DNA of 64,000 nucleotides from Fluviicola sp. (GTDB lineage Bacteria > Bacteroidota > Bacteroidia > Flavobacteriales_D > Crocinitomicaceae). The notes beneath the pieces are model-generated. The model made no database searches. It saw nothing but the letters and a program-made list of their open reading frames with translations, and was not told where the DNA came from. The position numbers were made by a program, and so were the translations under genes. Of this stretch, positions 1 to 64,000 are shown piece after piece; the stretch's first letter is position 1, and each line of letters begins with the position of its first letter. Location: NCBI GenBank assembly GCA_029866325.1, contig JARWZO010000031.1:1-64000 (forward strand), written 5' to 3'.

Positions 1-148
1 TGTGTTTTAAGGTCAAAAGTGTCAGATCAGGATCTGAAACGCAACGTACAGCAGTTTTGGCAAACGCTGTACGCTTTAGCGCTTTTGACAAAACACAACG
101 AAACAGCCATTTTTCTTACTTCGCTTCCTTGAATTGGCGCTGTCCGCA
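1..148. repeat. Dispersed intergenic repeat, copy A
   Basis: This stretch is nearly identical, in reverse orientation, to 30800-30914. Shared blocks include the tract at 1-44 and the tract from 79 to about 134, with weaker similarity to about 148. Copy A carries 34 extra bases at 45-78 that copy B lacks; that insert contains an 8-bp inverted repeat, CGTACAGC/GCTGTACG. No reading frame is supported here, and the repeat may extend past the window start. It probably belongs to a multi-copy family of the genome, which is inference. Confidence 0.8.
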
Positions 149-247
149 GACTTAATTTACGCTAAAAAGGACGATATGCGATACGAATTTTTGATGCTAC
201 TAAAATCGCTTAGTGGTATGATTAAGACTAATCAATACAAGAATATT

Positions 248-278
248 AAAACCTATCAGCTAACTGATAGGTTTTTTT
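248..278 (+). terminator. Rho-independent terminator
   Basis: The arms 248-259 and 264-275 pair perfectly around a CTAA loop and are followed by a T-run to 278 on the plus strand. No plus-strand gene is seen upstream within the window, so it may end a transcript entering from the left. Its opposite strand also ends in a T-rich run, so it could serve the leftward rnpB transcript. The rest of 149-332 holds nothing I can support. Confidence 0.7.
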
Positions 279-332
279 GTTTTTATGCTCTCAGACGAAA
301 GAGAAGCAATTATTCGCTGAAACACAAAAAAA

Positions 333-733
333 AGAAGCAAGCCATAAGCCGGGTTCTGTACATTCCTTCAGCATTAAGCTGAGTGGAACTGACTGTCATT
401 TATCTAGTCCCAACTTCACAGTTAGGATCCATCGACCTACCCTCCAAGATTGGGCGAGTAGCCCTCAAGCCTTGGTATACATGGTCTTTCAGTCCGTAAG
501 GTTTACCTTGCACTTTATGTTGCCATAAAGACGGTGAGCTCTTACCTCACCTTTTCACCTTTTCCACTCCCGAAGCGATTCAAAGAATCTGCTTCAGGGG
601 GTAGTTTTCCTTTCTGCGGCACTTTCTGTTCGTATTCTGTCGCCGGAATACGACCTTCCCGTTAGGAAGTACGGTTACTCTTTACTGCCCGGACTTTCCT
701 CCCGCCTAGACGAGTGACAGTCGGCTTGCTTCT
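333..733 (-). ncRNA. RNase P RNA (bacterial type A)
   Basis: This is the catalytic RNA of ribonuclease P, which removes 5' leaders from tRNA precursors. Read on the minus strand, the 5' part holds the conserved GAGGAAAGTCCGGGC block (near 675-700) and the 3' part ends with ACAGAACCCGGCTTA (near 345-360). The terminal helix P1 is visible: 11 bases at 723-733 pair with 333-343. The length of about 400 nt is typical. A TATCTTTG promoter element lies just upstream and a T-rich tract follows the 3' end. Ends were set by the P1 helix. Confidence 0.95.
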
Positions 734-736
734 GGG

Positions 737-744
737 CAAAGATA
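737..744 (-). promoter_or_regulatory. Bacteroidota -7 element of rnpB
   Basis: The minus strand reads TATCTTTG, matching the Bacteroidota -7 consensus TAnnTTTG. It lies 3 nt from the inferred 5' end of the RNase P RNA, which fits initiation right at the P1 helix. No clear TTTG -33 box is seen. Confidence 0.6.
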
Positions 745-790
745 CGTTTTATTGAGCAAGGGCTTTCTTTTGGTTGAAATCGGACGAAAC

Positions 791-825
791 TAAAACAAAA
801 AACTCCGCTCATAGGACGGAGTTTT
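791..825 (-). terminator. Rho-independent terminator of the T9SS gene
   Basis: The arms 799-807 and 817-825 (AAAACTCCG/CGGAGTTTT) form a hairpin followed on the minus strand by a T-rich tract. It lies about 20 bp past the stop of the minus-strand gene that ends at 847. Confidence 0.8.
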
Positions 826-846
826 CAGCTGTAATAAGAATTTCGC

Positions 847-1926
847 TTATTGTTTAGCAAATAGTTTTGTTGCTTTACCGCTAGCAGTAGTCACCACTAA
901 ATGATAGATCCCTGCATCCAGATCACTCACGGGAATTACCGGTTGAGCACCGTTCAACTCAATGGTTTTTACTACTTGTCCTTGTTGGTTCAAAATTGTA
1001 ATGAGTTGCACTGTTTCTGTAGAAAGAACCGTTAACTCATCCGTTGCAGGATTCGGGAATACGGAAAAAGCTAATTCAGCCTCATTCAGACCCAAACCGT
1101 TTAAGGTATCGCGGTATTCGATAGAAGTAATTGTTTCTGTTCCTAAAATCACGGATGTTTTCACACGCAAAATCGCTTCTTTTTCTTCTGCAGCACGCCA
1201 TTCGTATTCGTGTGCTTCAGGAATTGGTAAACCGACCCAAATACCGGTAGTATCGAGACTAATGTAGATCGAGTCATTTTCCAACACACGGTGATGAATG
1301 CGCAACGCATCAAATGTTCCATAAGGAGTTGTAATTACCCCCCAACCGTCTACAGTAGATTCTTTGTAGCGGTGTTGAATCCATTTTGCATCATAAATCG
1401 GGTTCAAATCCAAATCGGTATAACCTCTTGATGTATAGGCATCACCGTAATTCAACGGGAATTCATAACGCGTTTCAATGGTATCCGATTTGGCAGGTAT
1501 TCCCTGACCGCTTATCTGAAATTCGTAACCGACCATTGTAAGGGCCGACGGAGTAGATTTAGAAAACAACGAAATGTCATCAATTGTAATGGGTAAAACC
1601 GACGTGATTTGATCCAATGGTAAATCGGTAGTTGGGGCAAAGTAACTTGCCTGATAAGGAACAGCTCCGAATTGACCGAAGAAGAGATTTGCTAAAAACG
1701 AAGCGTCAGATATATCTTTATAGTTAGTGAATCGCTGTCCGGTTGGCGTTAAACCTGAAAAATCCCAGGTATAATTAGCGCCGGTTGACATATAATCCAA
1801 CGTAAGATCGAAAGTTGTGCTCATCACCAATTGATCACCTGCCACCGGAAAATGCGTATCGTTAAGGGTAATTTGTCCGAAAGAAACAACGGGAATCAGA
1901 CCGACAGCTAGTAATAGTTTTTTCAT
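847..1926 (-). CDS. Secreted protein with T9SS type A sorting domain
   Basis: This 359-residue protein has a signal peptide (residues 1-17, MKKLLLAVGLIPVVSFG) and a C-terminal T9SS sorting domain from about residue 283. That domain starts with the FPNPATDEL motif and ends in LFAKQ. The family is exported to the periplasm by Sec, then carried across the outer membrane by the type IX system with loss of the C-terminal signal. The middle (about 20-280) has no domain I recognise. The gene stands alone: it has its own -7 box upstream and a terminator downstream. Cargo status is well supported; the biochemical role is unknown. Confidence 0.9.
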   Translation of the reverse strand: MKKLLLAVGLIPVVSFGQITLNDTHFPVAGDQLVMSTTFDLTLDYMSTGANYTWDFSGLTPTGQRFTNYKDISDASFLANLFFGQFGAVPYQASYFAPTTDLPLDQITSVLPITIDDISLFSKSTPSALTMVGYEFQISGQGIPAKSDTIETRYEFPLNYGDAYTSRGYTDLDLNPIYDAKWIQHRYKESTVDGWGVITTPYGTFDALRIHHRVLENDSIYISLDTTGIWVGLPIPEAHEYEWRAAEEKEAILRVKTSVILGTETITSIEYRDTLNGLGLNEAELAFSVFPNPATDELTVLSTETVQLITILNQQGQVVKTIELNGAQPVIPVSDLDAGIYHLVVTTASGKATKLFAKQ

Positions 1927-1946
1927 GGTTTTTTAAAATTACAGAT

Positions 1947-1954
1947 CAAATATA
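1947..1954 (-). promoter_or_regulatory. -7 element upstream of the T9SS gene
   Basis: The minus strand reads TATATTTG, 20 nt upstream of the ATG at 1926. It matches the Bacteroidota TAnnTTTG consensus. A TTG lies about 15 nt further upstream, which is short for a -33 box. Confidence 0.5.
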
Positions 1955-2009
1955 CGGAATAATCCACGCCAAGGAACTGTAAATCATCACAAACGAGCCA
2001 AAATACCAC

Positions 2010-3215
2010 TTAAAAAGTACGACGCAGACTTAATTGACCATTCAGTGGCAATAAACGCTGTTCACCGGCATACATCGTTGAATTGAACGGTTTCAAAATA
2101 TCAACATTCATTCCCAACCCAGCGTACCAGTTTGGCGCAAGTGAACGCCAATAAGTTGCTCCGATTTCCATTGTAAGGGTTTTCGCATTGCTTATCTTTC
2201 CAAATGTTTGTTCCGAACGCACCACTACTTCATTTTGCGTTTCCTGCTGATTGCCTGAAAATGCTGTTTGGAAACCCGGAGTCACTGTTGCAACAATTGA
2301 ATTTCTACCTGATTCATACCCCATGGAAACCGGCATTTCAAACGAATACAATTGACTGTATTTCGTATCAATACGTGTACTGTTAGATGGGTAAGTAGTA
2401 TACAGGATGTTTTTGGTAAAATCAACCCGCATATTCGCACCGAAGGTAAACACCATCCGATCCAGTTTTTTGTACAAACCACCACCAATGGTATAGAAAT
2501 GTACCAAATCGGATTGGCCAACTACGTGTTGCGCTGATTGACCGATTCCGGCTGTGGTTTGAAGATAGAAACGAGCAGGTTTCGGGAAGTTGATGGATTT
2601 CGCTGCACAAGTCTTATAAGTGTAACAATCTGTAGGTAACTCATTGCTATTTGCTGTAAAAACAAGTGGATTACCAAACTCTACATCATTAGCAGGAAGC
2701 CTATCAACAATTACCAACTCTTCCACTTGTTGATTTACTGAAAAACTTGGTAAAAGCGACGTATTCTCTATCGTTATTACATCTGTTAACACTTGACCGG
2801 AAGGTGTCATTCTAACAATACCATTCTTGGTATGCATTGCATTTCCGCAACTTGCTTCATCTGTCCCTGAAAATCTGCCTTTAGAGGACACCGGGTCATT
2901 TACAGAAACCGTTTCAACAATCACTTGTTCAGCAGCTGATTTTCTATCAACTGAAGGTTTGTTCGCATACATTTTCGATTTTGCAACCAATGTATGGTTT
3001 GTTTGACCTGATTGGTTCAAATATAAAAACACACCACCAACCAACAACACCAGCGTAGCAGCGCCACTGGCAATCCACCAAACCCCTGCTTTTTTGCGTT
3101 TTTGCTCAGGTAGCATTGCTTCCATTTCAGCCCAAAACGATTCCTGAAAGGCAGCAGGCTCGGGCGCTTTAGCTCCTTTGAACAATTGGTCAATATCCTG
3201 ATCGTTCCAACTCAT
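2010..3215 (-). CDS. Membrane protein paired with an ECF sigma factor; barrel-like C-terminus
   Basis: The protein has 401 residues from the ATG at 3215. That ATG overlaps the sigma-factor stop as ATGA, which is why I prefer it over the TTG three codons upstream. Residues 1-42 are polar and cytoplasmic (MSWNDQDIDQLFKGA), and one membrane segment spans about 43-67. The periplasmic part has a low-complexity linker, then a C-terminal region from about 215 rich in alternating aromatic and polar strands with a PVSMGYE motif, as seen in outer-membrane beta-barrel-like proteins of Bacteroidota. Translational coupling to the sigma factor suggests an anti-sigma or sensor role (inference). No zinc-finger anti-sigma motif is seen. 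Confidence 0.85.
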   Translation of the reverse strand: MSWNDQDIDQLFKGAKAPEPAAFQESFWAEMEAMLPEQKRKKAGVWWIASGAATLVLLVGGVFLYLNQSGQTNHTLVAKSKMYANKPSVDRKSAAEQVIVETVSVNDPVSSKGRFSGTDEASCGNAMHTKNGIVRMTPSGQVLTDVITIENTSLLPSFSVNQQVEELVIVDRLPANDVEFGNPLVFTANSNELPTDCYTYKTCAAKSINFPKPARFYLQTTAGIGQSAQHVVGQSDLVHFYTIGGGLYKKLDRMVFTFGANMRVDFTKNILYTTYPSNSTRIDTKYSQLYSFEMPVSMGYESGRNSIVATVTPGFQTAFSGNQQETQNEVVVRSEQTFGKISNAKTLTMEIGATYWRSLAPNWYAGLGMNVDILKPFNSTMYAGEQRLLPLNGQLSLRRTF

Positions 3216-3787
3216 ATAGCACAACGTTTTTCATTCAACAATTCTATTTCCTCCAATCTGTCGCGCAACTGTTTACGTGCGGTAGATAAATGCCACTTCG
3301 AGGTTCCCTCTGTAATTTCGAGCAAATCACCGATTTCTTTGTGATTGTATCCGTCGATTACATACAAGGTAAATACATGGGCACTGATCGGTGGTATGGT
3401 GGTCAGCAGCTGCATAATGGCCTGATAATTCATGCTTTCCTCTCCTGCATTCGAAGCATTGGTAGCATACAATTCCAATTCTCTATCGGTGTCTTTTGCA
3501 AAAATGAACGTTTGATGGTTCTTGTTTTTGCGGTATTCGTCGATGAGCACATTGACCATAACACGCTTTGACCAGCCTGCATAATTGATTTCTTCCAGGT
3601 TAACGGAAGCCAAACCGTTGATGATTTTCAAAAAGCCATTGTTAAATGCAAAACGAGCGTCTTCCTCATTGGAATAGTAGCGCATACAAACGCCCATGAG
3701 AACGCGATACGTATACTCGTAGAGTTGTTTCTGTGCACGACGATCATTCTTTGCACATGCTTCCAGTATTTCAGATGTTATGTGCAT
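3212..3787 (-). CDS. ECF-type RNA polymerase sigma factor (sigma-70 family)
   Basis: This protein would direct RNA polymerase to a small regulon. From the ATG at 3787 it has 191 residues; a longer frame opens only with a TTG at 3826. Region 2 lies at about 25-90 (with RYYSNEEDARFAFNNGFLKI) and region 4 at about 130-180, with a helix-turn-helix around GYNHKEIGDLLEITEGTSK. The family is typical of Bacteroidota ECF factors. It is followed with a 4-nt overlap by a one-pass membrane protein, the arrangement expected for sigma/anti-sigma pairs. Target genes cannot be told from the sequence. Confidence 0.93.
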   Translation of the reverse strand: MHITSEILEACAKNDRRAQKQLYEYTYRVLMGVCMRYYSNEEDARFAFNNGFLKIINGLASVNLEEINYAGWSKRVMVNVLIDEYRKNKNHQTFIFAKDTDRELELYATNASNAGEESMNYQAIMQLLTTIPPISAHVFTLYVIDGYNHKEIGDLLEITEGTSKWHLSTARKQLRDRLEEIELLNEKRCAI

Positions 3788-3930
3788 GTAATTTCCAATC
3801 GTTCTTATTTGACTTTTCTTTTGCAATTTAATGAATATTTATAGCTTCATCATTGGCGACTAAGAACAATAACGTGTTATCTTTGGAAAGGGTTGGAAAA
3901 ACTACTAAAAGGGTTAGAAAAACGATTAAA

Positions 3931-4419
3931 ATGCTTACACTACATATAATTCGGCACGCAAAAACAAATCAGCAATCGGAAACAGGCAAGGATAAAGATC
4001 GCGCATTGTTAGAAAAAGGCGTGGCTCAATCCAATTTACTAGGTAATTATTTACAAACTCACCACATCGAGTTGGGGAAAATACTTTGCTCCTCCGCCAA
4101 ACGAACGCAAGAAACAAAATCAATCGTTTGCCAGCATTTGGCAGAACAGTGTTGTGTTGAATACCGCGACAATTTATACGAGGCATCTCAGTCTGATTTA
4201 CTGGCAGAAATAGCCGCAGAAACCGATTCCATTATTACCATTATCGGTCACAACGACGGATTATCGGATTTGGCGAGTTATTGTGCCGACGAATACATCG
4301 GATTAAAGACCTGTGAGTTTATAACGATGACATTCCCGTTTGATGATTGGTCTCACATCATCAGAGGTACCGGAACTATTCTGTTGCGTTATCGTCCCGA
4401 GGTGTTCCTTCCTCATTAG
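3931..4419 (+). CDS. SixA-like histidine phosphatase family protein
   Basis: The 162-residue protein belongs to the histidine phosphatase (phosphoglycerate mutase-like) superfamily. The N-terminus carries the catalytic RHAKT motif (residues 8-12), and a second catalytic His lies in IIGHNDGLSDLA. SixA homologues dephosphorylate phosphohistidine in phosphotransfer proteins; whether this one does is inference. I start it at ATG 3931 because RHAKT normally lies near the N-terminus; the frame runs upstream only to a TTG. Its 3' end overlaps the oppositely transcribed rhomboid gene by 44 bp. Confidence 0.88.
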   Translation: MLTLHIIRHAKTNQQSETGKDKDRALLEKGVAQSNLLGNYLQTHHIELGKILCSSAKRTQETKSIVCQHLAEQCCVEYRDNLYEASQSDLLAEIAAETDSIITIIGHNDGLSDLASYCADEYIGLKTCEFITMTFPFDDWSHIIRGTGTILLRYRPEVFLPH

Positions 4420-5182
4420 CAGTTGAAGGTGTTTTCGGGCGGATGTGGTACACTACCTGATAACCTTCGGTTTGTTGCCTGAAACGTTCTTCCATGGCTA
4501 AGCGTTGCGCTTCCAGAGCTTCCAATCGTGCATGGTACATTCCTTCCAAATCAGGAGGTTCTATTCCCAATTCCTTTTCTATTTCGTATTGATATTTAGG
4601 TCCTTGAGGTCCTTTTTTACGGTATAAAATGGCTAACATAATTCCGATGAACAAGCCGCTGAGATGTCCTTCCCATGAAACGGAAGCCTTCTGCGGAAAA
4701 ATCCCCCAAACCATACTTCCGTACATCAAGACTACAAAAAGCGAAATGGCTTGTAGCGGTCTGTAATGACGGAAAAATCCTGAAATAAACAGAAAACCGA
4801 ACAAGGCGTAAATAACACCACTCATTCCTATGTGGTAAGCACTTCCATTGGCAAATACCCAAACCCCGAGTCCGGTAACGAGCCACGAGATAAAAAACAC
4901 TTTGAACGCAATTTCGCGGTAATAATAGATCAACGTACCAAAGAGCAATAAAATCGGAAAAGAATTATTGATGATGTGCGAGAAATCATTGGGCGCATGT
5001 AATAATGGCATGAAAATGACTCCTTTCCAACTTTCCCATACCTGCGGACGAACACCCAATTGTACCAAATCATAGCCCGAAACGCGTTCCGCCCAAAATA
5101 TGACCCACATTAGCACAACCAGTAATACCGGATAAAGTATGGCTTCTAGCGTTGTTCCGAAATGATCGTTTGCTTTTTTCAC
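4376..5182 (-). CDS. Rhomboid family intramembrane serine protease
   Basis: Rhomboids cleave transmembrane substrates within the membrane. The protein has about six membrane segments in the first 200 residues, with family hallmarks: an HIINNS motif after the first loop, the serine motif GMSGVIYAL (GxS) and a catalytic His in WEGHLSGLF. A charged, Glu/Gln-rich cytoplasmic tail of about 75 residues follows. No ATG is available near the first membrane segment; GTG at 5182 (268 residues) fits best, and a TTG at 5227 would add 15 residues. Substrates are unknown. The tail is encoded opposite the 3' end of the SixA-like gene. Confidence 0.88.
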   Translation of the reverse strand: MKKANDHFGTTLEAILYPVLLVVLMWVIFWAERVSGYDLVQLGVRPQVWESWKGVIFMPLLHAPNDFSHIINNSFPILLLFGTLIYYYREIAFKVFFISWLVTGLGVWVFANGSAYHIGMSGVIYALFGFLFISGFFRHYRPLQAISLFVVLMYGSMVWGIFPQKASVSWEGHLSGLFIGIMLAILYRKKGPQGPKYQYEIEKELGIEPPDLEGMYHARLEALEAQRLAMEERFRQQTEGYQVVYHIRPKTPSTANEEGTPRDDNATE

Positions 5183-5235
5183 GGGGATGATTTGACAAGA
5201 ATCAAACCGAAGACTAAAAGGTGACAAAATGGCGT

Positions 5236-5268
5236 GAAAAACAAAAGGAGCCTCACTGAAGCTCCTTT
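5236..5268 (-). terminator. Rho-independent terminator of the PKD-repeat gene
   Basis: AAAGGAGC at 5244-5251 pairs with GCTCCTTT at 5261-5268. The minus strand continues with TTTTGTTTTT. It lies about 20 bp after the stop of the gene ending at 5290. Confidence 0.8.
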
Positions 5269-5289
5269 CTTATGATCAACGTATTCTTC

Positions 5290-8200
5290 TTAATTGGTGT
5301 ACAACTGCAGGAATCCTTCTTTTTGGAGTTCCGTTCCGTCTAATAAGGTCGCGTTGAGTTTGTAGAAATAAACCCCTTCTGTGCATTTCTCGCCACCATT
5401 ATTGGTTCCGTCCCAGAAAACAGTGCCAGTAAGGTTTGCTCTATCCTGAACAACATTCCCCCAACGATTCAGGATCACAATATCAAACGATTCGAAAATA
5501 TCGAACGGAAATTCAAACAAATCATTGATGCCATCACCATTTGCAGTAACCACATTCGGCATAGAGAAATTGTCGTCTACGGTGATAATCAACTGATATT
5601 GATCAATGCAACCGAGCGCGTTCACAACCGTGAGCGTGATGAGTTGTTCACCCGGACTTACGTAATAACTCGATACCGAATTGCCGTTTGGATTTGTAAA
5701 CGGAGGCGTATTTGACAAATCCCATGTCCAACTCACTATCGGTGCTTGCGTGGAAGTTGATTGGTCATCGTAAGCAACAGTTGTTCCAAGCTGAACATCT
5801 GTTAAACTTGCAGTAAAGAATGCATTGAGTCCGTTATCAGGAATCGTAACCGGATCAAGTGGATAAATCACCTGACAATTGTTGGAATCATAGATCGAAA
5901 CGGACGGATTGTACGTTGTTACGTTTTGGTAAATGTGCGTAAACAAAGTGGAGTCGTTGACAATTGTGCCATCGTTCAAATCCCAAACAATCTGGGTTAC
6001 ATTGGTAGTAGCTCCAATATCGAACACCACATTTTGTCCACAACCATTCAGGTCTTGCGTCCAGCTTGGTGTTGCAGTAGGTCCGAAAATGGTTAAGAAA
6101 TCAGCCAAAGTTGTATCGCTTGTACATCCATACTCATCTGTAATCACCAATGTAGCACTGTATGTTCCGGGAAATACGTAAGTATTGTTCGGAGAAGCAA
6201 GTGTCGACGTTTTTCCGTCACCAAACACCCAGTTCCACGAAACAATGTTTCCAAGGGTTAACGATTGATCGGTAAAATCGGCAAATACCGGAGGGCAGGT
6301 AAATTCTCCATTTGCATTGGTAGATGCTCCATCTAAGACATAATCTACAATAGCCACTGGCGTTGAAACCGTTACCGGAGCAAGCAAGGTGTCTTTACAT
6401 CCGTTGACATCTGTTGTGATCAGCGTAATATCATGTGCCGTGCTCGAAGAAGCCGGATTAGACGGTTCATTAAACGAAGTAGTGAAATTGGTTGCAGTTG
6501 ATTGTGGGTTGTTATCCGTAAACCATTCGTACGAAAGCGGACCGGATCCTGTAGAACCATTCACTGCAGTAAACACTTCTTCATCACAAACCACAGCATC
6601 AACTACAAAACTGGCAATCGGTTTGGTAATGACAATCTGTGTTGTAGCCGGAGCAGAAACACAACCAAATTCATCCGTTGCAACCAATGAAACCGCAAAC
6701 GAACCCTCTGTATTGAATGTATGATTAACTGTTGTTGCAACATTGGTCGTATTTTGCGTGGTATTATCATCCGGGAAACTAAACGTAAAACTCTCCAGCG
6801 GCACACCATTTCCTGCTACCGACGAACCATTGGTAAATGTGACCAAGAACGGAGCGCAACCGGCATTATCACTGGCCAAAATTTGTGCTACCGGAGTTTC
6901 CAAAGCCGTCATTGGTGCAAAGGTTTGATTGTCGGCACAGCCCACACTGTTGGTAGCTGTCAATGTAATCGTAAAGGTTCCCGAATTGGGATAACTGTAG
7001 CTCGGATTTTGTCCGGAAGTCGATTGACCATTCCCCATGTCCCATGAGTAGGTTCCGAACGGATGTGTAGAAGTGGATGTAGAAAGCAAGGTCATTGCCG
7101 AGTTTTCACACACACTATCGTTTGATAAAGTAAACGAAGCAATCGTCTGCGAAATATGAACAATAGCCGTTGTACTGTCTTCACAACCGGTTGTGTAATT
7201 GTGAATGACTTGTGTAATGGTGTACGAGCCGTAAGCACCGTAATTGTGACTGGTTGTACCTAAGTTGGCATCGTCGAAATCTGCATCATCAAAGTTCGTT
7301 TGTGTTCCATCGCCCCAACGCCAAATCATATCGGCATCGTCGGGCAAAGCACCAATAATCGATTGGTCGTTTACCACCACATTTACCGGGAAACTGGCCG
7401 GATTACAATACAATGTTTGCGCAGGTTGGAATCGTGAAATAGGCGCCTTGATGTAAACGGCATTCGGTTGAATGAGTGTATCTAAACAACCTCTGAAATT
7501 CACGATTAATTGTACATCGAAATAGCCGGTATCATTCGGGTATGAATAACTTGGATTCTCAGTTGTAGCTGTTCCGCCGTCTCCAAAGTCCCATGAATAG
7601 GTCACTTCACTTGGAGTATGTGGCGCAAGAATCACGCTCAGATTGGTAAAATCAATTGATGTTTTGGCACATTCGGGACTTTGATCAATACTAAAATTCA
7701 CAGCATCAATGTGCCCTACCTGAATGTAATCGACAATTGTATCGGAGCCAACACAACCACTTTGAGTAGTGATGACCAACGACACATCGTAAACACCAAC
7801 AGCATAATCGTGTACAGGCGGAGTTTGCCCGTTAAACGTCGTTCCGTCTCCGAAAGTCCATACCCAACTTACAATCGGGTTGGAAGAAGTGGAGGTAGAA
7901 GTAAATTGCACGGATAATGGGTCGCAACCTTGAACAACATCTGCTGTAAAAGAAGCATTCGGTGGCGTAAGGTTGATATAGCTGTTTTGAGAAAATGTTC
8001 CTGTACAACCATTGGCTCCGGTCATGGTTAATGTTACATTGTATGTACCATTCGCCGAATAAAGGTGTGCCGGCGGATTTTGTCCGTTGAAGGTAGAACC
8101 GTCACCGAAGGTCCAAACAAAATTGGAACCGGCCGGACTTGTATTGGTAAACACTACTGATTGCGGAGCGCAACCTGTTGTTGGCAAAGCAGTGAATCCC

Positions 8201-9012
8201 GGAACCGGACTAGGTAAGACAGTAATTTGTTGTGTGGTATTTCCCGAACAACCCGAACCTGTATTCTGAGCGGTGAGTGATATCGTATAGGTTCCTGCAG
8301 AAGGGTAAGTTACCGAGTTGTTTTGATTGGAGGAACTTGCCGGAGAACCACCTGTAAAGGTCCAATTCCATGCGTTGGCTCCAACGGTAGAATTATCGTT
8401 GATTGTTACTGGAACACCTTCACAAGCCGTTGCCGGAGCGGTAATTCCCGCCTGAAAATTGGAAACAACCAATGATTGTGCAATTGTATCCTTACAACCG
8501 AAACTATTGGTTACAATCAACGAAACATTGTAAGTTCCGGCAGTTGGATAATTCACTACCGCAGGATTCTGCAGTGTTGAGGTTTGTCCGTTACCGAAAT
8601 CCCATGCATAAGTGGCTCCGCCGGAAGATGTATTATTGAACGTTACACCTACAGGCAATACGCAACCATTGGTAGATGTGGTAAACGAGGCAGAAGGTGC
8701 AGGATTTACAGTAATGTAATTCACTTTGACTTCTGCATCGGCCTGACCGTTACTCGCAGTAACTACCAGTGTTACGGTATAAGTTCCAGCCGCAGTATAC
8801 ACATGCGAAGGATTTGTTTGGGTAGACGAGTTTCCGTCACCAAAATCCCAACCCCAATTCGTAATCGCAGAGCCCCCGTTTGTCGATTGATTGACAAATG
8901 TAACAGGCGAACCAAGACAAACAGCCGTTGGTGCCCCTGTAAATTGAGCAGTTGGAGGTTGTGCTAAACAGAATAGTGGAATTAGGATGAGAGAAAGGAG
9001 TAGAAGTTTCAT
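5290..9012 (-). CDS. PKD-repeat surface protein with T9SS type B (gliding-associated) C-terminus
   Basis: The protein has 1240 residues from the ATG at 9012, where a clear signal peptide begins (MKLLLLSLILIPLFCLAQ); an upstream in-frame start lacks one. About 13 tandem PKD or PKD-like domains follow, many with the WDFGDG core and an ending of the type GTYTVTL. The last about 90 residues form a gliding motility-associated C-terminal domain (PNVVTANGDGINDLF, then ILNRWG, DG, GVYFYKL). That domain marks T9SS type B cargo, usually placed on the cell surface. PKD arrays typically act as adhesive or spacer stalks. No enzymatic domain is seen, so adhesin is the best guess. Confidence 0.92.
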   Translation of the reverse strand: MKLLLLSLILIPLFCLAQPPTAQFTGAPTAVCLGSPVTFVNQSTNGGSAITNWGWDFGDGNSSTQTNPSHVYTAAGTYTVTLVVTASNGQADAEVKVNYITVNPAPSASFTTSTNGCVLPVGVTFNNTSSGGATYAWDFGNGQTSTLQNPAVVNYPTAGTYNVSLIVTNSFGCKDTIAQSLVVSNFQAGITAPATACEGVPVTINDNSTVGANAWNWTFTGGSPASSSNQNNSVTYPSAGTYTISLTAQNTGSGCSGNTTQQITVLPSPVPGFTALPTTGCAPQSVVFTNTSPAGSNFVWTFGDGSTFNGQNPPAHLYSANGTYNVTLTMTGANGCTGTFSQNSYINLTPPNASFTADVVQGCDPLSVQFTSTSTSSNPIVSWVWTFGDGTTFNGQTPPVHDYAVGVYDVSLVITTQSGCVGSDTIVDYIQVGHIDAVNFSIDQSPECAKTSIDFTNLSVILAPHTPSEVTYSWDFGDGGTATTENPSYSYPNDTGYFDVQLIVNFRGCLDTLIQPNAVYIKAPISRFQPAQTLYCNPASFPVNVVVNDQSIIGALPDDADMIWRWGDGTQTNFDDADFDDANLGTTSHNYGAYGSYTITQVIHNYTTGCEDSTTAIVHISQTIASFTLSNDSVCENSAMTLLSTSTSTHPFGTYSWDMGNGQSTSGQNPSYSYPNSGTFTITLTATNSVGCADNQTFAPMTALETPVAQILASDNAGCAPFLVTFTNGSSVAGNGVPLESFTFSFPDDNTTQNTTNVATTVNHTFNTEGSFAVSLVATDEFGCVSAPATTQIVITKPIASFVVDAVVCDEEVFTAVNGSTGSGPLSYEWFTDNNPQSTATNFTTSFNEPSNPASSSTAHDITLITTDVNGCKDTLLAPVTVSTPVAIVDYVLDGASTNANGEFTCPPVFADFTDQSLTLGNIVSWNWVFGDGKTSTLASPNNTYVFPGTYSATLVITDEYGCTSDTTLADFLTIFGPTATPSWTQDLNGCGQNVVFDIGATTNVTQIVWDLNDGTIVNDSTLFTHIYQNVTTYNPSVSIYDSNNCQVIYPLDPVTIPDNGLNAFFTASLTDVQLGTTVAYDDQSTSTQAPIVSWTWDLSNTPPFTNPNGNSVSSYYVSPGEQLITLTVVNALGCIDQYQLIITVDDNFSMPNVVTANGDGINDLFEFPFDIFESFDIVILNRWGNVVQDRANLTGTVFWDGTNNGGEKCTEGVYFYKLNATLLDGTELQKEGFLQLYTN

Positions 9013-9153
9013 ATTTTGTCGCGTTAATTCAATTACAGCATTCCAATAATAAGAAAAGAAAAGCACTTTTCCGGCTAATCATCCAAATTTAACTCACAGG
9101 AAATGCGAGTTAATGTTTAAATTTTAACGCTGTAATACTTAATAAACGCTCCT

Positions 9154-11823
9154 TTAATCGTTTAGGTTGCTTCCCAACCAACGCCTCATTTCTGCTAAAT
9201 CGATTACTTTTCGACGAGCAATATCTTCTACCTGTTCACCTGTGATTTTCCCTAGACCAAAATATTTGGAATCGGGATGCGCAAAATACCAACCCGAAAC
9301 AGAAGAGGCAGGCCACATAGCAAGTGTCTCGGTGAGCGAAACGCCACTCACTTCGGTTGCATTCAACAGTTTGAACAAGCCCGGTTTTTCGGTATGATCG
9401 GGACAAGCCGGATAACCCGGAGCCGGTCTGATTCCGCGGTATTTCTCTTGGATCAATTCTACGTTATCCAATGATTCATCAGGCGTGTAGCCCCATTTTT
9501 CCTTTCGAACGAAAGCATGCATGTATTCAGCAAAGGCTTCTGCCAAACGGTCGGCAAGCGCTTTTAGAAGTATGGATGAATAATCATCGTGATCGTCTTC
9601 AAAACGTTTGATGTGTTCATCAATTCCATGACCGGTTGTTACTACAAATCCGCCGATGTAATCTTTTACGCCGCTTTCCTTCGGAGCAATAAAATCGGAA
9701 AGCGCCAAGTTGGGCTGACCGGAAACCTTGGTGGTTTGCTGACGCAAGGTATGTTGAATGTTAATGACCTGCGAGCGGGTTTCATCGGAATAGATTTCAA
9801 TGTCGTCACCCACGCTGTTGGCAGGAAAAATTCCTACAACGGCTTTTGCAGTCAGCCATTTCTCTTCGATGAGTTTTTTCAGCATGGCTTGTGCGTCGGC
9901 AAAGAGTTCTGTGGCTTGAGTTCCAACCACCTCATCTGTTAAGATATTCGGGTAACGGCCATGAAGCTCCCAGGTTTGGAAGAACGGCGTCCAATCGATG
10001 TAATCGACCAGCTTTTCCAGCGGAAAGTTATCGAAGGTTTGTATGCCGAGTTCTTTTGGAGCGCTAACCGTGGTTTCATCAAAAGTTAACTGTAATTTAT
10101 TAGCTTGAGCTGCTGCTAATGACAACAATTGTTTGGCTCCACGGTGTTTTTCGTGGTGTTCACGCAAACGAGTGTATTCCAACTTAAGATCTTCTACAAA
10201 CTGCGTTTTTTTGTGCCCAAGCAATTGTTCCACAACGGTTACCGAACGCGAAGCATCCAATACATGAACAGTTTGTCCGCGCTCGTAACTTTGTTCGATT
10301 TTTACCGCTGTGTGTACTTTTGACGTTGTTGCACCACCAATCAATAATGGAATATCGAGCTGAGCACGTTCCATTTCTTTGGCTACGTAAACCATTTCGT
10401 CGAGCGAAGGAGTGATCAAACCACTGAGGCCAATCACGTGTGCTTTGTGTTCAATCGCTGCTTGAATAATCTTATCGGCTGGAACCATCACCCCCAAATC
10501 GATGACTTCGTAGTTGTTGCAACCCAATACGACACCCACAATATTCTTTCCGATATCGTGCACGTCGCCTTTTACGGTTGCCATAATAATGCGTCCGGCA
10601 GTTTCACTTTTCCCACCTTTTTCTTCTTCAATAAACGGTAGCAAATAGGCCACGGCTTTTTTCATCACACGCGCCGATTTTACCACTTGTGGCAGGAACA
10701 TTTTTCCGCTTCCAAACAAATCACCTACCACATTCATTCCGGCCATTAACGGACCTTCTATTACTTCAATGGGGCGTTTGAACTGGTGGCGGCATTCTTC
10801 TACATCTTCATCGATGAAATCTACGATTCCTTTTACCAAAGCATGCGAAAGCCGTTCGTTTACAGGAGCACTTCGCCATTCCAATTCCACTTCTTTTTTC
10901 TTTTCTTCGCCTTTAAAACTTTCAGCAAAATCAAGCAAGCGTTCGGTGGCATCAGGGCGACGATTCAAAATGACATCTTCAACAAACACCAATAATTCTT
11001 TATCGATATCGTCGTAAATCTCCAACATAGACGGATTCACAATTCCCATATCCATACCATGTTGAATACCGTAATACAAGAAAACGGAATGCATGGCTTC
11101 GCGCACGGCATTGTTTCCACGGAACGAGAATGACACATTGGAAACTCCACCACTTACATGCGCACCTTTGAGGTTTTCACGAATCCATTTGGTGGCTTTG
11201 AAAAAGTCGAGTGCGTTGTTGTTGTGCTCTTCCATTCCGGTGGCAACGGGGAAAATATTCGGATCGAAAATAATGTCTTGGGGTGGAAATTTGACCTTGT
11301 TGACCAATACATCATATGATCGTTGGCAAATTTCAATGCGTCGTTCGTAGCTATCCGCCTGACCGTCTTCATCAAAGGCCATCACCACAACTGCGGCGCC
11401 GAAACGTTTGATTTTTTTGGCTTGAGCGATAAAGTTTTCTTCGCCTTCTTTGAGGGAAATGGAGTTCACAATTCCTTTTCCTTGAATGCATTTGAGTCCG
11501 GCTTCGATGATTTCCCATTTGGAACTGTCGATCATGACAGGAACTCGTGCTATATCCGGTTCAGCAGCAATCAGATTCAGGAATTTTACCATGGCTTCTT
11601 TACCATCGAGCATTCCTTCGTCCATATTGACGTCGATGATTTGCGCGCCACCTTCAACCTGTTCGCGGGCTACGGAAAGTGCTGCCTCAAAATCATTCTC
11701 GCGAATCATGCGCAAAAAAGCACGCGATCCGGTTACATTGGTGCGTTCACCGATGTTGATAAAGTTACTTTCGGGGGTTACTGTAATGGCTTCTAAGCCG
11801 GATAATCTCAACAAATTACTCAT
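9154..11823 (-). CDS. Methionine synthase, folate-, cobalamin- and AdoMet-binding part
   Basis: This 889-residue protein is the C-terminal three quarters of cobalamin-dependent methionine synthase, which moves a methyl group from 5-methyltetrahydrofolate to homocysteine through methylcobalamin. The pterin-binding barrel lies at about 1-270 ([12 protein letters not shown]), the B12-binding domain contains GDVHDIGKN near residue 417 (its His is the lower cobalt ligand), and the reactivation domain has [18 protein letters not shown] in the last 120 residues. Its ATG overlaps the stop of the upstream homocysteine-domain gene (ATGA). The two parts add up to 1222 residues, the length of one-chain MetH, so the split is a clean gene fission, not a truncation. 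Confidence 0.96.
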
Positions 11824-12821
11824 ACTGTTTCAGCAAGTGTTCTCGGTGCGTATTTAGGTGCCAGTTCGGCCATTTTGCGAATGTGAGCCGGAGTTGTTCC
11901 GCAGCAACCACCAATGATATTGATGATACCTTCACGAAGGAATTCTTCTATTTGTTCGCCCATCATGTCGGCGGTTTCATCGTATTGACCGAATTCATTT
12001 GGTAAACCTGCATTCGGGTGAGCGCTCACGGCAAACGGCGCCTGATTGGCCAAGATCTGCAAATACGGTCGCATCATGGAAGCTCCTAGGGCGCAATTCA
12101 ACCCGATACTTAGCAAAGGCATGTGCTGCACCGAAACCAGAAACGCATCGGTTGTTTGGCCGGTAAGCGTGCGACCCGATTGGTCGGTGATTGTTCCTGA
12201 AACCATGATAGGCAAACGCACTCCGCGCGCTTCGTATACTTCATCGATGGCATACAAAGCTGCTTTGGCATTGAGCGTATCGAAAACGGTTTCCACCAGT
12301 AAAATATCGCAACCGCCGTCAATCAACGCGTTGGTTTGTTCGGTGTAAGCAACTACCAATTCATCAAAGGTAATTCCACGGAAACCAGGGTCGTTAACAT
12401 CCGGCGAAATGGAAGCCGTGCGATTTGTCGGTCCGATGGAACCTGCTACGAAACGCGGTTTATCCGGATTGAGTGCTGTAAACTCTTCGCACACCGCTTT
12501 GGCAATTTTAGCGCTATGGAAATTGATGTCATAGACGTATTTTTCGAGGTGATAATCAGCTTGTGCAACAGTAGTTCCCGAAAACGTATTGGTTTCAATG
12601 ATATCGGCACCGGCTTCTAAATATTCGCGGTGAATTTGCGAAATAATATCGGGGCGTGTCAATGACAATAAATCATTGTTTCCTTTCAGCGGATGCGGAT
12701 GATCTTCGAACCAACCCTTGCGAAAATCTTCTTCTTCGAGCGGGTAACGTTGAATCATGGTTCCCATAGCTCCGTCGAGAACAAGAATGCGTTTTTTAAG
12801 AATGTCTGTAATTTGCTCCAT
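11820..12821 (-). CDS. Methionine synthase, homocysteine-binding part
   Basis: This 333-residue protein is the zinc-dependent homocysteine S-methyltransferase domain of MetH. Visible zinc ligands are the Cys in GLNCALGA and the Cys pair in GGCCGTTP near residue 308; the start has the typical [10 protein letters not shown] motif. It is the first gene of a two-gene unit and is translationally coupled to the folate/B12 part by a 4-nt overlap. A SAM-I riboswitch lies 56-158 bp upstream, so expression should fall when S-adenosylmethionine is plentiful. Separate homocysteine-domain proteins are common in Bacteroidota. Confidence 0.95.
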
Positions 12822-12876
12822 AGTCTATCTGTAATTGGATTGCAACTATGAAGGAGCGGAAGTGAAATACTTCAGT

Positions 12877-12979
12877 AACTTATCTTTTCAGCCTGAGCTA
12901 ATTGGATTTGGCACCTATTCCGCAGACGGAGGTTGCCAAGGTTTCACAGGGCCTATCCCTCCACCTTTCTTCATAAGTT
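12877..12979 (-). promoter_or_regulatory. SAM-I (S-box) riboswitch controlling metH
   Basis: Read on the minus strand, the segment has the SAM-I aptamer landmarks. The P1 arms ATAAGTT (12973-12979) and AACTTAT (12877-12883) pair perfectly. They enclose the conserved GGTGGAGGGA, then GAAACCTTGGCAACC, and then GGTGCCAAATCC. It is oriented toward the split metH genes starting at 12821. Known SAM-I aptamers turn off methionine genes when SAM binds. Between aptamer and start codon I see no long T-run, so translational control is more likely than termination (inference). Confidence 0.93.
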
Positions 12980-13000
12980 GTCAAAACAAAGAACTGGTTG

Positions 13001-13008
13001 CAAATATA
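13001..13008 (-). promoter_or_regulatory. -7 element of the riboswitch-metH transcript
   Basis: The minus strand reads TATATTTG, about 22 nt upstream of the aptamer P1 helix. This places the transcription start just before the riboswitch. It matches the Bacteroidota TAnnTTTG consensus; a convincing -33 box is not seen. Confidence 0.55.
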
Positions 13009-13134
13009 GGTAGTTTGGTTGAGAAGTTATATAGTTTTTGAGTTTTATAAGTTTGTTAGTTCTTTGGTTTCTCTTTGTCACTGGAAATTAAATGCAGCAA
13101 GGCGTCCCTAGGGACGTTGGAAATCAAGTTTAAC

Positions 13135-15594
13135 TTAAAAATTCCACTTCATGTTCCGGTCATCAAGTACCGCGAAAGAAATTTTCCAGGCTGTTCTGGG
13201 GTTGATCTTATTTCCGTCTGAAGCAACACCGTAAATACCAATACGTAAGCGGCGTTTTGAGAATTTAAAACTGCGTTCCAAACCGGTGAATACCTCGTAA
13301 TGCTGGTACCTGTATTCGTGAACATAAAGCGCCCCAACTCCTACTACCAAACCAATTCCTGTTTTTTTCATAAACGGAATTTTGTTGATGATCGCTCCGT
13401 TGTCGTGGTGCACAAAATGCGCTTCGAGGTAATATTCTCTCGACGGCAACGAACTGTCTTGATCCTGAAATGAAAAAAGCGGATTGGCAAACCACAAAGG
13501 TGTACTCCGACGCTGGTACTTAAAATCGGCGTCTTTGAGATTTTTGGCACTCAGGAATTTCCCGGCTTTGACATGGTAATTGGACGTTCCCAAGGTTCCC
13601 AATTGAAAGTTTTGTTGAATTCCAACTACGGCGTATTCATGATCTACGTCGCTGCCGAATAGCTTAGGGATTCCGCGTTGGTAATAAGCATAAATTGTTG
13701 GCCATTTTGAACCGAGAATTACTTTCCGATAGGGTTCACGCATGTATTTTTGCTTGGGGGTATAACTCACGGTGATTTCACCCAATAAAGCTTGATAACC
13801 TTCAAATTCGGTGAACTGATCATTGGGAATTAGACTATCAAAAGTGCTTAAATTCTGGTATTTTGACAACGATCTTCTTTCTGCAAATTCGACCTCGGCG
13901 TTGATATAGAATCCGTTGAAATATTCATAATCGTGCCCCAAACGAAGCTTGGTTACTTCAATGAAATTGCTTCGTTTGTACACCTGCGTAATGGCATCGA
14001 ACGGTACAATTGCATCAAATTCATGCGAACCACGAATGTACATTTTACCTTGATGAAACGGATCATAGAGATAACGCCACCACGAAGACCCTTTCAAGTC
14101 GCCATTGAGGATTCCTACAGACAGTTCTGAATAACTATCAATGGTGCGTTGATCTTCCCATTTTTTGAAGAAGTTGAATCCTGGAGCTACCCTTGGACCG
14201 GCAGGATACAGCGGACGCGCCATTGCAGCTATCGAATTGAAACTCCATTGTGTGCGTTGGGGTCTATTTCGGTGATCGATACCAAACCACAAGACTTTCC
14301 AAACCGTGACTTTATTGAAAACGGCATCGATGGAATCGAGGTATTCTTTACGATTGAAGGCATCGCGCAAGCTGTCTTTGACGATGATAAAGCGCTGTTC
14401 TTCGGGAGTCAATGACACTACCCGTTCTTCTTTCCAGAAAGCTGAATCCCGCTCGTAGGCTTCTTTGCTGGTAATGGCCACCTCATCGCTGAAGAATTTT
14501 TTGGCGTATTCCGGATTGAAGTCGTAGTTCGAAAACTTGGCTAAGGTAGTACAGGTTGAGGTTTGCTCTTTGTACTTCACCCCGTAAGTGAGCAATTGTT
14601 CACGCAACACACAAAGTGTATCGCCCACATTGTCGAATTGCTGCTCGATGGTGAAATAATCATAGTTGAGCAGGTTTCCTTTCTCCATCGTCAACTCCAA
14701 TTTCTGCACCAGCCACAACGAGTCGATGATGTAGATGTATCCCGACAAGGTGGAAGTGGAACTGGATCGCGGAATGATTTTGATTTTATCGATGAGGTGC
14801 CCGTTTTCTTCGTATTGGGCTTCAAGGCGGTATTTGTAAGATAAAATTCCCGGTCCTGAAATCGGGCTGCTCACCGGTGAGGCGTGCAAATCATCCAAAT
14901 GCATCAGGTTTTCAAAGAAATTGAAATTCGATTTTACGGTCGTTGTGTAATACAGCAACCGCCCGTCTCCGCGTTGGGTAAAGGCATTCCGGATTTCTTT
15001 CACCTTATTTTGAGGCGCATAATAACGGGTAGCCTGAACCTCGGCCAGATTCATGTTTCCGGCAAGTAACTGGGTTTTTCTACGCTCTTCTTCGAAGGGA
15101 TCGTCAGATGGTTTCTGCTCATTGTTTTTGCCTTGCTTGCGCTCGATTTTTTCGGTGGCTTTGATGTACACATCGGTTGAATGCGGATAGTTCCACTGGT
15201 TCATCCGGTCACGCTGTTTCACTACTTTGAGCATGATTTCACGACCCGGATTCGATTTTTTGGTAACGATTTCCACTTCTTCAATATCCGACACTTTGCT
15301 TGGAAACAGCTGAATATCGCGCACTTCGTTTGTGAATTGAATAGTGACGTAAGATTCGCGTTCGTCATACCCTATGGCCGTGAAAATCAGGTAGTATTCG
15401 CCTTCAAACAATTGGATCGAATAATTACCGTTGACATCGGTTTGGGTGCGGAGTTCAATGTTGTTTTTTACGTAGATGTCTGCAAAAGGAATGGGCAGGT
15501 TATTTTCATCGGTTACTACTCCCGTGAGCTTACGCTGAGCAACACCCGCAAAAGCGATCAATAAAAGAGAAAGAAGTAGTAAGCCGTTTCGCAT
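13135..15594 (-). CDS. DUF5686 / carboxypeptidase-regulatory-like outer-membrane protein
   Basis: The 819-residue protein has a signal peptide (1-19, ending FAGVAQ) and a carboxypeptidase D regulatory-like domain at about 20-105 (KLTGVVTDENNLPIPFADIYVKN cut to its core VVTDENNLPIPFADIYV). The long DUF5686 region runs to the end. The C-terminal third has alternating hydrophobic strands with aromatic ends and a final aromatic residue (MKWNF), as expected of an outer-membrane barrel. The N-terminal module is shared with SusC-type TonB-dependent receptors, but no plug domain is seen. Function unknown. It is separated by 150 bp from the coaX-lptC operon and probably has its own promoter. Confidence 0.88.
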   Translation of the reverse strand: MRNGLLLLSLLLIAFAGVAQRKLTGVVTDENNLPIPFADIYVKNNIELRTQTDVNGNYSIQLFEGEYYLIFTAIGYDERESYVTIQFTNEVRDIQLFPSKVSDIEEVEIVTKKSNPGREIMLKVVKQRDRMNQWNYPHSTDVYIKATEKIERKQGKNNEQKPSDDPFEEERRKTQLLAGNMNLAEVQATRYYAPQNKVKEIRNAFTQRGDGRLLYYTTTVKSNFNFFENLMHLDDLHASPVSSPISGPGILSYKYRLEAQYEENGHLIDKIKIIPRSSSTSTLSGYIYIIDSLWLVQKLELTMEKGNLLNYDYFTIEQQFDNVGDTLCVLREQLLTYGVKYKEQTSTCTTLAKFSNYDFNPEYAKKFFSDEVAITSKEAYERDSAFWKEERVVSLTPEEQRFIIVKDSLRDAFNRKEYLDSIDAVFNKVTVWKVLWFGIDHRNRPQRTQWSFNSIAAMARPLYPAGPRVAPGFNFFKKWEDQRTIDSYSELSVGILNGDLKGSSWWRYLYDPFHQGKMYIRGSHEFDAIVPFDAITQVYKRSNFIEVTKLRLGHDYEYFNGFYINAEVEFAERRSLSKYQNLSTFDSLIPNDQFTEFEGYQALLGEITVSYTPKQKYMREPYRKVILGSKWPTIYAYYQRGIPKLFGSDVDHEYAVVGIQQNFQLGTLGTSNYHVKAGKFLSAKNLKDADFKYQRRSTPLWFANPLFSFQDQDSSLPSREYYLEAHFVHHDNGAIINKIPFMKKTGIGLVVGVGALYVHEYRYQHYEVFTGLERSFKFSKRRLRIGIYGVASDGNKINPRTAWKISFAVLDDRNMKWNF

Positions 15595-15748
15595 AAATAT
15601 GGTAATGCATAAAGAACAATTAGTAACAACTAATCATCAAAAATGTTGCTGAAAGTTAGTGGATTAAACTCCATAACTTGCTCATTAAATGTTAAAATGC
15701 CGTTTTTGATCCGATCTAAAATCAAAATCAAGGATGAACGGTTATCGA

Positions 15749-15973
15749 CTAGGATTGTTGGTTTTTCTGTTGTGCCATCCACTCAAGGTGTTTTTCCATA
15801 CGCTTACGCATCCAACGGCGCATGAAGTATGTTCCAAAAGCAAAGACAGATAAACCGTAATAATAAATCCATCGGTCGAAACCTTCCATGATTCCAAAGA
15901 TTGTCACCACTACGATGATCAGAATGCCGACGCATAACCAGAACCATTCCATTATTTTGTTGTAAGTACCCAT
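15749..15973 (-). CDS. Small two-span membrane protein downstream of lptC
   Basis: This 74-residue protein has two hydrophobic segments (about 10-28 and 36-52) and a basic, Arg/Met-rich tail (MRRWMRKRMEKHLEWM). I do not recognise a family. Its ATG lies 3 bp after the lptC stop, so it is almost certainly co-transcribed with lptC and coaX. The composition suggests both ends face the cytoplasm. Being the last gene of an LPS-export-linked operon hints at an envelope role, but that is inference only. Confidence 0.75.
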   Translation of the reverse strand: MGTYNKIMEWFWLCVGILIIVVVTIFGIMEGFDRWIYYYGLSVFAFGTYFMRRWMRKRMEKHLEWMAQQKNQQS

Positions 15974-15976
15974 TCC

Positions 15977-16546
15977 TTATTTTTTATCGTTGATGTCTAA
16001 TTTACCGTGTGGTTTCAGAAACACATAGCTCGAAAAGTCTTGCTTGGTGCGAACTCCTGTTCCATAAAACAAGGCTTTTGGTGTGCGAATCATCACCATT
16101 TTGTCTGTAAAAATAGTGCTATCTGCTCTATTCCAATACAACGCTTCGGTTTCCATGCGTTGATTTTTCACCGGATTGAACAATTGCACTGAATCACGCA
16201 CCATCATGGTTCCCAATTCTTCGTTTACTTCGCCATACAAAGCTGTAAGAATAGAAGCCAGCGAACCGTTTTCATTGTAAAATTCCACTTTTACGCCTTC
16301 CCTGAACTTTACCACCTTGGTCGGTTTGGTAAATGATTCGGCCAACTTTGCATACAACCGTACTTTGGCGTAACCCGAATCGGTGTAAGTCAGGTAGAGT
16401 TCCGTTGTCTTTTCATCGGGGTCGTTTGGTTTGAATGTTACCCGCTTGATGGAATCCAAATCATTGACGCATGAAACAAACATTCCTGCCATCAATAAGA
16501 AAGCAGGAATGAAAACTAGATATCGTTCTTTGGATGACAGCGTCAT
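15977..16546 (-). CDS. LPS export protein LptC
   Basis: LptC is the inner-membrane-anchored periplasmic link that passes lipopolysaccharide from LptBFG to LptA. The 189-residue protein has an N-terminal hydrophobic segment ending in a lipobox-like MFVSC (Cys 26), then a beta-rich LptC domain (TTELYLTYTDSGYAKVRLYA, then VEFYNENGSLAS, then YWNRADSTIFTDK). The length fits the family. It follows the outer-membrane protein gene by 8 bp and precedes the small membrane protein by 3 bp. Lipoprotein anchoring instead of a membrane helix is common in Bacteroidota. Confidence 0.88.
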   Translation of the reverse strand: MTLSSKERYLVFIPAFLLMAGMFVSCVNDLDSIKRVTFKPNDPDEKTTELYLTYTDSGYAKVRLYAKLAESFTKPTKVVKFREGVKVEFYNENGSLASILTALYGEVNEELGTMMVRDSVQLFNPVKNQRMETEALYWNRADSTIFTDKMVMIRTPKALFYGTGVRTKQDFSSYVFLKPHGKLDINDKK

Positions 16547-16554
16547 ATAGTACC

Positions 16555-17913
16555 TTAATCGAGCTTGTATTTCTTGAACCAGCGATCGTAATTGGCCGGT
16601 GCAAGGATTACACCGAAATTCACACCAAGGTAGTTTTCCTGAATTCCGTCCGGCAAGCCATTGCCACGTGTTCCGTATTGAAAACTAAAGTTGAATGACG
16701 AGTTGGTTTTCTGACTGAAAATAGGCAAGCCCAAACCAACAGTCACCCCCATTTCGTTGAGTTGTGTACCATTTTGCAGGTTGGGAAGTGTTCCGTAATA
16801 CCCACCTAAGCGGTAACGTACCCGTCCGAAATAATCCGAACCGCCTGTAACTTTAGAACCGATAGAATAATTCGGCACAAACTGCAACCCAAGTGAAAAA
16901 CGAATAGCGTCTTTGAAGGCGTTTTCTTCGTGAACAGTGTTGAAATCGGCACGGTAATTACTCCACATTGTTGAAGAGAAATCTCCCATTACATTCAGCT
17001 GATACACGTTTTTGTGCTTGTAGGTTTCAGTTGCACGTGGTCGAAACGAATAATTGAACCCAAATGTCATTGAACTCGGATATACCAATTCGCCTTTATC
17101 GTCAACAGTATAAATCAATGTGTCATATATGTTGGGATTACCCAAATCGGTAGTTGCAAACAGGAAATAATCGCGGTGAGCCGACAATTTTTGTTGTGGT
17201 GAATAAACCGCTCCGATTTTCAGATACTGATTTTTCAACGTATCAAGCATAACCGAATAGTTCAACCCGACAGAATAATGAAACGCATGCAAGCGATAGG
17301 TTGTTTGATCAACACCACCTGTTGGCTCGTAATCGATAAACGAACTTTGGCGTTCATCTGTCACCGACCCGAATACATAGGAATAATTGACACCCAATGA
17401 AAGCATGTGACGTTTGGTATTGAGGAACTTATAAGCCAATCCGCCCAAGACTTCCTGCGTGCTTCCGGAACCGTTGTAGGTATAACGAATACTATCTGTT
17501 CCGTCGAATTCTCTCTCTTCTATGCTATATCCTTTACGACTGAAAGGTTGCAACCCGATTGCCATTCCAAAACGTTTCCCCAATGGAAGCACCATGGTAA
17601 TTTGGTTCAAGCCAGCAAATCGGCTATTGGTTGTGGCATCACCAAGGGTGTATTTCGAAAAACGACTGGACAATCCGATGGTGAACAAAGGCTGATCTTT
17701 GGCCAAGGCAGTATAACTAGCCGGATTGAACAGGTTTACCGTTGATGAATCAAAAATGGCAGCACGGCAATTACCGTAGGCGCCAAATTGCGAATCTTCC
17801 AGACCACCGGACTCACCGATACCTTGCGTACTGAAAGGAGAAGTTGAAATAGGTTGAGCATAACTAACACCAGCGAAACCGATCGTAAAAATGAGACAAA
17901 GCTTATTTATCAT
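16555..17913 (-). CDS. Outer-membrane beta-barrel protein, FadL/OmpP1-like
   Basis: The 452-residue protein has a signal peptide (MINKLCLIFTIGFAGVSYA) and then a barrel with many short amphipathic strands. The start resembles FadL/OmpP1-like porins (FSTQGIGESGGLEDSQFGAYGN, core GIGESGGLEDSQFGAYGN; then NLFNPASYTAL). It sits between coaX (overlap 11 bp) and lptC (gap 8 bp), a gene order seen in other Bacteroidota genomes. Its substrate is unknown. Operon position suggests a link to outer-membrane assembly or transport, which is inference. Confidence 0.82.
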   Translation of the reverse strand: MINKLCLIFTIGFAGVSYAQPISTSPFSTQGIGESGGLEDSQFGAYGNCRAAIFDSSTVNLFNPASYTALAKDQPLFTIGLSSRFSKYTLGDATTNSRFAGLNQITMVLPLGKRFGMAIGLQPFSRKGYSIEEREFDGTDSIRYTYNGSGSTQEVLGGLAYKFLNTKRHMLSLGVNYSYVFGSVTDERQSSFIDYEPTGGVDQTTYRLHAFHYSVGLNYSVMLDTLKNQYLKIGAVYSPQQKLSAHRDYFLFATTDLGNPNIYDTLIYTVDDKGELVYPSSMTFGFNYSFRPRATETYKHKNVYQLNVMGDFSSTMWSNYRADFNTVHEENAFKDAIRFSLGLQFVPNYSIGSKVTGGSDYFGRVRYRLGGYYGTLPNLQNGTQLNEMGVTVGLGLPIFSQKTNSSFNFSFQYGTRGNGLPDGIQENYLGVNFGVILAPANYDRWFKKYKLD

Positions 17914-18634
17914 AATGTGCCAATGTTAATTGCAAACCTTTAAGTGTTAAATTTTCGTCGGCAAAGATGCCATTTTTCAAACCCAAATCAAAGTAGTTCG
18001 TTCCACCGCCTGTTAGAAAAATTGTTAATTCGGGCATTTGCTCCCTGTAATGGGCGATAAAACCCAATATTTCGTTCCGAATTCCATGCATGACACCACT
18101 CCGCATAGCGTCAAAGGTGTTTTTTCCGGTGATCGGTGGGATCACTTTGTCTTCTATCAACGGTAATTTTCCGGTAAACGTATGCATGGCACGATAACGC
18201 AATTCAATTCCCGGACTAATACTTCCACCCTGATAAGTTCCATCAGCGGTAACCAAATCGTATTTGATACAGGTTCCCACATCAATAGTAAGGCAAGCGC
18301 CTTTAGTCTGCTGATAGGCTGCGATGGCATTACAAATACGATCTACTCCCAACGTTTGGGGAGTTTCGTAGCCCATTTTGAGTGGTAATTTCATGGAAGT
18401 TTCAAAGACAATCGCGTTTTTGAGCCATTGTTTGATCCATTTAGTGTCTTTATCAGCCTTTACCGAAGCAATAATTGTTGGCCATTCGCGGTGTTCCTGT
18501 AAGAACGATTTGAGAGCTGAAAGCTGATCGGCATCGTAGCTGCGAACTTCTTCCAAATCAGCATGATGAAATACCCCAACCTTGATGCGGGTGTTTCCGG
18601 CGTCAATTACAAGTGTATATGAATTGGGAATCAT
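17903..18634 (-). CDS. coaX: Type III pantothenate kinase
   Basis: CoaX phosphorylates pantothenate, the first step of coenzyme A synthesis. The 243-residue protein shows the ASKHA-fold motifs: phosphate-1 motif VIDAGNTRIKVG near the N-terminus, LGVDRICNAIAAY, TIDVGTCIKYDL and a C-terminal LTGGGTNYF. The start is ATG 18634; a longer frame opens only with TTG and lacks family similarity. A TATCTTTG element ends 6 bp before this ATG, so the mRNA may be almost leaderless. The gene heads an operon with an outer-membrane protein, lptC and a small membrane protein. Confidence 0.94.
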   Translation of the reverse strand: MIPNSYTLVIDAGNTRIKVGVFHHADLEEVRSYDADQLSALKSFLQEHREWPTIIASVKADKDTKWIKQWLKNAIVFETSMKLPLKMGYETPQTLGVDRICNAIAAYQQTKGACLTIDVGTCIKYDLVTADGTYQGGSISPGIELRYRAMHTFTGKLPLIEDKVIPPITGKNTFDAMRSGVMHGIRNEILGFIAHYREQMPELTIFLTGGGTNYFDLGLKNGIFADENLTLKGLQLTLAHYDK

Positions 18635-18640
18635 GCTGCA

Positions 18641-18648
18641 CAAAGATA
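18641..18648 (-). promoter_or_regulatory. -7 element directly before coaX
   Basis: The minus strand reads TATCTTTG and ends 6 bp upstream of the coaX ATG. If used, transcription would begin at or within a few bases of the start codon. A T-run lies about 21 nt further upstream in place of a TTTG -33 box. Confidence 0.5.
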
Positions 18649-18712
18649 CACTGCATTTCGACCTGACTCGGAAAAAAATTGAAGATTTTTTAGGCGTTTC
18701 CAATTCTATTGC

Positions 18713-18720
18713 TATCTTTG
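18713..18720 (+). promoter_or_regulatory. -7 element of tRNA-Phe
   Basis: The plus strand reads TATCTTTG, 39 bp upstream of the mature tRNA 5' end. This leaves a leader for RNase P removal. A T-rich tract ends 21 nt upstream of it. Confidence 0.5.
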
Positions 18721-18759
18721 CACCCGCCTACCGAACAAAGGTAAGCAACCGAACGGTTA

Positions 18760-18832
18760 GGTGATGTAGCTCAGTCGGTAGAGCAATAGACTGAAAATCT
18801 ATGTGTCGGCGGTTCGATTCCGTCCATCACCA
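18760..18832 (+). tRNA. tRNA-Phe (GAA)
   Basis: The cloverleaf is complete: acceptor GGTGATG pairs with CATCACC, and a D-arm with AGCTCAGTCGGTAGAGC follows. The anticodon loop is CTGAAAA with anticodon GAA, and the T-arm contains GGTTCGATTCC. The discriminator base is A. The 3' CCA is not encoded. A strong terminator follows within 20 bp and a -7 promoter element precedes it. Confidence 0.97.
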
Positions 18833-18845
18833 CACCCACAGAAGC

Positions 18846-18878
18846 AGAAAAAGCCATCCCTAGCGGGGTGGCTTTTTC
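18846..18878 (+). terminator. Rho-independent terminator after tRNA-Phe
   Basis: AAAAAGCCATCCC pairs with GGGGTGGCTTTTT around a TAGC loop (one T-G pair), followed by T-rich sequence. It lies 14 bp past the tRNA. Confidence 0.85.
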
Positions 18879-19003
18879 GCTTCGTGGTATGTGTGGTGAT
18901 GGTCCAAAGCGATGGAGGAACGACAGCGGCTTTGGAAATTTCTAACCAACCAAATTTCTTAAAAACCGTAATTTATTTGCTTGAATTTCATTATCTTCAA
19001 GTT

Positions 19004-19330
19004 ATGATGACACAACCACTTCCTTTTTGTACCTATGTTTTGTTTAGTGAAAAAGACGCCATGCTATACATTGGTTATTCTTCCAATCTTGAAAATCGTA
19101 TAAAACGACACAATTACGGAGATGTAAAAAGCACCGCCAACCGTCGACCTTTAAAATTGATTTTCTGTGAATTTTACCTCTTTGAAAATGATGCACGCAA
19201 ACGCGAAATGTATTTCAAAACAACTGCCGGAAAGAAAGCACTGAAACTTATGTTGCGATCAACGTTGCATACACTTGGATATGCGGAAAAAGTGCGTTTT
19301 ATTTTTGCGGAAGAAGTAGCCGATATTTAG
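19004..19330 (+). CDS. GIY-YIG nuclease family protein
   Basis: The 108-residue protein is a single GIY-YIG domain of the small UPF0213/YhbQ-like type. The core shows Y-V-L about 10 residues before LYIGYS, then LENRIKRHN with the conserved Arg and His-Asn, and a Glu in ENDARKREMYFK that would be the catalytic acid. I chose ATG 19004 because the domain starts immediately; the open frame upstream runs through the tRNA and its terminator and is not coding. Stand-alone members are frequent in Bacteroidota next to tRNA or rRNA genes; their role is unsettled. Confidence 0.88.
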   Translation: MMTQPLPFCTYVLFSEKDAMLYIGYSSNLENRIKRHNYGDVKSTANRRPLKLIFCEFYLFENDARKREMYFKTTAGKKALKLMLRSTLHTLGYAEKVRFIFAEEVADI

Positions 19331-19721
19331 TTTTTTTTGGTTTAGATTACAATTTGAGTGTGGGATTTCGGTTCGAAGTTTTGTTTTTTTCATTTCACTA
19401 AACCTTGAGATTAGCGTGTTTAACTCAAGACTACGTTTCATGATTAAAGTTTGAATGAAAATAAAAAATAATCCGTGAAAATCGACCTGGCTTGAGATCA
19501 AGAAAGAATTAGAATCAGAGCGCTCTGAAAACTTTCAGGGGGAGAAGAATACCCTAAACAGAGAAGCTTTCTTCTCACAACAAAAGATTACACCTCGCAT
19601 TTCAAGACCGCAAAGTTACCCAACCCATCCATTCCTAAACCCAAATGGCTGTTGGTGAAGTTTGTGAAAAAAAGCAAAACCGGATTCTGTAGTATTGATT
19701 TAAAATTTAAAATAATATACA
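19331..19721. other. Intergenic, 390 bp, upstream of the giant T9SS gene
   Basis: I see no supported gene. The stretch is AT-rich, with a short palindrome AGAGCGCTCT near 19520. A TTTG at 19661 and a near-match TAGTATTG at 19690-19697 could be promoter parts, but the 25-bp spacing is too long to trust. Confidence 0.5.
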
Positions 19722-22700
19722 ATGAATCCTCTAAAGAAAACGCTATTTTTAGTCTTTTGCTTGCTTTTTTTCAATAGTTTGAATGCTCAATCCTTTCTTT
19801 GGGCAAAGGGCATCGGAACTACAGGTGTAGACCAGGGTACAAAAGTTAAAGTTGATGCCGCTGGAAATGTCTACACAACAGGGTTTTATATCGGAACCGC
19901 AGACTTTAATCCCGGCGCAGGAGTATTCAATATGACCTCTAACACCACAACGTGGTATGATGTTTTCATCACAAAATTTGATGCGTCCGGAAATTTTATT
20001 TGGGCGAAAAGTATTGGTGGTTCGTTAAACGATGTGCCGCTCTCACTTGAGCTTGATAACTCCAATAACCTGCTAATTTCAGGTTATTTTTATGGAACAG
20101 TTGATTTTGACCCGAATGCCGGTGTCACGAATCTGGTATCAGCCGGAAATGAAGAACCTTTCGTTTTAAAATTAACCGATCAAGGAAATTTCGTCTGGGC
20201 AAGAAGATTGGGCGGTGCTCAAAACGAACGTGCAAATGGCGTTGCCATCGATGCGAATGATAATGTGTATGTGACCGGTGTGTTTAGTGTTGCCGGTGAT
20301 TTTGACCCGGGAGCAGCCACTGTTACGTTAACACCTGTTGGCGGACAAGATTGTTTTATTGTAAAACTTGATGCTGCCGGTGTTTTTGTTTGGGCCAAGC
20401 AACTTGGTGGAACAGGAAATGAAATTGGAGCCTCAATAGATATTGATGCCGCCAATAATGTGATTACTACAGGATATTTCACGCTAACCGCAGATTTCGA
20501 TCCCGGAGCAGGCGTTGCCAACAGCACTTCATTGGGACTGAACGATATGTTTATCAATAAATTGGACCAAAATGGGGCTTTCATTTTTAACAAAACAATC
20601 GAGGGAGCATCAGAAGGGTATTTCAATACGGTGAAAACAGATGCGAATAACAACATCGTGGCAGTAGGTTATTTCACAGGTGCAATTGATTCCGATCCGG
20701 GGGCAGGCGTGGCAACAATGACTTCACTAGGAGGCAACGATGGATTTCTGATTCAACTAAACAGTGCAGGAAATTTCGTTTGGGCATATCAGTTAGCTTC
20801 GGCTTCCGGTGAAAACTATAATGATCTCGCATTTGACAGTAACAACAACATTTACGCGGTTGGAACTTTTTCCGGTACGATTGACTTCGATCCGGGAGCC
20901 GGTGTGTTCAACGTGGGATCAAATGGTTTTGAGGATGGATTTATTCAAAAACTAAACTCATCAGGTGGGTTTATTTCTGCCTGGAAAATAGGTGGACCGT
21001 TGAATTATGATCGCATATATGGAGTGGATGTATCTTTAGATGGTTTAGCTGAAATTCACACAACCGGCTATTATAACGCTACTGTTGATATGGATCCATC
21101 AGCCGGAGTATTAAATCTCACAGCTGTAGGTTCAAGTGATATTTTCGTGCACAAAATGGGATGTGCCATTCCTGCCGCTCCTGCCAGCACAACCAGTCTT
21201 TCAATATGCGCCGGTAACTCAACAACACTTACAGCTACCGGTGCGGGAACATTGGGATGGTACACTGCCTCAACCGGTGGAAGCTACCTAGGTGGCGGAG
21301 CTACCTACAATACAGGAAATCTCAATACAACTACCACTTATTATGTTCAAGACAGCACGTGTCTTGCCGGTCCGAGAACCCAAATTGTAGTGACTGTTAA
21401 TGACGGTGTAGCCAATCAAACCTTAGCGGCCGCTTCTAGTACCGTTTGCCCGGGATCGTCAACCACAATTAACATGGGGAATAGCGAGTTGGGTGTCAAC
21501 TACTATTTGAGAAATAATGCAACTGATGCCATCATTCAAGGTCCGGTGGCAGGTACCGGAGGTCCTTTGGCATTCAATACCGGAGCGTTAGCAGCCACAA
21601 CGTCTTATAATGTTTTTGGAACCAATTCATTTTTCACCAATTCAGCACTGAATCTGGATGGAACAAATGATTATGTTACCATGGGAACAGGTAATCGTGG
21701 CATTACTAGTACAATAACCGTTTCAGCAAGAGTGAAAACGGTTGTAAACGGAGCCTCTCAATTCATAGTTGACAAATACTTGAGTGGCGGAATTGGCTAT
21801 TATCTCTTTATCAATGCAACCGGACAAGCTTCTTTTCAGGGAAGAGATGTAGCTGGTGCAATCAAATCCTCCGGATTATCAACAACAATTGTCGCAGATA
21901 ATCAATGGCATGACATTACCGGAGTTGTGAGAAGCACAGGTTGGGAAATTTGGGTAGACGGTGTTCTAGAAAGTTCAGGAACGTATTCCTTGGGCGGAAC
22001 AGGACTTGGTACAACTGCCGCGCTATTGGTTGGTCAGTTTAACGCTGCTTATACTCCTGCGGATATTGACCGCGTAGCCATTTGGAACACTGCTTTGAGT
22101 CCGGCAACTATTCTTAGTAATAATGCAACATGTTTAGTTGGGAATGAAGCAAATTTGGTTGCGTTATTTACCTTTAATCAAACGTCCGGAACCAATGTTC
22201 CCGACTTATCTCCTTCAGCGACTAATGGAACACTGGTAAATATGTCTAGTCCTAGTTGCTGGTACACGCTTTCCGGAGACTATTGTCAAACAACCTGCGA
22301 TGCTGAAATGTCTCAGATTGTTACCGTTACGGTGAGCGCATTGCCTTCACAACCAACAATCAGCGCTGGCGGACCAACAAGCTTGTGCTCTGGAGGTTCA
22401 GTAACATTGACGGCTTCTACTGGAACTACTTACTTATGGTCAAACGGCGCGACAACTGCATCTATTGTTGTTTCAACTGCTGGAACATATACCGTTCAAG
22501 TAACGAATGCGGCAGGTTGTCAATCGGTTGCAAGTGCAGGTACAACAGTGATTGTTGGAACACTTCCGGCACAACCAACTGTTACAGCAGGCGGATCAAC
22601 AACCTTTTGTGCAGGTGGTTCGGTTACGTTGACCTCATCAGCGGGAACATCTTACTTATGGTCGAATGGTGCTACTACAGCGGCCATTAGCCCAACAACT

Positions 22701-25280
22701 TCAGGAACTTATACGGTTCAGGTAACCAATGCTTCGGGTTGTCAATCGGTGGCAAGTGCAGGAACGGCGGTAACAGTAAACGCAGTTCCTTCTCAACCTA
22801 CTATTAGTGCCGGAGGATCAACAACCTTCTGTGCTGGCGGTTCGGTAACACTTACTTCTTCTGCAGGAACATCCTACTTATGGTCAAACGGAGCAACAAC
22901 AGCTGCCATTAGCCCAACAACAGCCGGAACATTTACGGTACAAGTAACCAATGCAGCCGGTTGTCAATCGGTAGCCAGCGCTGGAACAGCCGTAACGGTA
23001 AACGCACTTCCTTCTCAACCTACTATTAGTGCCGGCGGATCAACAACTTTCTGTACAGGAGGTTCGGTAACGCTCACTTCTTCAGCAGGAACATCTTACT
23101 TATGGTCAAACGGAGCTACAACAGCTTCGATTTCACCTACAACTGCCGGAAATTACACAGTGCAAGTTACCAACGCTGCAGGTTGTCAATCGGTAGCAAG
23201 TGCAGGAACAGCCGTAACAGTTAACGCGCTTCCTTCTCAACCTACAATCAGCGCCGGTGGTTCAACAACTTTCTGTGCAGGCGGTTCGGTTACCTTGACA
23301 TCATCAGCAGGAACATCTTATTTATGGTCAAACGGAGCAACAACAGCTGCTATCAGTCCAACAACTGCCGGGAATTACATAGTGCAAGTTACCAACGCAG
23401 CAGGTTGTCAATCAGTAGCTTCAACAGGAACAGCGGTTACTGTAAATGCATTGCCAAGTCAGCCAACAATAACAGCTGGCGGCGCAACAACGTTTTGTTC
23501 CGGTGGTTCCGTTACATTGACCTCATCGGCAGGATCAAGTTATTTATGGTCTGACGGATCATTGAATTCTTCCATTAATCCTTCCTCTTCAGGAACGTAT
23601 ACCGTACAAGTTACCAATGCAGCAGGTTGTCAATCGGTAGCTTCTGCTTCCACTGTGGTTACGGTGAATTCATTGCCAAGTCAGCCAACAATATCAGCTA
23701 GTGGCGCAACAACATTCTGTGCTGGCGGTTCTGTAACGTTGACATCAGCGGCGGGATCAAGTTACTTATGGTCGAACGGCGCTACAACAGCATCCATTGC
23801 ACCAACTACTACCGGAACATTCACGGTTCAGGTAACCAATGCCTCAGGTTGTCAATCCGTGTCAAGCGCCGCAACAACCGTTACAGTAAACGCATTGCCG
23901 GTGATTGCGCAAGGGTCTTTGACCAACCCGACCTCATGTACAATCGACAACGGATCTATTGAAATCACAGGAACTGGAAATGGAGATGTATCCTGGACAG
24001 GTACTTCAAGCGGAAGTTTGACGGGAATAACGCTTCCTGCAACTATCACGAACTTAAGCGACGGATCGTTCAACATAACATTTACCAACGCTTCAGGTTG
24101 TGTGTCGAATACCATCAACAGTTCTTTAATCGCTCCATCAGCTCCTGCGGCACCAACGATTACCGCTTCAGGTGCTACTACATTCTGTGCGGGTGGTTCG
24201 GTTACTTTGACTTCTTCTAACGGATCGGCTTACCTTTGGTCGAATGGAGAAACGACAGCTTCTATCCAAGTATCCGACGCTGGAAGTTATACAGTGAGTA
24301 TCACAGATGCATCCGGTTGTTCATCGGCAGCGAGCAGCGGTACCGCCGTAACGTTAAATGCTTTGCCTGTCATTGCAGCAGGAACCGTAACCAATCCTAC
24401 ATCATGTACGGTTGACAACGGTTCTATAGAGGTAACGGGAACAGGAACAGGAGATCTATCATGGACAGGGACAGCTAGCGGAAGTTCAACAGCGATCACG
24501 CTTCCTTCTACGATCAACGGTTTGGGCGACGGATCTTATGACATTACGTTTACCGATGCATTGGGCTGTACGTCTTTGCCATTGTCTGCTTCTTTATCAT
24601 TGCCGGGAACCCCAAGTGCGCCAATCATTTCCGCTTCAGGAGCGACTACCTTCTGCGAAGGCGGATCAGTTACACTTACGTCATCTAACGGTACAAGTTA
24701 TTTGTGGTCGAACGGAGCAACAACAGCTTCTATTGATGTTGTTGCTGATGGAAGCTATACGGTTATCATCACAAATGTAGACGGATGTACTTCTCCGGCA
24801 AGTGCTACAACAACCGTTGCTGTAGATCAACTGCCTGATGTGACTGTTACGGAAGTCAATAATACCATTACAGCTACCCAAACCGGAGCTGCTTACCAAT
24901 GGATCGATTGCGGAAACGGAAATCAACCAATTGCAGGTGCTACGGGTATTGCTTTCTCTCCAACAGTAAATGGTAGTTATGCGGTAATCATTACCTCTGG
25001 TACTTGTTCTGATACATCTGCTTGTACTATAATTTCAACTATAGGGCTCAGCGAGCAAACATCGGTATTCATCGGTGTGCATCCAAACCCTGGATTTGAT
25101 GTAGTTGAAGTAACGGCAAGTAGTAACATTCAGTTCATTGAAATCTATGCCGCAACCGGAGAATTGATTCGATTGGTGCAAGAAGCAACATTCGACATCA
25201 GCAACATGGCACGCGGAATTTACCTTCTGAAAGTAACAACCAATCAAGGAACCGGAATGGTTCGACTGGTAAAAGAATAA
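19722..25280 (+). CDS. Giant T9SS surface protein: beta-propeller, LamG-like and Ig-like repeats
   Basis: The 1852-residue protein has a signal peptide (1-22, ending FNSLNA). About seven SBBP-type propeller repeats follow at residues 25-480, each with a variant of DFDPGAGV. Next come an Ig-like domain (about 490-560), a LamG/concanavalin-like domain (about 640-800; LNLDGTNDYV), and seven exact 74-residue Ig-like repeats (874-1391). Two further diverged copies alternate with another module (NPTSCT.DNGSIE), and a type A sorting domain ends the protein (VHPNPGFDVVEV to LVKE). It is probably a cell-surface adhesin or matrix protein. It has its own terminator and stands alone. Confidence 0.93.
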   Translation: MNPLKKTLFLVFCLLFFNSLNAQSFLWAKGIGTTGVDQGTKVKVDAAGNVYTTGFYIGTADFNPGAGVFNMTSNTTTWYDVFITKFDASGNFIWAKSIGGSLNDVPLSLELDNSNNLLISGYFYGTVDFDPNAGVTNLVSAGNEEPFVLKLTDQGNFVWARRLGGAQNERANGVAIDANDNVYVTGVFSVAGDFDPGAATVTLTPVGGQDCFIVKLDAAGVFVWAKQLGGTGNEIGASIDIDAANNVITTGYFTLTADFDPGAGVANSTSLGLNDMFINKLDQNGAFIFNKTIEGASEGYFNTVKTDANNNIVAVGYFTGAIDSDPGAGVATMTSLGGNDGFLIQLNSAGNFVWAYQLASASGENYNDLAFDSNNNIYAVGTFSGTIDFDPGAGVFNVGSNGFEDGFIQKLNSSGGFISAWKIGGPLNYDRIYGVDVSLDGLAEIHTTGYYNATVDMDPSAGVLNLTAVGSSDIFVHKMGCAIPAAPASTTSLSICAGNSTTLTATGAGTLGWYTASTGGSYLGGGATYNTGNLNTTTTYYVQDSTCLAGPRTQIVVTVNDGVANQTLAAASSTVCPGSSTTINMGNSELGVNYYLRNNATDAIIQGPVAGTGGPLAFNTGALAATTSYNVFGTNSFFTNSALNLDGTNDYVTMGTGNRGITSTITVSARVKTVVNGASQFIVDKYLSGGIGYYLFINATGQASFQGRDVAGAIKSSGLSTTIVADNQWHDITGVVRSTGWEIWVDGVLESSGTYSLGGTGLGTTAALLVGQFNAAYTPADIDRVAIWNTALSPATILSNNATCLVGNEANLVALFTFNQTSGTNVPDLSPSATNGTLVNMSSPSCWYTLSGDYCQTTCDAEMSQIVTVTVSALPSQPTISAGGPTSLCSGGSVTLTASTGTTYLWSNGATTASIVVSTAGTYTVQVTNAAGCQSVASAGTTVIVGTLPAQPTVTAGGSTTFCAGGSVTLTSSAGTSYLWSNGATTAAISPTTSGTYTVQVTNASGCQSVASAGTAVTVNAVPSQPTISAGGSTTFCAGGSVTLTSSAGTSYLWSNGATTAAISPTTAGTFTVQVTNAAGCQSVASAGTAVTVNALPSQPTISAGGSTTFCTGGSVTLTSSAGTSYLWSNGATTASISPTTAGNYTVQVTNAAGCQSVASAGTAVTVNALPSQPTISAGGSTTFCAGGSVTLTSSAGTSYLWSNGATTAAISPTTAGNYIVQVTNAAGCQSVASTGTAVTVNALPSQPTITAGGATTFCSGGSVTLTSSAGSSYLWSDGSLNSSINPSSSGTYTVQVTNAAGCQSVASASTVVTVNSLPSQPTISASGATTFCAGGSVTLTSAAGSSYLWSNGATTASIAPTTTGTFTVQVTNASGCQSVSSAATTVTVNALPVIAQGSLTNPTSCTIDNGSIEITGTGNGDVSWTGTSSGSLTGITLPATITNLSDGSFNITFTNASGCVSNTINSSLIAPSAPAAPTITASGATTFCAGGSVTLTSSNGSAYLWSNGETTASIQVSDAGSYTVSITDASGCSSAASSGTAVTLNALPVIAAGTVTNPTSCTVDNGSIEVTGTGTGDLSWTGTASGSSTAITLPSTINGLGDGSYDITFTDALGCTSLPLSASLSLPGTPSAPIISASGATTFCEGGSVTLTSSNGTSYLWSNGATTASIDVVADGSYTVIITNVDGCTSPASATTTVAVDQLPDVTVTEVNNTITATQTGAAYQWIDCGNGNQPIAGATGIAFSPTVNGSYAVIITSGTCSDTSACTIISTIGLSEQTSVFIGVHPNPGFDVVEVTASSNIQFIEIYAATGELIRLVQEATFDISNMARGIYLLKVTTNQGTGMVRLVKE
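22341..23894 (+). repeat. Seven tandem 222-bp repeats inside the giant T9SS gene
   Basis: Units start at 22341, 22563, 22785, 23007, 23229, 23451 and 23673, each exactly 222 bp (74 codons) with no indels. Each encodes an Ig-like domain beginning LPSQPTISAGG and containing YLWSNGATT and VTNAAGCQSVAS. Protein identity between central units is very high, while many third codon positions differ. Confidence 0.95.
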
Positions 25281-25305
25281 TCAACAATTTGGTTACTTAG
25301 CGCGT

Positions 25306-25346
25306 AAAACCGGGGTTCGATTCAATTCGGATTCCGGTTTTTTTTG
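25306..25346 (+). terminator. Rho-independent terminator of the giant T9SS gene
   Basis: AAAACCGG at 25306-25313 pairs with CCGGTTTT at 25334-25341, followed by more T. It lies 25 bp after the stop codon. Confidence 0.8.
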
Positions 25347-25459
25347 GTCTTTGGTGAAATCTAATCCGCAGAACTCACGTTGACTAAGTTACTTTCTTTT
25401 TTCGCTGATGGAAAATCAAGTTTAATTGAGCGTAATTTTACAGCGCGTAATTCAACTTC

Positions 25460-25915
25460 ATGTACCAATTCAAACGAACCGATTCGGAAGATCCCGATTT
25501 TCACCCCATGGTTGCAGAACTCGACAAAGATCTGGCCATTCGCGACGGAGACGAGCATGCTTTTTTTGCTCAGTTTAATAAAATCGACTCGATTAACCAT
25601 GTGGTAATTGCTCATGAAAACGAGCTCCCTGTGGGTTGCGGCGCTATCAAGGAATACAAGCCAACAATCATGGAAATCAAACGCATGTTTGTATCACCCG
25701 AACAACGCGGAAAAGGCATTGCATCGTTGATCTTAAGCGAATTGGAAACATGGGCGAAGGAATTAGGAGCTAATTCATTCATTTTGGAAACCGGCAAAAA
25801 ACAACACGAAGCCATTTCCTTGTATACAAAATGTCGCTACACTATAATTGAGAATTATGGTCAATATGCCGGGGTGGAGAGTAGCGTTTGTTTTGAGAAG
25901 AAGTTGGTGAGCTAA
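25460..25915 (+). CDS. GNAT family N-acetyltransferase
   Basis: The 151-residue protein has the acetyl-CoA-binding motif A of the GNAT fold (RMFVSPEQRGKGIASLIL, about 78-95), preceded by a beta strand with conserved GCGAIKEY and followed by the motif B region (FILETGKKQHEAISLY). Such proteins transfer acetyl groups to amines on small molecules or proteins; the substrate cannot be told. The gene is a single unit: upstream lies the previous gene's terminator and downstream a 176-bp gap. Confidence 0.88.
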   Translation: MYQFKRTDSEDPDFHPMVAELDKDLAIRDGDEHAFFAQFNKIDSINHVVIAHENELPVGCGAIKEYKPTIMEIKRMFVSPEQRGKGIASLILSELETWAKELGANSFILETGKKQHEAISLYTKCRYTIIENYGQYAGVESSVCFEKKLVS

Positions 25916-26091
25916 AACAACACTATGAAAAGCGATTTCACGAACAAACAACCCTTATTTCTTTCAGAAATCATCTGTTTGGTTCAAAGCCAGATTTATT
26001 AACTAACGGACGTATCGGAGGGTCGAATTTCTTTCCTTGCTTTGATAGAATCTTTAAAAGCGGTACTTATGTATCTCAAACGTTTATCGAT

Positions 26092-26919
26092 ATGCACCGG
26101 CTAATTTTCATCTTTGTTTTATGCTTGTTTCTACCAAAATTCCATTTCGCGCAGCAAAATGTTAGTGCCAAACAATATTGGGAACTCTACGCGGATAGTT
26201 TGGCACAACAAAAAGCGCGAATTGACAGCCTCAAACAAGAACTTTCTAATGCCGAACAATCACAACTTAAAAACAGCAGAATAATTGACAGTCTAAGAAA
26301 GGAACAAGAATGGCTTCGTGCAATACTAGACAATTACAATGCTCAAATTCGAAATATTGCCATTGAAAATCAAAACCAACAACGTCTCACACATATTCGG
26401 AAACTATATTCGCAGTACCACGCCATACAACTTCCGTTTCACTATCAAACTTCGGATACTGTAAGCTATATTCCAGCAGAAGAACCTCTTGACACACTTA
26501 TTTTCGGAGAATACATCCCGGTATATGTTATTGGAATTTTGCCTGATACGTCCAATTATTACTGCTTTTTTTACCTCATTCCCGCCGATGATGCTTTGCC
26601 CGCCGTAGCGACCTTCAACAAAAAGGGCGAATTGATTTCAAGAAAATTGTTGATCGAATCTTGCTGGAAAGGAGCCGAAAGCGATTGTGAATCCATTCTA
26701 CGTATTTCGCCGACACTCGAAATCAACTTTAGCTACCGTGAATACCAATACGATGCAGATGACGAGGGTTATTATAGCAATACACCTTACGAAGCTGCGG
26801 GTTACATAGAAACGTCCAAGATTGCATCAAACGGAGAATGGATTTTGATTGAACGCATTGAGCAATCGCAAGAAGAGTTGTTCAAAAACCCGATTATTCA
26901 TGACATTTGGAGGGATTAG
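26092..26919 (+). CDS. Secreted coiled-coil protein of unknown function
   Basis: The 275-residue protein has a signal peptide (1-20, ending KFHFA) and a predicted coiled coil at about 38-100, rich in Gln, Leu and Glu (DSLAQQKARIDSLKQELSNA). A globular C-terminal part with many acidic and aromatic residues follows. I do not recognise a family. It probably resides in the periplasm or outer surface. It is convergent with the next gene (gap 11 bp). The gap upstream (25916-26091) holds nothing clear. Confidence 0.75.
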   Translation: MHRLIFIFVLCLFLPKFHFAQQNVSAKQYWELYADSLAQQKARIDSLKQELSNAEQSQLKNSRIIDSLRKEQEWLRAILDNYNAQIRNIAIENQNQQRLTHIRKLYSQYHAIQLPFHYQTSDTVSYIPAEEPLDTLIFGEYIPVYVIGILPDTSNYYCFFYLIPADDALPAVATFNKKGELISRKLLIESCWKGAESDCESILRISPTLEINFSYREYQYDADDEGYYSNTPYEAAGYIETSKIASNGEWILIERIEQSQEELFKNPIIHDIWRD

Positions 26920-26930
26920 TCCGTGCCAAA

Positions 26931-27470
26931 CTACCTCACCTCCAATCGCTCCACTCCGCCTGCATCATTCAAACTATGATAAACAAAACTCACTAGGTGC
27001 AACATTTGATCGCGTCCCTTTTTTTGTCCGATTTTAGCGACCACAAACACACTGGAAAGTAATAGAATTCCAATGGGCAACACCCATAAAACGGCGCTGC
27101 TTCCATGACTGGAATATTGAACAAAACCCATGATGGAAGCAAAAAAGGTAATGATACTAATGGCGGCATAAATCAAGGTAAACATAAACCAAACGGTTTG
27201 TCGCGGACCAATCAAACAACTCACACGGGTAAATTCCTTCGATTCACTTTTTTCGATACGCACCGTCATCTCTGGCGACCAATAATGCCGCACATGTATC
27301 GGGTTCTTCAAGAAGATTAGTTCGCCGCTCCTGAATCCGGAAACGGTAGAATCTTTTTTGAGGGAATCTTCTACGTTTTCTAAACAGGTTTCTACTTCCG
27401 TTGTTGTTTTGAGGTAAAACCGCGGACGAATTTCACCCAAAATGGAATGGTTTAATCGATTAAAAGGCAT
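26931..27470 (-). CDS. Two-span membrane protein of unknown function
   Basis: The 179-residue protein has two hydrophobic segments at about 92-117 and 126-147, joined by a short loop (QYSSHGSS). A polar N-terminal domain of about 90 residues (RPRFYLKTTTEVETCLENV) and a short basic tail flank them; both ends probably face the cytoplasm. No family is recognised. The start ATG at 27470 gives a plausible N-terminus. It may be co-transcribed with nothing else, since the upstream winged-helix gene is in the same direction but ends 92 bp away. Confidence 0.7.
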   Translation of the reverse strand: MPFNRLNHSILGEIRPRFYLKTTTEVETCLENVEDSLKKDSTVSGFRSGELIFLKNPIHVRHYWSPEMTVRIEKSESKEFTRVSCLIGPRQTVWFMFTLIYAAISIITFFASIMGFVQYSSHGSSAVLWVLPIGILLLSSVFVVAKIGQKKGRDQMLHLVSFVYHSLNDAGGVERLEVR

Positions 27471-27561
27471 ACCAATCGTTTTACTTTTCCAATGTAGAAT
27501 AAATTTCAGAAAGACTGATTCTAAATTGGTTAACGCTAATTTCAGGTTAGACTCACGTTAA

Positions 27562-28434
27562 TCACACATCCACCTCCAGTATATAACCACGGCTATGCAC
27601 GTTCATTAATCGCACCGACGGGTCAACCTCAAAGATTTTCCGGAGTTTGGAAACAAACACATCCAAGCTGCGTCCCACAATCACACCTTCGTCTTCCCAC
27701 ACTTTCATAAGCGTAGTGCGTTCAATGATTTCATTGGGTGAAATCGCAAAAAGGTGAAGCAATTTGGTCTGTTTGGCTGTCAGGCGAATCTGTTCCGAAC
27801 CCAGCATCAGGTATCTGTCACGGTAATGAAACCGGTAATTACCCAACACAATTACTCCTGACTCAGGATTTGATTCGTTCATTGGTGTAGTTTTAGGTGA
27901 TTGTTTTCGTTTCATCCACACCATTACCAAAAACGCCAATATGGTGAATCCGAAAAAAAACGCGATTATCCAGATAGCTGATAAACGTTCTTTGGGTTGA
28001 AATAACAATTCAATCGCATAACAGTTCCTGAGTTGCTTGCGCGCTGAACACTGAATTCCCCTTTCTACAGCCGCCGTTGCGGTATAAGAATAAACCACTT
28101 GGTTGTGGGCACATTCGCGCACACGCACAATGTATTCAGAAGGTAATTGCTCTGCTTTCGCAACACGGTGAATGGTTTGGATCAATGAATCGGGTACAAA
28201 CTCAAAACGTGCCTCGAAACGTAAACGATAATTGTTTTTTGTAAGACGCTCCACAGGCAATACCCGCGATGTGTGATCGCCGGAAAGTAACAACACTTCA
28301 TGACCGATTTTGCGCATGCTTACTTCGGTATTTGCCTCCTGAAAAGCAGTTGCTCCTACAGCATCATTCCACCATATAAGCGCAAACACCGCAAGTGTTG
28401 TCAATCCAAGCAACAGAAAATGGATACGTTTCAT
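27562..28434 (-). CDS. Membrane-bound winged-helix transcriptional regulator (ToxR-like layout)
   Basis: The 290-residue protein begins with a signal-anchor (about 5-21). A periplasmic domain (about 25-150) contains Cys 108, 129 and 138, and a second membrane span lies at about 153-174. A cytoplasmic OmpR/PhoB-type winged helix follows at 195-290 (LTAKQTKLLHLFAISPNEII, then VGRSLDVFVSKLRKIF, then SRGYILEV). No receiver domain is present, so it is probably a one-component sensor that reads a periplasmic signal and binds DNA directly. It is divergent from the FKBP-like lipoprotein gene 138 bp away, a possible target (inference). Confidence 0.88.
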   Translation of the reverse strand: MKRIHFLLLGLTTLAVFALIWWNDAVGATAFQEANTEVSMRKIGHEVLLLSGDHTSRVLPVERLTKNNYRLRFEARFEFVPDSLIQTIHRVAKAEQLPSEYIVRVRECAHNQVVYSYTATAAVERGIQCSARKQLRNCYAIELLFQPKERLSAIWIIAFFFGFTILAFLVMVWMKRKQSPKTTPMNESNPESGVIVLGNYRFHYRDRYLMLGSEQIRLTAKQTKLLHLFAISPNEIIERTTLMKVWEDEGVIVGRSLDVFVSKLRKIFEVDPSVRLMNVHSRGYILEVDV

Positions 28435-28543
28435 AGCTTCAAAGAAACAAATTCAAGGCACATGCAATTGATTTTTACATAGTTTTTACATTTTGAAACG
28501 CCCTTTTTACAGCATTCATTAGCGAATTAAACACCTCTTATCA

Positions 28544-28551
28544 TAGGTTTG
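28544..28551 (+). promoter_or_regulatory. -7 element of the FKBP-like lipoprotein gene
   Basis: The plus strand reads TAGGTTTG, 21 bp upstream of the ATG at 28573. It matches the TAnnTTTG consensus. The region between it and the divergent regulator gene (28435-28572) could hold an operator, but I see no clear inverted repeat. Confidence 0.45.
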
Positions 28552-28572
28552 TAACATCCAAATACTTGTTTC

Positions 28573-29070
28573 ATGAAACTCACAATCAGTCTATTAATTG
28601 TTACCTCTGCTTTGGTAAGCGGTTGTATCCATCCGCACACTACATCAACATCCGTAGAAACGGCAATCAACGCTAAAATGGTATCGGAAACCGGCTTGAA
28701 GTACAAGATCAGTAAGCAAGGAAAAGGTAGCAAGCTAAAACCGAGTGCTGAAATACTGATTCATGAAACAATTAATTATTTGAATGGTGAGCAGGTTTTT
28801 TCAACTAAAACAATGGGTGCGCCTTTGGCCATTCGTTTGGGAAAAGGGACCATCGCAACCAAGTTAGAAAACGGTTTCATTGGGATGCAAGCCGGCGAAG
28901 TAAGGGAGTTCACCGTTTCTGCGTCCATGATCAAGCACCTGAAGCTGCATTCGCTGATTTCACCCGACGCAATCGTTGTTTATTCTGTAGAACTTATCGG
29001 TTCGCCTTTCCCGAAATGGTTTCGTGGAGGAAGAGTGAGAAGTTTTGATTCAGAAGACGACGGTTGTTAG
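28573..29070 (+). CDS. Lipoprotein with FKBP-type peptidyl-prolyl isomerase-like domain
   Basis: The 165-residue protein has a lipoprotein signal ending in LVSGC (Cys 18). A domain resembling FKBP-type prolyl isomerases follows at about 42-150: a start of the type GLKYKISKQGKG, then the pocket-region motif GFIGMQAGEVREFTV, then a final VYSVELI strand. Several usual active-site aromatics are absent, so isomerase activity is doubtful. It would sit in the outer membrane facing the periplasm. The gene is monocistronic and divergent from a membrane-bound regulator. Confidence 0.8.
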   Translation: MKLTISLLIVTSALVSGCIHPHTTSTSVETAINAKMVSETGLKYKISKQGKGSKLKPSAEILIHETINYLNGEQVFSTKTMGAPLAIRLGKGTIATKLENGFIGMQAGEVREFTVSASMIKHLKLHSLISPDAIVVYSVELIGSPFPKWFRGGRVRSFDSEDDGC

Positions 29071-29099
29071 CCGAATTTTTAATTAAAAAAAACATTGTC

Positions 29100-29231
29100 C
29101 CCCACCTCAGATCTCTCAGGAGAGGAGATTGATCATGGTATGAGTAATAAAGACAAATAACTACCTCAATCTTTGCATAAGCAAGTAATTCATCCTTTAT
29201 TGAATCATTTCCTCTTTTGAGAGATGGGTGT
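29100..29231. repeat. Imperfect inverted repeat, possible intergenic element
   Basis: The left arm at 29100-29128 (with CCCACCTCAGATCTCTCAGG) is similar to the reverse complement of 29206-29231 (with CCTCTTTTGAGAGATGGGTG). Short tandem CTC/GAG tracts of this kind occur between genes in many Bacteroidota. No reading frame is supported. Confidence 0.4.
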
Positions 29232-29463
29232 GCTAACCCGATTTTCACTTCTCACAGTACAAATAAACCCAGACCAATCAACAAATTGACGATAAGAATC
29301 ATAGCTGTCTTAAATCAGGTCGTAAGTTAGTAATACCGCTGATCAACTATTTCCTCAATTTTCATGAATGCGTTATTGAAATGCCTTAACATTTGCTTAA
29401 ACTTGAAATACAGCGGATTGTGAAGTAGTTGGATTCTTGCGCGAAATCGAAATGGTATAAAAC

Positions 29464-29499
29464 ACAAAAAGCGGTCATCGGGCGATGTCCGCTTTTTGT
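29464..29499. terminator. Strong hairpin, terminator-like in both directions
   Basis: An 11-bp stem ACAAAAAGCGG/CCGCTTTTTGT continues after one mismatch with CATCG/CGATG around a GG loop. It lies almost 400 bp past the last plus-strand stop and about 480 bp before the next start. It may end an unrecognised RNA. Confidence 0.6.
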
Positions 29500-29975
29500 C
29501 AACCTAACCTAACCACTATTCACTGAATAAGAAAACTGACATGAAAGTCAGCACTCTCGAATTCGATACAAAGATGAGACTAATTCACTTAACTACAAAA
29601 CGTTTGATCACAAAATTTGACAAAAATTTTTAGTTCAATCTTAATTAATTAGGAGATTTTTTTTTATTCATCTATAAATATGATCGATTTATAGTCTTTT
29701 CATTTAAATTAGGAGGCAATATTGGTTCAAAAGAGTTGAAATTCTAACGAGCTACATTTAACTTTAATTTAACATTTTTTGTTGTTCAAATTCTGATTAT
29801 TAACATAAAGGTAATGATTCCAAAATCAACTAAATCGATTTACTTGATTGGTAATCAAGATGGCAGACCTTCGTTTAGCTGAAAATTTGTTTTTAATCTT
29901 CGTTTCATTAAAGATTAGCCAGGGTCAATTGTGAGCAAGCATTACTAGTAACTATTGCTTAAATTCGCCACATAG
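29500..29975. other. AT-rich intergenic stretch upstream of rnhA
   Basis: No gene is supported. The sequence is strongly AT-rich with runs of T near 29650. A near-match to the -7 box, TAAATTCG, lies about 15 bp upstream of the rnhA start and may be its promoter. Confidence 0.5.
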
Positions 29976-30458
29976 ATGGCAACAACGTATATCGAAATAT
30001 TTACTGACGGCAGTGCGCGTGGAAATCCAGGTCCGGGAGGCTATGGAGCACTTTTGCGTTTCAATAATAAAGTCAAAGAACTCAGTGGTGGTTTTAGAAG
30101 AACCACGAACAACCGCATGGAATTACTAGCAATTATTGTGGCTCTGGAAGCTTTGAAAACCAACCAGCTCCCAGTAAAAATCTATTCCGATTCCAAATAC
30201 GTGATCGACTCCATTACTAAAAAATGGGTGCATGGTTGGGTTAAAACAGGCTTTAAAGGAAAAAAGAACCGCGATTTATGGATGCGTTATCTTCCGCTGG
30301 AAAAACAATTCAACTTGGAATTTATATGGGTGAAAGGTCACAACGGCCATCCTGAAAACGAGCGCTGTGATGTTCTAGCGGTAAACGCTGCCCTAGGAAG
30401 TGATTTACAGATAGATGCAGTGTTTGAACAGGAGGAGAAATCGAATAAGTTGCTTTAA
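29976..30458 (+). CDS. rnhA: Ribonuclease HI
   Basis: RNase HI cuts RNA in RNA-DNA hybrids. The 160-residue protein shows the four catalytic acids in context: Asp in IFTDGSARGNPGPGGYG, Glu in NNRMELLAI, Asp in YSDSKYVIDSI, and Asp in NERCDVLAVNAA. The basic loop with WVHGWVKTGFKGKKNRDLW and the flexible His motif KGHNGHPENE are also present. Length fits E. coli RnhA. The gene is followed by a repeat-rich stretch, not by another gene, so it is probably monocistronic. Confidence 0.95.
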   Translation: MATTYIEIFTDGSARGNPGPGGYGALLRFNNKVKELSGGFRRTTNNRMELLAIIVALEALKTNQLPVKIYSDSKYVIDSITKKWVHGWVKTGFKGKKNRDLWMRYLPLEKQFNLEFIWVKGHNGHPENERCDVLAVNAALGSDLQIDAVFEQEEKSNKLL

Positions 30459-30799
30459 CCTTACTTTTTTCTTGATAAAGAGTCAGCTATAGCTGGCGAA
30501 GACGAGTTGTTGTCCGCGGTTGGCGGACGTAACAAGGAGGTAAGTAAGCAAAAAATCAAGGCCGTAAGTCCCGATCTTGAGAACTACGGTTTGTTAATCT
30601 ATCTCAACCCAACTCGCAAACACCATTCACGTCTTGTTTCGCAAAACAAGCCGATGGGTGAGCTCAGACAGGGCCTCGATCACGCTTAACTTCACCTTGT
30701 TCTCTTAAGATCGTTACTTAATGCCCTTTGGGAGTATTGGTTCTGGAAATTAGATTTCTTTAGTTACCAATAGTTGAAATTTCACCAAAATTTGATATT
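30459..30799. other. Intergenic repeat-like stretch after rnhA
   Basis: No convincing gene is seen. It opens with CTTACTTTTTTCTTGATAAA and holds palindromes CAGCTATAGCTG (near 30485) and GTCCGC/GCGGAC (near 30514-30530). A tract GCAAAAAATCAAGGC follows; such CTTACTTTTT...AATCAAGG blocks recur between genes in Bacteroidota genomes, from memory. A short open frame at 30507-30689 has no family features. Confidence 0.4.
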
Positions 30800-30914
30800 G
30801 CGGACAAAACGCTATTCAAGGAAGTGAAGTCAAAAAAATGGCTGTTTCGTTGTGTTTTGTCAAAAGCGCTTGCGTTTCAGATCCTGATCTGTCACTTTTG
30901 ACCTTAAAACACAG
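30800..30914. repeat. Dispersed intergenic repeat, copy B (inverted relative to copy A)
   Basis: Read on the minus strand this matches 1-148 closely, but without the 34-base insert present at 45-78 in copy A. Small differences include a GAAGTGAAGT tract where copy A reads as GAAGCGAAGT. Confidence 0.8.
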
Positions 30915-30964
30915 AATAAAGTCATTTTTGACGAGCGGCTAAGAATGGCGCTAATGCATTTTTG

Positions 30965-30994
30965 CTTACTTTTTTTGCATTGGAAAAAAGTAAG
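30965..30994. repeat. Palindrome next to the CTP-synthase-tail-like gene
   Basis: CTTACTTTTTT at 30965 pairs with AAAAAAGTAAG ending at 30994 (11 bp, loop of about 8). It lies 10 bp past the stop of the minus-strand gene ending at 31005 and could act as its transcript end, but it is not followed by a T-run on that strand. Confidence 0.55.
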
Positions 30995-31004
30995 AGAAGA
31001 AGAT

Positions 31005-31682
31005 TTAACGAGCCTGAAACGCCAAACAAGCCTTCACAAACGTATACACCAATGGATGCGGCAAATCTCGGGTTGAACTGATCTGAGGACAAAACCCACA
31101 GGCTACAAAAAAGTCCTGTTGTTTCAAACTCACGATTTCAGGCTCTTCGAATTGGTTATACGCTTCAATGTCGATACTTTGTTCTACCAGCGCATCAATG
31201 AGTTGCGGATACATGCTGTAGCGCGTTGCGGTCAATTCTTCTGGACTTCTGGTTTCATACAATTGAATGATCGACGACGTATGTGGCTCGATGAACAAAC
31301 GTTCAAAAGCATTTCCTTCAACCAAATTATCGGAGATTAGTTTTTCGCCGTTAGCATTCAGGTTGTTACGCTGAATCAACACATCCATTAATGCCCGAAA
31401 ACCTTCTCCGGTAATAAAAACTGGAACGGAACGCTGCAAGAGTAATTCAACAACTCCGTTTAAATAGAACTGGTTCAAGTAAGGTCCCGGAGCTACCCAT
31501 AAACCGTCATACGCATCAAATTGGTTTTGTTTCATCGACAGCACCTCACTCAACTTCAGCCAGTAATAAGACAGTTCAATTTCCAAAAAACGCCCGGCAT
31601 GATCGAGCGCGAGATTGGTAGCATGATGTGTGTTATACGTGAAATTAAAATCACCGATAATTCCTATTCTTACTTGCTGCAT
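31005..31682 (-). CDS. CTP synthase C-terminal-like protein without a glutaminase triad
   Basis: The 225-residue protein aligns by eye to the class I glutamine amidotransferase domain of CTP synthase. The start is RIGIIGDFNFTYNTHHATN, the middle holds YDGLWVAPGPYLN, and the end is SSTRDLPHPLVYTFVKA. The nucleophile elbow normally has a Cys but reads VFITGEGFRAL here, and the usual FHPEF reads FCPQI, so Cys, His and Glu are all replaced. A CxxC (CGFC) is formed instead. Both Cys codons are TGT. It resembles the family named CTP synthase C-terminal region-related (seleno)protein. Ammonia release is unlikely; function unknown. Confidence 0.8.
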   Translation of the reverse strand: MQQVRIGIIGDFNFTYNTHHATNLALDHAGRFLEIELSYYWLKLSEVLSMKQNQFDAYDGLWVAPGPYLNQFYLNGVVELLLQRSVPVFITGEGFRALMDVLIQRNNLNANGEKLISDNLVEGNAFERLFIEPHTSSIIQLYETRSPEELTATRYSMYPQLIDALVEQSIDIEAYNQFEEPEIVSLKQQDFFVACGFCPQISSTRDLPHPLVYTFVKACLAFQAR

Positions 31683-31694
31683 GCTCTATATTTG

Positions 31695-31734
31695 GCAGAA
31701 AAAAAGCCATCCGATTGTAGCGGATGGCTTTTTT
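31695..31734 (-). terminator. Rho-independent terminator of the lipoprotein gene
   Basis: AAAAAAGCCATCCG pairs with CGGATGGCTTTTTT around ATTGTAG. On the minus strand a T-run follows. It lies 13 bp past the stop of the gene ending at 31747. Confidence 0.85.
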
Positions 31735-31746
31735 CAATTCATTTTT

Positions 31747-32364
31747 TTAGCGCTGAAACCAGCCATCAAAGACCGCGTCTTCAATTAACAACGAAAATGT
31801 ATCCGGACCAACTGTGCGGTAAACCGTACAATCGAAGGTACATCTGAATTTTGAATAATCTCCCGCAATGTCTGATTCTTGAATCACATTTGAGAAAACC
31901 ACATTTTGTGGTGCAGCAGAAGCAGGATCAGATGTCCAAACATTTCCTAAACCGTCACGATAAACAACCTCAAAACCATTTGCTCCTCCTATTGAATAGC
32001 TCGGAGTCAAGGTAGAAGTGAAGAAGTTATTAAACAATGTCAATGTAGGATCATCCGAAAGCGAACCGTCCCAAACAATATTACCCAACGAGATTTTCAT
32101 AGACACCAATGTTTGTTCCGTCTTGAATTCTGCGTGATAAATTGCCGTTGAAGGAGTTGGAGAAGGGGCAATAAATTTTGTTTTATCTGTTAACAAAAAA
32201 TAACCTTCCACATTCTGCGTCAACTCTACATCCGTGCCGTTAATCATGCCTTCAAAATGCGCCTGTAAATCCGCTTCAGGAGTAGGTGCAGGAATAATTT
32301 CATGCTTCGGACAACCTGCTAAAAAGACAGATCCGAACAAAAATAAATATGCGATTTTTTTCAT
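31747..32364 (-). CDS. Lipoprotein of unknown function
   Basis: The 205-residue protein has a lipoprotein signal ending in VFLAGC (Cys 18). A proline-rich linker (EIIPAPTPEAD) and a beta-rich domain with no family I recognise follow. It would be anchored in the outer membrane, facing the periplasm or surface. It has its own terminator, and the next minus-strand gene upstream lies 107 bp away. Base composition is like the surroundings. Confidence 0.75.
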   Translation of the reverse strand: MKKIAYLFLFGSVFLAGCPKHEIIPAPTPEADLQAHFEGMINGTDVELTQNVEGYFLLTDKTKFIAPSPTPSTAIYHAEFKTEQTLVSMKISLGNIVWDGSLSDDPTLTLFNNFFTSTLTPSYSIGGANGFEVVYRDGLGNVWTSDPASAAPQNVVFSNVIQESDIAGDYSKFRCTFDCTVYRTVGPDTFSLLIEDAVFDGWFQR

Positions 32365-32471
32365 GTTGTAGTATGTTTCAAATCAAAGTGTTCCTATTGA
32401 ACTTGACCCGAAAATACAACTTTTTTTTGAACTATAAAATTTCGTTGATTTTCAAACAACTAAAATCACTT

Positions 32472-32789
32472 TTATGCACGTAATAAACGTACGCGCTCGG
32501 GCAAAACGTACAATGGTAAAAATACCGGTTTCAGCTCAGGCGAATCCAATTGCATGTGGAACACCGAACCACCGTCAGGAAGCTTTATTTCATTCCAGTT
32601 TTCAAAATCCAATTCAATCTCACGACACACCAACTCATTCAATAATTGATTCATCGCCGTAGCAGAAAGCACCATTTCAGTTGCATAATGCTCACCGTTC
32701 TCATAAACCGTGCAACCAAGGATTGCTTCTTCGGAATTACTCTCCATTTGTAAACTGTTTAGGAGAATGCTGTCAAAAATTGTATTCAT
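32472..32789 (-). CDS. Small cytoplasmic protein of unknown function
   Basis: The 105-residue acidic protein has no signal peptide or membrane segment. The only readable features are an amphipathic middle (ATAMNQLLNELVCREIELDF) and a C-terminal stretch PVFLPLYVLPERVRLLR. I recognise no family. The start ATG at 32789 is preceded by CACCTTTG, one base off the -7 consensus. It is divergent from the aminopeptidase gene, with 181 bp between them. Confidence 0.65.
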   Translation of the reverse strand: MNTIFDSILLNSLQMESNSEEAILGCTVYENGEHYATEMVLSATAMNQLLNELVCREIELDFENWNEIKLPDGGSVFHMQLDSPELKPVFLPLYVLPERVRLLRA

Positions 32790-32970
32790 GTTTTCCGTTT
32801 TTGTTAAAGCAAAGGTGAGACTGGAAGAACGTAATCTATTTACGTAGTTCTAAAAAATTTGAAAAAAAATTCAGTTGCCGTTTTTGCTGAAAAATCGTAC
32901 GAAAACCGTCTTTTGACTGTTTCAAATCAATCACAAGCGTAAAAAATCGTACTTTCAGCACTCCTTTTTA

Positions 32971-34278
32971 ATGAACTTGTTTGATATGAAATACCATTCT
33001 ATTGACTCCCAACTCTTTATTGCCAATCGCAAGAAGTTTGTACAGCACATGGTTCCGAATGCCCTAGCAGTGTTCAATTCCAACGATATTTACCCTGTAA
33101 GTGCCGATGCAACCATGCCTTTTCAGCAGCACCGCGACATTTTTTACCTTTCGGGAGCCGATCAAGAGGAAAGCGTTTTGGTAGTGTTTCCCAATGCATC
33201 GAATCCTGCACACCGCGAAATTCTTTTTCTGCGAGAAACCAATGATCACATTGCCGTTTGGGAAGGCGCGAAACTTACCAAAGAACAAGCAACGGCAGTT
33301 TCCGGTATTAAAACAGTTCTTTGGATTCAGCAATTCCCAACTATTTTCAAGCAATTGATGGCAGAAGCAACGGGTATTTATTTGAACACAAACGAGCATT
33401 TACGTGCCGATACAACCGTTCAAACACGCGAAGACCGTTTCATCATCGACGTAAAACAAAACTATCCTGCTCATCAGGTTCACAAAAGCGCACCCATCAT
33501 GCACCGCATTCGTTCGGTAAAAGAATCCATCGAACTGGAATTGATGCAAAACGCCTGTAACATTACCGAAAAAGGTTTCCGCCGTTTGCTCGGATTTGTG
33601 AAACCGGGAGTTTGGGAATATGAAATCGAGGCCGAACTGTCGCACGAATTTCTGCGCAACCGCTCAAAAGGATTTGCTTATACACCCATTGTGGCTTCGG
33701 GTAAGAACGCTTGTGTATTGCATTATATCGAAAACAACCAGCAGTGCCAAAGTGGCGACGTGATTTTGTTGGATGTTGCAGCCGAATATGCCAATTACTC
33801 CTCCGACCTCACACGCTGTTTGCCGGTAAACGGTCGTTTTACAGAACGTCAACGAGCGGTTTATGATGCCGTTTTGAGAGTGAAAAATGGCGCTCAGGCA
33901 TTATTGGTACCCGGAACAATCATGGCCGAATACCACAAAGAAGTGGGGAACATGATGGAAAAAGAATTGCTCGATTTAAAACTGATCGACAGCACCGATA
34001 TTAAAAATCAGGATCCGAACTGGCCGGCATATAAAAAATACTTCATGCACGGAACTTCTCATTTCTTGGGTCTTGACACGCATGATGTGGGCTTGTGGCA
34101 CGAACCGATCAAAGCGGGAATGGTATTTACCTGCGAACCGGGGATTTACATTCCGGAAGAAGGTTTGGGAATCCGTTTGGAAGACGACGTGGTTGTGAGC
34201 GAATTAGGAGCGCCTTTTAATCTAATGGGCAACATTCCGATAGAAGCCGACGAAATAGAAACATTGATGAATGCCTAG
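32971..34278 (+). CDS. pepP: Xaa-Pro aminopeptidase (M24B)
   Basis: This metalloprotease removes N-terminal residues preceding proline. The 435-residue protein has the aminopeptidase P N-terminal domain (about 10-140) and the pita-bread catalytic domain. Metal ligands are visible: Asp in LLDVAAEYANYSSDLTR (two Asp), His in MHGTSHFLGLDTHDVG, and Glu in CEPGIYIPEEGLGIRLEDD (two Glu). A second in-frame ATG five codons later is possible. It is followed after 8 bp by an alpha/beta hydrolase gene, so the two may form an operon. Confidence 0.94.
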   Translation: MNLFDMKYHSIDSQLFIANRKKFVQHMVPNALAVFNSNDIYPVSADATMPFQQHRDIFYLSGADQEESVLVVFPNASNPAHREILFLRETNDHIAVWEGAKLTKEQATAVSGIKTVLWIQQFPTIFKQLMAEATGIYLNTNEHLRADTTVQTREDRFIIDVKQNYPAHQVHKSAPIMHRIRSVKESIELELMQNACNITEKGFRRLLGFVKPGVWEYEIEAELSHEFLRNRSKGFAYTPIVASGKNACVLHYIENNQQCQSGDVILLDVAAEYANYSSDLTRCLPVNGRFTERQRAVYDAVLRVKNGAQALLVPGTIMAEYHKEVGNMMEKELLDLKLIDSTDIKNQDPNWPAYKKYFMHGTSHFLGLDTHDVGLWHEPIKAGMVFTCEPGIYIPEEGLGIRLEDDVVVSELGAPFNLMGNIPIEADEIETLMNA

Positions 34279-34286
34279 TTATTCCG

Positions 34287-35048
34287 ATGAATAACTCTTC
34301 AACAACGTTACACTACAGGATTTCCGGAAATGGGGATCCTGTTGTTTTTTTACACGGATTCATGGAAGACAGTTCCATGTGGGATAAAATTATTCCGCAC
34401 TTTCCGCACAAAACCTGCATTTTGATCGATCTTCACGGTCATGGGGAAAGCTTTTTCGATCCGAAAATTCCCCGTGAAATAAGCATAATGGCACAACAAG
34501 TTCGATCTACCTTGGATCATTTATCGATTTCCAACTACCAATTGGTCGGACATTCTTTGGGCGGCTATGTGGGCTGCGAATTATTAAAAACGGATCCTTT
34601 ACTGGAACATTTAACCCTGTTTCACTCACATCCGTGGCCCGATTCACCGGCAAAAAAAACGGATCGTGATCGGGTAAGTAAACTCGTCTTAACGAAAGCG
34701 GTGTTTTTTATCCGCGAAGCCATTCCGAATCTCTTTGCATTTCCGGAAGAACAATCGGAAGCTATCAAAACCTATTGCGCCATCGCAGAACAGATGAATC
34801 CGGAAGCAATTGCTTGGTCAACCATTGCCATGCGCAACCGCAATTCTTCCGAACAACTATTGATAGATCGTGCTGAAAACGTATCCATCATTCAAGGTCA
34901 ACTGGATCCGTTGATTCCCAACCTGCAACTACATACTTTTGCCGCAAAGCACAACATTGGTTTTTATGAAATTGCCCGCTGCGGACACATGGGTCAAGTT
35001 GAAGCTCCGGCTGACAGCATCGCTCTACTTTCCATGATACTGGGATAA
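34287..35048 (+). CDS. Alpha/beta hydrolase
   Basis: The 253-residue protein has the alpha/beta hydrolase fold landmarks: oxyanion-hole motif VVFLHGFMEDSSMWD, nucleophile elbow GHSLGG (Ser near residue 95), a strand with Asp in IIQGQLDPLIP and the catalytic His in RCGHMGQVEAP. The substrate is not deducible. It begins 8 bp after pepP in the same direction, so co-transcription is likely. A repeat element starts 26 bp after its stop. Confidence 0.88.
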   Translation: MNNSSTTLHYRISGNGDPVVFLHGFMEDSSMWDKIIPHFPHKTCILIDLHGHGESFFDPKIPREISIMAQQVRSTLDHLSISNYQLVGHSLGGYVGCELLKTDPLLEHLTLFHSHPWPDSPAKKTDRDRVSKLVLTKAVFFIREAIPNLFAFPEEQSEAIKTYCAIAEQMNPEAIAWSTIAMRNRNSSEQLLIDRAENVSIIQGQLDPLIPNLQLHTFAAKHNIGFYEIARCGHMGQVEAPADSIALLSMILG

Positions 35049-35073
35049 ATCAAGTCACACGTATCATTTTTTC

Positions 35074-35232
35074 TCCCACAGATGCCCAGATTACCGCTCG
35101 GCTAACGCCCTCGCCAATGTTAATGGAATAATATCTGATATGAATTTCCCACACAATATAACACTATTCAAGCGCTGCCGTTAGGAGCGCAAAAATCTGT
35201 GCACGTGTCAGCCTTAGGATGATCTGTGGGAG
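35074..35232. repeat. Intergenic inverted-repeat element with GTCAGCCTTAGG motif
   Basis: CTCCCACAGAT at 35074-35084 is the exact reverse complement of ATCTGTGGGAG at 35222-35232. The motif GTCAGCCTTAGG at 35208-35219 also occurs at 59149 and, as GTCAGCCTGAGG, at 43513. Such CCCACAGAT-flanked tracts are common between genes in Bacteroidota, from memory. Confidence 0.65.
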
Positions 35233-35262
35233 GCTAATGCCTCTATGTGATTTATTAGGACA

Positions 35263-35287
35263 CAAAAAAGACGAGCTCTCACTCGTC
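35263..35287 (-). terminator. Rho-independent terminator of a short minus-strand transcript
   Basis: GACGAG at 35270-35275 pairs with CTCGTC at 35282-35287; the minus strand then reads TTTTTT. No known minus-strand gene lies upstream apart from an 18-codon frame at 35309-35365. Confidence 0.75.
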
Positions 35288-35308
35288 AGTCACTTATCGG
35301 ATTCATGG

Positions 35309-35365
35309 TTAATTACCATTGTCAACAAAAATCCAGGTAGAATATAGAATGTACTGTTTCATCAT
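35309..35365 (-). CDS. Possible 18-residue micro-ORF with its own terminator
   Basis: The frame ATG ATG AAA ... TAA encodes MMKQYILYSTWIFVDNGN and is followed after 22 bp by a strong terminator. This is a common layout for very small genes in this phylum, but a frame of this length can occur by chance. No known function. The segment could instead be a small RNA. Its upstream region is AT-rich without a clean -7 box. Confidence 0.3.
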   Translation of the reverse strand: MMKQYILYSTWIFVDNGN

Positions 35366-35586
35366 GTATTTTGGGTTAAAGATTTATGTTAAAATTAAAA
35401 TCTCATTTGAAAGAAATCTTTAAAAAAACTTTATCAGTATCAATGATTGATCTATCCTTTCCAATCCATAGTTCAACGGTTCAAAATCAGGAATGAATGG
35501 TTTGAATTCAACTCTGTGATTAAAAATAATCCGTATTTTCGGAAGCGAAGGTGCTCTAGCACCCTACTTATGCTAAAAACTCAAAC

Positions 35587-36372
35587 ATGGAAACAACTAG
35601 ATTGCGCGCACTGATTGTAGACGACGAAGAATACGCAAGAAAAAACCTCATGATGATGATCGACGATTTCTGTCCGGAAATCGAAGTTATCGGTGAAGCC
35701 TCAGGAAAAGAACAAGCAAAAGCATTGATTGCCGCTTCCAAACCGGACGTTGTCTTTTTGGATATCCGAATGCCTAGCGGAGCCGAAGGTTTTGAATTGC
35801 TCGAAGAAGTAGAAGAAAAAAACTTTTTGGTGGTCTTCGTTACCGCTTTCAAAGATTACGCCATTCGCGCATTCAACGCAAGTGCAGTTTATTACTTGTT
35901 GAAACCGATTGATATTGATGATTTGCGCACTGCCGCCGAAAAACTGGTTGAAGCAAAAAATATTTTCGGACAGGATCCTGAAAATTACACAACCTATTTC
36001 AGAAGTTTACGCAATCTTTCGGATCAGTTGTTGCGCAATAAACCGAATAGCCGCATTGCGATTAGTCACACCAAAGGTCTCAAAATAGTAGAAGACAATA
36101 CCATTACGCATCTGGAAGCAAGCGGAAACTGTACCACAATTTATTTCGAAGATGGCACGCGCTACCTCGATACACGTACCCTCAAGATTTACGAAAACAT
36201 CCTCGACCCGGCAAAATTTTTCCGTGTTCACAAATCGCACATCATTAACCTGAACCGATTGGTAGAATACCTGAATGAAGACGGTCATTTTGCGGTATTA
36301 AAAGGCGGATTGCGCATTCCCGTAGCCCGAAACCGCGTCACCGATTTTGTGAAAATGCTCAAAGAAGGATGA
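35587..36372 (+). CDS. LytTR-family response regulator
   Basis: The 261-residue protein has a receiver domain (about 7-125) with acidic pair VDDEE, phospho-acceptor Asp 59 in VVFLDIRMP, Thr in VFVTAF and Lys in LLKPIDIDD. A LytTR DNA-binding domain follows at about 155-258 (KGLKIVEDNTITHLEASGN, then FFRVHKSHIINLNRL). It overlaps the sensor kinase gene by 4 bp (ATGA) and so forms a classic LytT/LytS-type pair. Targets usually include envelope genes; here they are unknown. Confidence 0.93.
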   Translation: METTRLRALIVDDEEYARKNLMMMIDDFCPEIEVIGEASGKEQAKALIAASKPDVVFLDIRMPSGAEGFELLEEVEEKNFLVVFVTAFKDYAIRAFNASAVYYLLKPIDIDDLRTAAEKLVEAKNIFGQDPENYTTYFRSLRNLSDQLLRNKPNSRIAISHTKGLKIVEDNTITHLEASGNCTTIYFEDGTRYLDTRTLKIYENILDPAKFFRVHKSHIINLNRLVEYLNEDGHFAVLKGGLRIPVARNRVTDFVKMLKEG

Positions 36373-39311
36373 GAAAACTACTCCTGATTTTTTTACTGTG
36401 TATTGCCAATAATGCCCTTTTCGGGCAGAGTTACTCGTTTATTTCTTACTCCAACTCTGAAGGTTTACCCCAATCGCAGGTACAATGCATCGAACAAGAT
36501 AACAACGGTTATTTGTGGGTAGGAACATTGGGAGGACTCTCGAAATTCAACGGTAAAAAATTCATCAATTATTCCATCACGGACGGGCTTTTAAATAACC
36601 GTATCACCACACTTTCTTTCCTGAACGGAAAAGTCTGGGTGGGTCATGAGGGCGGAGTAAGTACACTTAGCAATGGTAAAGCGCGCAATTGGGTATTCAA
36701 AGGCATCAACCGAAAGAGTAATGTTACCGATATCGTCAGTTTCAGCGGACTTACGGTAATTGTTACCAATTACGGCGGGCTCTACTCCATCGACAAAAAA
36801 GGAAAGCTCAGCAACAGCAAGTACGTTCCGGAAGAGATCATTCAATTCAACGACTTACTGGTTATTGATAAACGCTTGCTGATAGCCACTGCATCTGGCG
36901 TCTACGAAACAACCGACTTAAAAACCTTTCGTAAAATCAAACTGTTTGGTGATCGAAATATTTCAGGATTCGCACAAAAAGCAAACGGTGAATTGTGGGT
37001 TACCAGCTTCGATAACGGGCTCTTCAAAACCACAACATCGTTGCAGAAAAAAGATTCTGTACCGGTATTGATAACCGATTTTGACATCCAAAAATGTCTA
37101 GTTGACAAACAGCAACAACTTTGGCTCAATTCACGTTTGGGCATCATCCGAATCAATAAAAACGGCAATCAATTATTGATCAACGACTTCAATGGGCTTC
37201 CTGTATCTTCGATAAAATGTGTATTTGAAGACCGTGACGGAACCATTTGGTGTGGAACGGATGGGAAAGGTTTACTGCGTTTTACCGGCGAACGATTTAT
37301 GCATTACCGCGAATCAAACGGCTATCCAAGTGAATTATTCCTTTCGGCTGCCAAACGAAAAGACGGCGTTTATTTCTTCGGAAGCTACGATCGCGGATTG
37401 TTCATGCTCGGGAAAAACAAAGAAATGACCCCGGTAAACGTACTGGGAACACGTATTTGGAGTATCAAAGCGGCTTATGACGGAACCATTTGGTGCGGGA
37501 CAGACATGGGACTTTCAGCCTATCGTCCATCCGGAAAAATTGAAAATTACATTTTAGGAACCAGGGTCGGAGATCGGGTAAGTACGGTTGAGCGAATCAA
37601 CAAAAACACCCTGTATGTCGGTGGAGCTTATGGTATCGGTATTATTGAAAATGGCGTTTTCAGAAATATCAACCTTGACCCTGAATTTGGTAATGAAATA
37701 GGCGTTCGTGCTTTTGTCAATTACAAGGGGAAAATCCTTTTTGCGAGCGATAAGGGCTTGTTTGATTTTACAAATCACAAACCTGTTCCTTTCGGGAATT
37801 TTAAAGAAGGTATTGTTTCAATGGTGGTGGATAATTCCAATCACTTGTGGATCGGAACAGAAACGGGGCTTTATCTTTTCCGTAACAATAAATTTATACA
37901 ACACCCACTGGCAAAAGATCCGGCATCGAATACCGTTAACTTCTTGGAAGTCATTGGAAACAACCTGTACATCGGTACGAATAACGGCTTGTTTTCCATG
38001 AACACACTTCGCCTTTCGGTAGATCAGCATTACGGACTCAACAGCGGATTGATCAATCTTGAATCCAATATCAATTCATCTTTTTACGACGGACGCTACC
38101 TCTGGTTCGGAACTGCAGAAGGTTTGATTCAGTTTGATCCGACTGTTGGGAATACCATGGAAGGAAAATTACCGCCGGTGCTCAATATAGCTTCTATTTT
38201 ATTGAATTACAATAGTTTCGATTACGCCGATTATGCGATTAAAATGGGCGAAAACGGTTTTCCTGAAGGCTTGCGATTGCCGTACAGCATGAACAACCTC
38301 ACCTTTGAACTAGATGGTATTTTATTATCAAATCCGGAAGGATTACGCTACCAATTCTGGCTCGAAGGTTACGACGAAACATGGTCGAAACCGGTTGGAA
38401 ATGCTACCGTTACACTTTCCAACTTACCCGATGGTGATTTGGTATTGCACATGCGTGCCATCGACGAATTCGGGATGGTTTCCAATGAAATTCAACTTCC
38501 GGTGCAGATAACCCCTCCGTATTGGCGAACGTGGTGGTTTTACAGTATCATGATTTTGATCGTTATTTTGGGAATCAGGGCGTTTTTCAGATCGCGCATC
38601 AAACAGGAACGTGAACGCAATTACAAGAAAAACCTTGAATACAAAACGCGTTTGCTGGCTTTGGAGCAACAATCGCTGAATGCCAGTATGAACCGTCATT
38701 TCATCTTCAACTCCCTGAATTCGATTCAGTATTTCATCAATACACAGGATAAAATTTCGGCCAACAAGTACCTCACCAATTTTGCCAAGTTGATTCGAAA
38801 AAACCTTGATAGCGCAGCCGAAGCGGAAAATATGGTGACTTTGCAGCAGGAAATTGAACGACTGGAATTATATCTTTCCTTGGAAGCCATGCGTTTCAAA
38901 GACCGGTTTACCTACCGTATCAATGACAATGGAATCGACACCGAATCTATCATCGTACCGGGAATGCTGCTTCAACCTTTTGTGGAAAACAGTATTATTC
39001 ACGGTATTTTGCCCAATGAAACCGTCAAAGGACACATTGAAGTGACCATAAAATTATCGAAAGATCATTTGGAAATCACACTTGATGACAATGGAATCGG
39101 AATCGATTACAGCTTACAGAAGAAAAAAATGATGGTGGGCGATCACAAGTCGCAAGGAATGGAGATTACTTCGAAGCGAATAGACATTATTCGCGAGCTT
39201 TCGAAAAAAGATTTTGAGCTCGAAGGACCGTTCCAACTGACAAATCCCGACCATTCAATCAAAGGAACACGCGTTTTACTAAAAATTCCGGTAGAAAATT
39301 TGGATGATTAA
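36369..39311 (+). CDS. Sensor histidine kinase with propeller periplasmic domain (LytS/YehU type)
   Basis: The 980-residue protein has a signal peptide (1-19). Two periplasmic seven-blade propellers of regulator repeats follow at about 25-640, with many copies of patterns like LWVGT.GGL and IWCGTD.G. A Y_Y_Y domain lies at about 645-715, one membrane span at about 722-742, a short coiled coil, the His_kinase motif NRHFIFNSLNSIQYFI (His near 776), and the ATP-binding part (QPFVENSIIHGI, DDNGIGI). It is translationally coupled to the upstream LytTR regulator. This large-sensor layout is usual in Bacteroidota for sensing extracellular glycans or peptides. Confidence 0.93.
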   Translation: MRKLLLIFLLCIANNALFGQSYSFISYSNSEGLPQSQVQCIEQDNNGYLWVGTLGGLSKFNGKKFINYSITDGLLNNRITTLSFLNGKVWVGHEGGVSTLSNGKARNWVFKGINRKSNVTDIVSFSGLTVIVTNYGGLYSIDKKGKLSNSKYVPEEIIQFNDLLVIDKRLLIATASGVYETTDLKTFRKIKLFGDRNISGFAQKANGELWVTSFDNGLFKTTTSLQKKDSVPVLITDFDIQKCLVDKQQQLWLNSRLGIIRINKNGNQLLINDFNGLPVSSIKCVFEDRDGTIWCGTDGKGLLRFTGERFMHYRESNGYPSELFLSAAKRKDGVYFFGSYDRGLFMLGKNKEMTPVNVLGTRIWSIKAAYDGTIWCGTDMGLSAYRPSGKIENYILGTRVGDRVSTVERINKNTLYVGGAYGIGIIENGVFRNINLDPEFGNEIGVRAFVNYKGKILFASDKGLFDFTNHKPVPFGNFKEGIVSMVVDNSNHLWIGTETGLYLFRNNKFIQHPLAKDPASNTVNFLEVIGNNLYIGTNNGLFSMNTLRLSVDQHYGLNSGLINLESNINSSFYDGRYLWFGTAEGLIQFDPTVGNTMEGKLPPVLNIASILLNYNSFDYADYAIKMGENGFPEGLRLPYSMNNLTFELDGILLSNPEGLRYQFWLEGYDETWSKPVGNATVTLSNLPDGDLVLHMRAIDEFGMVSNEIQLPVQITPPYWRTWWFYSIMILIVILGIRAFFRSRIKQERERNYKKNLEYKTRLLALEQQSLNASMNRHFIFNSLNSIQYFINTQDKISANKYLTNFAKLIRKNLDSAAEAENMVTLQQEIERLELYLSLEAMRFKDRFTYRINDNGIDTESIIVPGMLLQPFVENSIIHGILPNETVKGHIEVTIKLSKDHLEITLDDNGIGIDYSLQKKKMMVGDHKSQGMEITSKRIDIIRELSKKDFELEGPFQLTNPDHSIKGTRVLLKIPVENLDD

Positions 39312-39353
39312 GATTAATTTTCATATATTTGTTAGAATAAAAGAATTAGAGCC

Positions 39354-39581
39354 GTGAAACTTATAGGAGCTATCGCATTTTTAGTACTGATTTCAGTAGG
39401 TTGCCAGAAGGAGAATATCCGTCCTAAGCACACTTGCCCTTCAGCTAATGAATTGAGATCTACAGGTGATCCTGTAGTCGAAGATGTTATTGATGAAACG
39501 GACGATTCAAACTCAGGTGGAATCACTGATCCTAATGATGCAAATCGTAGTGTTCGCACTCCGAAACCAAAACCGAATTAA
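39354..39581 (+). CDS. Small acidic lipoprotein
   Basis: The 75-residue protein starts with GTG and has a lipoprotein signal ending in ISVGC (Cys 17). The mature part is short, disordered and acidic (VVEDVIDETDDSNSGG), with a Pro/Lys tail (PKPKPN). No family is recognised. It lies 42 bp after the histidine kinase stop in the same direction and is followed by a terminator, so it may be the end of that operon or a target of it. Confidence 0.65.
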   Translation: MKLIGAIAFLVLISVGCQKENIRPKHTCPSANELRSTGDPVVEDVIDETDDSNSGGITDPNDANRSVRTPKPKPN

Positions 39582-39600
39582 CAATATCTTATATAGATTA

Positions 39601-39629
39601 AGACCTCGAGTATTGCTCGGGGTTTTTTT
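39601..39629 (+). terminator. Rho-independent terminator after the small lipoprotein
   Basis: ACCTCGAG at 39603-39610 pairs with CTCGGGGT at 39616-39623 around TATTG, followed by seven T. It lies 20 bp past the stop. Confidence 0.8.
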
Positions 39630-39782
39630 ATGCCTTGATTTTACGTATTCCCTCAATACTCACTACTTCTCAGTCAACTGCTCTAAATTTAGAATGCAAC
39701 TTGTTTATCTTCGGTAGTACAAACCCAAATACGTCAGCTCATTTTGCTTGATTGACGAACTACAACAACTTAATACCCGGCA

Positions 39783-41333
39783 ATGATGAAGGTAAAAGAC
39801 AGCTTGCATGAACTGATTCAGTCGCTTTCCAAATCGGAAAAGCGCTATTACAAACTCTACGCTTCACGTCATGTATCAACCGAAGATTCTACGATGCTTG
39901 CGCTTTTTGATTATATCGCCAAACAAACGCATTATGATGAGGCGGCTTTGTTTCATGATTTCAAAGGCAAAGCGTTGCTGAATCAGTTTTCTACAATAAA
40001 AAAACGGCTGTACGACCAGATTTTACTTTCGCTGCATGCCTTTCATGCCAATAATTCTATTGAGAACCAATTGAATCGTATGTTGCACCAAGCCACGTTG
40101 CTCTTCGAAAAATCATTGTACGATCAATGTGAACGCCAATTGAGAAGTGCCGAAAAATTGGCCTTGAAGCACGATTTGTCACTTCCGTTGATTGCCATCA
40201 ACAAATTGAAAAACCGCATTGTTGAAACCAGAGGATATCAATCGGAATCCAACTGCCTTGAATCGCTGAAACTATCAACGGATACTGCGCTTTCACGCGA
40301 ACGCCTGCTTGTTGATCTATGGTATGTGAAGAGTAACCTTTTTCGGTTGTTACAACGATCCGGAGCAGCGCAAACCGAAACCGATCACCAAACAATCGAA
40401 CAATTGCTGGGGCAACTACCCAGTGCAGAATTTATTCATGGATTCGCCTCTGTGGAGTCGACTTACTTATACAATCATATTTTCGCGGCGTATCATTTCG
40501 CCAAAAACGAATGGAATCAAAGCTTGGCTTATACCGAACTCGTGATCAATCATCTGACAACAAATACGGCATTTCTAAATCAGCATCCCAACACCTTGAT
40601 TTCGGCGTTGACCAATGCCTGCTACCTGGCCGAACAATTAGGACAATACAACAACAGTCATACGTACCTCAAACAACTAAAAGAACTGGCTCAGCAACAA
40701 ACGCCCGATGCAACAGAAGATTTGCTCATCAAGCTGTTTTCAAGCCGATACAGCATCGAATTAAACCTGCTCACCATGAGCGGACAGTTTAAGGAAGCAC
40801 AACAACTGAGTAAAGAAGTATTAGCGGGTATTGATCGGTTTCACGATAAAATTACGGCTCAACGAAAAGTGTTTCTACTGCAACAACTGGCAGTTACAGC
40901 GTTCGGATGCGGGAATTTTCATGGGGCGTTGCAACACATCAATGCTATTCTAAACGACAACAAATCCGACGATCAGGAACCTCTTACGGCCTCGGCCCAT
41001 TTATTGAATGTGGTAGTACATTGCGAATTGAATAATCTCGATCATTTGCCTTATGCCGTGAAGCAGGCCAAACAAGCCTTAAAAACTATCGGAAGATATG
41101 GCACAGCGGAGCAATTATTACTTCAGGGATTTTTGAAAGTACCAAAAACACATCTCCTGGATATACCGGAATTGTTCAGTGACTTAGTAAAACAACTCAC
41201 CAATTTACAACCGGCAAATCAGTTGCAATCAACCTATAATTTTGATTTCATTACCTGGCTTGAAGCGAAGATTTTGCAACAGCCTTTTGCCAAAAAGTTG
41301 AATGATAAGTACCGGTTTATGACATCGACTTAA
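39783..41333 (+). CDS. Helical (TPR-like) protein of unknown function
   Basis: The 516-residue protein has no signal peptide. It is almost fully helical with repeated amphipathic pairs, such as LYDQCERQLRSAEKLALKH and TNACYLAEQLGQYNNSHTYL, compatible with TPR-like packing. The N-terminus (DSLHELIQSLSKSEKRYYKLYAS) recurs in hypothetical Bacteroidota proteins, from memory. Its role is probably as a scaffold, which is inference. The 3' end overlaps the convergent thiL gene by 4 bp. Confidence 0.8.
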   Translation: MMKVKDSLHELIQSLSKSEKRYYKLYASRHVSTEDSTMLALFDYIAKQTHYDEAALFHDFKGKALLNQFSTIKKRLYDQILLSLHAFHANNSIENQLNRMLHQATLLFEKSLYDQCERQLRSAEKLALKHDLSLPLIAINKLKNRIVETRGYQSESNCLESLKLSTDTALSRERLLVDLWYVKSNLFRLLQRSGAAQTETDHQTIEQLLGQLPSAEFIHGFASVESTYLYNHIFAAYHFAKNEWNQSLAYTELVINHLTTNTAFLNQHPNTLISALTNACYLAEQLGQYNNSHTYLKQLKELAQQQTPDATEDLLIKLFSSRYSIELNLLTMSGQFKEAQQLSKEVLAGIDRFHDKITAQRKVFLLQQLAVTAFGCGNFHGALQHINAILNDNKSDDQEPLTASAHLLNVVVHCELNNLDHLPYAVKQAKQALKTIGRYGTAEQLLLQGFLKVPKTHLLDIPELFSDLVKQLTNLQPANQLQSTYNFDFITWLEAKILQQPFAKKLNDKYRFMTST

Positions 41334-42367
41334 CCAAAATGATTCCAGCCTTGAGCTTTCAGCGGAATCAACGAATCATTGCTATCCACAAGGAAAACTC
41401 CCTGATCGGCATTGGTCACATAACCGATAATGGTCATGTGGGGATTTCCTTTGATTTTGTCAAAATCTTCCTGGCGAACAGTAAACAACAACTCGTAATC
41501 TTCGCCACCATTGAGCACGCAAGTTACAGGATCGAGGTTAAAATCAATAGCCGAAAGAGACGTTGCGCTGTCGATTGGTAATTTGGCATTGTAGACCATT
41601 GCGCCCACATTGCTTCCTTTGCAAATATGCAATACTTCCGAAGCCAGACCGTCGGAAACATCAATCATTGCTGTTGGAACCACATCCAATTCGGCCAAAA
41701 AACCGATGATATCTTTGCGGGCTTCGGGTTTCAATTGGCGTTCGATCACGTAATCAAATCCTTCCAAATCAGGTTGAATGGCAGGGTTGGCTTTATACAC
41801 TTCTTTTTCGCGTTCAAGTACCTGCAAACCCATGTAAGCAGCCCCCAAATCGCCGGTTACCACCAACAAATCATTGGGTTTCGCACCGGTTCGGTACACC
41901 ACTTTCTCTTTGGCAACCACACCAATAGCGGTAACGGAAACAATCAATCCGGAGTAAGAAGAAGTGGTATCGCCACCAATCAAATCGACGTTATAAACCG
42001 CGCAAGCCATGCGAATTCCTTCGTACAATTCTTCGAGCGCTTCCAACGGAAAACGGTTCGAAACTGCCAATGAAACGGTGATTTGTTCAGGCTTACCGTT
42101 CATGGCAATGATATCCGACAAATTCACTGCAACAGCCTTGTATCCCAGGTGTTTGAAAGGCATGTACATCAAGTTGAAATGCACACCTTCTACTAGCATA
42201 TCGGTCGAAATCAAGGTGTATTCATGCTCGTTTCGTTCCAGCACTGCGGCATCATCACCAACGCCGTAAACCGTACTTGATACTTTCGGATCAAACCCTT
42301 TTGTTAAACGATCAATTAATCCGAATTCACCCAAATCACCTAATTCCGTGCGCCGATCTTCACTCAT
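41330..42367 (-). CDS. thiL: Thiamine-monophosphate kinase
   Basis: ThiL phosphorylates thiamine monophosphate to the active cofactor thiamine pyrophosphate. The 345-residue protein has GVGDDAAVLE (ATP/Mg-binding), STDMLVEGVHF, IGGDTTSS, TGDLGAAYMG, the MIDVSDGLASEVLHI motif and NGGEDYELLFT near the C-terminus. A TATCTTTG -7 box lies 20 bp upstream. The 4-bp tail-to-tail overlap with the helical protein gene suggests tight packing, not regulation. Confidence 0.95.
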   Translation of the reverse strand: MSEDRRTELGDLGEFGLIDRLTKGFDPKVSSTVYGVGDDAAVLERNEHEYTLISTDMLVEGVHFNLMYMPFKHLGYKAVAVNLSDIIAMNGKPEQITVSLAVSNRFPLEALEELYEGIRMACAVYNVDLIGGDTTSSYSGLIVSVTAIGVVAKEKVVYRTGAKPNDLLVVTGDLGAAYMGLQVLEREKEVYKANPAIQPDLEGFDYVIERQLKPEARKDIIGFLAELDVVPTAMIDVSDGLASEVLHICKGSNVGAMVYNAKLPIDSATSLSAIDFNLDPVTCVLNGGEDYELLFTVRQEDFDKIKGNPHMTIIGYVTNADQGVFLVDSNDSLIPLKAQGWNHFG

Positions 42368-42386
42368 GTTGTTGTTTTCTTTGGGG

Positions 42387-42394
42387 CAAAGATA
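42387..42394 (-). promoter_or_regulatory. -7 element of thiL
   Basis: The minus strand reads TATCTTTG, 19 bp upstream of the thiL ATG. The -33 region lacks a clear TTTG. Confidence 0.5.
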
Positions 42395-42421
42395 GGGAAA
42401 GGGTTTTGGATTGGGGGTCTA

Positions 42422-43285
42422 TCATTTCTTAGCATCTAGGCTAGGAACTACCATTTTATATGTTTTTTCGTAATCTTCCAAAGTCCTTATTGATATCCCA
42501 CTACTGCTCCAGTGCAAGTATAGCATTTGTATCCCCATGTCTTTAGAATATCTAACTAATTGATCATTTGCGAATTTTGACAGGTTTCGTTTTGATACGA
42601 TAATTCCATTAATTGCTTCTGAAATATCAATGTATTCATACTCCTTATCACTAAAAGAATACATCCGAAATTCATTCTCTCCTGAGTAATCTTGGTGTTT
42701 TCTAGACAAAAGCATATTCATTGTTGCAACAAGCGAACTGTAATATTTATCGTATCCTTTACTATCTAACTCATGATGATGGAATGACAAGTGGTTATTA
42801 GATAAGTGACTATAAGCAACATAATTAATATCATGATTTAATTCATTATGAATTTCTATTAATTTATCTCTGGAAAAAGAAAGGCAAACTCCTTGATATC
42901 TATTTCCATATTGATCCCACATTCTTGGTTTCAAAAAACCATAATATTCCTCTGGCAAATTAATATGGCTCTGAAATTTTTCTATCGGAGCATTCTTACA
43001 AAAGCATAATTGCTTTGTCCCTTCATACCTCCCAATTACCTCTTCTATCAATCTTTTTAAACCTGTTTCTGTCCTTTGCTCAATACTTTGCATTTCAAAT
43101 TCATTACTATAAACTCCTCCTTGACCATAAGAAACTTTTAGATTCTCAATAGGATCGAATGAAGATTTACGAGGGGAAAGACGCAATTGTTTTTCAAAAA
43201 GAATATGTTCTATAGCAGTGTTGGTAGAACAATAGTGGTAGATCGTATCTTGTGATTTGAAAACTTCGGGAATGTCATTATTCAT
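42422..43285 (-). CDS. DUF2971 domain-containing protein, AT-rich
   Basis: From ATG 43285 the protein has 287 residues; an in-frame ATG at 43345 would add 20. The start DTIYHYCSTNTAIEHILFEKQLRLS, then RKSSFDPIE, and the middle LCFCKNAP with YGNRYQGVCLSFSRDKL match the DUF2971 pattern. Function of the domain is not established; it is often found near phage or defence genes. The gene is visibly more AT-rich than its neighbours and lies next to a tRNA-Gln with a decayed copy, which suggests acquisition by transfer. TAAATTTC upstream of 43285 resembles a -7 box and favours that start. Confidence 0.78.
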   Translation of the reverse strand: MNNDIPEVFKSQDTIYHYCSTNTAIEHILFEKQLRLSPRKSSFDPIENLKVSYGQGGVYSNEFEMQSIEQRTETGLKRLIEEVIGRYEGTKQLCFCKNAPIEKFQSHINLPEEYYGFLKPRMWDQYGNRYQGVCLSFSRDKLIEIHNELNHDINYVAYSHLSNNHLSFHHHELDSKGYDKYYSSLVATMNMLLSRKHQDYSGENEFRMYSFSDKEYEYIDISEAINGIIVSKRNLSKFANDQLVRYSKDMGIQMLYLHWSSSGISIRTLEDYEKTYKMVVPSLDAKK

Positions 43286-43462
43286 TTTATAATGATTGAA
43301 ATTTAGAATCCCTAAAATAATGAATCCGACTGACTTTTGTTCCATTGGCTTAGAACAAAACCCTCATCCAGCTTCCAACCAAAACACCACCCTCTCATTC
43401 TCTGATTCTCGCTCTGAAAAAGAAAGAGCGGTAGAAGAATGAGAATCAGAATGAGAATGATG

Positions 43463-43508
43463 AAAAAGAAAGAGCGTAAACACTTCCGTATTTACGCTCT
43501 TTCTTTTT
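43463..43508. terminator. 18-bp perfect-stem hairpin downstream of the tRNA remnant
   Basis: The arms 43463-43480 and 43491-43508 pair perfectly over 18 bp (ending in A5/T5), with a 10-base loop. On both strands T-runs follow. The left arm begins with a 16-base direct repeat (TGAAAAAGAAAGAGCG at 43415 and 43461). It probably stops transcription from the tRNA side. Confidence 0.75.
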
Positions 43509-43511
43509 GTT

Positions 43512-43560
43512 GGTCAGCCTGAGGCTGACTCGAACCTAGACTCTTCAGTACCAAAAAACC
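43512..43560 (-). pseudogene. Decayed tRNA-Gln 3' half
   Basis: The minus strand matches tRNA-Gln from the anticodon arm to the T-loop (GGTTTTTTGGTACTGAAGAG, then TCTAGGTTCGAG). Where the T-stem should close there is instead the palindrome GTCAGCCTCAGGCTGAC, followed by CAAC. The 5' half is missing. It lies 43 bp downstream of the intact gene and has its own hairpin, so it looks like the remnant of a tandem tRNA-plus-terminator duplication. Confidence 0.75.
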
Positions 43561-43568
43561 ACACATAA

Positions 43569-43600
43569 CAAAAAAGGAGCACTTTCGCACTCCTTTTTTC
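43569..43600 (-). terminator. Rho-independent terminator after tRNA-Gln
   Basis: On the minus strand AAAAAAGGAGTGC pairs with GTGCTCCTTTTTT (two G-T pairs) around a GAAA tetraloop. It lies 2 bp past the tRNA. Confidence 0.85.
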
Positions 43601-43602
43601 TG

Positions 43603-43675
43603 TTGGCCCACTAGGGCTCGAACCTAGACTCTTCGGTACCAAAAACCGACGTGTTGCCAGTTACACCATGGGCCA
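43603..43675 (-). tRNA. tRNA-Gln (TTG)
   Basis: The acceptor TGGCCCA pairs with TGGGCCA, the D-arm contains GTGTAACTGGCAACAC, and the anticodon stem TCGGT/ACCGA encloses loop TTTTGGT with anticodon TTG. The T-arm is CTAGGTTCGAGCCCTAG. Discriminator A; CCA is not encoded. The nearest minus-strand gene upstream is a methyltransferase gene that ends at 43813. Confidence 0.97.
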
Positions 43676-43812
43676 ATTAAACTGTCTACCCACCTGATAG
43701 ACGGGTGCAAATATATAACTTTCAATTATAATGCGGCAAAATGAGGTCGTTTTTTTTCAAAAAAAAAGCTAACCGACTAATTTTCAAATTCGAGCAATAC
43801 ACTTCTGCTGTT

Positions 43813-44490
43813 TTACCAAGCACGCCACACCACTTTCAGGTGACTTCTTTTCTTCCGGATGCGGTAATAATGACTGCTCACTAGGAAATTTGGCAGCAAT
43901 TGCGCTAAGAAATGATCGATTTTGGAAAACCGACGAAGTGGAAGCCTTGGAAATAACTTCGCAATTATGGGCGAAAACACATACACCCTCTTCACTTCAA
44001 ACACTTCCAAACCGCATTCAAGCACTTCTTTTTTGAGTCGTTTCACCGAAAATAAATTCTGTGGACGGTTTGTTAACCGGTTTCCAGTAATGGTTAACTG
44101 AATTTCAACTAACGGATTGGCGTTCTTTTCGATGTATGACAATACATTTTTGTACGCGTCCAAATCTTCCATTACCTGTGTCAATACAATGAAGTCGTAT
44201 TTGTAAATGGAACAATCAACTAATTTTTCAGACGAAATGGTCACATTACGTAACGAATTTCGCTCGTTGCCGATGCGCACCTGCTCTTCCTGCACATCAA
44301 TTCCTTTGACTTCAGAAAAATTAATCAATCCTAAAGGGATCGCAACATTTCCCTTACCGCATCCGACTTCCAAAATACGCACTACTCTGCCCTTTTTCCG
44401 CTGTTTGCTGATGGTGGCATAGAGCCATTGCAGGCGTTCATACTCGCACGGCCAGTTTACGTATTCGGTATACCTGTCTATTTGGTTCAT
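43813..44490 (-). CDS. Class I SAM-dependent methyltransferase
   Basis: The 225-residue protein has motif I of Rossmann methyltransferases (VRILEVGCGKGNVAIPLG, about 38-55), an acidic end of strand 2 (VKGIDVQEEQ) and motif post-II (YDFIVLTQVMEDLDAY). The C-terminal third is basic and probably binds the substrate or membrane (RLPLRRFSKIDHF, then RIRKKRSHLKVVWRAW). The substrate is unknown. It is divergent from the DUF2723 gene; 272 bp between them hold nothing clear. Confidence 0.85.
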   Translation of the reverse strand: MNQIDRYTEYVNWPCEYERLQWLYATISKQRKKGRVVRILEVGCGKGNVAIPLGLINFSEVKGIDVQEEQVRIGNERNSLRNVTISSEKLVDCSIYKYDFIVLTQVMEDLDAYKNVLSYIEKNANPLVEIQLTITGNRLTNRPQNLFSVKRLKKEVLECGLEVFEVKRVYVFSPIIAKLFPRLPLRRFSKIDHFLAQLLPNFLVSSHYYRIRKKRSHLKVVWRAW

Positions 44491-44762
44491 GGGTTTGTTC
44501 TTTCACCGGCAAGGTTCCTACCGACGATCTGAATTAATTACTCGTGTGGTTCACAATAGTTGCCCGAATCAGGTAATTATTCGCTTGAAATTTCATAAGT
44601 CCAACTTACATTCCTTCAGATCAAGGTATGTTTTCGTGTTAAACAAACGACTATTCTCAGTAAAAAGCATATTAAATGTTGAAATGAGACAGATTCAATA
44701 AAATGAAGCTATCATTTCAAGCAATATATTTTTAATTTCGCAGTGAAACATTAGACAAAAAC

Positions 44763-47700
44763 ATGAATTACAACAAACTCAACAATCTTGTTGGCTGGTT
44801 CGTATTCCTTATCGCTGCCACCGTATACTTAATTACTTTGGAGGACACCGTGAGTCTTTGGGACTGCGGGGAATACATTACAGCAGCCTATAAATTGGAA
44901 GTAGGTCACCCTCCGGGAGCACCGTTATTTATGATCTTAGGAAGAATTTTCTCCTTCTTTGCCGAACCTGATATGGTTGCAGTATGGATCAACCGTGTAT
45001 CGGCTCTCAGTAGTGCGTTTACGATTTTGTTCATGTTTTGGTCTATCACGATGTTGGCCAAAAAGATCATTCAACGCAATGGCCGTGAGTTTACAAAAGC
45101 AGATCAGGTTGCCGTACTCGCTAGCGGAATTGTTGGCGGATTGGCTTATACCTTCAGTGATTCATTCTGGTTCTCAGCCGTTGAGGGTGAGGTTTACGCC
45201 ATGTCGTCGTTGTTTACCGCTGTTATTTTCTGGGCTATTCTGAAATGGGATGCAGAAATGCTGGCCATCAAACATGCTGAATTGAATCCTGACAGAAGCC
45301 CGATGCGCTGGATGATTATTATCATGTTCCTGTTTGGATTGGCAATTGGGGTCCATCTCTTGGGACTACTTGCTGTACCTGCTATTGCTTATATCATTTA
45401 CTTCAATATTTGGTCAGACAAAGTGGACTTCAAAGGAATCTTCCTTACCGGTATTCTTTCATTAGTAGTCTTGGTATTTATTCAGGAAGGTGTCATTCCG
45501 GGAACCATCGCATTGGCATCTAGTTTTGAGGTTGCGTTTGTTAACTCGTTCGGATTGCCGTTCTTCTCCGGAACCATTTTCTTCTTCGCAGTTGTGATTG
45601 CGCTGGTGATTTGGGGATTGCGTTACGCTAACCGAAAAGGAAAGCCTATTATCAGTACCATAGTTTGGAGTTTTGTGATGTTGATCATCGGTTACGGATC
45701 GTTTGCAACCATCGTGATTCGTTCAAATGCCAATACGCCCTTGGATGAAAATGACCCTGAAAACCTTGTAACGCTTCATGCTTACCTGAAACGTGAGCAA
45801 TACGGTAGCTGGCCTATTTTGTATGGTCCTTACTGGAATTCGAACCAAGGTGATCCGTCAACGTTTGACGATCAAGCACCGTTTTACCTTCGTCGTTTTG
45901 TTGTAGAAAAAGGCGGTGCCGATTTCAAAGCGTTTAAAGACGAAAAAGCGGCTCGTAAATTTGCTGCTGAAATGGGTGGTGGTACCGAAGTGGTCGAAAA
46001 ATACTTCTCTTCGAACGAAAACATTCGTGAAAACAGTAGTGCCAATGCCAAGTATAATGAAAACACCATCTTCCCAAGGATGTTCTTCAATACGGAACCA
46101 GCAAAAATTCAAGGTTATAAAAAATGGTCGGGTTACAACGATGAACCGGGTGAAGGATCAGACGGATTGCGTTTACCAACCTTCGGTGAAAACATGACGT
46201 ATTTCTTCAGTTACCAGGTAAACTGGATGTACTGGCGTTATTTCATGTGGAACTTCTCCGGTCGTCAAAACGACATTCAGGGACATGGTGATGATATGCG
46301 TGGAAACTGGATTTCCGGCTTCTCGGCTATTGATAATCCGCGACTTGGAAACCAAGAAATGGCTCCGACTTACACCACCGAAAACGAAGGTCACAACCGT
46401 TTCTTCCTGTTACCACTGGTATTGGGCGTAATCGGTATGATCTTCCACTTCTATCGTGCACCGAAAGATGCATTTGTGGTATTACTGACCTTCCTCTTTA
46501 CCGGTTTGATGATTGTGATCTACCTGAATCAAAAACCATTGGAACCACGCGAACGTGATTATGCCTACGCAGCTTCGTTCTATGCGTTTGCAATATGGAT
46601 AGGAATCAGTGTGCTTGCTTTATACGACGTTTACAAAAACTTCGCGAAGAAAGATTGGCGAGTGATGGGCTTTGTAGCCATGTCGGGTACGCTTTTATTT
46701 GCTTTCTTAGCGGTATTCGGTGGAATTTCAACCTTCATTACTTGGATCATGGTATTGGCTATGGCCGCGGCACTTATGGGGCTGTTCTTCGCACTACGAA
46801 AAGCAATTCCGAATCAAAGTGCCGGCGCCGGACTTATCGGTGTCATAACACTCTTGATTCCGATATTAATGGGTCAGCAAGGATGGGATGATCACGACAG
46901 AAGTAACAAATCTTCTGCGCATGATTTAGCATACAATTACCTCATGTCTTGTGCTAAAAACAGTATCATCTTTACTGCAGGTGACAACGATACCTTCCCA
47001 CTTTGGTTCTTGCAGGAAGTAGAAGGAAAACGTACCGACGTGCGCGTTTGTAACCTAAGTTTGATGCAAACCGACTGGTACACCGAGCAAATGATGATGA
47101 AAGCTTATGATTCGGATCCGCTTCCGATCAATTTCCGCGAAGACCAGATTTTGATGTACGCCGGAAGTACCGATCAAGTATTGTTCCTACCTTCTTATGA
47201 GTTGGCCCGTAACGGAATCAAACAAGACAAGCTGAAAGCATTGTTTGAAACCAAGTTGGAAAACAACAAGGAAGAATTCGCTAAGGCTTACGAAATGTAC
47301 AAGCAAATTGCAACAGGCGTTCTTGGGACTTTAAAAGCAAAAGATCCGGCTTCGGATGTGCGTTTACAGGAAATCAAACAACGCTTTACGGTTTCGGTTG
47401 ATTCTGCCAACTTTGAAGTGGTAGACGGAATGACTAACGGTATTTTGGAAGTATTCTCAGGCTACAGCGGTGGTATGATTGAAGGTGATCAGCAGGCGCT
47501 TCAGAAATTACAAGAAGTGATTCAAACATGGGAAACCAACTGGGATTTCTTACCGTTGAAAGACGCCCTTGATTTTGTGCGTGACGATAACAACATGATC
47601 GAAAACGGCAAAATGATGTTGCGTGTATTCCCTTCAAGAGGATTCATCTTACCGATCAACGCATCCAATGCTGTGAAATCGGAAATGATTACTGCCAAAC

Positions 47701-48881
47701 AAAAAAGCAGTTGCGCACAAGACATTCGTTTCTCAATCGATGCACAGTATCTGTCGAAAGAACAAGTGATGATCTTGGATGTATTGGCAAACAACGATTG
47801 GAAACGTGCGGTTTATTTCTCAAGTCCAGCCGGATCGGAAGTAGCAATGTCTTTGTTGCAAACCGGACACTTGCAACAAAACGGTATGGCGTGGGAGATT
47901 TCTCCGATCCAATCGCGTGAAGGTATCAACGCAGATCGTATGTACAAGCACTTGATGGAAACGTATTCGTACGGTAAAATGTCAGATCCGGATGTACTGA
48001 CAGATTACTACGCTCGTCGTCAGACAAGTCAATTCCGTTCTCAATTTGCACAATTGGCCGATTATTACTTGAACAAAGCAATGCAGGAAGAGCAAAACAA
48101 AGTTCAGTACCCAATGATCGCGAGAAACATGCGTGCAGGTGGTGAACAACAACGCGCCGATTCATTACTGAATAGCTTGAAAGGTGCTAACGAACGTATT
48201 AGTGATTACAAAAAACGTGCGATCAAACTCGTAAACCGTTCACTTGCAGTAATGCCGTTGGATAATGTGATTGATTACGGTGAGCCTCAAGGTTCGAAAC
48301 GTAAGATTAAAGGACCGGATGGAACGGAATATGTGGCTTACCAAGATGGAACGGTGCACGATTATGTAACGATGCTTTACAGAGCAGGCGACAAAAAAGG
48401 TGCTGAAAAACTAGGAATGGAAGTAGCCGATGACCTCGAAAGCATCATCAACTTCTTCTTGAACAGCGATCCTGATCGTGCCGGAAGAAACATCGAAGAT
48501 TTGTCAAGTGCCGTTTCAAACTACATGACCATTTATACCATTGTGAATGACCGTGAGCTCGGTGATCCGAATAGCAAATTGACTTCGCGTGTAAACAAGA
48601 TGGTAGATAAACTATACGGTTCGGAGCTTCCGAAATTGTATAAAGCATTGCAGGAAAAAGCATCTGAAAACGGTGAATCGTTGAGAAGAGGAACAGATGG
48701 TTATTACACCAACTATTACTTCACGGTACAAGGTACAATGGATGGAATCGGAATAGAACGTGGAGTGATTGAAGCTCCAATGCCTACCGCTCCGCAACCG
48801 ACACAACCGGGAGCACAAATCCCTCAGGAAATGATTCTTCCGGAAGACAGTCAACCAGGACCTCCGGATACGTTTAACTGA
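44763..48881 (+). CDS. DUF2723 multi-span membrane protein, glycosyltransferase-like
   Basis: The 1372-residue protein opens with the DUF2723 signature (TLEDTVSLWDCGEYITAAY, then LEVGHPPGAPLFMILGRI), in which the acidic WDCGE recalls the catalytic loop of protein O-mannosyltransferases. About a dozen membrane spans lie in residues 10-720. A large soluble domain of about 650 residues follows, ending in a proline-rich tail. It may transfer a sugar from a lipid carrier to surface proteins, as suggested for Bacteroidota O-glycosylation (inference). A polysaccharide deacetylase gene starts 8 bp later. Confidence 0.9.
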   Translation: MNYNKLNNLVGWFVFLIAATVYLITLEDTVSLWDCGEYITAAYKLEVGHPPGAPLFMILGRIFSFFAEPDMVAVWINRVSALSSAFTILFMFWSITMLAKKIIQRNGREFTKADQVAVLASGIVGGLAYTFSDSFWFSAVEGEVYAMSSLFTAVIFWAILKWDAEMLAIKHAELNPDRSPMRWMIIIMFLFGLAIGVHLLGLLAVPAIAYIIYFNIWSDKVDFKGIFLTGILSLVVLVFIQEGVIPGTIALASSFEVAFVNSFGLPFFSGTIFFFAVVIALVIWGLRYANRKGKPIISTIVWSFVMLIIGYGSFATIVIRSNANTPLDENDPENLVTLHAYLKREQYGSWPILYGPYWNSNQGDPSTFDDQAPFYLRRFVVEKGGADFKAFKDEKAARKFAAEMGGGTEVVEKYFSSNENIRENSSANAKYNENTIFPRMFFNTEPAKIQGYKKWSGYNDEPGEGSDGLRLPTFGENMTYFFSYQVNWMYWRYFMWNFSGRQNDIQGHGDDMRGNWISGFSAIDNPRLGNQEMAPTYTTENEGHNRFFLLPLVLGVIGMIFHFYRAPKDAFVVLLTFLFTGLMIVIYLNQKPLEPRERDYAYAASFYAFAIWIGISVLALYDVYKNFAKKDWRVMGFVAMSGTLLFAFLAVFGGISTFITWIMVLAMAAALMGLFFALRKAIPNQSAGAGLIGVITLLIPILMGQQGWDDHDRSNKSSAHDLAYNYLMSCAKNSIIFTAGDNDTFPLWFLQEVEGKRTDVRVCNLSLMQTDWYTEQMMMKAYDSDPLPINFREDQILMYAGSTDQVLFLPSYELARNGIKQDKLKALFETKLENNKEEFAKAYEMYKQIATGVLGTLKAKDPASDVRLQEIKQRFTVSVDSANFEVVDGMTNGILEVFSGYSGGMIEGDQQALQKLQEVIQTWETNWDFLPLKDALDFVRDDNNMIENGKMMLRVFPSRGFILPINASNAVKSEMITAKQKSSCAQDIRFSIDAQYLSKEQVMILDVLANNDWKRAVYFSSPAGSEVAMSLLQTGHLQQNGMAWEISPIQSREGINADRMYKHLMETYSYGKMSDPDVLTDYYARRQTSQFRSQFAQLADYYLNKAMQEEQNKVQYPMIARNMRAGGEQQRADSLLNSLKGANERISDYKKRAIKLVNRSLAVMPLDNVIDYGEPQGSKRKIKGPDGTEYVAYQDGTVHDYVTMLYRAGDKKGAEKLGMEVADDLESIINFFLNSDPDRAGRNIEDLSSAVSNYMTIYTIVNDRELGDPNSKLTSRVNKMVDKLYGSELPKLYKALQEKASENGESLRRGTDGYYTNYYFTVQGTMDGIGIERGVIEAPMPTAPQPTQPGAQIPQEMILPEDSQPGPPDTFN

Positions 48882-48889
48882 TACTATTA

Positions 48890-49519
48890 ATGCTTCGGCT
48901 TTTCAGACCTCCACGTTGGATTGATTGGGTTTACCCGTCATGCACGTGGAGGTTTGTTGTTTCCGACAATACCGTTTTCCTGACCTTCGACGACGGTCCG
49001 CACCCCGATATCACACCTTTTGTACTAGAACAACTAGCAATCTATAACATGAAAGCCACGTTCTTTTGTGTAGGTGAAAACATGGTGCGTTATCCTGAAT
49101 TGGTCAATTCTATTCTGGAGCAGGGTCACCGAATAGGAAATCACACCATGCGGCATACCAAAGGCACTTCGGTTACCAACAACGTTTACCTGCAATCGGT
49201 TCATGATTTCGAGCGGAATTTCCACACCGAATTGTTTCGCCCACCTTACGGCAAAATGCGCTTATCGCAACGCAAACAACTGAAACAACAATTCCGGATA
49301 ATTATGTGGTCGTGGCTTTCGTATGACTACGATGTTTCCATTTCCATTCAAACGATTTTACAACGTGCTTTAACGATTAAAAAAGGAGACATTATCGTTT
49401 TGCACGACAACCCAAAAATCACAGAACGGCAAAAAGAACTTCTGCCACAACTGTTGCGTCTTCTTAAAGAGAAAAATTTCGGATCTGCTAGTATACCGTC
49501 TTTGACTTCGGGCGTTTGA
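48890..49519 (+). CDS. Polysaccharide deacetylase family protein (NodB domain)
   Basis: The 209-residue protein has all five motifs of carbohydrate esterase 4: TFDDGPHPD (catalytic and metal Asp), HRIGNHTMRHT (metal His pair), RPPYGKMR, MWSWLSYDYD and IIVLHDN. It removes acetyl groups from N-acetyl sugars in peptidoglycan or surface glycans; which is unknown. There is no signal peptide, so it may act in the cytoplasm or be exported another way. It starts 8 bp after the DUF2723 gene. Its 3' end overlaps the convergent DUF2480 gene by 32 bp. Confidence 0.92.
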   Translation: MLRLFRPPRWIDWVYPSCTWRFVVSDNTVFLTFDDGPHPDITPFVLEQLAIYNMKATFFCVGENMVRYPELVNSILEQGHRIGNHTMRHTKGTSVTNNVYLQSVHDFERNFHTELFRPPYGKMRLSQRKQLKQQFRIIMWSWLSYDYDVSISIQTILQRALTIKKGDIIVLHDNPKITERQKELLPQLLRLLKEKNFGSASIPSLTSGV

Positions 49520-50012
49520 AAATCGGAACGGTTGAGCAAGGTTCACCATACATTACGGAAGAGCATACCGGTTGAACGCGTTGCAGGAATAATGACATTA
49601 CCGCTTCCGGATTCGGAATATCGGAACAGCCTTTTATGATCAGTTTTCCATCTTTAAACTCTTCCGTATTCAATGATTGAATGGAATATGTCATGGCAGT
49701 TTGTTTGGCATCTTGCAACGAACCGATGGTAATAGTCTTGGCAATTCCGATCAACTTAGAGGAAACAATCATAAAAGCCCATGAAGGCAAAATGGCATCA
49801 ACAGAGCAATGTAAATAAACATGTTTGTTTGTATAACTACTCCAATCGTGTGCAGCTAAAAAATCCCGAAAGTCCTTTTCTTTTAAGATCAAGCCGTTCC
49901 ACAATCGAGGTGCAAAATCGAATTCACTCAAATCAGATTGTTCAGGCAAATAGTCAGCCAAATCCACTGCAACCAACCCACTATTCTGAACTCTGTTTAC
50001 AATTTCTTCCAT
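49488..50012 (-). CDS. DUF2480 family protein
   Basis: The protein has 174 residues from ATG 50012 (MEEIVNRVQNSGLVAVDL); an upstream frame start adds six residues without support. The core with FAPRLWNGLILKEKDFRDFL, the middle PSWAFMIVSSKL and the Cys-containing IKGCSDIPNP match the DUF2480 family common in Bacteroidota. The function is unknown. It is soluble, with no signal peptide. The C-terminus is encoded opposite the deacetylase end. Confidence 0.85.
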   Translation of the reverse strand: MEEIVNRVQNSGLVAVDLADYLPEQSDLSEFDFAPRLWNGLILKEKDFRDFLAAHDWSSYTNKHVYLHCSVDAILPSWAFMIVSSKLIGIAKTITIGSLQDAKQTAMTYSIQSLNTEEFKDGKLIIKGCSDIPNPEAVMSLFLQRVQPVCSSVMYGEPCSTVPIFKRPKSKTVY

Positions 50013-50042
50013 ACAATACAAAAATAGCATGTAATTGATAAG

Positions 50043-50309
50043 TTAACGTGAGTTCGATACAAGAATTTCGTCAGATCGCCTATAAATAGTTGGATACAAG
50101 CGAAAAAACGAGATGTATCGAGATACATTAAGTGTTTTTCGAGCAGAAGACAGCTGTTTATAGGTGAAAACTCATAGTAGCTAATCCCTAAAACATTCAT
50201 CTGCTTCGTTGTATTTCGCAGAGATGACTCGCCATCTCTACTCTATACGCCTAACATCTGAACATTCTATGAATTTCTGACTGGAATTCTTATGTCGAAC
50301 TCACGTTAA
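50043..50309. mobile_element. MITE-like element, 267 bp
   Basis: The ends form terminal inverted repeats of about 32 bp: 50043-50074 begins TTAACGTGAGTTCGA, and the reverse complement of 50277-50309 begins the same way with few mismatches further in (both end GTCAG). No transposase is encoded, so any movement would be in trans. A third TIR start (TTAACGTGAGTTC) lies right after it at 50311-50323, suggesting a truncated second copy. No clear target-site duplication is seen. Confidence 0.75.
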
Positions 50310-50468
50310 GTTAACGTGAGTTCATTGGTAATTAACTCAACATTGCTACTAAATCGATTTAAAGAGTTGAAATTTAAAGATGAAAAGTATTATTAACCTA
50401 GTTTTGTTTATAATTATCCGAAATTGTTGATTTTATCACGTAATAAATCGATTACTAAACCTTTAGCA

Positions 50469-50500
50469 TTGTAAAACAACAACATAGTATGTTAAATTTG
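50469..50500 (+). promoter_or_regulatory. Promoter of the T9SS operon
   Basis: TTG at 50469-50471 and TAAATTTG at 50493-50500 are spaced 21 bp, close to the Bacteroidota -33/-7 promoter (TTTG, TAnnTTTG). The leader before the ATG at 50523 would be about 15-18 nt. Confidence 0.55.
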
Positions 50501-50522
50501 TGTTACTGCTAAACTAAACAAC

Positions 50523-50906
50523 ATGAAAAAACGCACTGTTGCGACACTACTCGCAACACTACTACTAGGCGGAATAGCCTATTCTCAAGATTCTTTTCAT
50601 TCCGGTATTGTGCATACTACTGCCTCCGGTGAAGAAACCAATCTCATTAAAATTCATTGTGATGCCTTAACGGATCAGACGTTAATTGATGTCATTCAAA
50701 CAGAGTTTGCAAAGTATCGCACGGAAATCAAATCAGCAGATTTTGATGCCGCGAATCATAAAATCTACGTAAAGTACACCAATGCTATAGATGCCAACAT
50801 CATTCTTGGTATTTTGGAGCGCATTTACATCAAAGCTTACTACTTGAATACAAGTGGTGTTGAGGTGCGCTACAGCAAAGCAGGTAACGAAACTTTCAAA
50901 CGCTAA
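50523..50906 (+). CDS. Small secreted protein ahead of a T9SS gene
   Basis: The 127-residue protein has a signal peptide (1-21, ending GGIAYS). A short domain of beta-alpha-beta-beta-alpha-beta type, ferredoxin-like, lies at about 40-110 (LIKIHCDALTDQTLIDVI, then KIYVKYTNAIDANIILGIL), with the pattern of an HMA fold but only one Cys. It ends 2 bp before the next ATG, so it is co-transcribed with the large T9SS protein. It may be a partner of that protein; inference only. Confidence 0.75.
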   Translation: MKKRTVATLLATLLLGGIAYSQDSFHSGIVHTTASGEETNLIKIHCDALTDQTLIDVIQTEFAKYRTEIKSADFDAANHKIYVKYTNAIDANIILGILERIYIKAYYLNTSGVEVRYSKAGNETFKR

Positions 50907-50908
50907 CC

Positions 50909-53900
50909 ATGATGAAAAAAGCTCTACTTTTAGTGTTAGCATTGGCTAGCATCGGTTATTACCGCGCACAACTTTCTTATACATTTACAGCCGTTGGTGG
51001 CACATACACTGCGAATGCGACACCAACCGTACTTCATTCCAGTGGTGTTGATGATGCTGTATCCACATCTACTGCAATTGGCTTTAACTTTGTACTCGGC
51101 TGTACAACCTATACCACTTTTTCAGCTTCATCAAACGGATGGTTAGGTTTAGGGTCTGCCGCCTATTTTTCAGATGCTTGGAATGATTTGAACACAACCT
51201 TTGATCGTCCGAAAATTGCTCCTTTATGGGATGACTTAGCTACCGGAAGTGGTGGTAATGTCAATTATAAATTGACCGGAACAGCTCCAAACAGGGTCTT
51301 GACGGTTGAATGGAAAGAAATGGAATGGCGCTATACTGCAACAACTTGGGCCTTATCTTTTCAATGTAAATTATACGAAACAAGTAATCGAATCGAGTTT
51401 GTCTATACCAGAAATGGAAATGCAACTGCCAACACAGATTTTCCTGATGCAAGTATTGGGTTAGCGGGTCCTGTTTCCGGACAATTCTATTCATTGGATG
51501 GCACAGGCGCAAGTCCACTGGCTTCAACAGTTACAGAAACAACCACTCTAAGCACAAAACCGGCAAACGGACAAATTTACCGCTGGGACAATACCAGTGT
51601 TTTTTGTTCTGGAACACCCACTGGTGGAACAAGTTCTGCAAGCCCGGCTTCAACTTCGTGTGCAACACTTACAACTACGCTTACCGGCGCAGGTATGTCA
51701 ACCGGATGCGGATTAGCCTATCAATGGCAATCTTCGCCCAACAACAGTACCTGGACAAATATTGTGGGAGCAAATAGCGTCACATATTTGGCTACTAACT
51801 CTGCCAATACGTATTATAGATTGGTAACAACTTGTTCTGGAAGCGGATTGAGCGCTAATGGATCAAGCACATTGGTAACATTTACCGGTACATCACCTGT
51901 AAACGACTTGCCATGTAACGCAACAGCCATGACATTGGGTATTTCCGCATCAGGAACCAACGAATGTGCAGGAAGTGCTTCAGAACCTGCAGCACCAGGT
52001 TGTTGGTGGAATGGTGGTATAAATACAGTTTGGTATACCATTGTTGCTCCTGCTTCGGGAACTATGAAAATCAAAACGACCATCTTATCGAGTGGAACTA
52101 TCCTACAGAATACCCAAATTGCCGTTTATTCAGGTACATGTGGAAGTTTGACTTATGTCAATTGTAATGATGACGCTCCAATTTGCGGAGGCTATACACC
52201 GCTAAACTCTGAACTTTCATTAACAGGACTTACGCCCGGAGCCACTTACTTCATTGTGGTTGACGGATATTACGATCAAGTAGGTCAATTTGAGATATTG
52301 GTAATCGATGGTTCTTCAACCTTCCCGCTTGTTCCCGGACAAGACTGTGGCGTATCCTTCCCGGTTTGTAACTCTACCATGACAATCGGTAACCCGGGTT
52401 ATCAATCAATCGGCGGACAATGCGACAACACCGGAGCAGCTGTTTCGGAATGTACGAGCGGAGAAGCCAATTCAGTTTGGTACAACATGACCATCGGTAG
52501 TGCTGGAACGCTCAACTTCGATATCATTCCAAACGACTACGGAAATCCAAACCCGATTACAGGACAAGCAAATCCATTATATACAGGAGTTTATGATGAA
52601 ACAGATTATGACTGGGTATTGTGGAAGTTAACTGGATCCGGAGCTACAACATGCGCGCTTATCATGAGTAGCGGTGGTAATGCTTCAGTAAGATGTAATT
52701 TTAGTGGACTAGGTGTAACCGGTTGTTCTACCTCAGGAAATGCTCCGGCTGCATATGGAGCAGGATTTGATCTTGCCTATGAAACAGGCCCCGCAGTTGT
52801 TGCAGGCGAAACGTATGTATTGGCCATTCACAATTTCTCCAATTCAACATCCGGATTCACGTTGCAATTCCCGTCTTCGGGTTCACCCGTTGCATTTACA
52901 CCAACCACAACGCTTTATTGGACAGGAGGAGCCAACACAACTAGTGCTACTACATCCAGTAACTGGGGTGGTTGTGGTATTCCTACCTGCGGATTGAATG
53001 CTGTAGTAACAGCGGCTTCTTCCTTCCAACCTGTATTGACTCCCGGTTCTTACAATGTAAACGACATCACTATAAATGCCGGTTCTACCTTGACCATTCA
53101 AGCTGGTGCTACCTTAAACGTTTGCGGTAATTTCACCAATAACGGAAACTTGGTTTGTCAAGCAGGATCAACTGTGGTCTTTGTAGGTTCAGGTACACAA
53201 ACCATTTCAGGATCGTTGGTAGGTGTTGACGGATTCCACCACATGACCGTAAACAAAACTACCGGTACCGTGGTTGCAAACAACAACATCGACATCAAAG
53301 GAAACTTCCTTACCAACAACGGAACCAGTATCTTCAACTCAAACAACCGATACATCAAAGTTGGCGGAAACTTTACCAATAATAACGGTAACACAACCTA
53401 TACAACTACAGGTACTACCGGAACTTTGGAATTTTTCGGTTCGACTGCTCAGACCTACAATCAGGGAGCGTCTCAATTGGACTTAAACTTTGTGCGAATG
53501 AATCATACCGGTCCGGGAGTAGACTTGGCAACCAATATGTTTATCAAAGCAACCACGGGTTCATTGACGCTTACTGCAGGAAAAATCAATACAGCTGCCT
53601 TTAGAGTAGATGTTGCCAATGGAACTCCAGCTTGTGTTACAGTAGGAAATGCAACGAGTTACGTAAACGGAAACTTATACCGTACATTGAGCGGTGCAGC
53701 AGGTTCTTACGATTTCCCTTTAGGGACTTCAACCTTGTACGAACGAGCAAATATCAATTTCACTACTGCTACTACCATTCCTCGTTTGCAAAGTCGTTTC
53801 GATAGCTGGGGAGCACCTGCAAACCATATCAATGGGATGTCGGAATGCGCCACAACGTACAACATTCTGGATGAAAACATGGGCTTCTGGACCATCAACG

Positions 53901-54676
53901 CTTCAGCCAATCCAACAAGCGGAACCTATAACACAACCCTTTACTGTAACGGAGCAACCAATACAGCAGGTGTTGCAGCTTGGACGGTTGAGAAATCACA
54001 AAACAGTGGTGTATCATGGATTTTAAATGGTACGTGCGACCCAACTTCTACCGCGGCTATTGTGAAACGCAATGGAATGAACGGTTTCAGTTTGTTTGCC
54101 GCCGCGCAAGCTACCAACCCACTTCCTGTTGAATTGTTAGGCTTCTACGGTTATGAAGACGAGCGTATCAATTACCTGAAATGGACAACTGCCTCTGAGA
54201 TCAACTCTGATTTCTTTGATGTGGAACGCTCTAAAAACGGAATCGAGTTCTACTTCATTGAACAAGTAGATGCAGCTACAAACAGCAATCAGATTATCAA
54301 CTATAATGCGACGGATGAAAATCCGTATTACCCGGTGACGTATTACCGTGTAAAACAAGTTGACCTGAATGGTGATTATTATTACACCCCGATCATTGCT
54401 ATCGAAAGTTCATCGGAAGAACCATTGACGGTTCACCAAATATATCCGAATCCGACGAAAGAAAAATTGTTTGTTGAGTTTTCTTTAGAGAAATCGGAAC
54501 ATGCTGTAATCGCCATCACGGATATCTCCGGAAAAGTGATTCACCAAGTAGATCTTGATTGTGCAACCAGCAACGTTGTTGAATTTAACAGCAAACAATG
54601 GCTACCGGGTATGTACCTGATTCGCATTACGACAGATTCAGGATTAACAACCATGAGTCGTGTAGAAAAACTATAA
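50909..54676 (+). CDS. Large T9SS type A surface protein
   Basis: The 1255-residue protein starts with a signal peptide (1-20, ending YYRA). The N-terminal domain (about 25-230) resembles beta-sandwich domains with WLGLG and APLWDDL motifs. An Ig-like segment, two bacterial pre-peptidase-like regions (NSVWYNM, TYFIVVDGYYDQVGQFEI) and a repetitive beta-helix-like stretch (GNFTNNG.L) follow. The C-terminus has a second fold (PVELLGFYGYEDERINYLKW) and a type A sorting domain (IYPNPTKEKLFVEF to SRVEKL). It is probably a surface adhesin. A terminator lies after it. Confidence 0.92.
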   Translation: MMKKALLLVLALASIGYYRAQLSYTFTAVGGTYTANATPTVLHSSGVDDAVSTSTAIGFNFVLGCTTYTTFSASSNGWLGLGSAAYFSDAWNDLNTTFDRPKIAPLWDDLATGSGGNVNYKLTGTAPNRVLTVEWKEMEWRYTATTWALSFQCKLYETSNRIEFVYTRNGNATANTDFPDASIGLAGPVSGQFYSLDGTGASPLASTVTETTTLSTKPANGQIYRWDNTSVFCSGTPTGGTSSASPASTSCATLTTTLTGAGMSTGCGLAYQWQSSPNNSTWTNIVGANSVTYLATNSANTYYRLVTTCSGSGLSANGSSTLVTFTGTSPVNDLPCNATAMTLGISASGTNECAGSASEPAAPGCWWNGGINTVWYTIVAPASGTMKIKTTILSSGTILQNTQIAVYSGTCGSLTYVNCNDDAPICGGYTPLNSELSLTGLTPGATYFIVVDGYYDQVGQFEILVIDGSSTFPLVPGQDCGVSFPVCNSTMTIGNPGYQSIGGQCDNTGAAVSECTSGEANSVWYNMTIGSAGTLNFDIIPNDYGNPNPITGQANPLYTGVYDETDYDWVLWKLTGSGATTCALIMSSGGNASVRCNFSGLGVTGCSTSGNAPAAYGAGFDLAYETGPAVVAGETYVLAIHNFSNSTSGFTLQFPSSGSPVAFTPTTTLYWTGGANTTSATTSSNWGGCGIPTCGLNAVVTAASSFQPVLTPGSYNVNDITINAGSTLTIQAGATLNVCGNFTNNGNLVCQAGSTVVFVGSGTQTISGSLVGVDGFHHMTVNKTTGTVVANNNIDIKGNFLTNNGTSIFNSNNRYIKVGGNFTNNNGNTTYTTTGTTGTLEFFGSTAQTYNQGASQLDLNFVRMNHTGPGVDLATNMFIKATTGSLTLTAGKINTAAFRVDVANGTPACVTVGNATSYVNGNLYRTLSGAAGSYDFPLGTSTLYERANINFTTATTIPRLQSRFDSWGAPANHINGMSECATTYNILDENMGFWTINASANPTSGTYNTTLYCNGATNTAGVAAWTVEKSQNSGVSWILNGTCDPTSTAAIVKRNGMNGFSLFAAAQATNPLPVELLGFYGYEDERINYLKWTTASEINSDFFDVERSKNGIEFYFIEQVDAATNSNQIINYNATDENPYYPVTYYRVKQVDLNGDYYYTPIIAIESSSEEPLTVHQIYPNPTKEKLFVEFSLEKSEHAVIAITDISGKVIHQVDLDCATSNVVEFNSKQWLPGMYLIRITTDSGLTTMSRVEKL

Positions 54677-54699
54677 CCTTAGATTGAACCGATTATACG

Positions 54700-54731
54700 A
54701 AAAGAGTCCGCTTCGGTGGGCTCTTTTTTTG
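54700..54731 (+). terminator. Rho-independent terminator of the T9SS operon
   Basis: AAAAGAGTCCGC pairs with GTGGGCTCTTTT (two G-T pairs) around a TTCG tetraloop, followed by T. It lies 23 bp after the stop. Confidence 0.85.
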
Positions 54732-54841
54732 TTTAAAATAGCTGAAAACCTGACAATTTAGCTCCAAATTGATCCTTTAACATTTTTTTGTTGTTTTATG
54801 ATTTCCAAGCACCTACTTTTGGAAATACGAAACCCTATGAT

Positions 54842-55384
54842 ATGAAAACAGCATCTTACTTCGTAATCGCATTGCTTTTAGTCTCGAGTGCCTGTGGTGA
54901 ATCCGGAAAAAAGAAAATCATCTCAGTTGAGAAGAAAGAAGTGCTCAAGCAACCCGTTCAGGTAATGGCCAATCGCGAAATGTCGATTGAAGTTGTAGGT
55001 ATGAGCTGTGAACATGCGTGCGGTGGTGCAATCCGAATGGCGCTGAAAGAAACCGGAGCTGTGGATCGTTGTTCGTTTGACTTCAAGGAAGACCGTGCAA
55101 AAAACACCGCTTTCATTACCTTTGATAAAGACAAGATTTCGGCAGATAAAATCATTTCGATTATCGAGAAGGTAAACAACAACCAATTTACTACCTCTAA
55201 TCCAACAACCAAAACGATGGATAAAGTTGAAGCAGAATCATCTACTACTTCTTCTTCCAATGAAACATCTTCACTTCCGCGAAAAAGCACCACTATTGAA
55301 GACGTGAGTGAATATACGCCCGAAGATGCTTCGTTTGAATTTCCTAACCTTCTTGAATTGTTTTCCAACCTTGTTTCGCTTTAA
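54842..55384 (+). CDS. Lipoprotein with a heavy-metal-associated (HMA) domain
   Basis: The protein has 180 residues from ATG 54842, where the lipoprotein signal begins (LLLVSSAC, Cys 18). An HMA-like domain lies at about 45-115: SIEVVGMSCEHACGGAIRMAL with a CxxxC in place of the usual CxxC, then VDRCSFDFKEDRAKNTAFITFD. A Ser/Thr-rich linker and an acidic tail follow. HMA domains bind copper or other soft metals; with the altered spacing, metal binding is plausible but not certain. It is monocistronic and followed after 30 bp by an esterase gene. Confidence 0.82.
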   Translation: MKTASYFVIALLLVSSACGESGKKKIISVEKKEVLKQPVQVMANREMSIEVVGMSCEHACGGAIRMALKETGAVDRCSFDFKEDRAKNTAFITFDKDKISADKIISIIEKVNNNQFTTSNPTTKTMDKVEAESSTTSSSNETSSLPRKSTTIEDVSEYTPEDASFEFPNLLELFSNLVSL

Positions 55385-55414
55385 CCAACGGCAGAAACTT
55401 CGTAGCTTTGGCGC

Positions 55415-56176
55415 ATGAAATTGTTTCATCGCATTCTTGGAGAAGGACAACCTTTGTTGATTCTTCACGGTTTATTCGGTCATTCAGACAATTGGCAAAC
55501 GCACGCCAAAAAACTGGCAGAATACTATCAGGTAGTTTTAATCGATCAGCGCAACCACGGACATTCCGATTGGAGTGACGAATTCTCGTATGATCTATTG
55601 GCCGAAGATTTGCACGAACTCATCAGCGATTTGGGTTTACAGAAAATCATTCTTTTGGGGCATTCCATGGGTGGAAAAACAGCCATGCGTTATGCGCAAC
55701 TGCATCCTGAATTGCTGGAAAAACTCATCGTGGTTGACATGGGAGTGAAAGCCTATCCGCCACACCATACCGAAATTCTGGAAGGGCTGAGCAAAGTCGA
55801 TTTAACGATTGTAAAAAGCCGTAGTGAAGTAGAAGCTATTTTGTTGCCTTATGTTCCTGTAGACGGAACGCGCCAGTTTCTGATGAAAAACCTGTATTGG
55901 AAAGACAAAACGCAACTGGCCTGGCGCATGAATGTTCCCGTATTGGAACGCGAAATGGACGCAATCTTGGCAGCCATTCCAACAGACGAAGTATTGATTC
56001 AAACCTTGTTTATTCGCGGCGAGCTCTCCAACTACATTCGCGACGAAGACATTCCAGACCTCGAAGATCAATTCCCCGATTCGGATGTGATCACGGTTCC
56101 CAATGCCGGTCACTGGGTTCATGCCGAAGCACCTGAAGCATTTGTTAACGCGGTGCTGGAGTTTTGTTTGCGGTAA
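55415..56176 (+). CDS. Alpha/beta hydrolase (YbfF-like esterase)
   Basis: The 253-residue protein has HG oxyanion motif (LLILHGLFGHSDNW), the DQRNHGHSDW motif typical of YbfF-type esterases, nucleophile elbow GHSMGGKTAM, and catalytic His in NAGHWVHAEAPEAF. It ends VLEFCLR. The last 32 bp overlap the 3' end of the convergent secreted-protein gene. A copy of the last 14 codons recurs at 57094-57138. It is soluble, with no signal peptide; the substrate is unknown. Confidence 0.92.
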   Translation: MKLFHRILGEGQPLLILHGLFGHSDNWQTHAKKLAEYYQVVLIDQRNHGHSDWSDEFSYDLLAEDLHELISDLGLQKIILLGHSMGGKTAMRYAQLHPELLEKLIVVDMGVKAYPPHHTEILEGLSKVDLTIVKSRSEVEAILLPYVPVDGTRQFLMKNLYWKDKTQLAWRMNVPVLEREMDAILAAIPTDEVLIQTLFIRGELSNYIRDEDIPDLEDQFPDSDVITVPNAGHWVHAEAPEAFVNAVLEFCLR

Positions 56177-56939
56177 GTGCTTTTTTACTAAGTTGATATC
56201 CAATAGTGATACTCGTTTCATTTCCTAAATACGCATCATCTTTTCCGATACCTATTCCCCAATACTCACTTCTAGAGTGATCTGTAGTAGAGGAGGCTAA
56301 AATATTGAAATGGAAATCATCTCTAAATCGCGGGGTTTTAAACGCAAAAAATGAAACAGATGGGTGAATCCAAACTCGGCCAATGTTAATTCGTGGACCT
56401 AAAGTAACTCCGAAATAGGCGAAAATATTTTTGGTTTTAAGTACCCTGAATGGTTCTGTACTTACAGAAATACCTATTTTGTGATAATAATAGTTCCACT
56501 CTTTGTGCCGGATTAACCAATCGGTTTGAACGAAAGCTCCAAAATACAATTGAAGTTTAGAATTTCTGCCAAACAATCGACCAGCTTGTAATCTTGTCCC
56601 TAAATAATTCTGTTTTACTTCTGCACTACTAGTATATGATACTAGCTGAAAGTCACCCCCACACCATGTATAAGTAGTTGAATTCTTGTCATAACTCGTC
56701 CTTTTATTAGTTGAAGCAATGTTCACGCTAAAAAACCATTTTTTCAATTGTTTACTAACACCTAATTCTAACGGAAAAGTCATTGTATAGTGTCTCGAAT
56801 AACCATAATCAAAGCTTTTGTTTCTTTCAAATAACGGCAATGGATACTCTGTGTGATAACGAGTTCCCGCAGTTACAAACAGTTGAGCGATTGTATTTTT
56901 GCAACAAAGAAGTAAGAAAATGATAATGGCGTATTTCAT
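56145..56939 (-). CDS. Secreted outer-membrane-type protein, tandem paralogue 1
   Basis: The 264-residue protein has a signal peptide (1-18, ending NTIA) and alternating strands typical of an outer-membrane barrel (KKWFFSVNIAS, then NYLGTRLQAG, FGAFVQTDWLI, ITIGYQLSKK). No family is recognised. It is paralogous to the gene at 57107-57889; both share QTDWL and the tail NKTPAP. It is convergent with the esterase, overlapping by 32 bp, the same overlap as between its paralogue and the esterase remnant. Confidence 0.78.
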   Translation of the reverse strand: MKYAIIIFLLLCCKNTIAQLFVTAGTRYHTEYPLPLFERNKSFDYGYSRHYTMTFPLELGVSKQLKKWFFSVNIASTNKRTSYDKNSTTYTWCGGDFQLVSYTSSAEVKQNYLGTRLQAGRLFGRNSKLQLYFGAFVQTDWLIRHKEWNYYYHKIGISVSTEPFRVLKTKNIFAYFGVTLGPRINIGRVWIHPSVSFFAFKTPRFRDDFHFNILASSTTDHSRSEYWGIGIGKDDAYLGNETSITIGYQLSKKALTANKTPAPR

Positions 56940-57093
56940 TGTTATGCTATTAAAAAAGAAATATAGCTAATAATCACTGCAACTAGCATTAGATTTCACA
57001 AACGCACGTTTTTTTTTGACTAACGTATAGGTTCATCAAACGAACGGTCTTTTGACCTTATAGAAAAACGCTTTAATCTAAAAACCCTATGTA

Positions 57094-57138
57094 CCGAAAG
57101 CCTTGGTTAATTTGGTGCTGGAGTTTTGTTTGAGGTAG
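57094..57138 (+). pseudogene. Remnant of the esterase gene 3' end
   Basis: The frame reads PKALVNLVLEFCLR and a stop, compared with PEAFVNAVLEFCLR and a stop at the end of the esterase gene (56132-56176). Twelve of 14 positions are very close or equal. It lies antisense to the 3' end of the paralogue at 57107, with the same 32-bp overlap as the intact pair. The rest of the gene is missing. Confidence 0.85.
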
Positions 57139-57889
57139 GGACTTTTTTGCCAAAACGATAACCAATGCTGATGCCACATTCATTGGCAACATATTGACTT
57201 AGTATTCCCAACGAATTAACAGCATAAAACGATTCATCGAAGGCATGTGGCCAGCCATCGGTAGTACCGCTTATCACGGTATTGATGACCCGAGGTTCCT
57301 TGTAAAAACTAAGACCAAACTGAATTTCAGCGTAAAACCGTGGCAAAAAGTAGAATCGTGATTTGATCAATACGTTCCAATAGAAATACTGATCAACTGC
57401 GACAGCTGCATCAGGAGTTCCATGATTATAAGGGAAAGGATAGGTAGTCGTCTCTGTATAGTTAGATTCGGTTTCCGAAACCAGCCAATCAGTTTGAACC
57501 GATGCTCCTATTAACAAATTGAATCGCTCTTTATGATTGATTACATAATCGACGCCAATTCTGCAACCGACATAATTCAAGGCGACATCTACCGAACGTT
57601 TTGTACTGTACCATCCATTAGAACTTCCAAAAGAACCTTGCATATTTGTTGTCCAACTCGAATTAAGTGATTCTTCAAAAGTTGATTCTGTAATGGCCGC
57701 ATGAACGTGAAACCACTTCGATTGCCAGGAACCTCCTACTCCCCAATTAGCATACGACGTAAATGGCGTATCCGTATCCGAGAAAAATCGATTCGAATTT
57801 CGTTGAATGAATGTATGTACTCCAAACTGCGCAGACAAATCGCTAGAAAGCATCAAAAAGGCAATGAAGGCTAGAATATATCTGTTCAT
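57107..57889 (-). CDS. Secreted outer-membrane-type protein, tandem paralogue 2
   Basis: The 260-residue protein has a signal peptide (1-20, ending SDLSA) and barrel-like strands (SKWFHVHAAIT, NYVGCRIGVD, IGASVQTDWLVS, ISIGYRFGKK). It shares with the gene at 56145 the blocks NY.G.R, QTDWL and the C-terminal NKTPAP, but is otherwise well diverged. It is an older tandem copy, made together with the esterase tail. Its neighbour upstream, in the same direction, is a TonB-domain protein gene 65 bp away. Confidence 0.78.
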   Translation of the reverse strand: MNRYILAFIAFLMLSSDLSAQFGVHTFIQRNSNRFFSDTDTPFTSYANWGVGGSWQSKWFHVHAAITESTFEESLNSSWTTNMQGSFGSSNGWYSTKRSVDVALNYVGCRIGVDYVINHKERFNLLIGASVQTDWLVSETESNYTETTTYPFPYNHGTPDAAVAVDQYFYWNVLIKSRFYFLPRFYAEIQFGLSFYKEPRVINTVISGTTDGWPHAFDESFYAVNSLGILSQYVANECGISIGYRFGKKVPTSNKTPAPN

Positions 57890-57953
57890 ATCAAGAGTAT
57901 GATAAAGTTATCTGAAATAGTTGGAAGAACATTCGCATCATACTGTAATTGAT

Positions 57954-59096
57954 TTAAGGCAGTTTAAACGCCACAGGCAAGTTAAAAACCGAATTGACTG
58001 GTTTTCCACCAATTTTACCGGGTTTCCATTTCGGCATTGATTTTACCATTCGAATGGCTTCTTGGTCACAATCATCGCAATCAGGAACGCCTCTTAACAC
58101 TTTTACATTCGAGATATTACCTGTTTTACTCACAATAAACTGCAAAAAACATTTCCCTTCTAATCCTTGCTCTATAGCAACTTCAGGGATTTTCAGGTTG
58201 GCATCAATGAATGCTTTTAAGGCAGTCATTCCTCCTAGAAATTCAGGCGATTCTTCAACATAAGTGTGGACCACATCATCTGACACCGGTGGTGGTGGCG
58301 ATGGCATGGGTACTTCTTCAAATCCATCTGCTTCTTCATAATCCAAGTTAGACCAATCCATTTTCGGTTGCTTTTCGTTTGGAAAGACCTCCGGAAAAAC
58401 GGTACTATACTGCTCATCGAAACCTTTAGGACCATTCTTAGCGAAGTTATCTTTGGCGATCTGCAAAACTTGTTCTAACTCATGCTGTTTTAATTCAAGA
58501 GCTGCTGTTTCAATGCGCCATTTTTCTTCTTCGCTTTTCAACCAGACACAATCTTCTTTAAACAGTGAAAAAAAGCGAGGTAGTTGCTGATTAAACAACG
58601 AATATTGCCCTATTTTACCATTCATTTCAACAATTGTCTTTGAGAGTAACTCGTTTTGCTCGCTAACGTTAAGATTATCCAGACTGAGATCAAAAGATCG
58701 TTCTCTAATCATATCCAATTCCTCATATTTTTGAGAAAGCTTTTCAAACACTTCGCGCTCGCTAGGAAGATTGAGCAGTTCAACGGATTGAATTGTAAAT
58801 GTGAGTGTCTTGTCGATTCCCAACAATGCACTTTTTTGAAAAAGGGTTATTGTTTTTGCTTTTGCTTCTGTAACTTCTTTTAAAACAATAGAATAAGAAC
58901 GAATAACTTCAGATCCTACTTCACCGAGTTGTAGCAATTCTTGGTTAGAAGATGCATACAATCTTGCCAACGAATCATGCTTATGGAGCTTTGAAGCATA
59001 TTCCTGTTTCAGTAGTTTATTCGTTTTTCGGGCGCTTTGACTTGTTCCCGCAAACGGAAGCACACAAAACAGGAGTAAAAAGATCGATTTCGGCAT
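57954..59096 (-). CDS. Secreted TonB C-terminal domain protein
   Basis: The 380-residue protein begins with a signal peptide (1-19, ending FAGTS). A helical, coiled-coil region follows at about 25-220, then a Pro-rich linker (EVPMPSPPPPVSDD) and a TonB C-terminal domain at about 285-380 (FLGGMTALKAFIDANLKIP, then GKCFLQFIVSKTGNISNV, PKWKPGKIGGKPVN). TonB proteins normally couple the ExbBD motor to outer-membrane receptors through an N-terminal membrane anchor; here the anchor looks like a cleavable signal. So it may be periplasmic and not a classic energiser. Neighbours are the two paralogues downstream. Confidence 0.85.
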   Translation of the reverse strand: MPKSIFLLLFCVLPFAGTSQSARKTNKLLKQEYASKLHKHDSLARLYASSNQELLQLGEVGSEVIRSYSIVLKEVTEAKAKTITLFQKSALLGIDKTLTFTIQSVELLNLPSEREVFEKLSQKYEELDMIRERSFDLSLDNLNVSEQNELLSKTIVEMNGKIGQYSLFNQQLPRFFSLFKEDCVWLKSEEEKWRIETAALELKQHELEQVLQIAKDNFAKNGPKGFDEQYSTVFPEVFPNEKQPKMDWSNLDYEEADGFEEVPMPSPPPPVSDDVVHTYVEESPEFLGGMTALKAFIDANLKIPEVAIEQGLEGKCFLQFIVSKTGNISNVKVLRGVPDCDDCDQEAIRMVKSMPKWKPGKIGGKPVNSVFNLPVAFKLP

Positions 59097-59126
59097 TTTG
59101 GTAAATTTTGATTTTGTAGTATCAGC

Positions 59127-59180
59127 TTTTGTGGGGTCGCGATCACTTGTCAGCCTTAGGCTGATCGCGACCCCACAAAA
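59127..59180. repeat. Palindromic element with a 19-bp perfect stem
   Basis: The arms 59127-59145 and 59162-59180 (TTTTGTGGGGTCGCGATCA and its complement) pair perfectly. The loop holds GTCAGCCTTAGG, shared with elements at 35208 and 43513. No T-run follows on either side, so it is a repeat element more than a plain terminator. Confidence 0.8.
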
Positions 59181-59192
59181 AAACCTTGGTTA

Positions 59193-61262
59193 TTAGTTTT
59201 GATCCAATTTCTTTACCATCGTCAGGATAGTAGCAATTCCAACCAAAGGCTGATCGGTATCGTCTAACATTTCCACCAACCATTTCACCACTCCGCGTTG
59301 GATCAGTGTTTTCGGATCGGCTTCGTTTGGTGTAACATCAGAACTTATTTTCTCTTTGCAGGTAAATCGAATATGGATTTTCGTTCCTGCATAGACAGGT
59401 TTGGTAAAACGCAATTCATCGATACCGTAATTCAACAATACCGGATTAATCACGTAACTATCCACAAACAAACCTGCTGAAATGCTCATGATAAAGTACC
59501 CGTGCGCAACCTGCTCATCAAACATGGTTCCCTCAAAATTCGTATCGCGTTTGTGCGCATAGAAATTGTCTCCACTCAACGCAGCAAAAGCATCGATATC
59601 ATCTGCTGTGATCAATCTGCTTTCAGTAATCAACTGATCCCCCACATTCAATTCTTCAAAATGCTTCTTGAACGGATGAAGAGCATCAATCTTTCCTGCT
59701 GCACCTTGCTGGTATTGCTGTGTAATCTCTGTAATCGTTGTCGGGTGACCTTGAATAGCCGTTCGTTGCAAGTAATGCAACACACCGCGTTTTCCACCCA
59801 TTTCTTCTCCGCCTCCTGCTCTACCCGGACCACCGTGCGTTAGCAATGGCATCGGTGAACCGTGACCTGTACTTTCTTTGGCGCAGTCTTTATTCAATAC
59901 CATGATTCTACCATTCATGCAAGCAGCTTCTACTACAAACTCGCGCGCTTCTTTGTCATCGGCTGTTATAATAGAAGTCACCAACGAACCTTTGCCCATT
60001 TTGGTCAATTCGATAGCATCGTCGAGTGTTTTATATGGCATAATGGTTGAAACCGGTCCAAATGCTTCGATGGTATGCACATCTTGTTTGTCGAAAGGCT
60101 CATCGTTGCGGAACAAAATCGGCGAGAAAAACGCCCCTTTGTCTTTATCCGCTCCCACCACATCAAACGTATCCAAACTTCCGAATACCATTTGTTGAGA
60201 CAACGCCAATTGCTCTACAGAGGCGCGAACGCGATCAACTTGTAAACGCGATACAAGTGAGCCCATGCGCACACCTTCAACCGAAGGATCACCGATTTTT
60301 GTAGACCCCAAACGTGCCGCAACGGCTTGCTGTACTTCCTCCAGGTAATTTTCCGGTACCATGATTCGACGTACAGCCGTACATTTTTGCCCGGCTTTCA
60401 CCGTAATTTCTTTCGTTACTTCCTTCACAAACAAGTCAAACTCTTCTGTTCCCGGAGCAGCTTTCATCCCTAGTACCATGGCATTCAGGGAATCTGCTTC
60501 TAGGTTAAACGGCACCGATTCCTCAATCAAGCGTGGGTGTGCTCTCAGTTTTTTTCCTGTGTGGGCGCTACCGGTAAAAGTCACTACATCCTGCGAAGTA
60601 ACATGGTCAATGATTCCGCGACCGAAACCGCTTACCAATTGCAAGGCGCCTTCGGGCAAAATCTTCGAATCGATAATGTCTTTTACCATCACTTCAGTTA
60701 GAAAACTTGTTGCCTCAGAAGGTTTCACCACCGCAGGTACACCGGCCATTAAGTTCACCGCAATTTTTTCGAGCATTCCCCAAATCGGAAAGTTGAATGC
60801 ATTGATGTGAACGGCAACACCTTGCTTGGGTACCATGATATGATATCCGATAAACGTTCCGTTTTTTGATAAAGGAGCTGCTGTTCCGTCAACATAATAA
60901 GGTAAATCGGGAAACTGACGTCGGAGCGATGCATTGGCAAACAAGTTTCCGATTCCGCCTTCGATATCGATCCATGAATCGACCTTGGTGGCACCTGTCC
61001 AGGCACTGACTTGGTAATACTTATTTTTCTGTTCCATCAGAAACAACGCAAGCGCTTTCAGCATTTGTCCGCGTTCCTGAAACGTCATCTTACGCAGTGT
61101 GGACCCACCGATTTTTCGTCCGTAATTCAATACTGCTTCAAAATCGATTCCGGCACTTGATACCGACCCGATCTGATCACCCGAAATGGCATTATAAATA
61201 GTTGATTCCGTTCCTTCGCCTGCAACCCATTGTCCACAGACATAATTTTTCACTTCTATCAT
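59193..61262 (-). CDS. paaZ: Phenylacetate degradation bifunctional protein PaaZ
   Basis: PaaZ opens the ring of oxepin-CoA by its hydratase part and oxidises the aldehyde by its dehydrogenase part. The 689-residue protein has an aldehyde dehydrogenase domain (about 1-510) with catalytic Cys in KAGQKCTAVRRI (near 292) and Glu in PFNLEADSLN (near 253). A MaoC-like hydratase domain (about 530-689) carries Asp and His in LSGDNFYAHKRD. No other paa gene lies in this window. A full -33/-7 promoter is seen upstream. Confidence 0.93.
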   Translation of the reverse strand: MIEVKNYVCGQWVAGEGTESTIYNAISGDQIGSVSSAGIDFEAVLNYGRKIGGSTLRKMTFQERGQMLKALALFLMEQKNKYYQVSAWTGATKVDSWIDIEGGIGNLFANASLRRQFPDLPYYVDGTAAPLSKNGTFIGYHIMVPKQGVAVHINAFNFPIWGMLEKIAVNLMAGVPAVVKPSEATSFLTEVMVKDIIDSKILPEGALQLVSGFGRGIIDHVTSQDVVTFTGSAHTGKKLRAHPRLIEESVPFNLEADSLNAMVLGMKAAPGTEEFDLFVKEVTKEITVKAGQKCTAVRRIMVPENYLEEVQQAVAARLGSTKIGDPSVEGVRMGSLVSRLQVDRVRASVEQLALSQQMVFGSLDTFDVVGADKDKGAFFSPILFRNDEPFDKQDVHTIEAFGPVSTIMPYKTLDDAIELTKMGKGSLVTSIITADDKEAREFVVEAACMNGRIMVLNKDCAKESTGHGSPMPLLTHGGPGRAGGGEEMGGKRGVLHYLQRTAIQGHPTTITEITQQYQQGAAGKIDALHPFKKHFEELNVGDQLITESRLITADDIDAFAALSGDNFYAHKRDTNFEGTMFDEQVAHGYFIMSISAGLFVDSYVINPVLLNYGIDELRFTKPVYAGTKIHIRFTCKEKISSDVTPNEADPKTLIQRGVVKWLVEMLDDTDQPLVGIATILTMVKKLDQN

Positions 61263-61294
61263 GGTCTTTTAAATAGTCTCTTTGTTCACGTTAT

Positions 61295-61324
61295 CAAAGA
61301 TAGTTTCAAAAGTCGATTTACAAA
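61295..61324 (-). promoter_or_regulatory. Promoter of paaZ
   Basis: On the minus strand TTTG (61321-61324) and TATCTTTG (61295-61302) are spaced 18 bp, the clearest full Bacteroidota promoter in the window. The -7 box lies 32 bp upstream of the ATG. Confidence 0.65.
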
Positions 61325-61609
61325 CCACCCAATACGATCTATTTATCCGATTTATTGGTCGGGCTATTCGGAGTTCCTTTTAAGCCGCAACTCTCATTCG
61401 CTGATTTTATCGCAACCGATTGAACCCAATAAAGATAGGGCTGTACAGGACTTACAGAGCAGGTATTAATATTGGGGTAACATTAAAGTGATGTAAACAT
61501 AAAAACACAGCGAAAAGCGGAGTCAAATGCAGTTTCACTCGGGATTTCGGATACTTAAATCGCATTTCGGTGTACTTGGCTAAAAAGGAACTACATTAAA
61601 AGAATCATT

Positions 61610-61642
61610 TTTTCAATAATTAAATCCTTTTTACTATGTTTG
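61610..61642 (+). promoter_or_regulatory. Promoter of the ExbB/ExbD/TonB operon
   Basis: TATGTTTG at 61635-61642 matches the -7 consensus, with a weak TTTTC at 61610-61614 in the -33 position (20 bp spacing). The leader before the ATG at 61680 is about 30 nt. The rest of 61325-61609 holds no gene I can support. Confidence 0.5.
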
Positions 61643-61679
61643 ACCTCTAAACATGTAAAGTTTCAATAAAGACTAAATT

Positions 61680-62483
61680 ATGAGTAATAAAAAGACATCC
61701 GGAGGTTTTTCATCATTAGTAGCCTCAATTTCGATTGCTATCTCTTTGGTAATTGGTATCCTAGTTTATTTGTACATTTTCGGTGATCCGGGGAACTTCG
61801 TAAACCGTGATAACACGTTGGAGCCACTTGAAGGGAATTTCTTGGGAATTATCTACAAGGGTGGATTTATCGTACCTGTATTGGTTGCTATCAACTTAAT
61901 TATCATCATTTTCACTGTTGAGCGTTTTGTAACACTTGCAAAAGGAAAAGGAAAAGGTAACATCAACAACTTTGTTGTGAAAATCAAAGGTTACTTAGAA
62001 GAAAAAGACACGAAATCTGCTATCGCTGAGTGCGACAGACAACGTGGTTCTTTGGCAAACGTTGTTCGTGCAGGTTTGGAAAAATACGAGCATGTTCAAG
62101 GAGATACTTCAATGGACAAAGAACAAAAATTGGAGTTGTTGAAAAAAGAATTGGAAGAAGCTACTGCATTGGAATTGCCGATGTTGTCTAAAAACTTAGT
62201 AGTTCTTTCTACGTGTGCATCTATCGCTACCTTGATCGGTTTGATCGGAACGGTAATGGGGATGATCAAATCATTTGCTGCGATGGCAGGTGGTACGCCG
62301 GATACAGCTCAATTGGCAACTGGTATCTCTGAGGCCTTGATCAACACGGCTTTGGGTATTACAGGTTCTACAATTGCGATCATCATGTTCAACTTGTTCT
62401 CAACAAAAATTGACCAGATGACTTACAGCATGGACGAAGCGGCTTTCACCATCGTTCAGAATTTCTCTGCTACTGAGAAGTAA
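61680..62483 (+). CDS. MotA/TolQ/ExbB proton channel family protein
   Basis: ExbB-type proteins form the proton-conducting core of the motor that energises TonB. The 267-residue protein has three membrane spans (about 12-34, 58-80, 170-215). A cytoplasmic loop between spans 2 and 3 holds CDRQRGSLANVVRAGLEKY, and the end has LIGLIGTVMGMIKSF and ISEALINTALGI, the channel motifs. It heads an operon with two ExbD genes and a TonB gene, as in many Bacteroidota. Confidence 0.93.
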   Translation: MSNKKTSGGFSSLVASISIAISLVIGILVYLYIFGDPGNFVNRDNTLEPLEGNFLGIIYKGGFIVPVLVAINLIIIIFTVERFVTLAKGKGKGNINNFVVKIKGYLEEKDTKSAIAECDRQRGSLANVVRAGLEKYEHVQGDTSMDKEQKLELLKKELEEATALELPMLSKNLVVLSTCASIATLIGLIGTVMGMIKSFAAMAGGTPDTAQLATGISEALINTALGITGSTIAIIMFNLFSTKIDQMTYSMDEAAFTIVQNFSATEK

Positions 62484-62532
62484 TCAGAGATTGCTTAAGT
62501 AGTTTAGTATCAATATTTAACAAAAGAATAGG

Positions 62533-63228
62533 ATGCCTAAAATAAAAATGCCCAGAAGTGCTCCTTCCATCGACATGACGCCGATGGTGGACTTGGCTTT
62601 CTTGTTGGTAACATTCTTTATGCTTACGGCTAACTTCCGTACTGATGAACCTGTAACGGTTGACACGCCATCAAGTATCAGTGACATAGAAGTTCCTGTA
62701 AAACGGTTCATTCAAGTTACGGTAAACCGAGACGGGTTTGTCTTTTTCAATGCTTCAGGTGAGTCTACAAGACAACAAATGCTTGAGGAGATGCTGAAAA
62801 CATACAAAGTAACCCTGACAGCGGAACAAAAGAAAGAGTTTCTTAAAATGGGAAGTTTTGGTTGTTCCATGGCACAATTACCTCAGTATTTGGACATGTC
62901 ACCTGAAGAGCGTAAGGAATTAGGAAAAAAAGGATGGGAAGTTCCATCCGACACAACCCGCAATGAGCTGAGAGATTGGATTCGATTTGCCAATACAGCC
63001 TCTTTGGCGCAAGGTCAGATAGAATTCAAAGACGACGCAGCCAAGAAAACAAGTGAAGATCTTGATGTGAATGAATACAAACCGAAGTTTATTCTGAAGG
63101 TAGACGGAAAATCTAGCTATGCTTCTGCGAAGCGTGTGATTGAAACGTTTCGTGATCTAAAACGATTGAACCTCTATTTTGTAACTTCATTGGAAGAGAA
63201 TCCATATAACCGAAATAATCCCGATTAA
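62533..63228 (+). CDS. ExbD/TolR-type biopolymer transporter, first copy
   Basis: The 231-residue protein has one N-terminal span with the proton-relevant Asp 20 in MTPMVDLAFLLVTFF. A periplasmic ExbD domain follows, with a long insert (about 90-145, GSFGCSMAQLPQYLDMSPEE) that makes it longer than E. coli ExbD (141 residues). It is 49 bp after the channel gene and 2 bp before the second ExbD gene. The pair of ExbD proteins may form a mixed dimer in the motor (inference). Confidence 0.92.
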   Translation: MPKIKMPRSAPSIDMTPMVDLAFLLVTFFMLTANFRTDEPVTVDTPSSISDIEVPVKRFIQVTVNRDGFVFFNASGESTRQQMLEEMLKTYKVTLTAEQKKEFLKMGSFGCSMAQLPQYLDMSPEERKELGKKGWEVPSDTTRNELRDWIRFANTASLAQGQIEFKDDAAKKTSEDLDVNEYKPKFILKVDGKSSYASAKRVIETFRDLKRLNLYFVTSLEENPYNRNNPD

Positions 63229-63230
63229 TT

Positions 63231-63848
63231 ATGGCTGAAATTGCAGAAGGCGGTGGCGGCGGAGGCCACCAAAAAGGCGGTAAGAAGAGACCTAAAAAAG
63301 GCTCTACCCGTATTGACATGACCCCTATGGTGGATTTGGCGTTCTTGTTGCTAACATTTTTCGTTATGACATCCACATTCAGTAAGCCAAAGATCATGAG
63401 TTTGGCTTATCCGGCAAAACCAAAGGGTGATGAAGTATCTCAGAAAGTATACAACGCAATCACCTTTTTGTTGACTGAGGACCGTATCTTTTATTACAAA
63501 GGGGAGTTCAAGCCAGGAGAAACTGAGTTAATTGAGTCATCATTCGGCGCGGATGGTGTTCGTAAACTTCTCGCTGATGAAAACAAGTACGTACTTGAAA
63601 CCAAGATTAAATTAACAGATCGTTTGGCACGCAAGGAAATTGTCGATTCCATTTATGAAAAAGAATTAATCAAAGCGCAAGGGGAAAAGCAAGCATTGAA
63701 AGTACTGATAAAAACAGACTTGAAAGCTAGTTGCAAGAACTTTATAGACCTGATAGACGAATTGCGTATCAACGACATCGGTGTGATTGCTCCGGTAGAT
63801 ATGATGAAGTCTGAGCAGGAATTGTTGGACCAAAAAATAGGAAAGTAG
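63231..63848 (+). CDS. ExbD/TolR-type biopolymer transporter, second copy
   Basis: The 205-residue protein has a Gly-rich, Lys-rich cytoplasmic start (EGGGGGGHQKGGKKRPKKG), one span with Asp 35 in MTPMVDLAFLLLTFF and a periplasmic domain (YAITFLLTEDRIFYY core FLLTEDRIFYYKGE, then KVLIKTDLKASCKNFIDLID). It starts 2 bp after the first ExbD gene and ends 1 bp before the TonB gene, so tight co-translation is expected. Confidence 0.92.
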   Translation: MAEIAEGGGGGGHQKGGKKRPKKGSTRIDMTPMVDLAFLLLTFFVMTSTFSKPKIMSLAYPAKPKGDEVSQKVYNAITFLLTEDRIFYYKGEFKPGETELIESSFGADGVRKLLADENKYVLETKIKLTDRLARKEIVDSIYEKELIKAQGEKQALKVLIKTDLKASCKNFIDLIDELRINDIGVIAPVDMMKSEQELLDQKIGK

Positions 63849-63849
63849 T

Positions 63850-64000
63850 ATGTGGATCATTTTAAGTGTCGTGGCACTTGTTGCGCTCATCTCGCTGTAC
63901 GATCATTTTTCGGCACGCAGATGGCAAGAAGTGACCTCTGATGAGCGAAACGAAGCCGTTTTTGCCCATCGCAACCGCGAGTACGGTGCGTACCAGATGC
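63850..64000 (+). CDS. Energy transducer TonB, N-terminal part (cut by window end)
   Basis: The first 50 codons encode a membrane anchor (MWIILSVVALVALISLYDHF) and the motif FAHRNREYGAYQM. This recalls the RN..YGAY motif that precedes the linker of Bacteroidota TonB proteins. It begins 1 bp after the second ExbD gene. TonB carries motor energy to outer-membrane receptors. The C-terminal domain lies outside the window, so the assignment rests on context and the short motif. Confidence 0.75.
   Translation, partial: MWIILSVVALVALISLYDHFSARRWQEVTSDERNEAVFAHRNREYGAYQM

Follow-up and report, generated by a model that had tools for sequence, protein, structure and literature searches.

The window analysed in this study is a stretch of 64,000 nucleotides from Fluviicola sp. 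of the Crocinitomicaceae (assembly GCA_029866325.1, contig JARWZO010000031.1, positions 1 to 64,000 of the forward strand). At the locus considered here the plus strand carries an intact esterase gene of the alpha/beta hydrolase type (55415-56176), the product of which matches the Pfam family Abhydrolase_1 with an E-value of 1.1e-29. The nearest named model is the PRK10673 esterase, and NCBIfam model NF007954 is matched with an E-value of 6.2e-53, yet under the cut-off of that model. The end of the gene, delimited by alignment and frame reading as 56126-56176, is the functional esterase tail and the first of two repeat copies. Gene A (56145-56939, minus strand) encodes a protein of 264 residues and overlaps the esterase by 32 bp. 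Its 5' region (56940-57087) reaches up to the junction with the second copy, called tail' in the following (57088-57138, plus strand), a relic of the last 16 esterase codons and their stop. Gene B (57107-57889, minus strand), a paralogue of A with 29% amino acid identity, overlaps tail' by 32 bp as well, and this second overlap zone, 57107-57138, now codes on the minus strand only, where it gives the end TSNKTPAPN of B. The right-hand neighbour of B encodes a TonB C-terminal domain protein (57954-59096, minus strand; Pfam TonB_C, E-value 6.4e-16), and beyond it, likewise on the minus strand, lies paaZ (59193-61262), the interval between esterase and paaZ being 56177-59192. A scan of the locus for promoters and terminators gave no more matches than shuffled sequence did. 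Elsewhere in the window, 50909-54676 presumably encodes a large secreted protein, the end of which we take to resemble a type IX secretion sorting domain.

Each of the two paralogues has a signal peptide, as judged by eye, and is probably a beta-barrel protein of the outer membrane. A matches PF13568 (OMP_b-brl_2) with an E-value of 0.058 and 13.9 bits, below the cut-off of 27; B matched no Pfam family, and neither protein matched any in NCBIfam. An AlphaFold2 model of B, of low confidence (mean pLDDT 44), has one N-terminal helix and eight strands, and the search of solved structures returned three matches, all viral capsid proteins (best E-value 0.26), which are taken as chance.

The repeated esterase tail

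The preliminary description of this DNA had reported that the esterase tail at 56132-56176 recurs at 57094-57138. The two segments are identical at 36 of 45 positions without a gap, and in 57113-57133 the second copy agrees with the first at 19 of 21; the recurrence extends, in frame, to 56126-56176 and 57088-57138. A repeat finder pairs 56124-56231 with 57086-57193 (108 nt, 71% identity, offset 962 bp), and the best local alignment of the two regions covers 75 nt with a score of 65, far above the maximum of 35 reached in 300 dinucleotide shuffles. The 18-mer GTGCTGGAGTTTTGTTTG occurs exactly only at these two places in the 4.68-Mb genome, with one further place at two mismatches. The similarity goes on beyond the 45 nt in both directions, across the end of the antisense gene and into esterase codons.

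Read in the esterase frame, the second copy gives YVPKALVNLVLEFCLR and the first EAPEAFVNAVLEFCLR, each followed by a stop, which confirms VLEFCLR plus stop in both tails. In the frame of tail' a TAA stands at 57079-57081 and no ATG follows downstream of it, so the second sense copy is not a gene, as had been claimed: tail' is a dead esterase end. The earlier statement that each tail lies antisense to the 3' end of one of the two paralogues is right in coordinates, strands and frames, while the overlap that it called identical is identical in length but not in sequence, the zones of A and B agreeing at 27 of 32 positions.

The two copies share their orientation and a common register, and the similarity is not confined to one gene, which is the picture of a segmental tandem duplication. 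A copy of the esterase tail together with the antisense gene, with one breakpoint inside the esterase gene, is supported in this respect. On the right, the limit of the copied unit is no longer recognisable, because no clear similarity is left upstream: in 20 comparisons of the region from A to tail' (56940-57088) with the DNA upstream of B or with TonB DNA no clear similarity was found, and the two p-values below 0.05, namely 0.020 with the TonB gene of the window and 0.045 with locus L034, are about what chance would give. Old decay would hide such similarity.

The locus in related genomes

In the nearest relative, G011, the gene order is esterase, X, TonB gene and paaZ, with a single gene X in the place of A and B (locus L031; esterase at 2943-3704, X ending at 3673). 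X is the orthologue of B, with 58% amino acid identity; its overlap with the esterase is again 32 bp, and it ends in NKTPAPR. The window DNA from tail' through B to the TonB gene aligns end to end with the esterase tail, X and the TonB gene of G011, so that the sole close relative with the gene has a flank homologous to that of the second paralogue. The esterase and PaaZ are 94% and 97% identical in G011; in G004, which comes next within the genus, esterase identity is down to 78%.

Across 59 genomes, B had matches at an E-value of 0.001 or better in its own genome and in G011 only, and A in its own genome and, among the 58 relatives, only to X of G011. A search for X in 14 genus genomes found it in two. 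With a profile of A, B and X, nine distant matches were obtained in 8 further genomes among 240 genomes of the family, while a pattern search for homologues in wider genome contigs, a set in which close kin of the window may be absent, gave 43 matches, none of them related. An esterase-like match was present in all 59 genomes searched, weak in G002, G028 and G058, from which a true esterase orthologue may be missing.

Two side observations concern G011. The TonB-type protein between esterase and PaaZ is just 33-36% identical to its counterpart there; in a tree of TonB proteins the window and G011 sequences group together (support 0.72, 36% identical), which is uninformative on the duplication. 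In X itself the apparent signal peptide is followed at once by an in-frame TAA (L031 4381-4383); X may be decaying as a young pseudogene, or the TAA may be a sequencing error.

Phylogeny and age of the duplication

Five distant homologues rooted the tree, which was built after trimming 11 residues from the C-terminus of A, B and X; the outgroup omits L158, which is short and has a different end, and three of the nine profile matches. The rooted tree ((B,X),A) has a log-likelihood advantage of 31.2 over both rivals, with an AU p-value of about 0.0001, and none of 60 simulations under the (A,B) tree reached the observed advantage, the maximum being 2.1. The same tree came out best in all 13 variants, in which aligner, model, columns and outgroup were changed; its advantage lay between 7 and 41, and was 12 when only gap-free columns were used. 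Counted without an outgroup, 79 sites are shared by B and X only, 19 by A and B only and 10 by A and X only. The distance of A from each outgroup is about that of B and of X, so A is no fast-evolving offshoot of B. Because A branches outside B and X, A and B parted before the split from G011, and G011 has probably lost A. The preliminary description had proposed to look in relatives for the state before the duplication; G011 has a single copy, but by this tree it probably does not represent that state. The tandem duplication that the description had proposed is upheld as a copy with a breakpoint in the esterase, but is older than the simple reading had it.

The age can also be approached from the relic. 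Outside the overlap, tail' is identical to the functional tail at 14 of 21 positions and to the G011 tail at 13 of 21, which corresponds to a drift of about 0.4-0.6 changes per site under a one-parameter model. Had tail' been free since the split of A and B as dated by the protein clock, 1.1-1.4 changes would be expected, by simple arithmetic from the tree branch lengths, with a log-likelihood lower by roughly 2-4. For comparison, the divergence between G000 and G011 at fourfold sites is 0.58 in the esterase and 0.75-0.77 in paaZ, half of it per lineage. Judged by these 21 sites, a small sample, the relic seems to be of a somewhat later date than the protein clock gives for the split. The functional tail beside A agrees with G011 at 30 of 32 positions inside the overlap and 19 of 21 outside; being so close, it looks native, which argues against a foreign origin of that tail.

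Origin of the overlap

The esterase ends in [VLIF]-L-x-[FY]-x-[LI]-R in all 80 named loci. Where at least 400 nt of flank were available (77 loci), no antisense ORF of at least 100 residues overlaps the esterase stop, and in 36 such an ORF ends within 100 nt of it. The motif NKTPAP is common to A, B and X, and it is absent in every frame from the six distant homologues inspected among the nine profile matches (L155-L160), none of which has an esterase within about 1.5 kb of flank. Four of these six (L155, L156, L157 and L160) stop at or just after the apparent last strand; in L159 the protein carries a separate C-terminal tail, unrelated in sequence, and the end of L158 is different again, so that an end without such a tail is not universal in the family.

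Since the esterase end is conserved and has no antisense overlap in the 77 loci, and since NKTPAP is absent from the six distant homologues, A, B and X probably acquired their ends by overprinting on the esterase: the esterase end is old, and translation into its antisense strand most likely gave the three proteins their last residues. The observations have the form of a 3' extension, that is, extra residues missing in six homologues and read into an older convergent gene, with L159 having an unrelated tail. A, B and X each share 19-25% amino acid identity with the distant outgroup homologues. If the ends were overprinted, B formerly lay on an esterase tail, of which tail' would be the remainder.

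Constraint in the overlap zone

It had further been proposed that the overlap zone stayed conserved on both strands while the paralogues diverged. Compared with the G011 tail, tail' is better kept inside gene B than just outside it, with 29 of 32 positions against 13 of 21 identical, so that 3 positions have changed inside and 8 outside (Fisher p=0.017, an optimistic value in that the boundary between inside and outside was picked after the match had been seen). Among codons for the same residue in B and X, 7 of 8 are identical in the overlap and 72 of 127 over the aligned gene, so synonymous codon identity in the overlap is not clearly raised. The better preservation of tail' inside B thus stands as an observation, while for an extra constraint the evidence is weak. 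Selection on the C-terminus of protein B is compatible with these data but not proved by them.

In overlapping genes the same bases are constrained by two functions, which makes such genes difficult to analyse. With one overlap under both genes and one under the antisense gene only in the same genome, the constraint on each strand becomes comparable, although the power of such a comparison is small with about 32 bases and one close relative. In a tentative reading, possible but rather doubtful, the duplication would have freed one copy of the two-strand zone from its sense gene and the antisense frame alone would have kept the zone, so that the overprinted NKTPAP extension would have become useful to an outer-membrane-type protein.

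A second duplication in G001

In another genome, G001 (Fluviicola sp. isolate C_No_T20_C_bin.34), a tandem repeat starts in the same esterase tail with a step of 227 bp, and 212 of 221 alignment columns (96%) are identical (L033, turned over, 3090-3536; also L075). The unit has its other end within the final codons of the antisense TonB gene, and the junction shares ATGCA, found in ATGCAGTTTTG of the esterase and in ATGCAACTTTG of the intact TonB gene. The copies differ at several places and are therefore hardly an assembly echo; the event is recent, is independent of that in the window and lies at the homologous place. This is the only clear repeated tail in the 80 named loci, and the same genome supplies the one clear case among the 12 genus loci. 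Partial tail matches in L042 (15 nt, above the 95% shuffle level and below the maximum) and in L088 and L092 (16 and 14 nt, barely over the shuffle maxima) were counted as chance.

The interval between esterase and paaZ measures from 139 bp to 5.5 kb in the 12 genus loci (L031-L042) and holds 0 to 4 TonB-type genes. Some of its ORFs may encode a REP-type transposase (L038 and L040), and others, in L042, a toxin-antitoxin pair. In the Fluviicola group this interval stands out as a site of repeated duplication.

Discussion

The explanation that we consider probable is that of an ancestral overprinted gene, a tandem duplication of tail and gene, and a later loss of A in the G011 lineage. An ancestral gene of the outer-membrane type, convergent to the esterase, would have lost its own stop, so that translation continued into the opposite strand of the esterase tail and about nine residues (TSNKTPAPR) were gained through overprinting. 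Next, tail and gene would have been copied by a tandem duplication with one end in the esterase tail, possibly through microhomology, as is observed just in the independent G001 event. The left copy, A, would have remained on the real esterase, and the right copy, B, would have kept the dead tail' under its 3' end. The two would have diverged, with selection perhaps keeping the end of B, and the G011 lineage would later have lost A, conceivably by recombination between the two tails; this loss is an assumption from one close relative. The local tandem duplication of G001, beginning in the same esterase tail, counts for this explanation, and the moderate conservation of the relic outside the overlap and the lost upstream similarity of A and B count against it.

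The main rival, which we regard as unlikely, is a recombination between diverged esterase-A and esterase-B loci near the tail homology, whereby A and B would be xenologues and tail' the displaced esterase end of the recipient. It would account for a distance between A and B of about 3.8 times that between B and X by branch lengths, yet with a tail' that looks released nearer the G011 split, and it accords with a gene content of the esterase-paaZ interval that varies greatly among relatives. However, an arrangement of esterase and A was met in no searched genome, only X in G011 matching A among the 58 relatives, and the six distant loci checked lack an esterase in their flanks; moreover, the functional tail beside A does not diverge from that of G011, although the junction could lie inside the overlap.

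A duplication after the G011 split, by which G011 would keep the earlier state and A would have evolved very fast, is a good deal less probable and strongly disfavoured. The single gene of G011 with the same overlap, the merely moderate decay of the relic, and the excess of sites at which A and B agree against X over those at which A and X agree against B (19 to 10, p=0.14) speak for it, but the rooted tree, the simulations and all the variants reject it, and the outgroups are not more distant from A than from B.

A reading in which the esterase tail serves for site-specific integration, with the A segment as a small cassette inserted between the two tails, is very improbable and was rejected. 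Direct repeats of a gene 3' end do flank that segment, and the esterase tail is repeated in a second species too, G001; but A, and no integrase, is the sole sizeable ORF between the repeats, the similarity runs past the tail into the genes themselves, and the G001 copy is a plain tandem duplication with its other end inside the TonB gene. Chance similarity, or a C-terminus conserved within the antisense protein family alone, to which the NKTPAP common to A, B and X might point, can for practical purposes be dismissed, given the shuffle test, a match that passes the stop of B into esterase codons in frame, and the absence of NKTPAP from the six distant homologues.

Comparison with known systems

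A literature search, which included papers on Fluviicola, found no description of this locus. Under the preferred reading, a duplicated overprinted gene, the locus appears to be a clean fossil left by an ordinary gene duplication and no new kind of system. It is also a small clear case of a protein whose C-terminus is encoded on the opposite strand of a neighbouring gene.

Tandem gene duplication in bacteria can proceed through microhomology or illegitimate recombination. The locus resembles it in the short head-to-tail segment with an arbitrary breakpoint in a neighbouring gene, and the G001 junction shares ATGCA; unlike it, the event in the window is apparently old, and its junction homology and upstream similarity are no longer readable.

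Overlapping genes have a high plasticity, according to one report (PMC4161906). Convergent overlaps can arise by 3' extension after loss of a stop codon, as a study of overlaps above 60 bp describes (PMC2478687), and the 3' ends of A, B and X, which read 32 bp into their convergent neighbour with residues absent in distant homologues, would be of this kind; 32 bp is shorter than the overlaps of that study, and here the overlap would later have been duplicated and one copy freed from its sense gene. As in the overprinting of antisense reading frames in E. coli (PMC5810103, PMC4683798), new coding sequence would have come from the antisense strand of an older gene, but in the form of a C-terminal extension of only about nine residues instead of a whole new gene.
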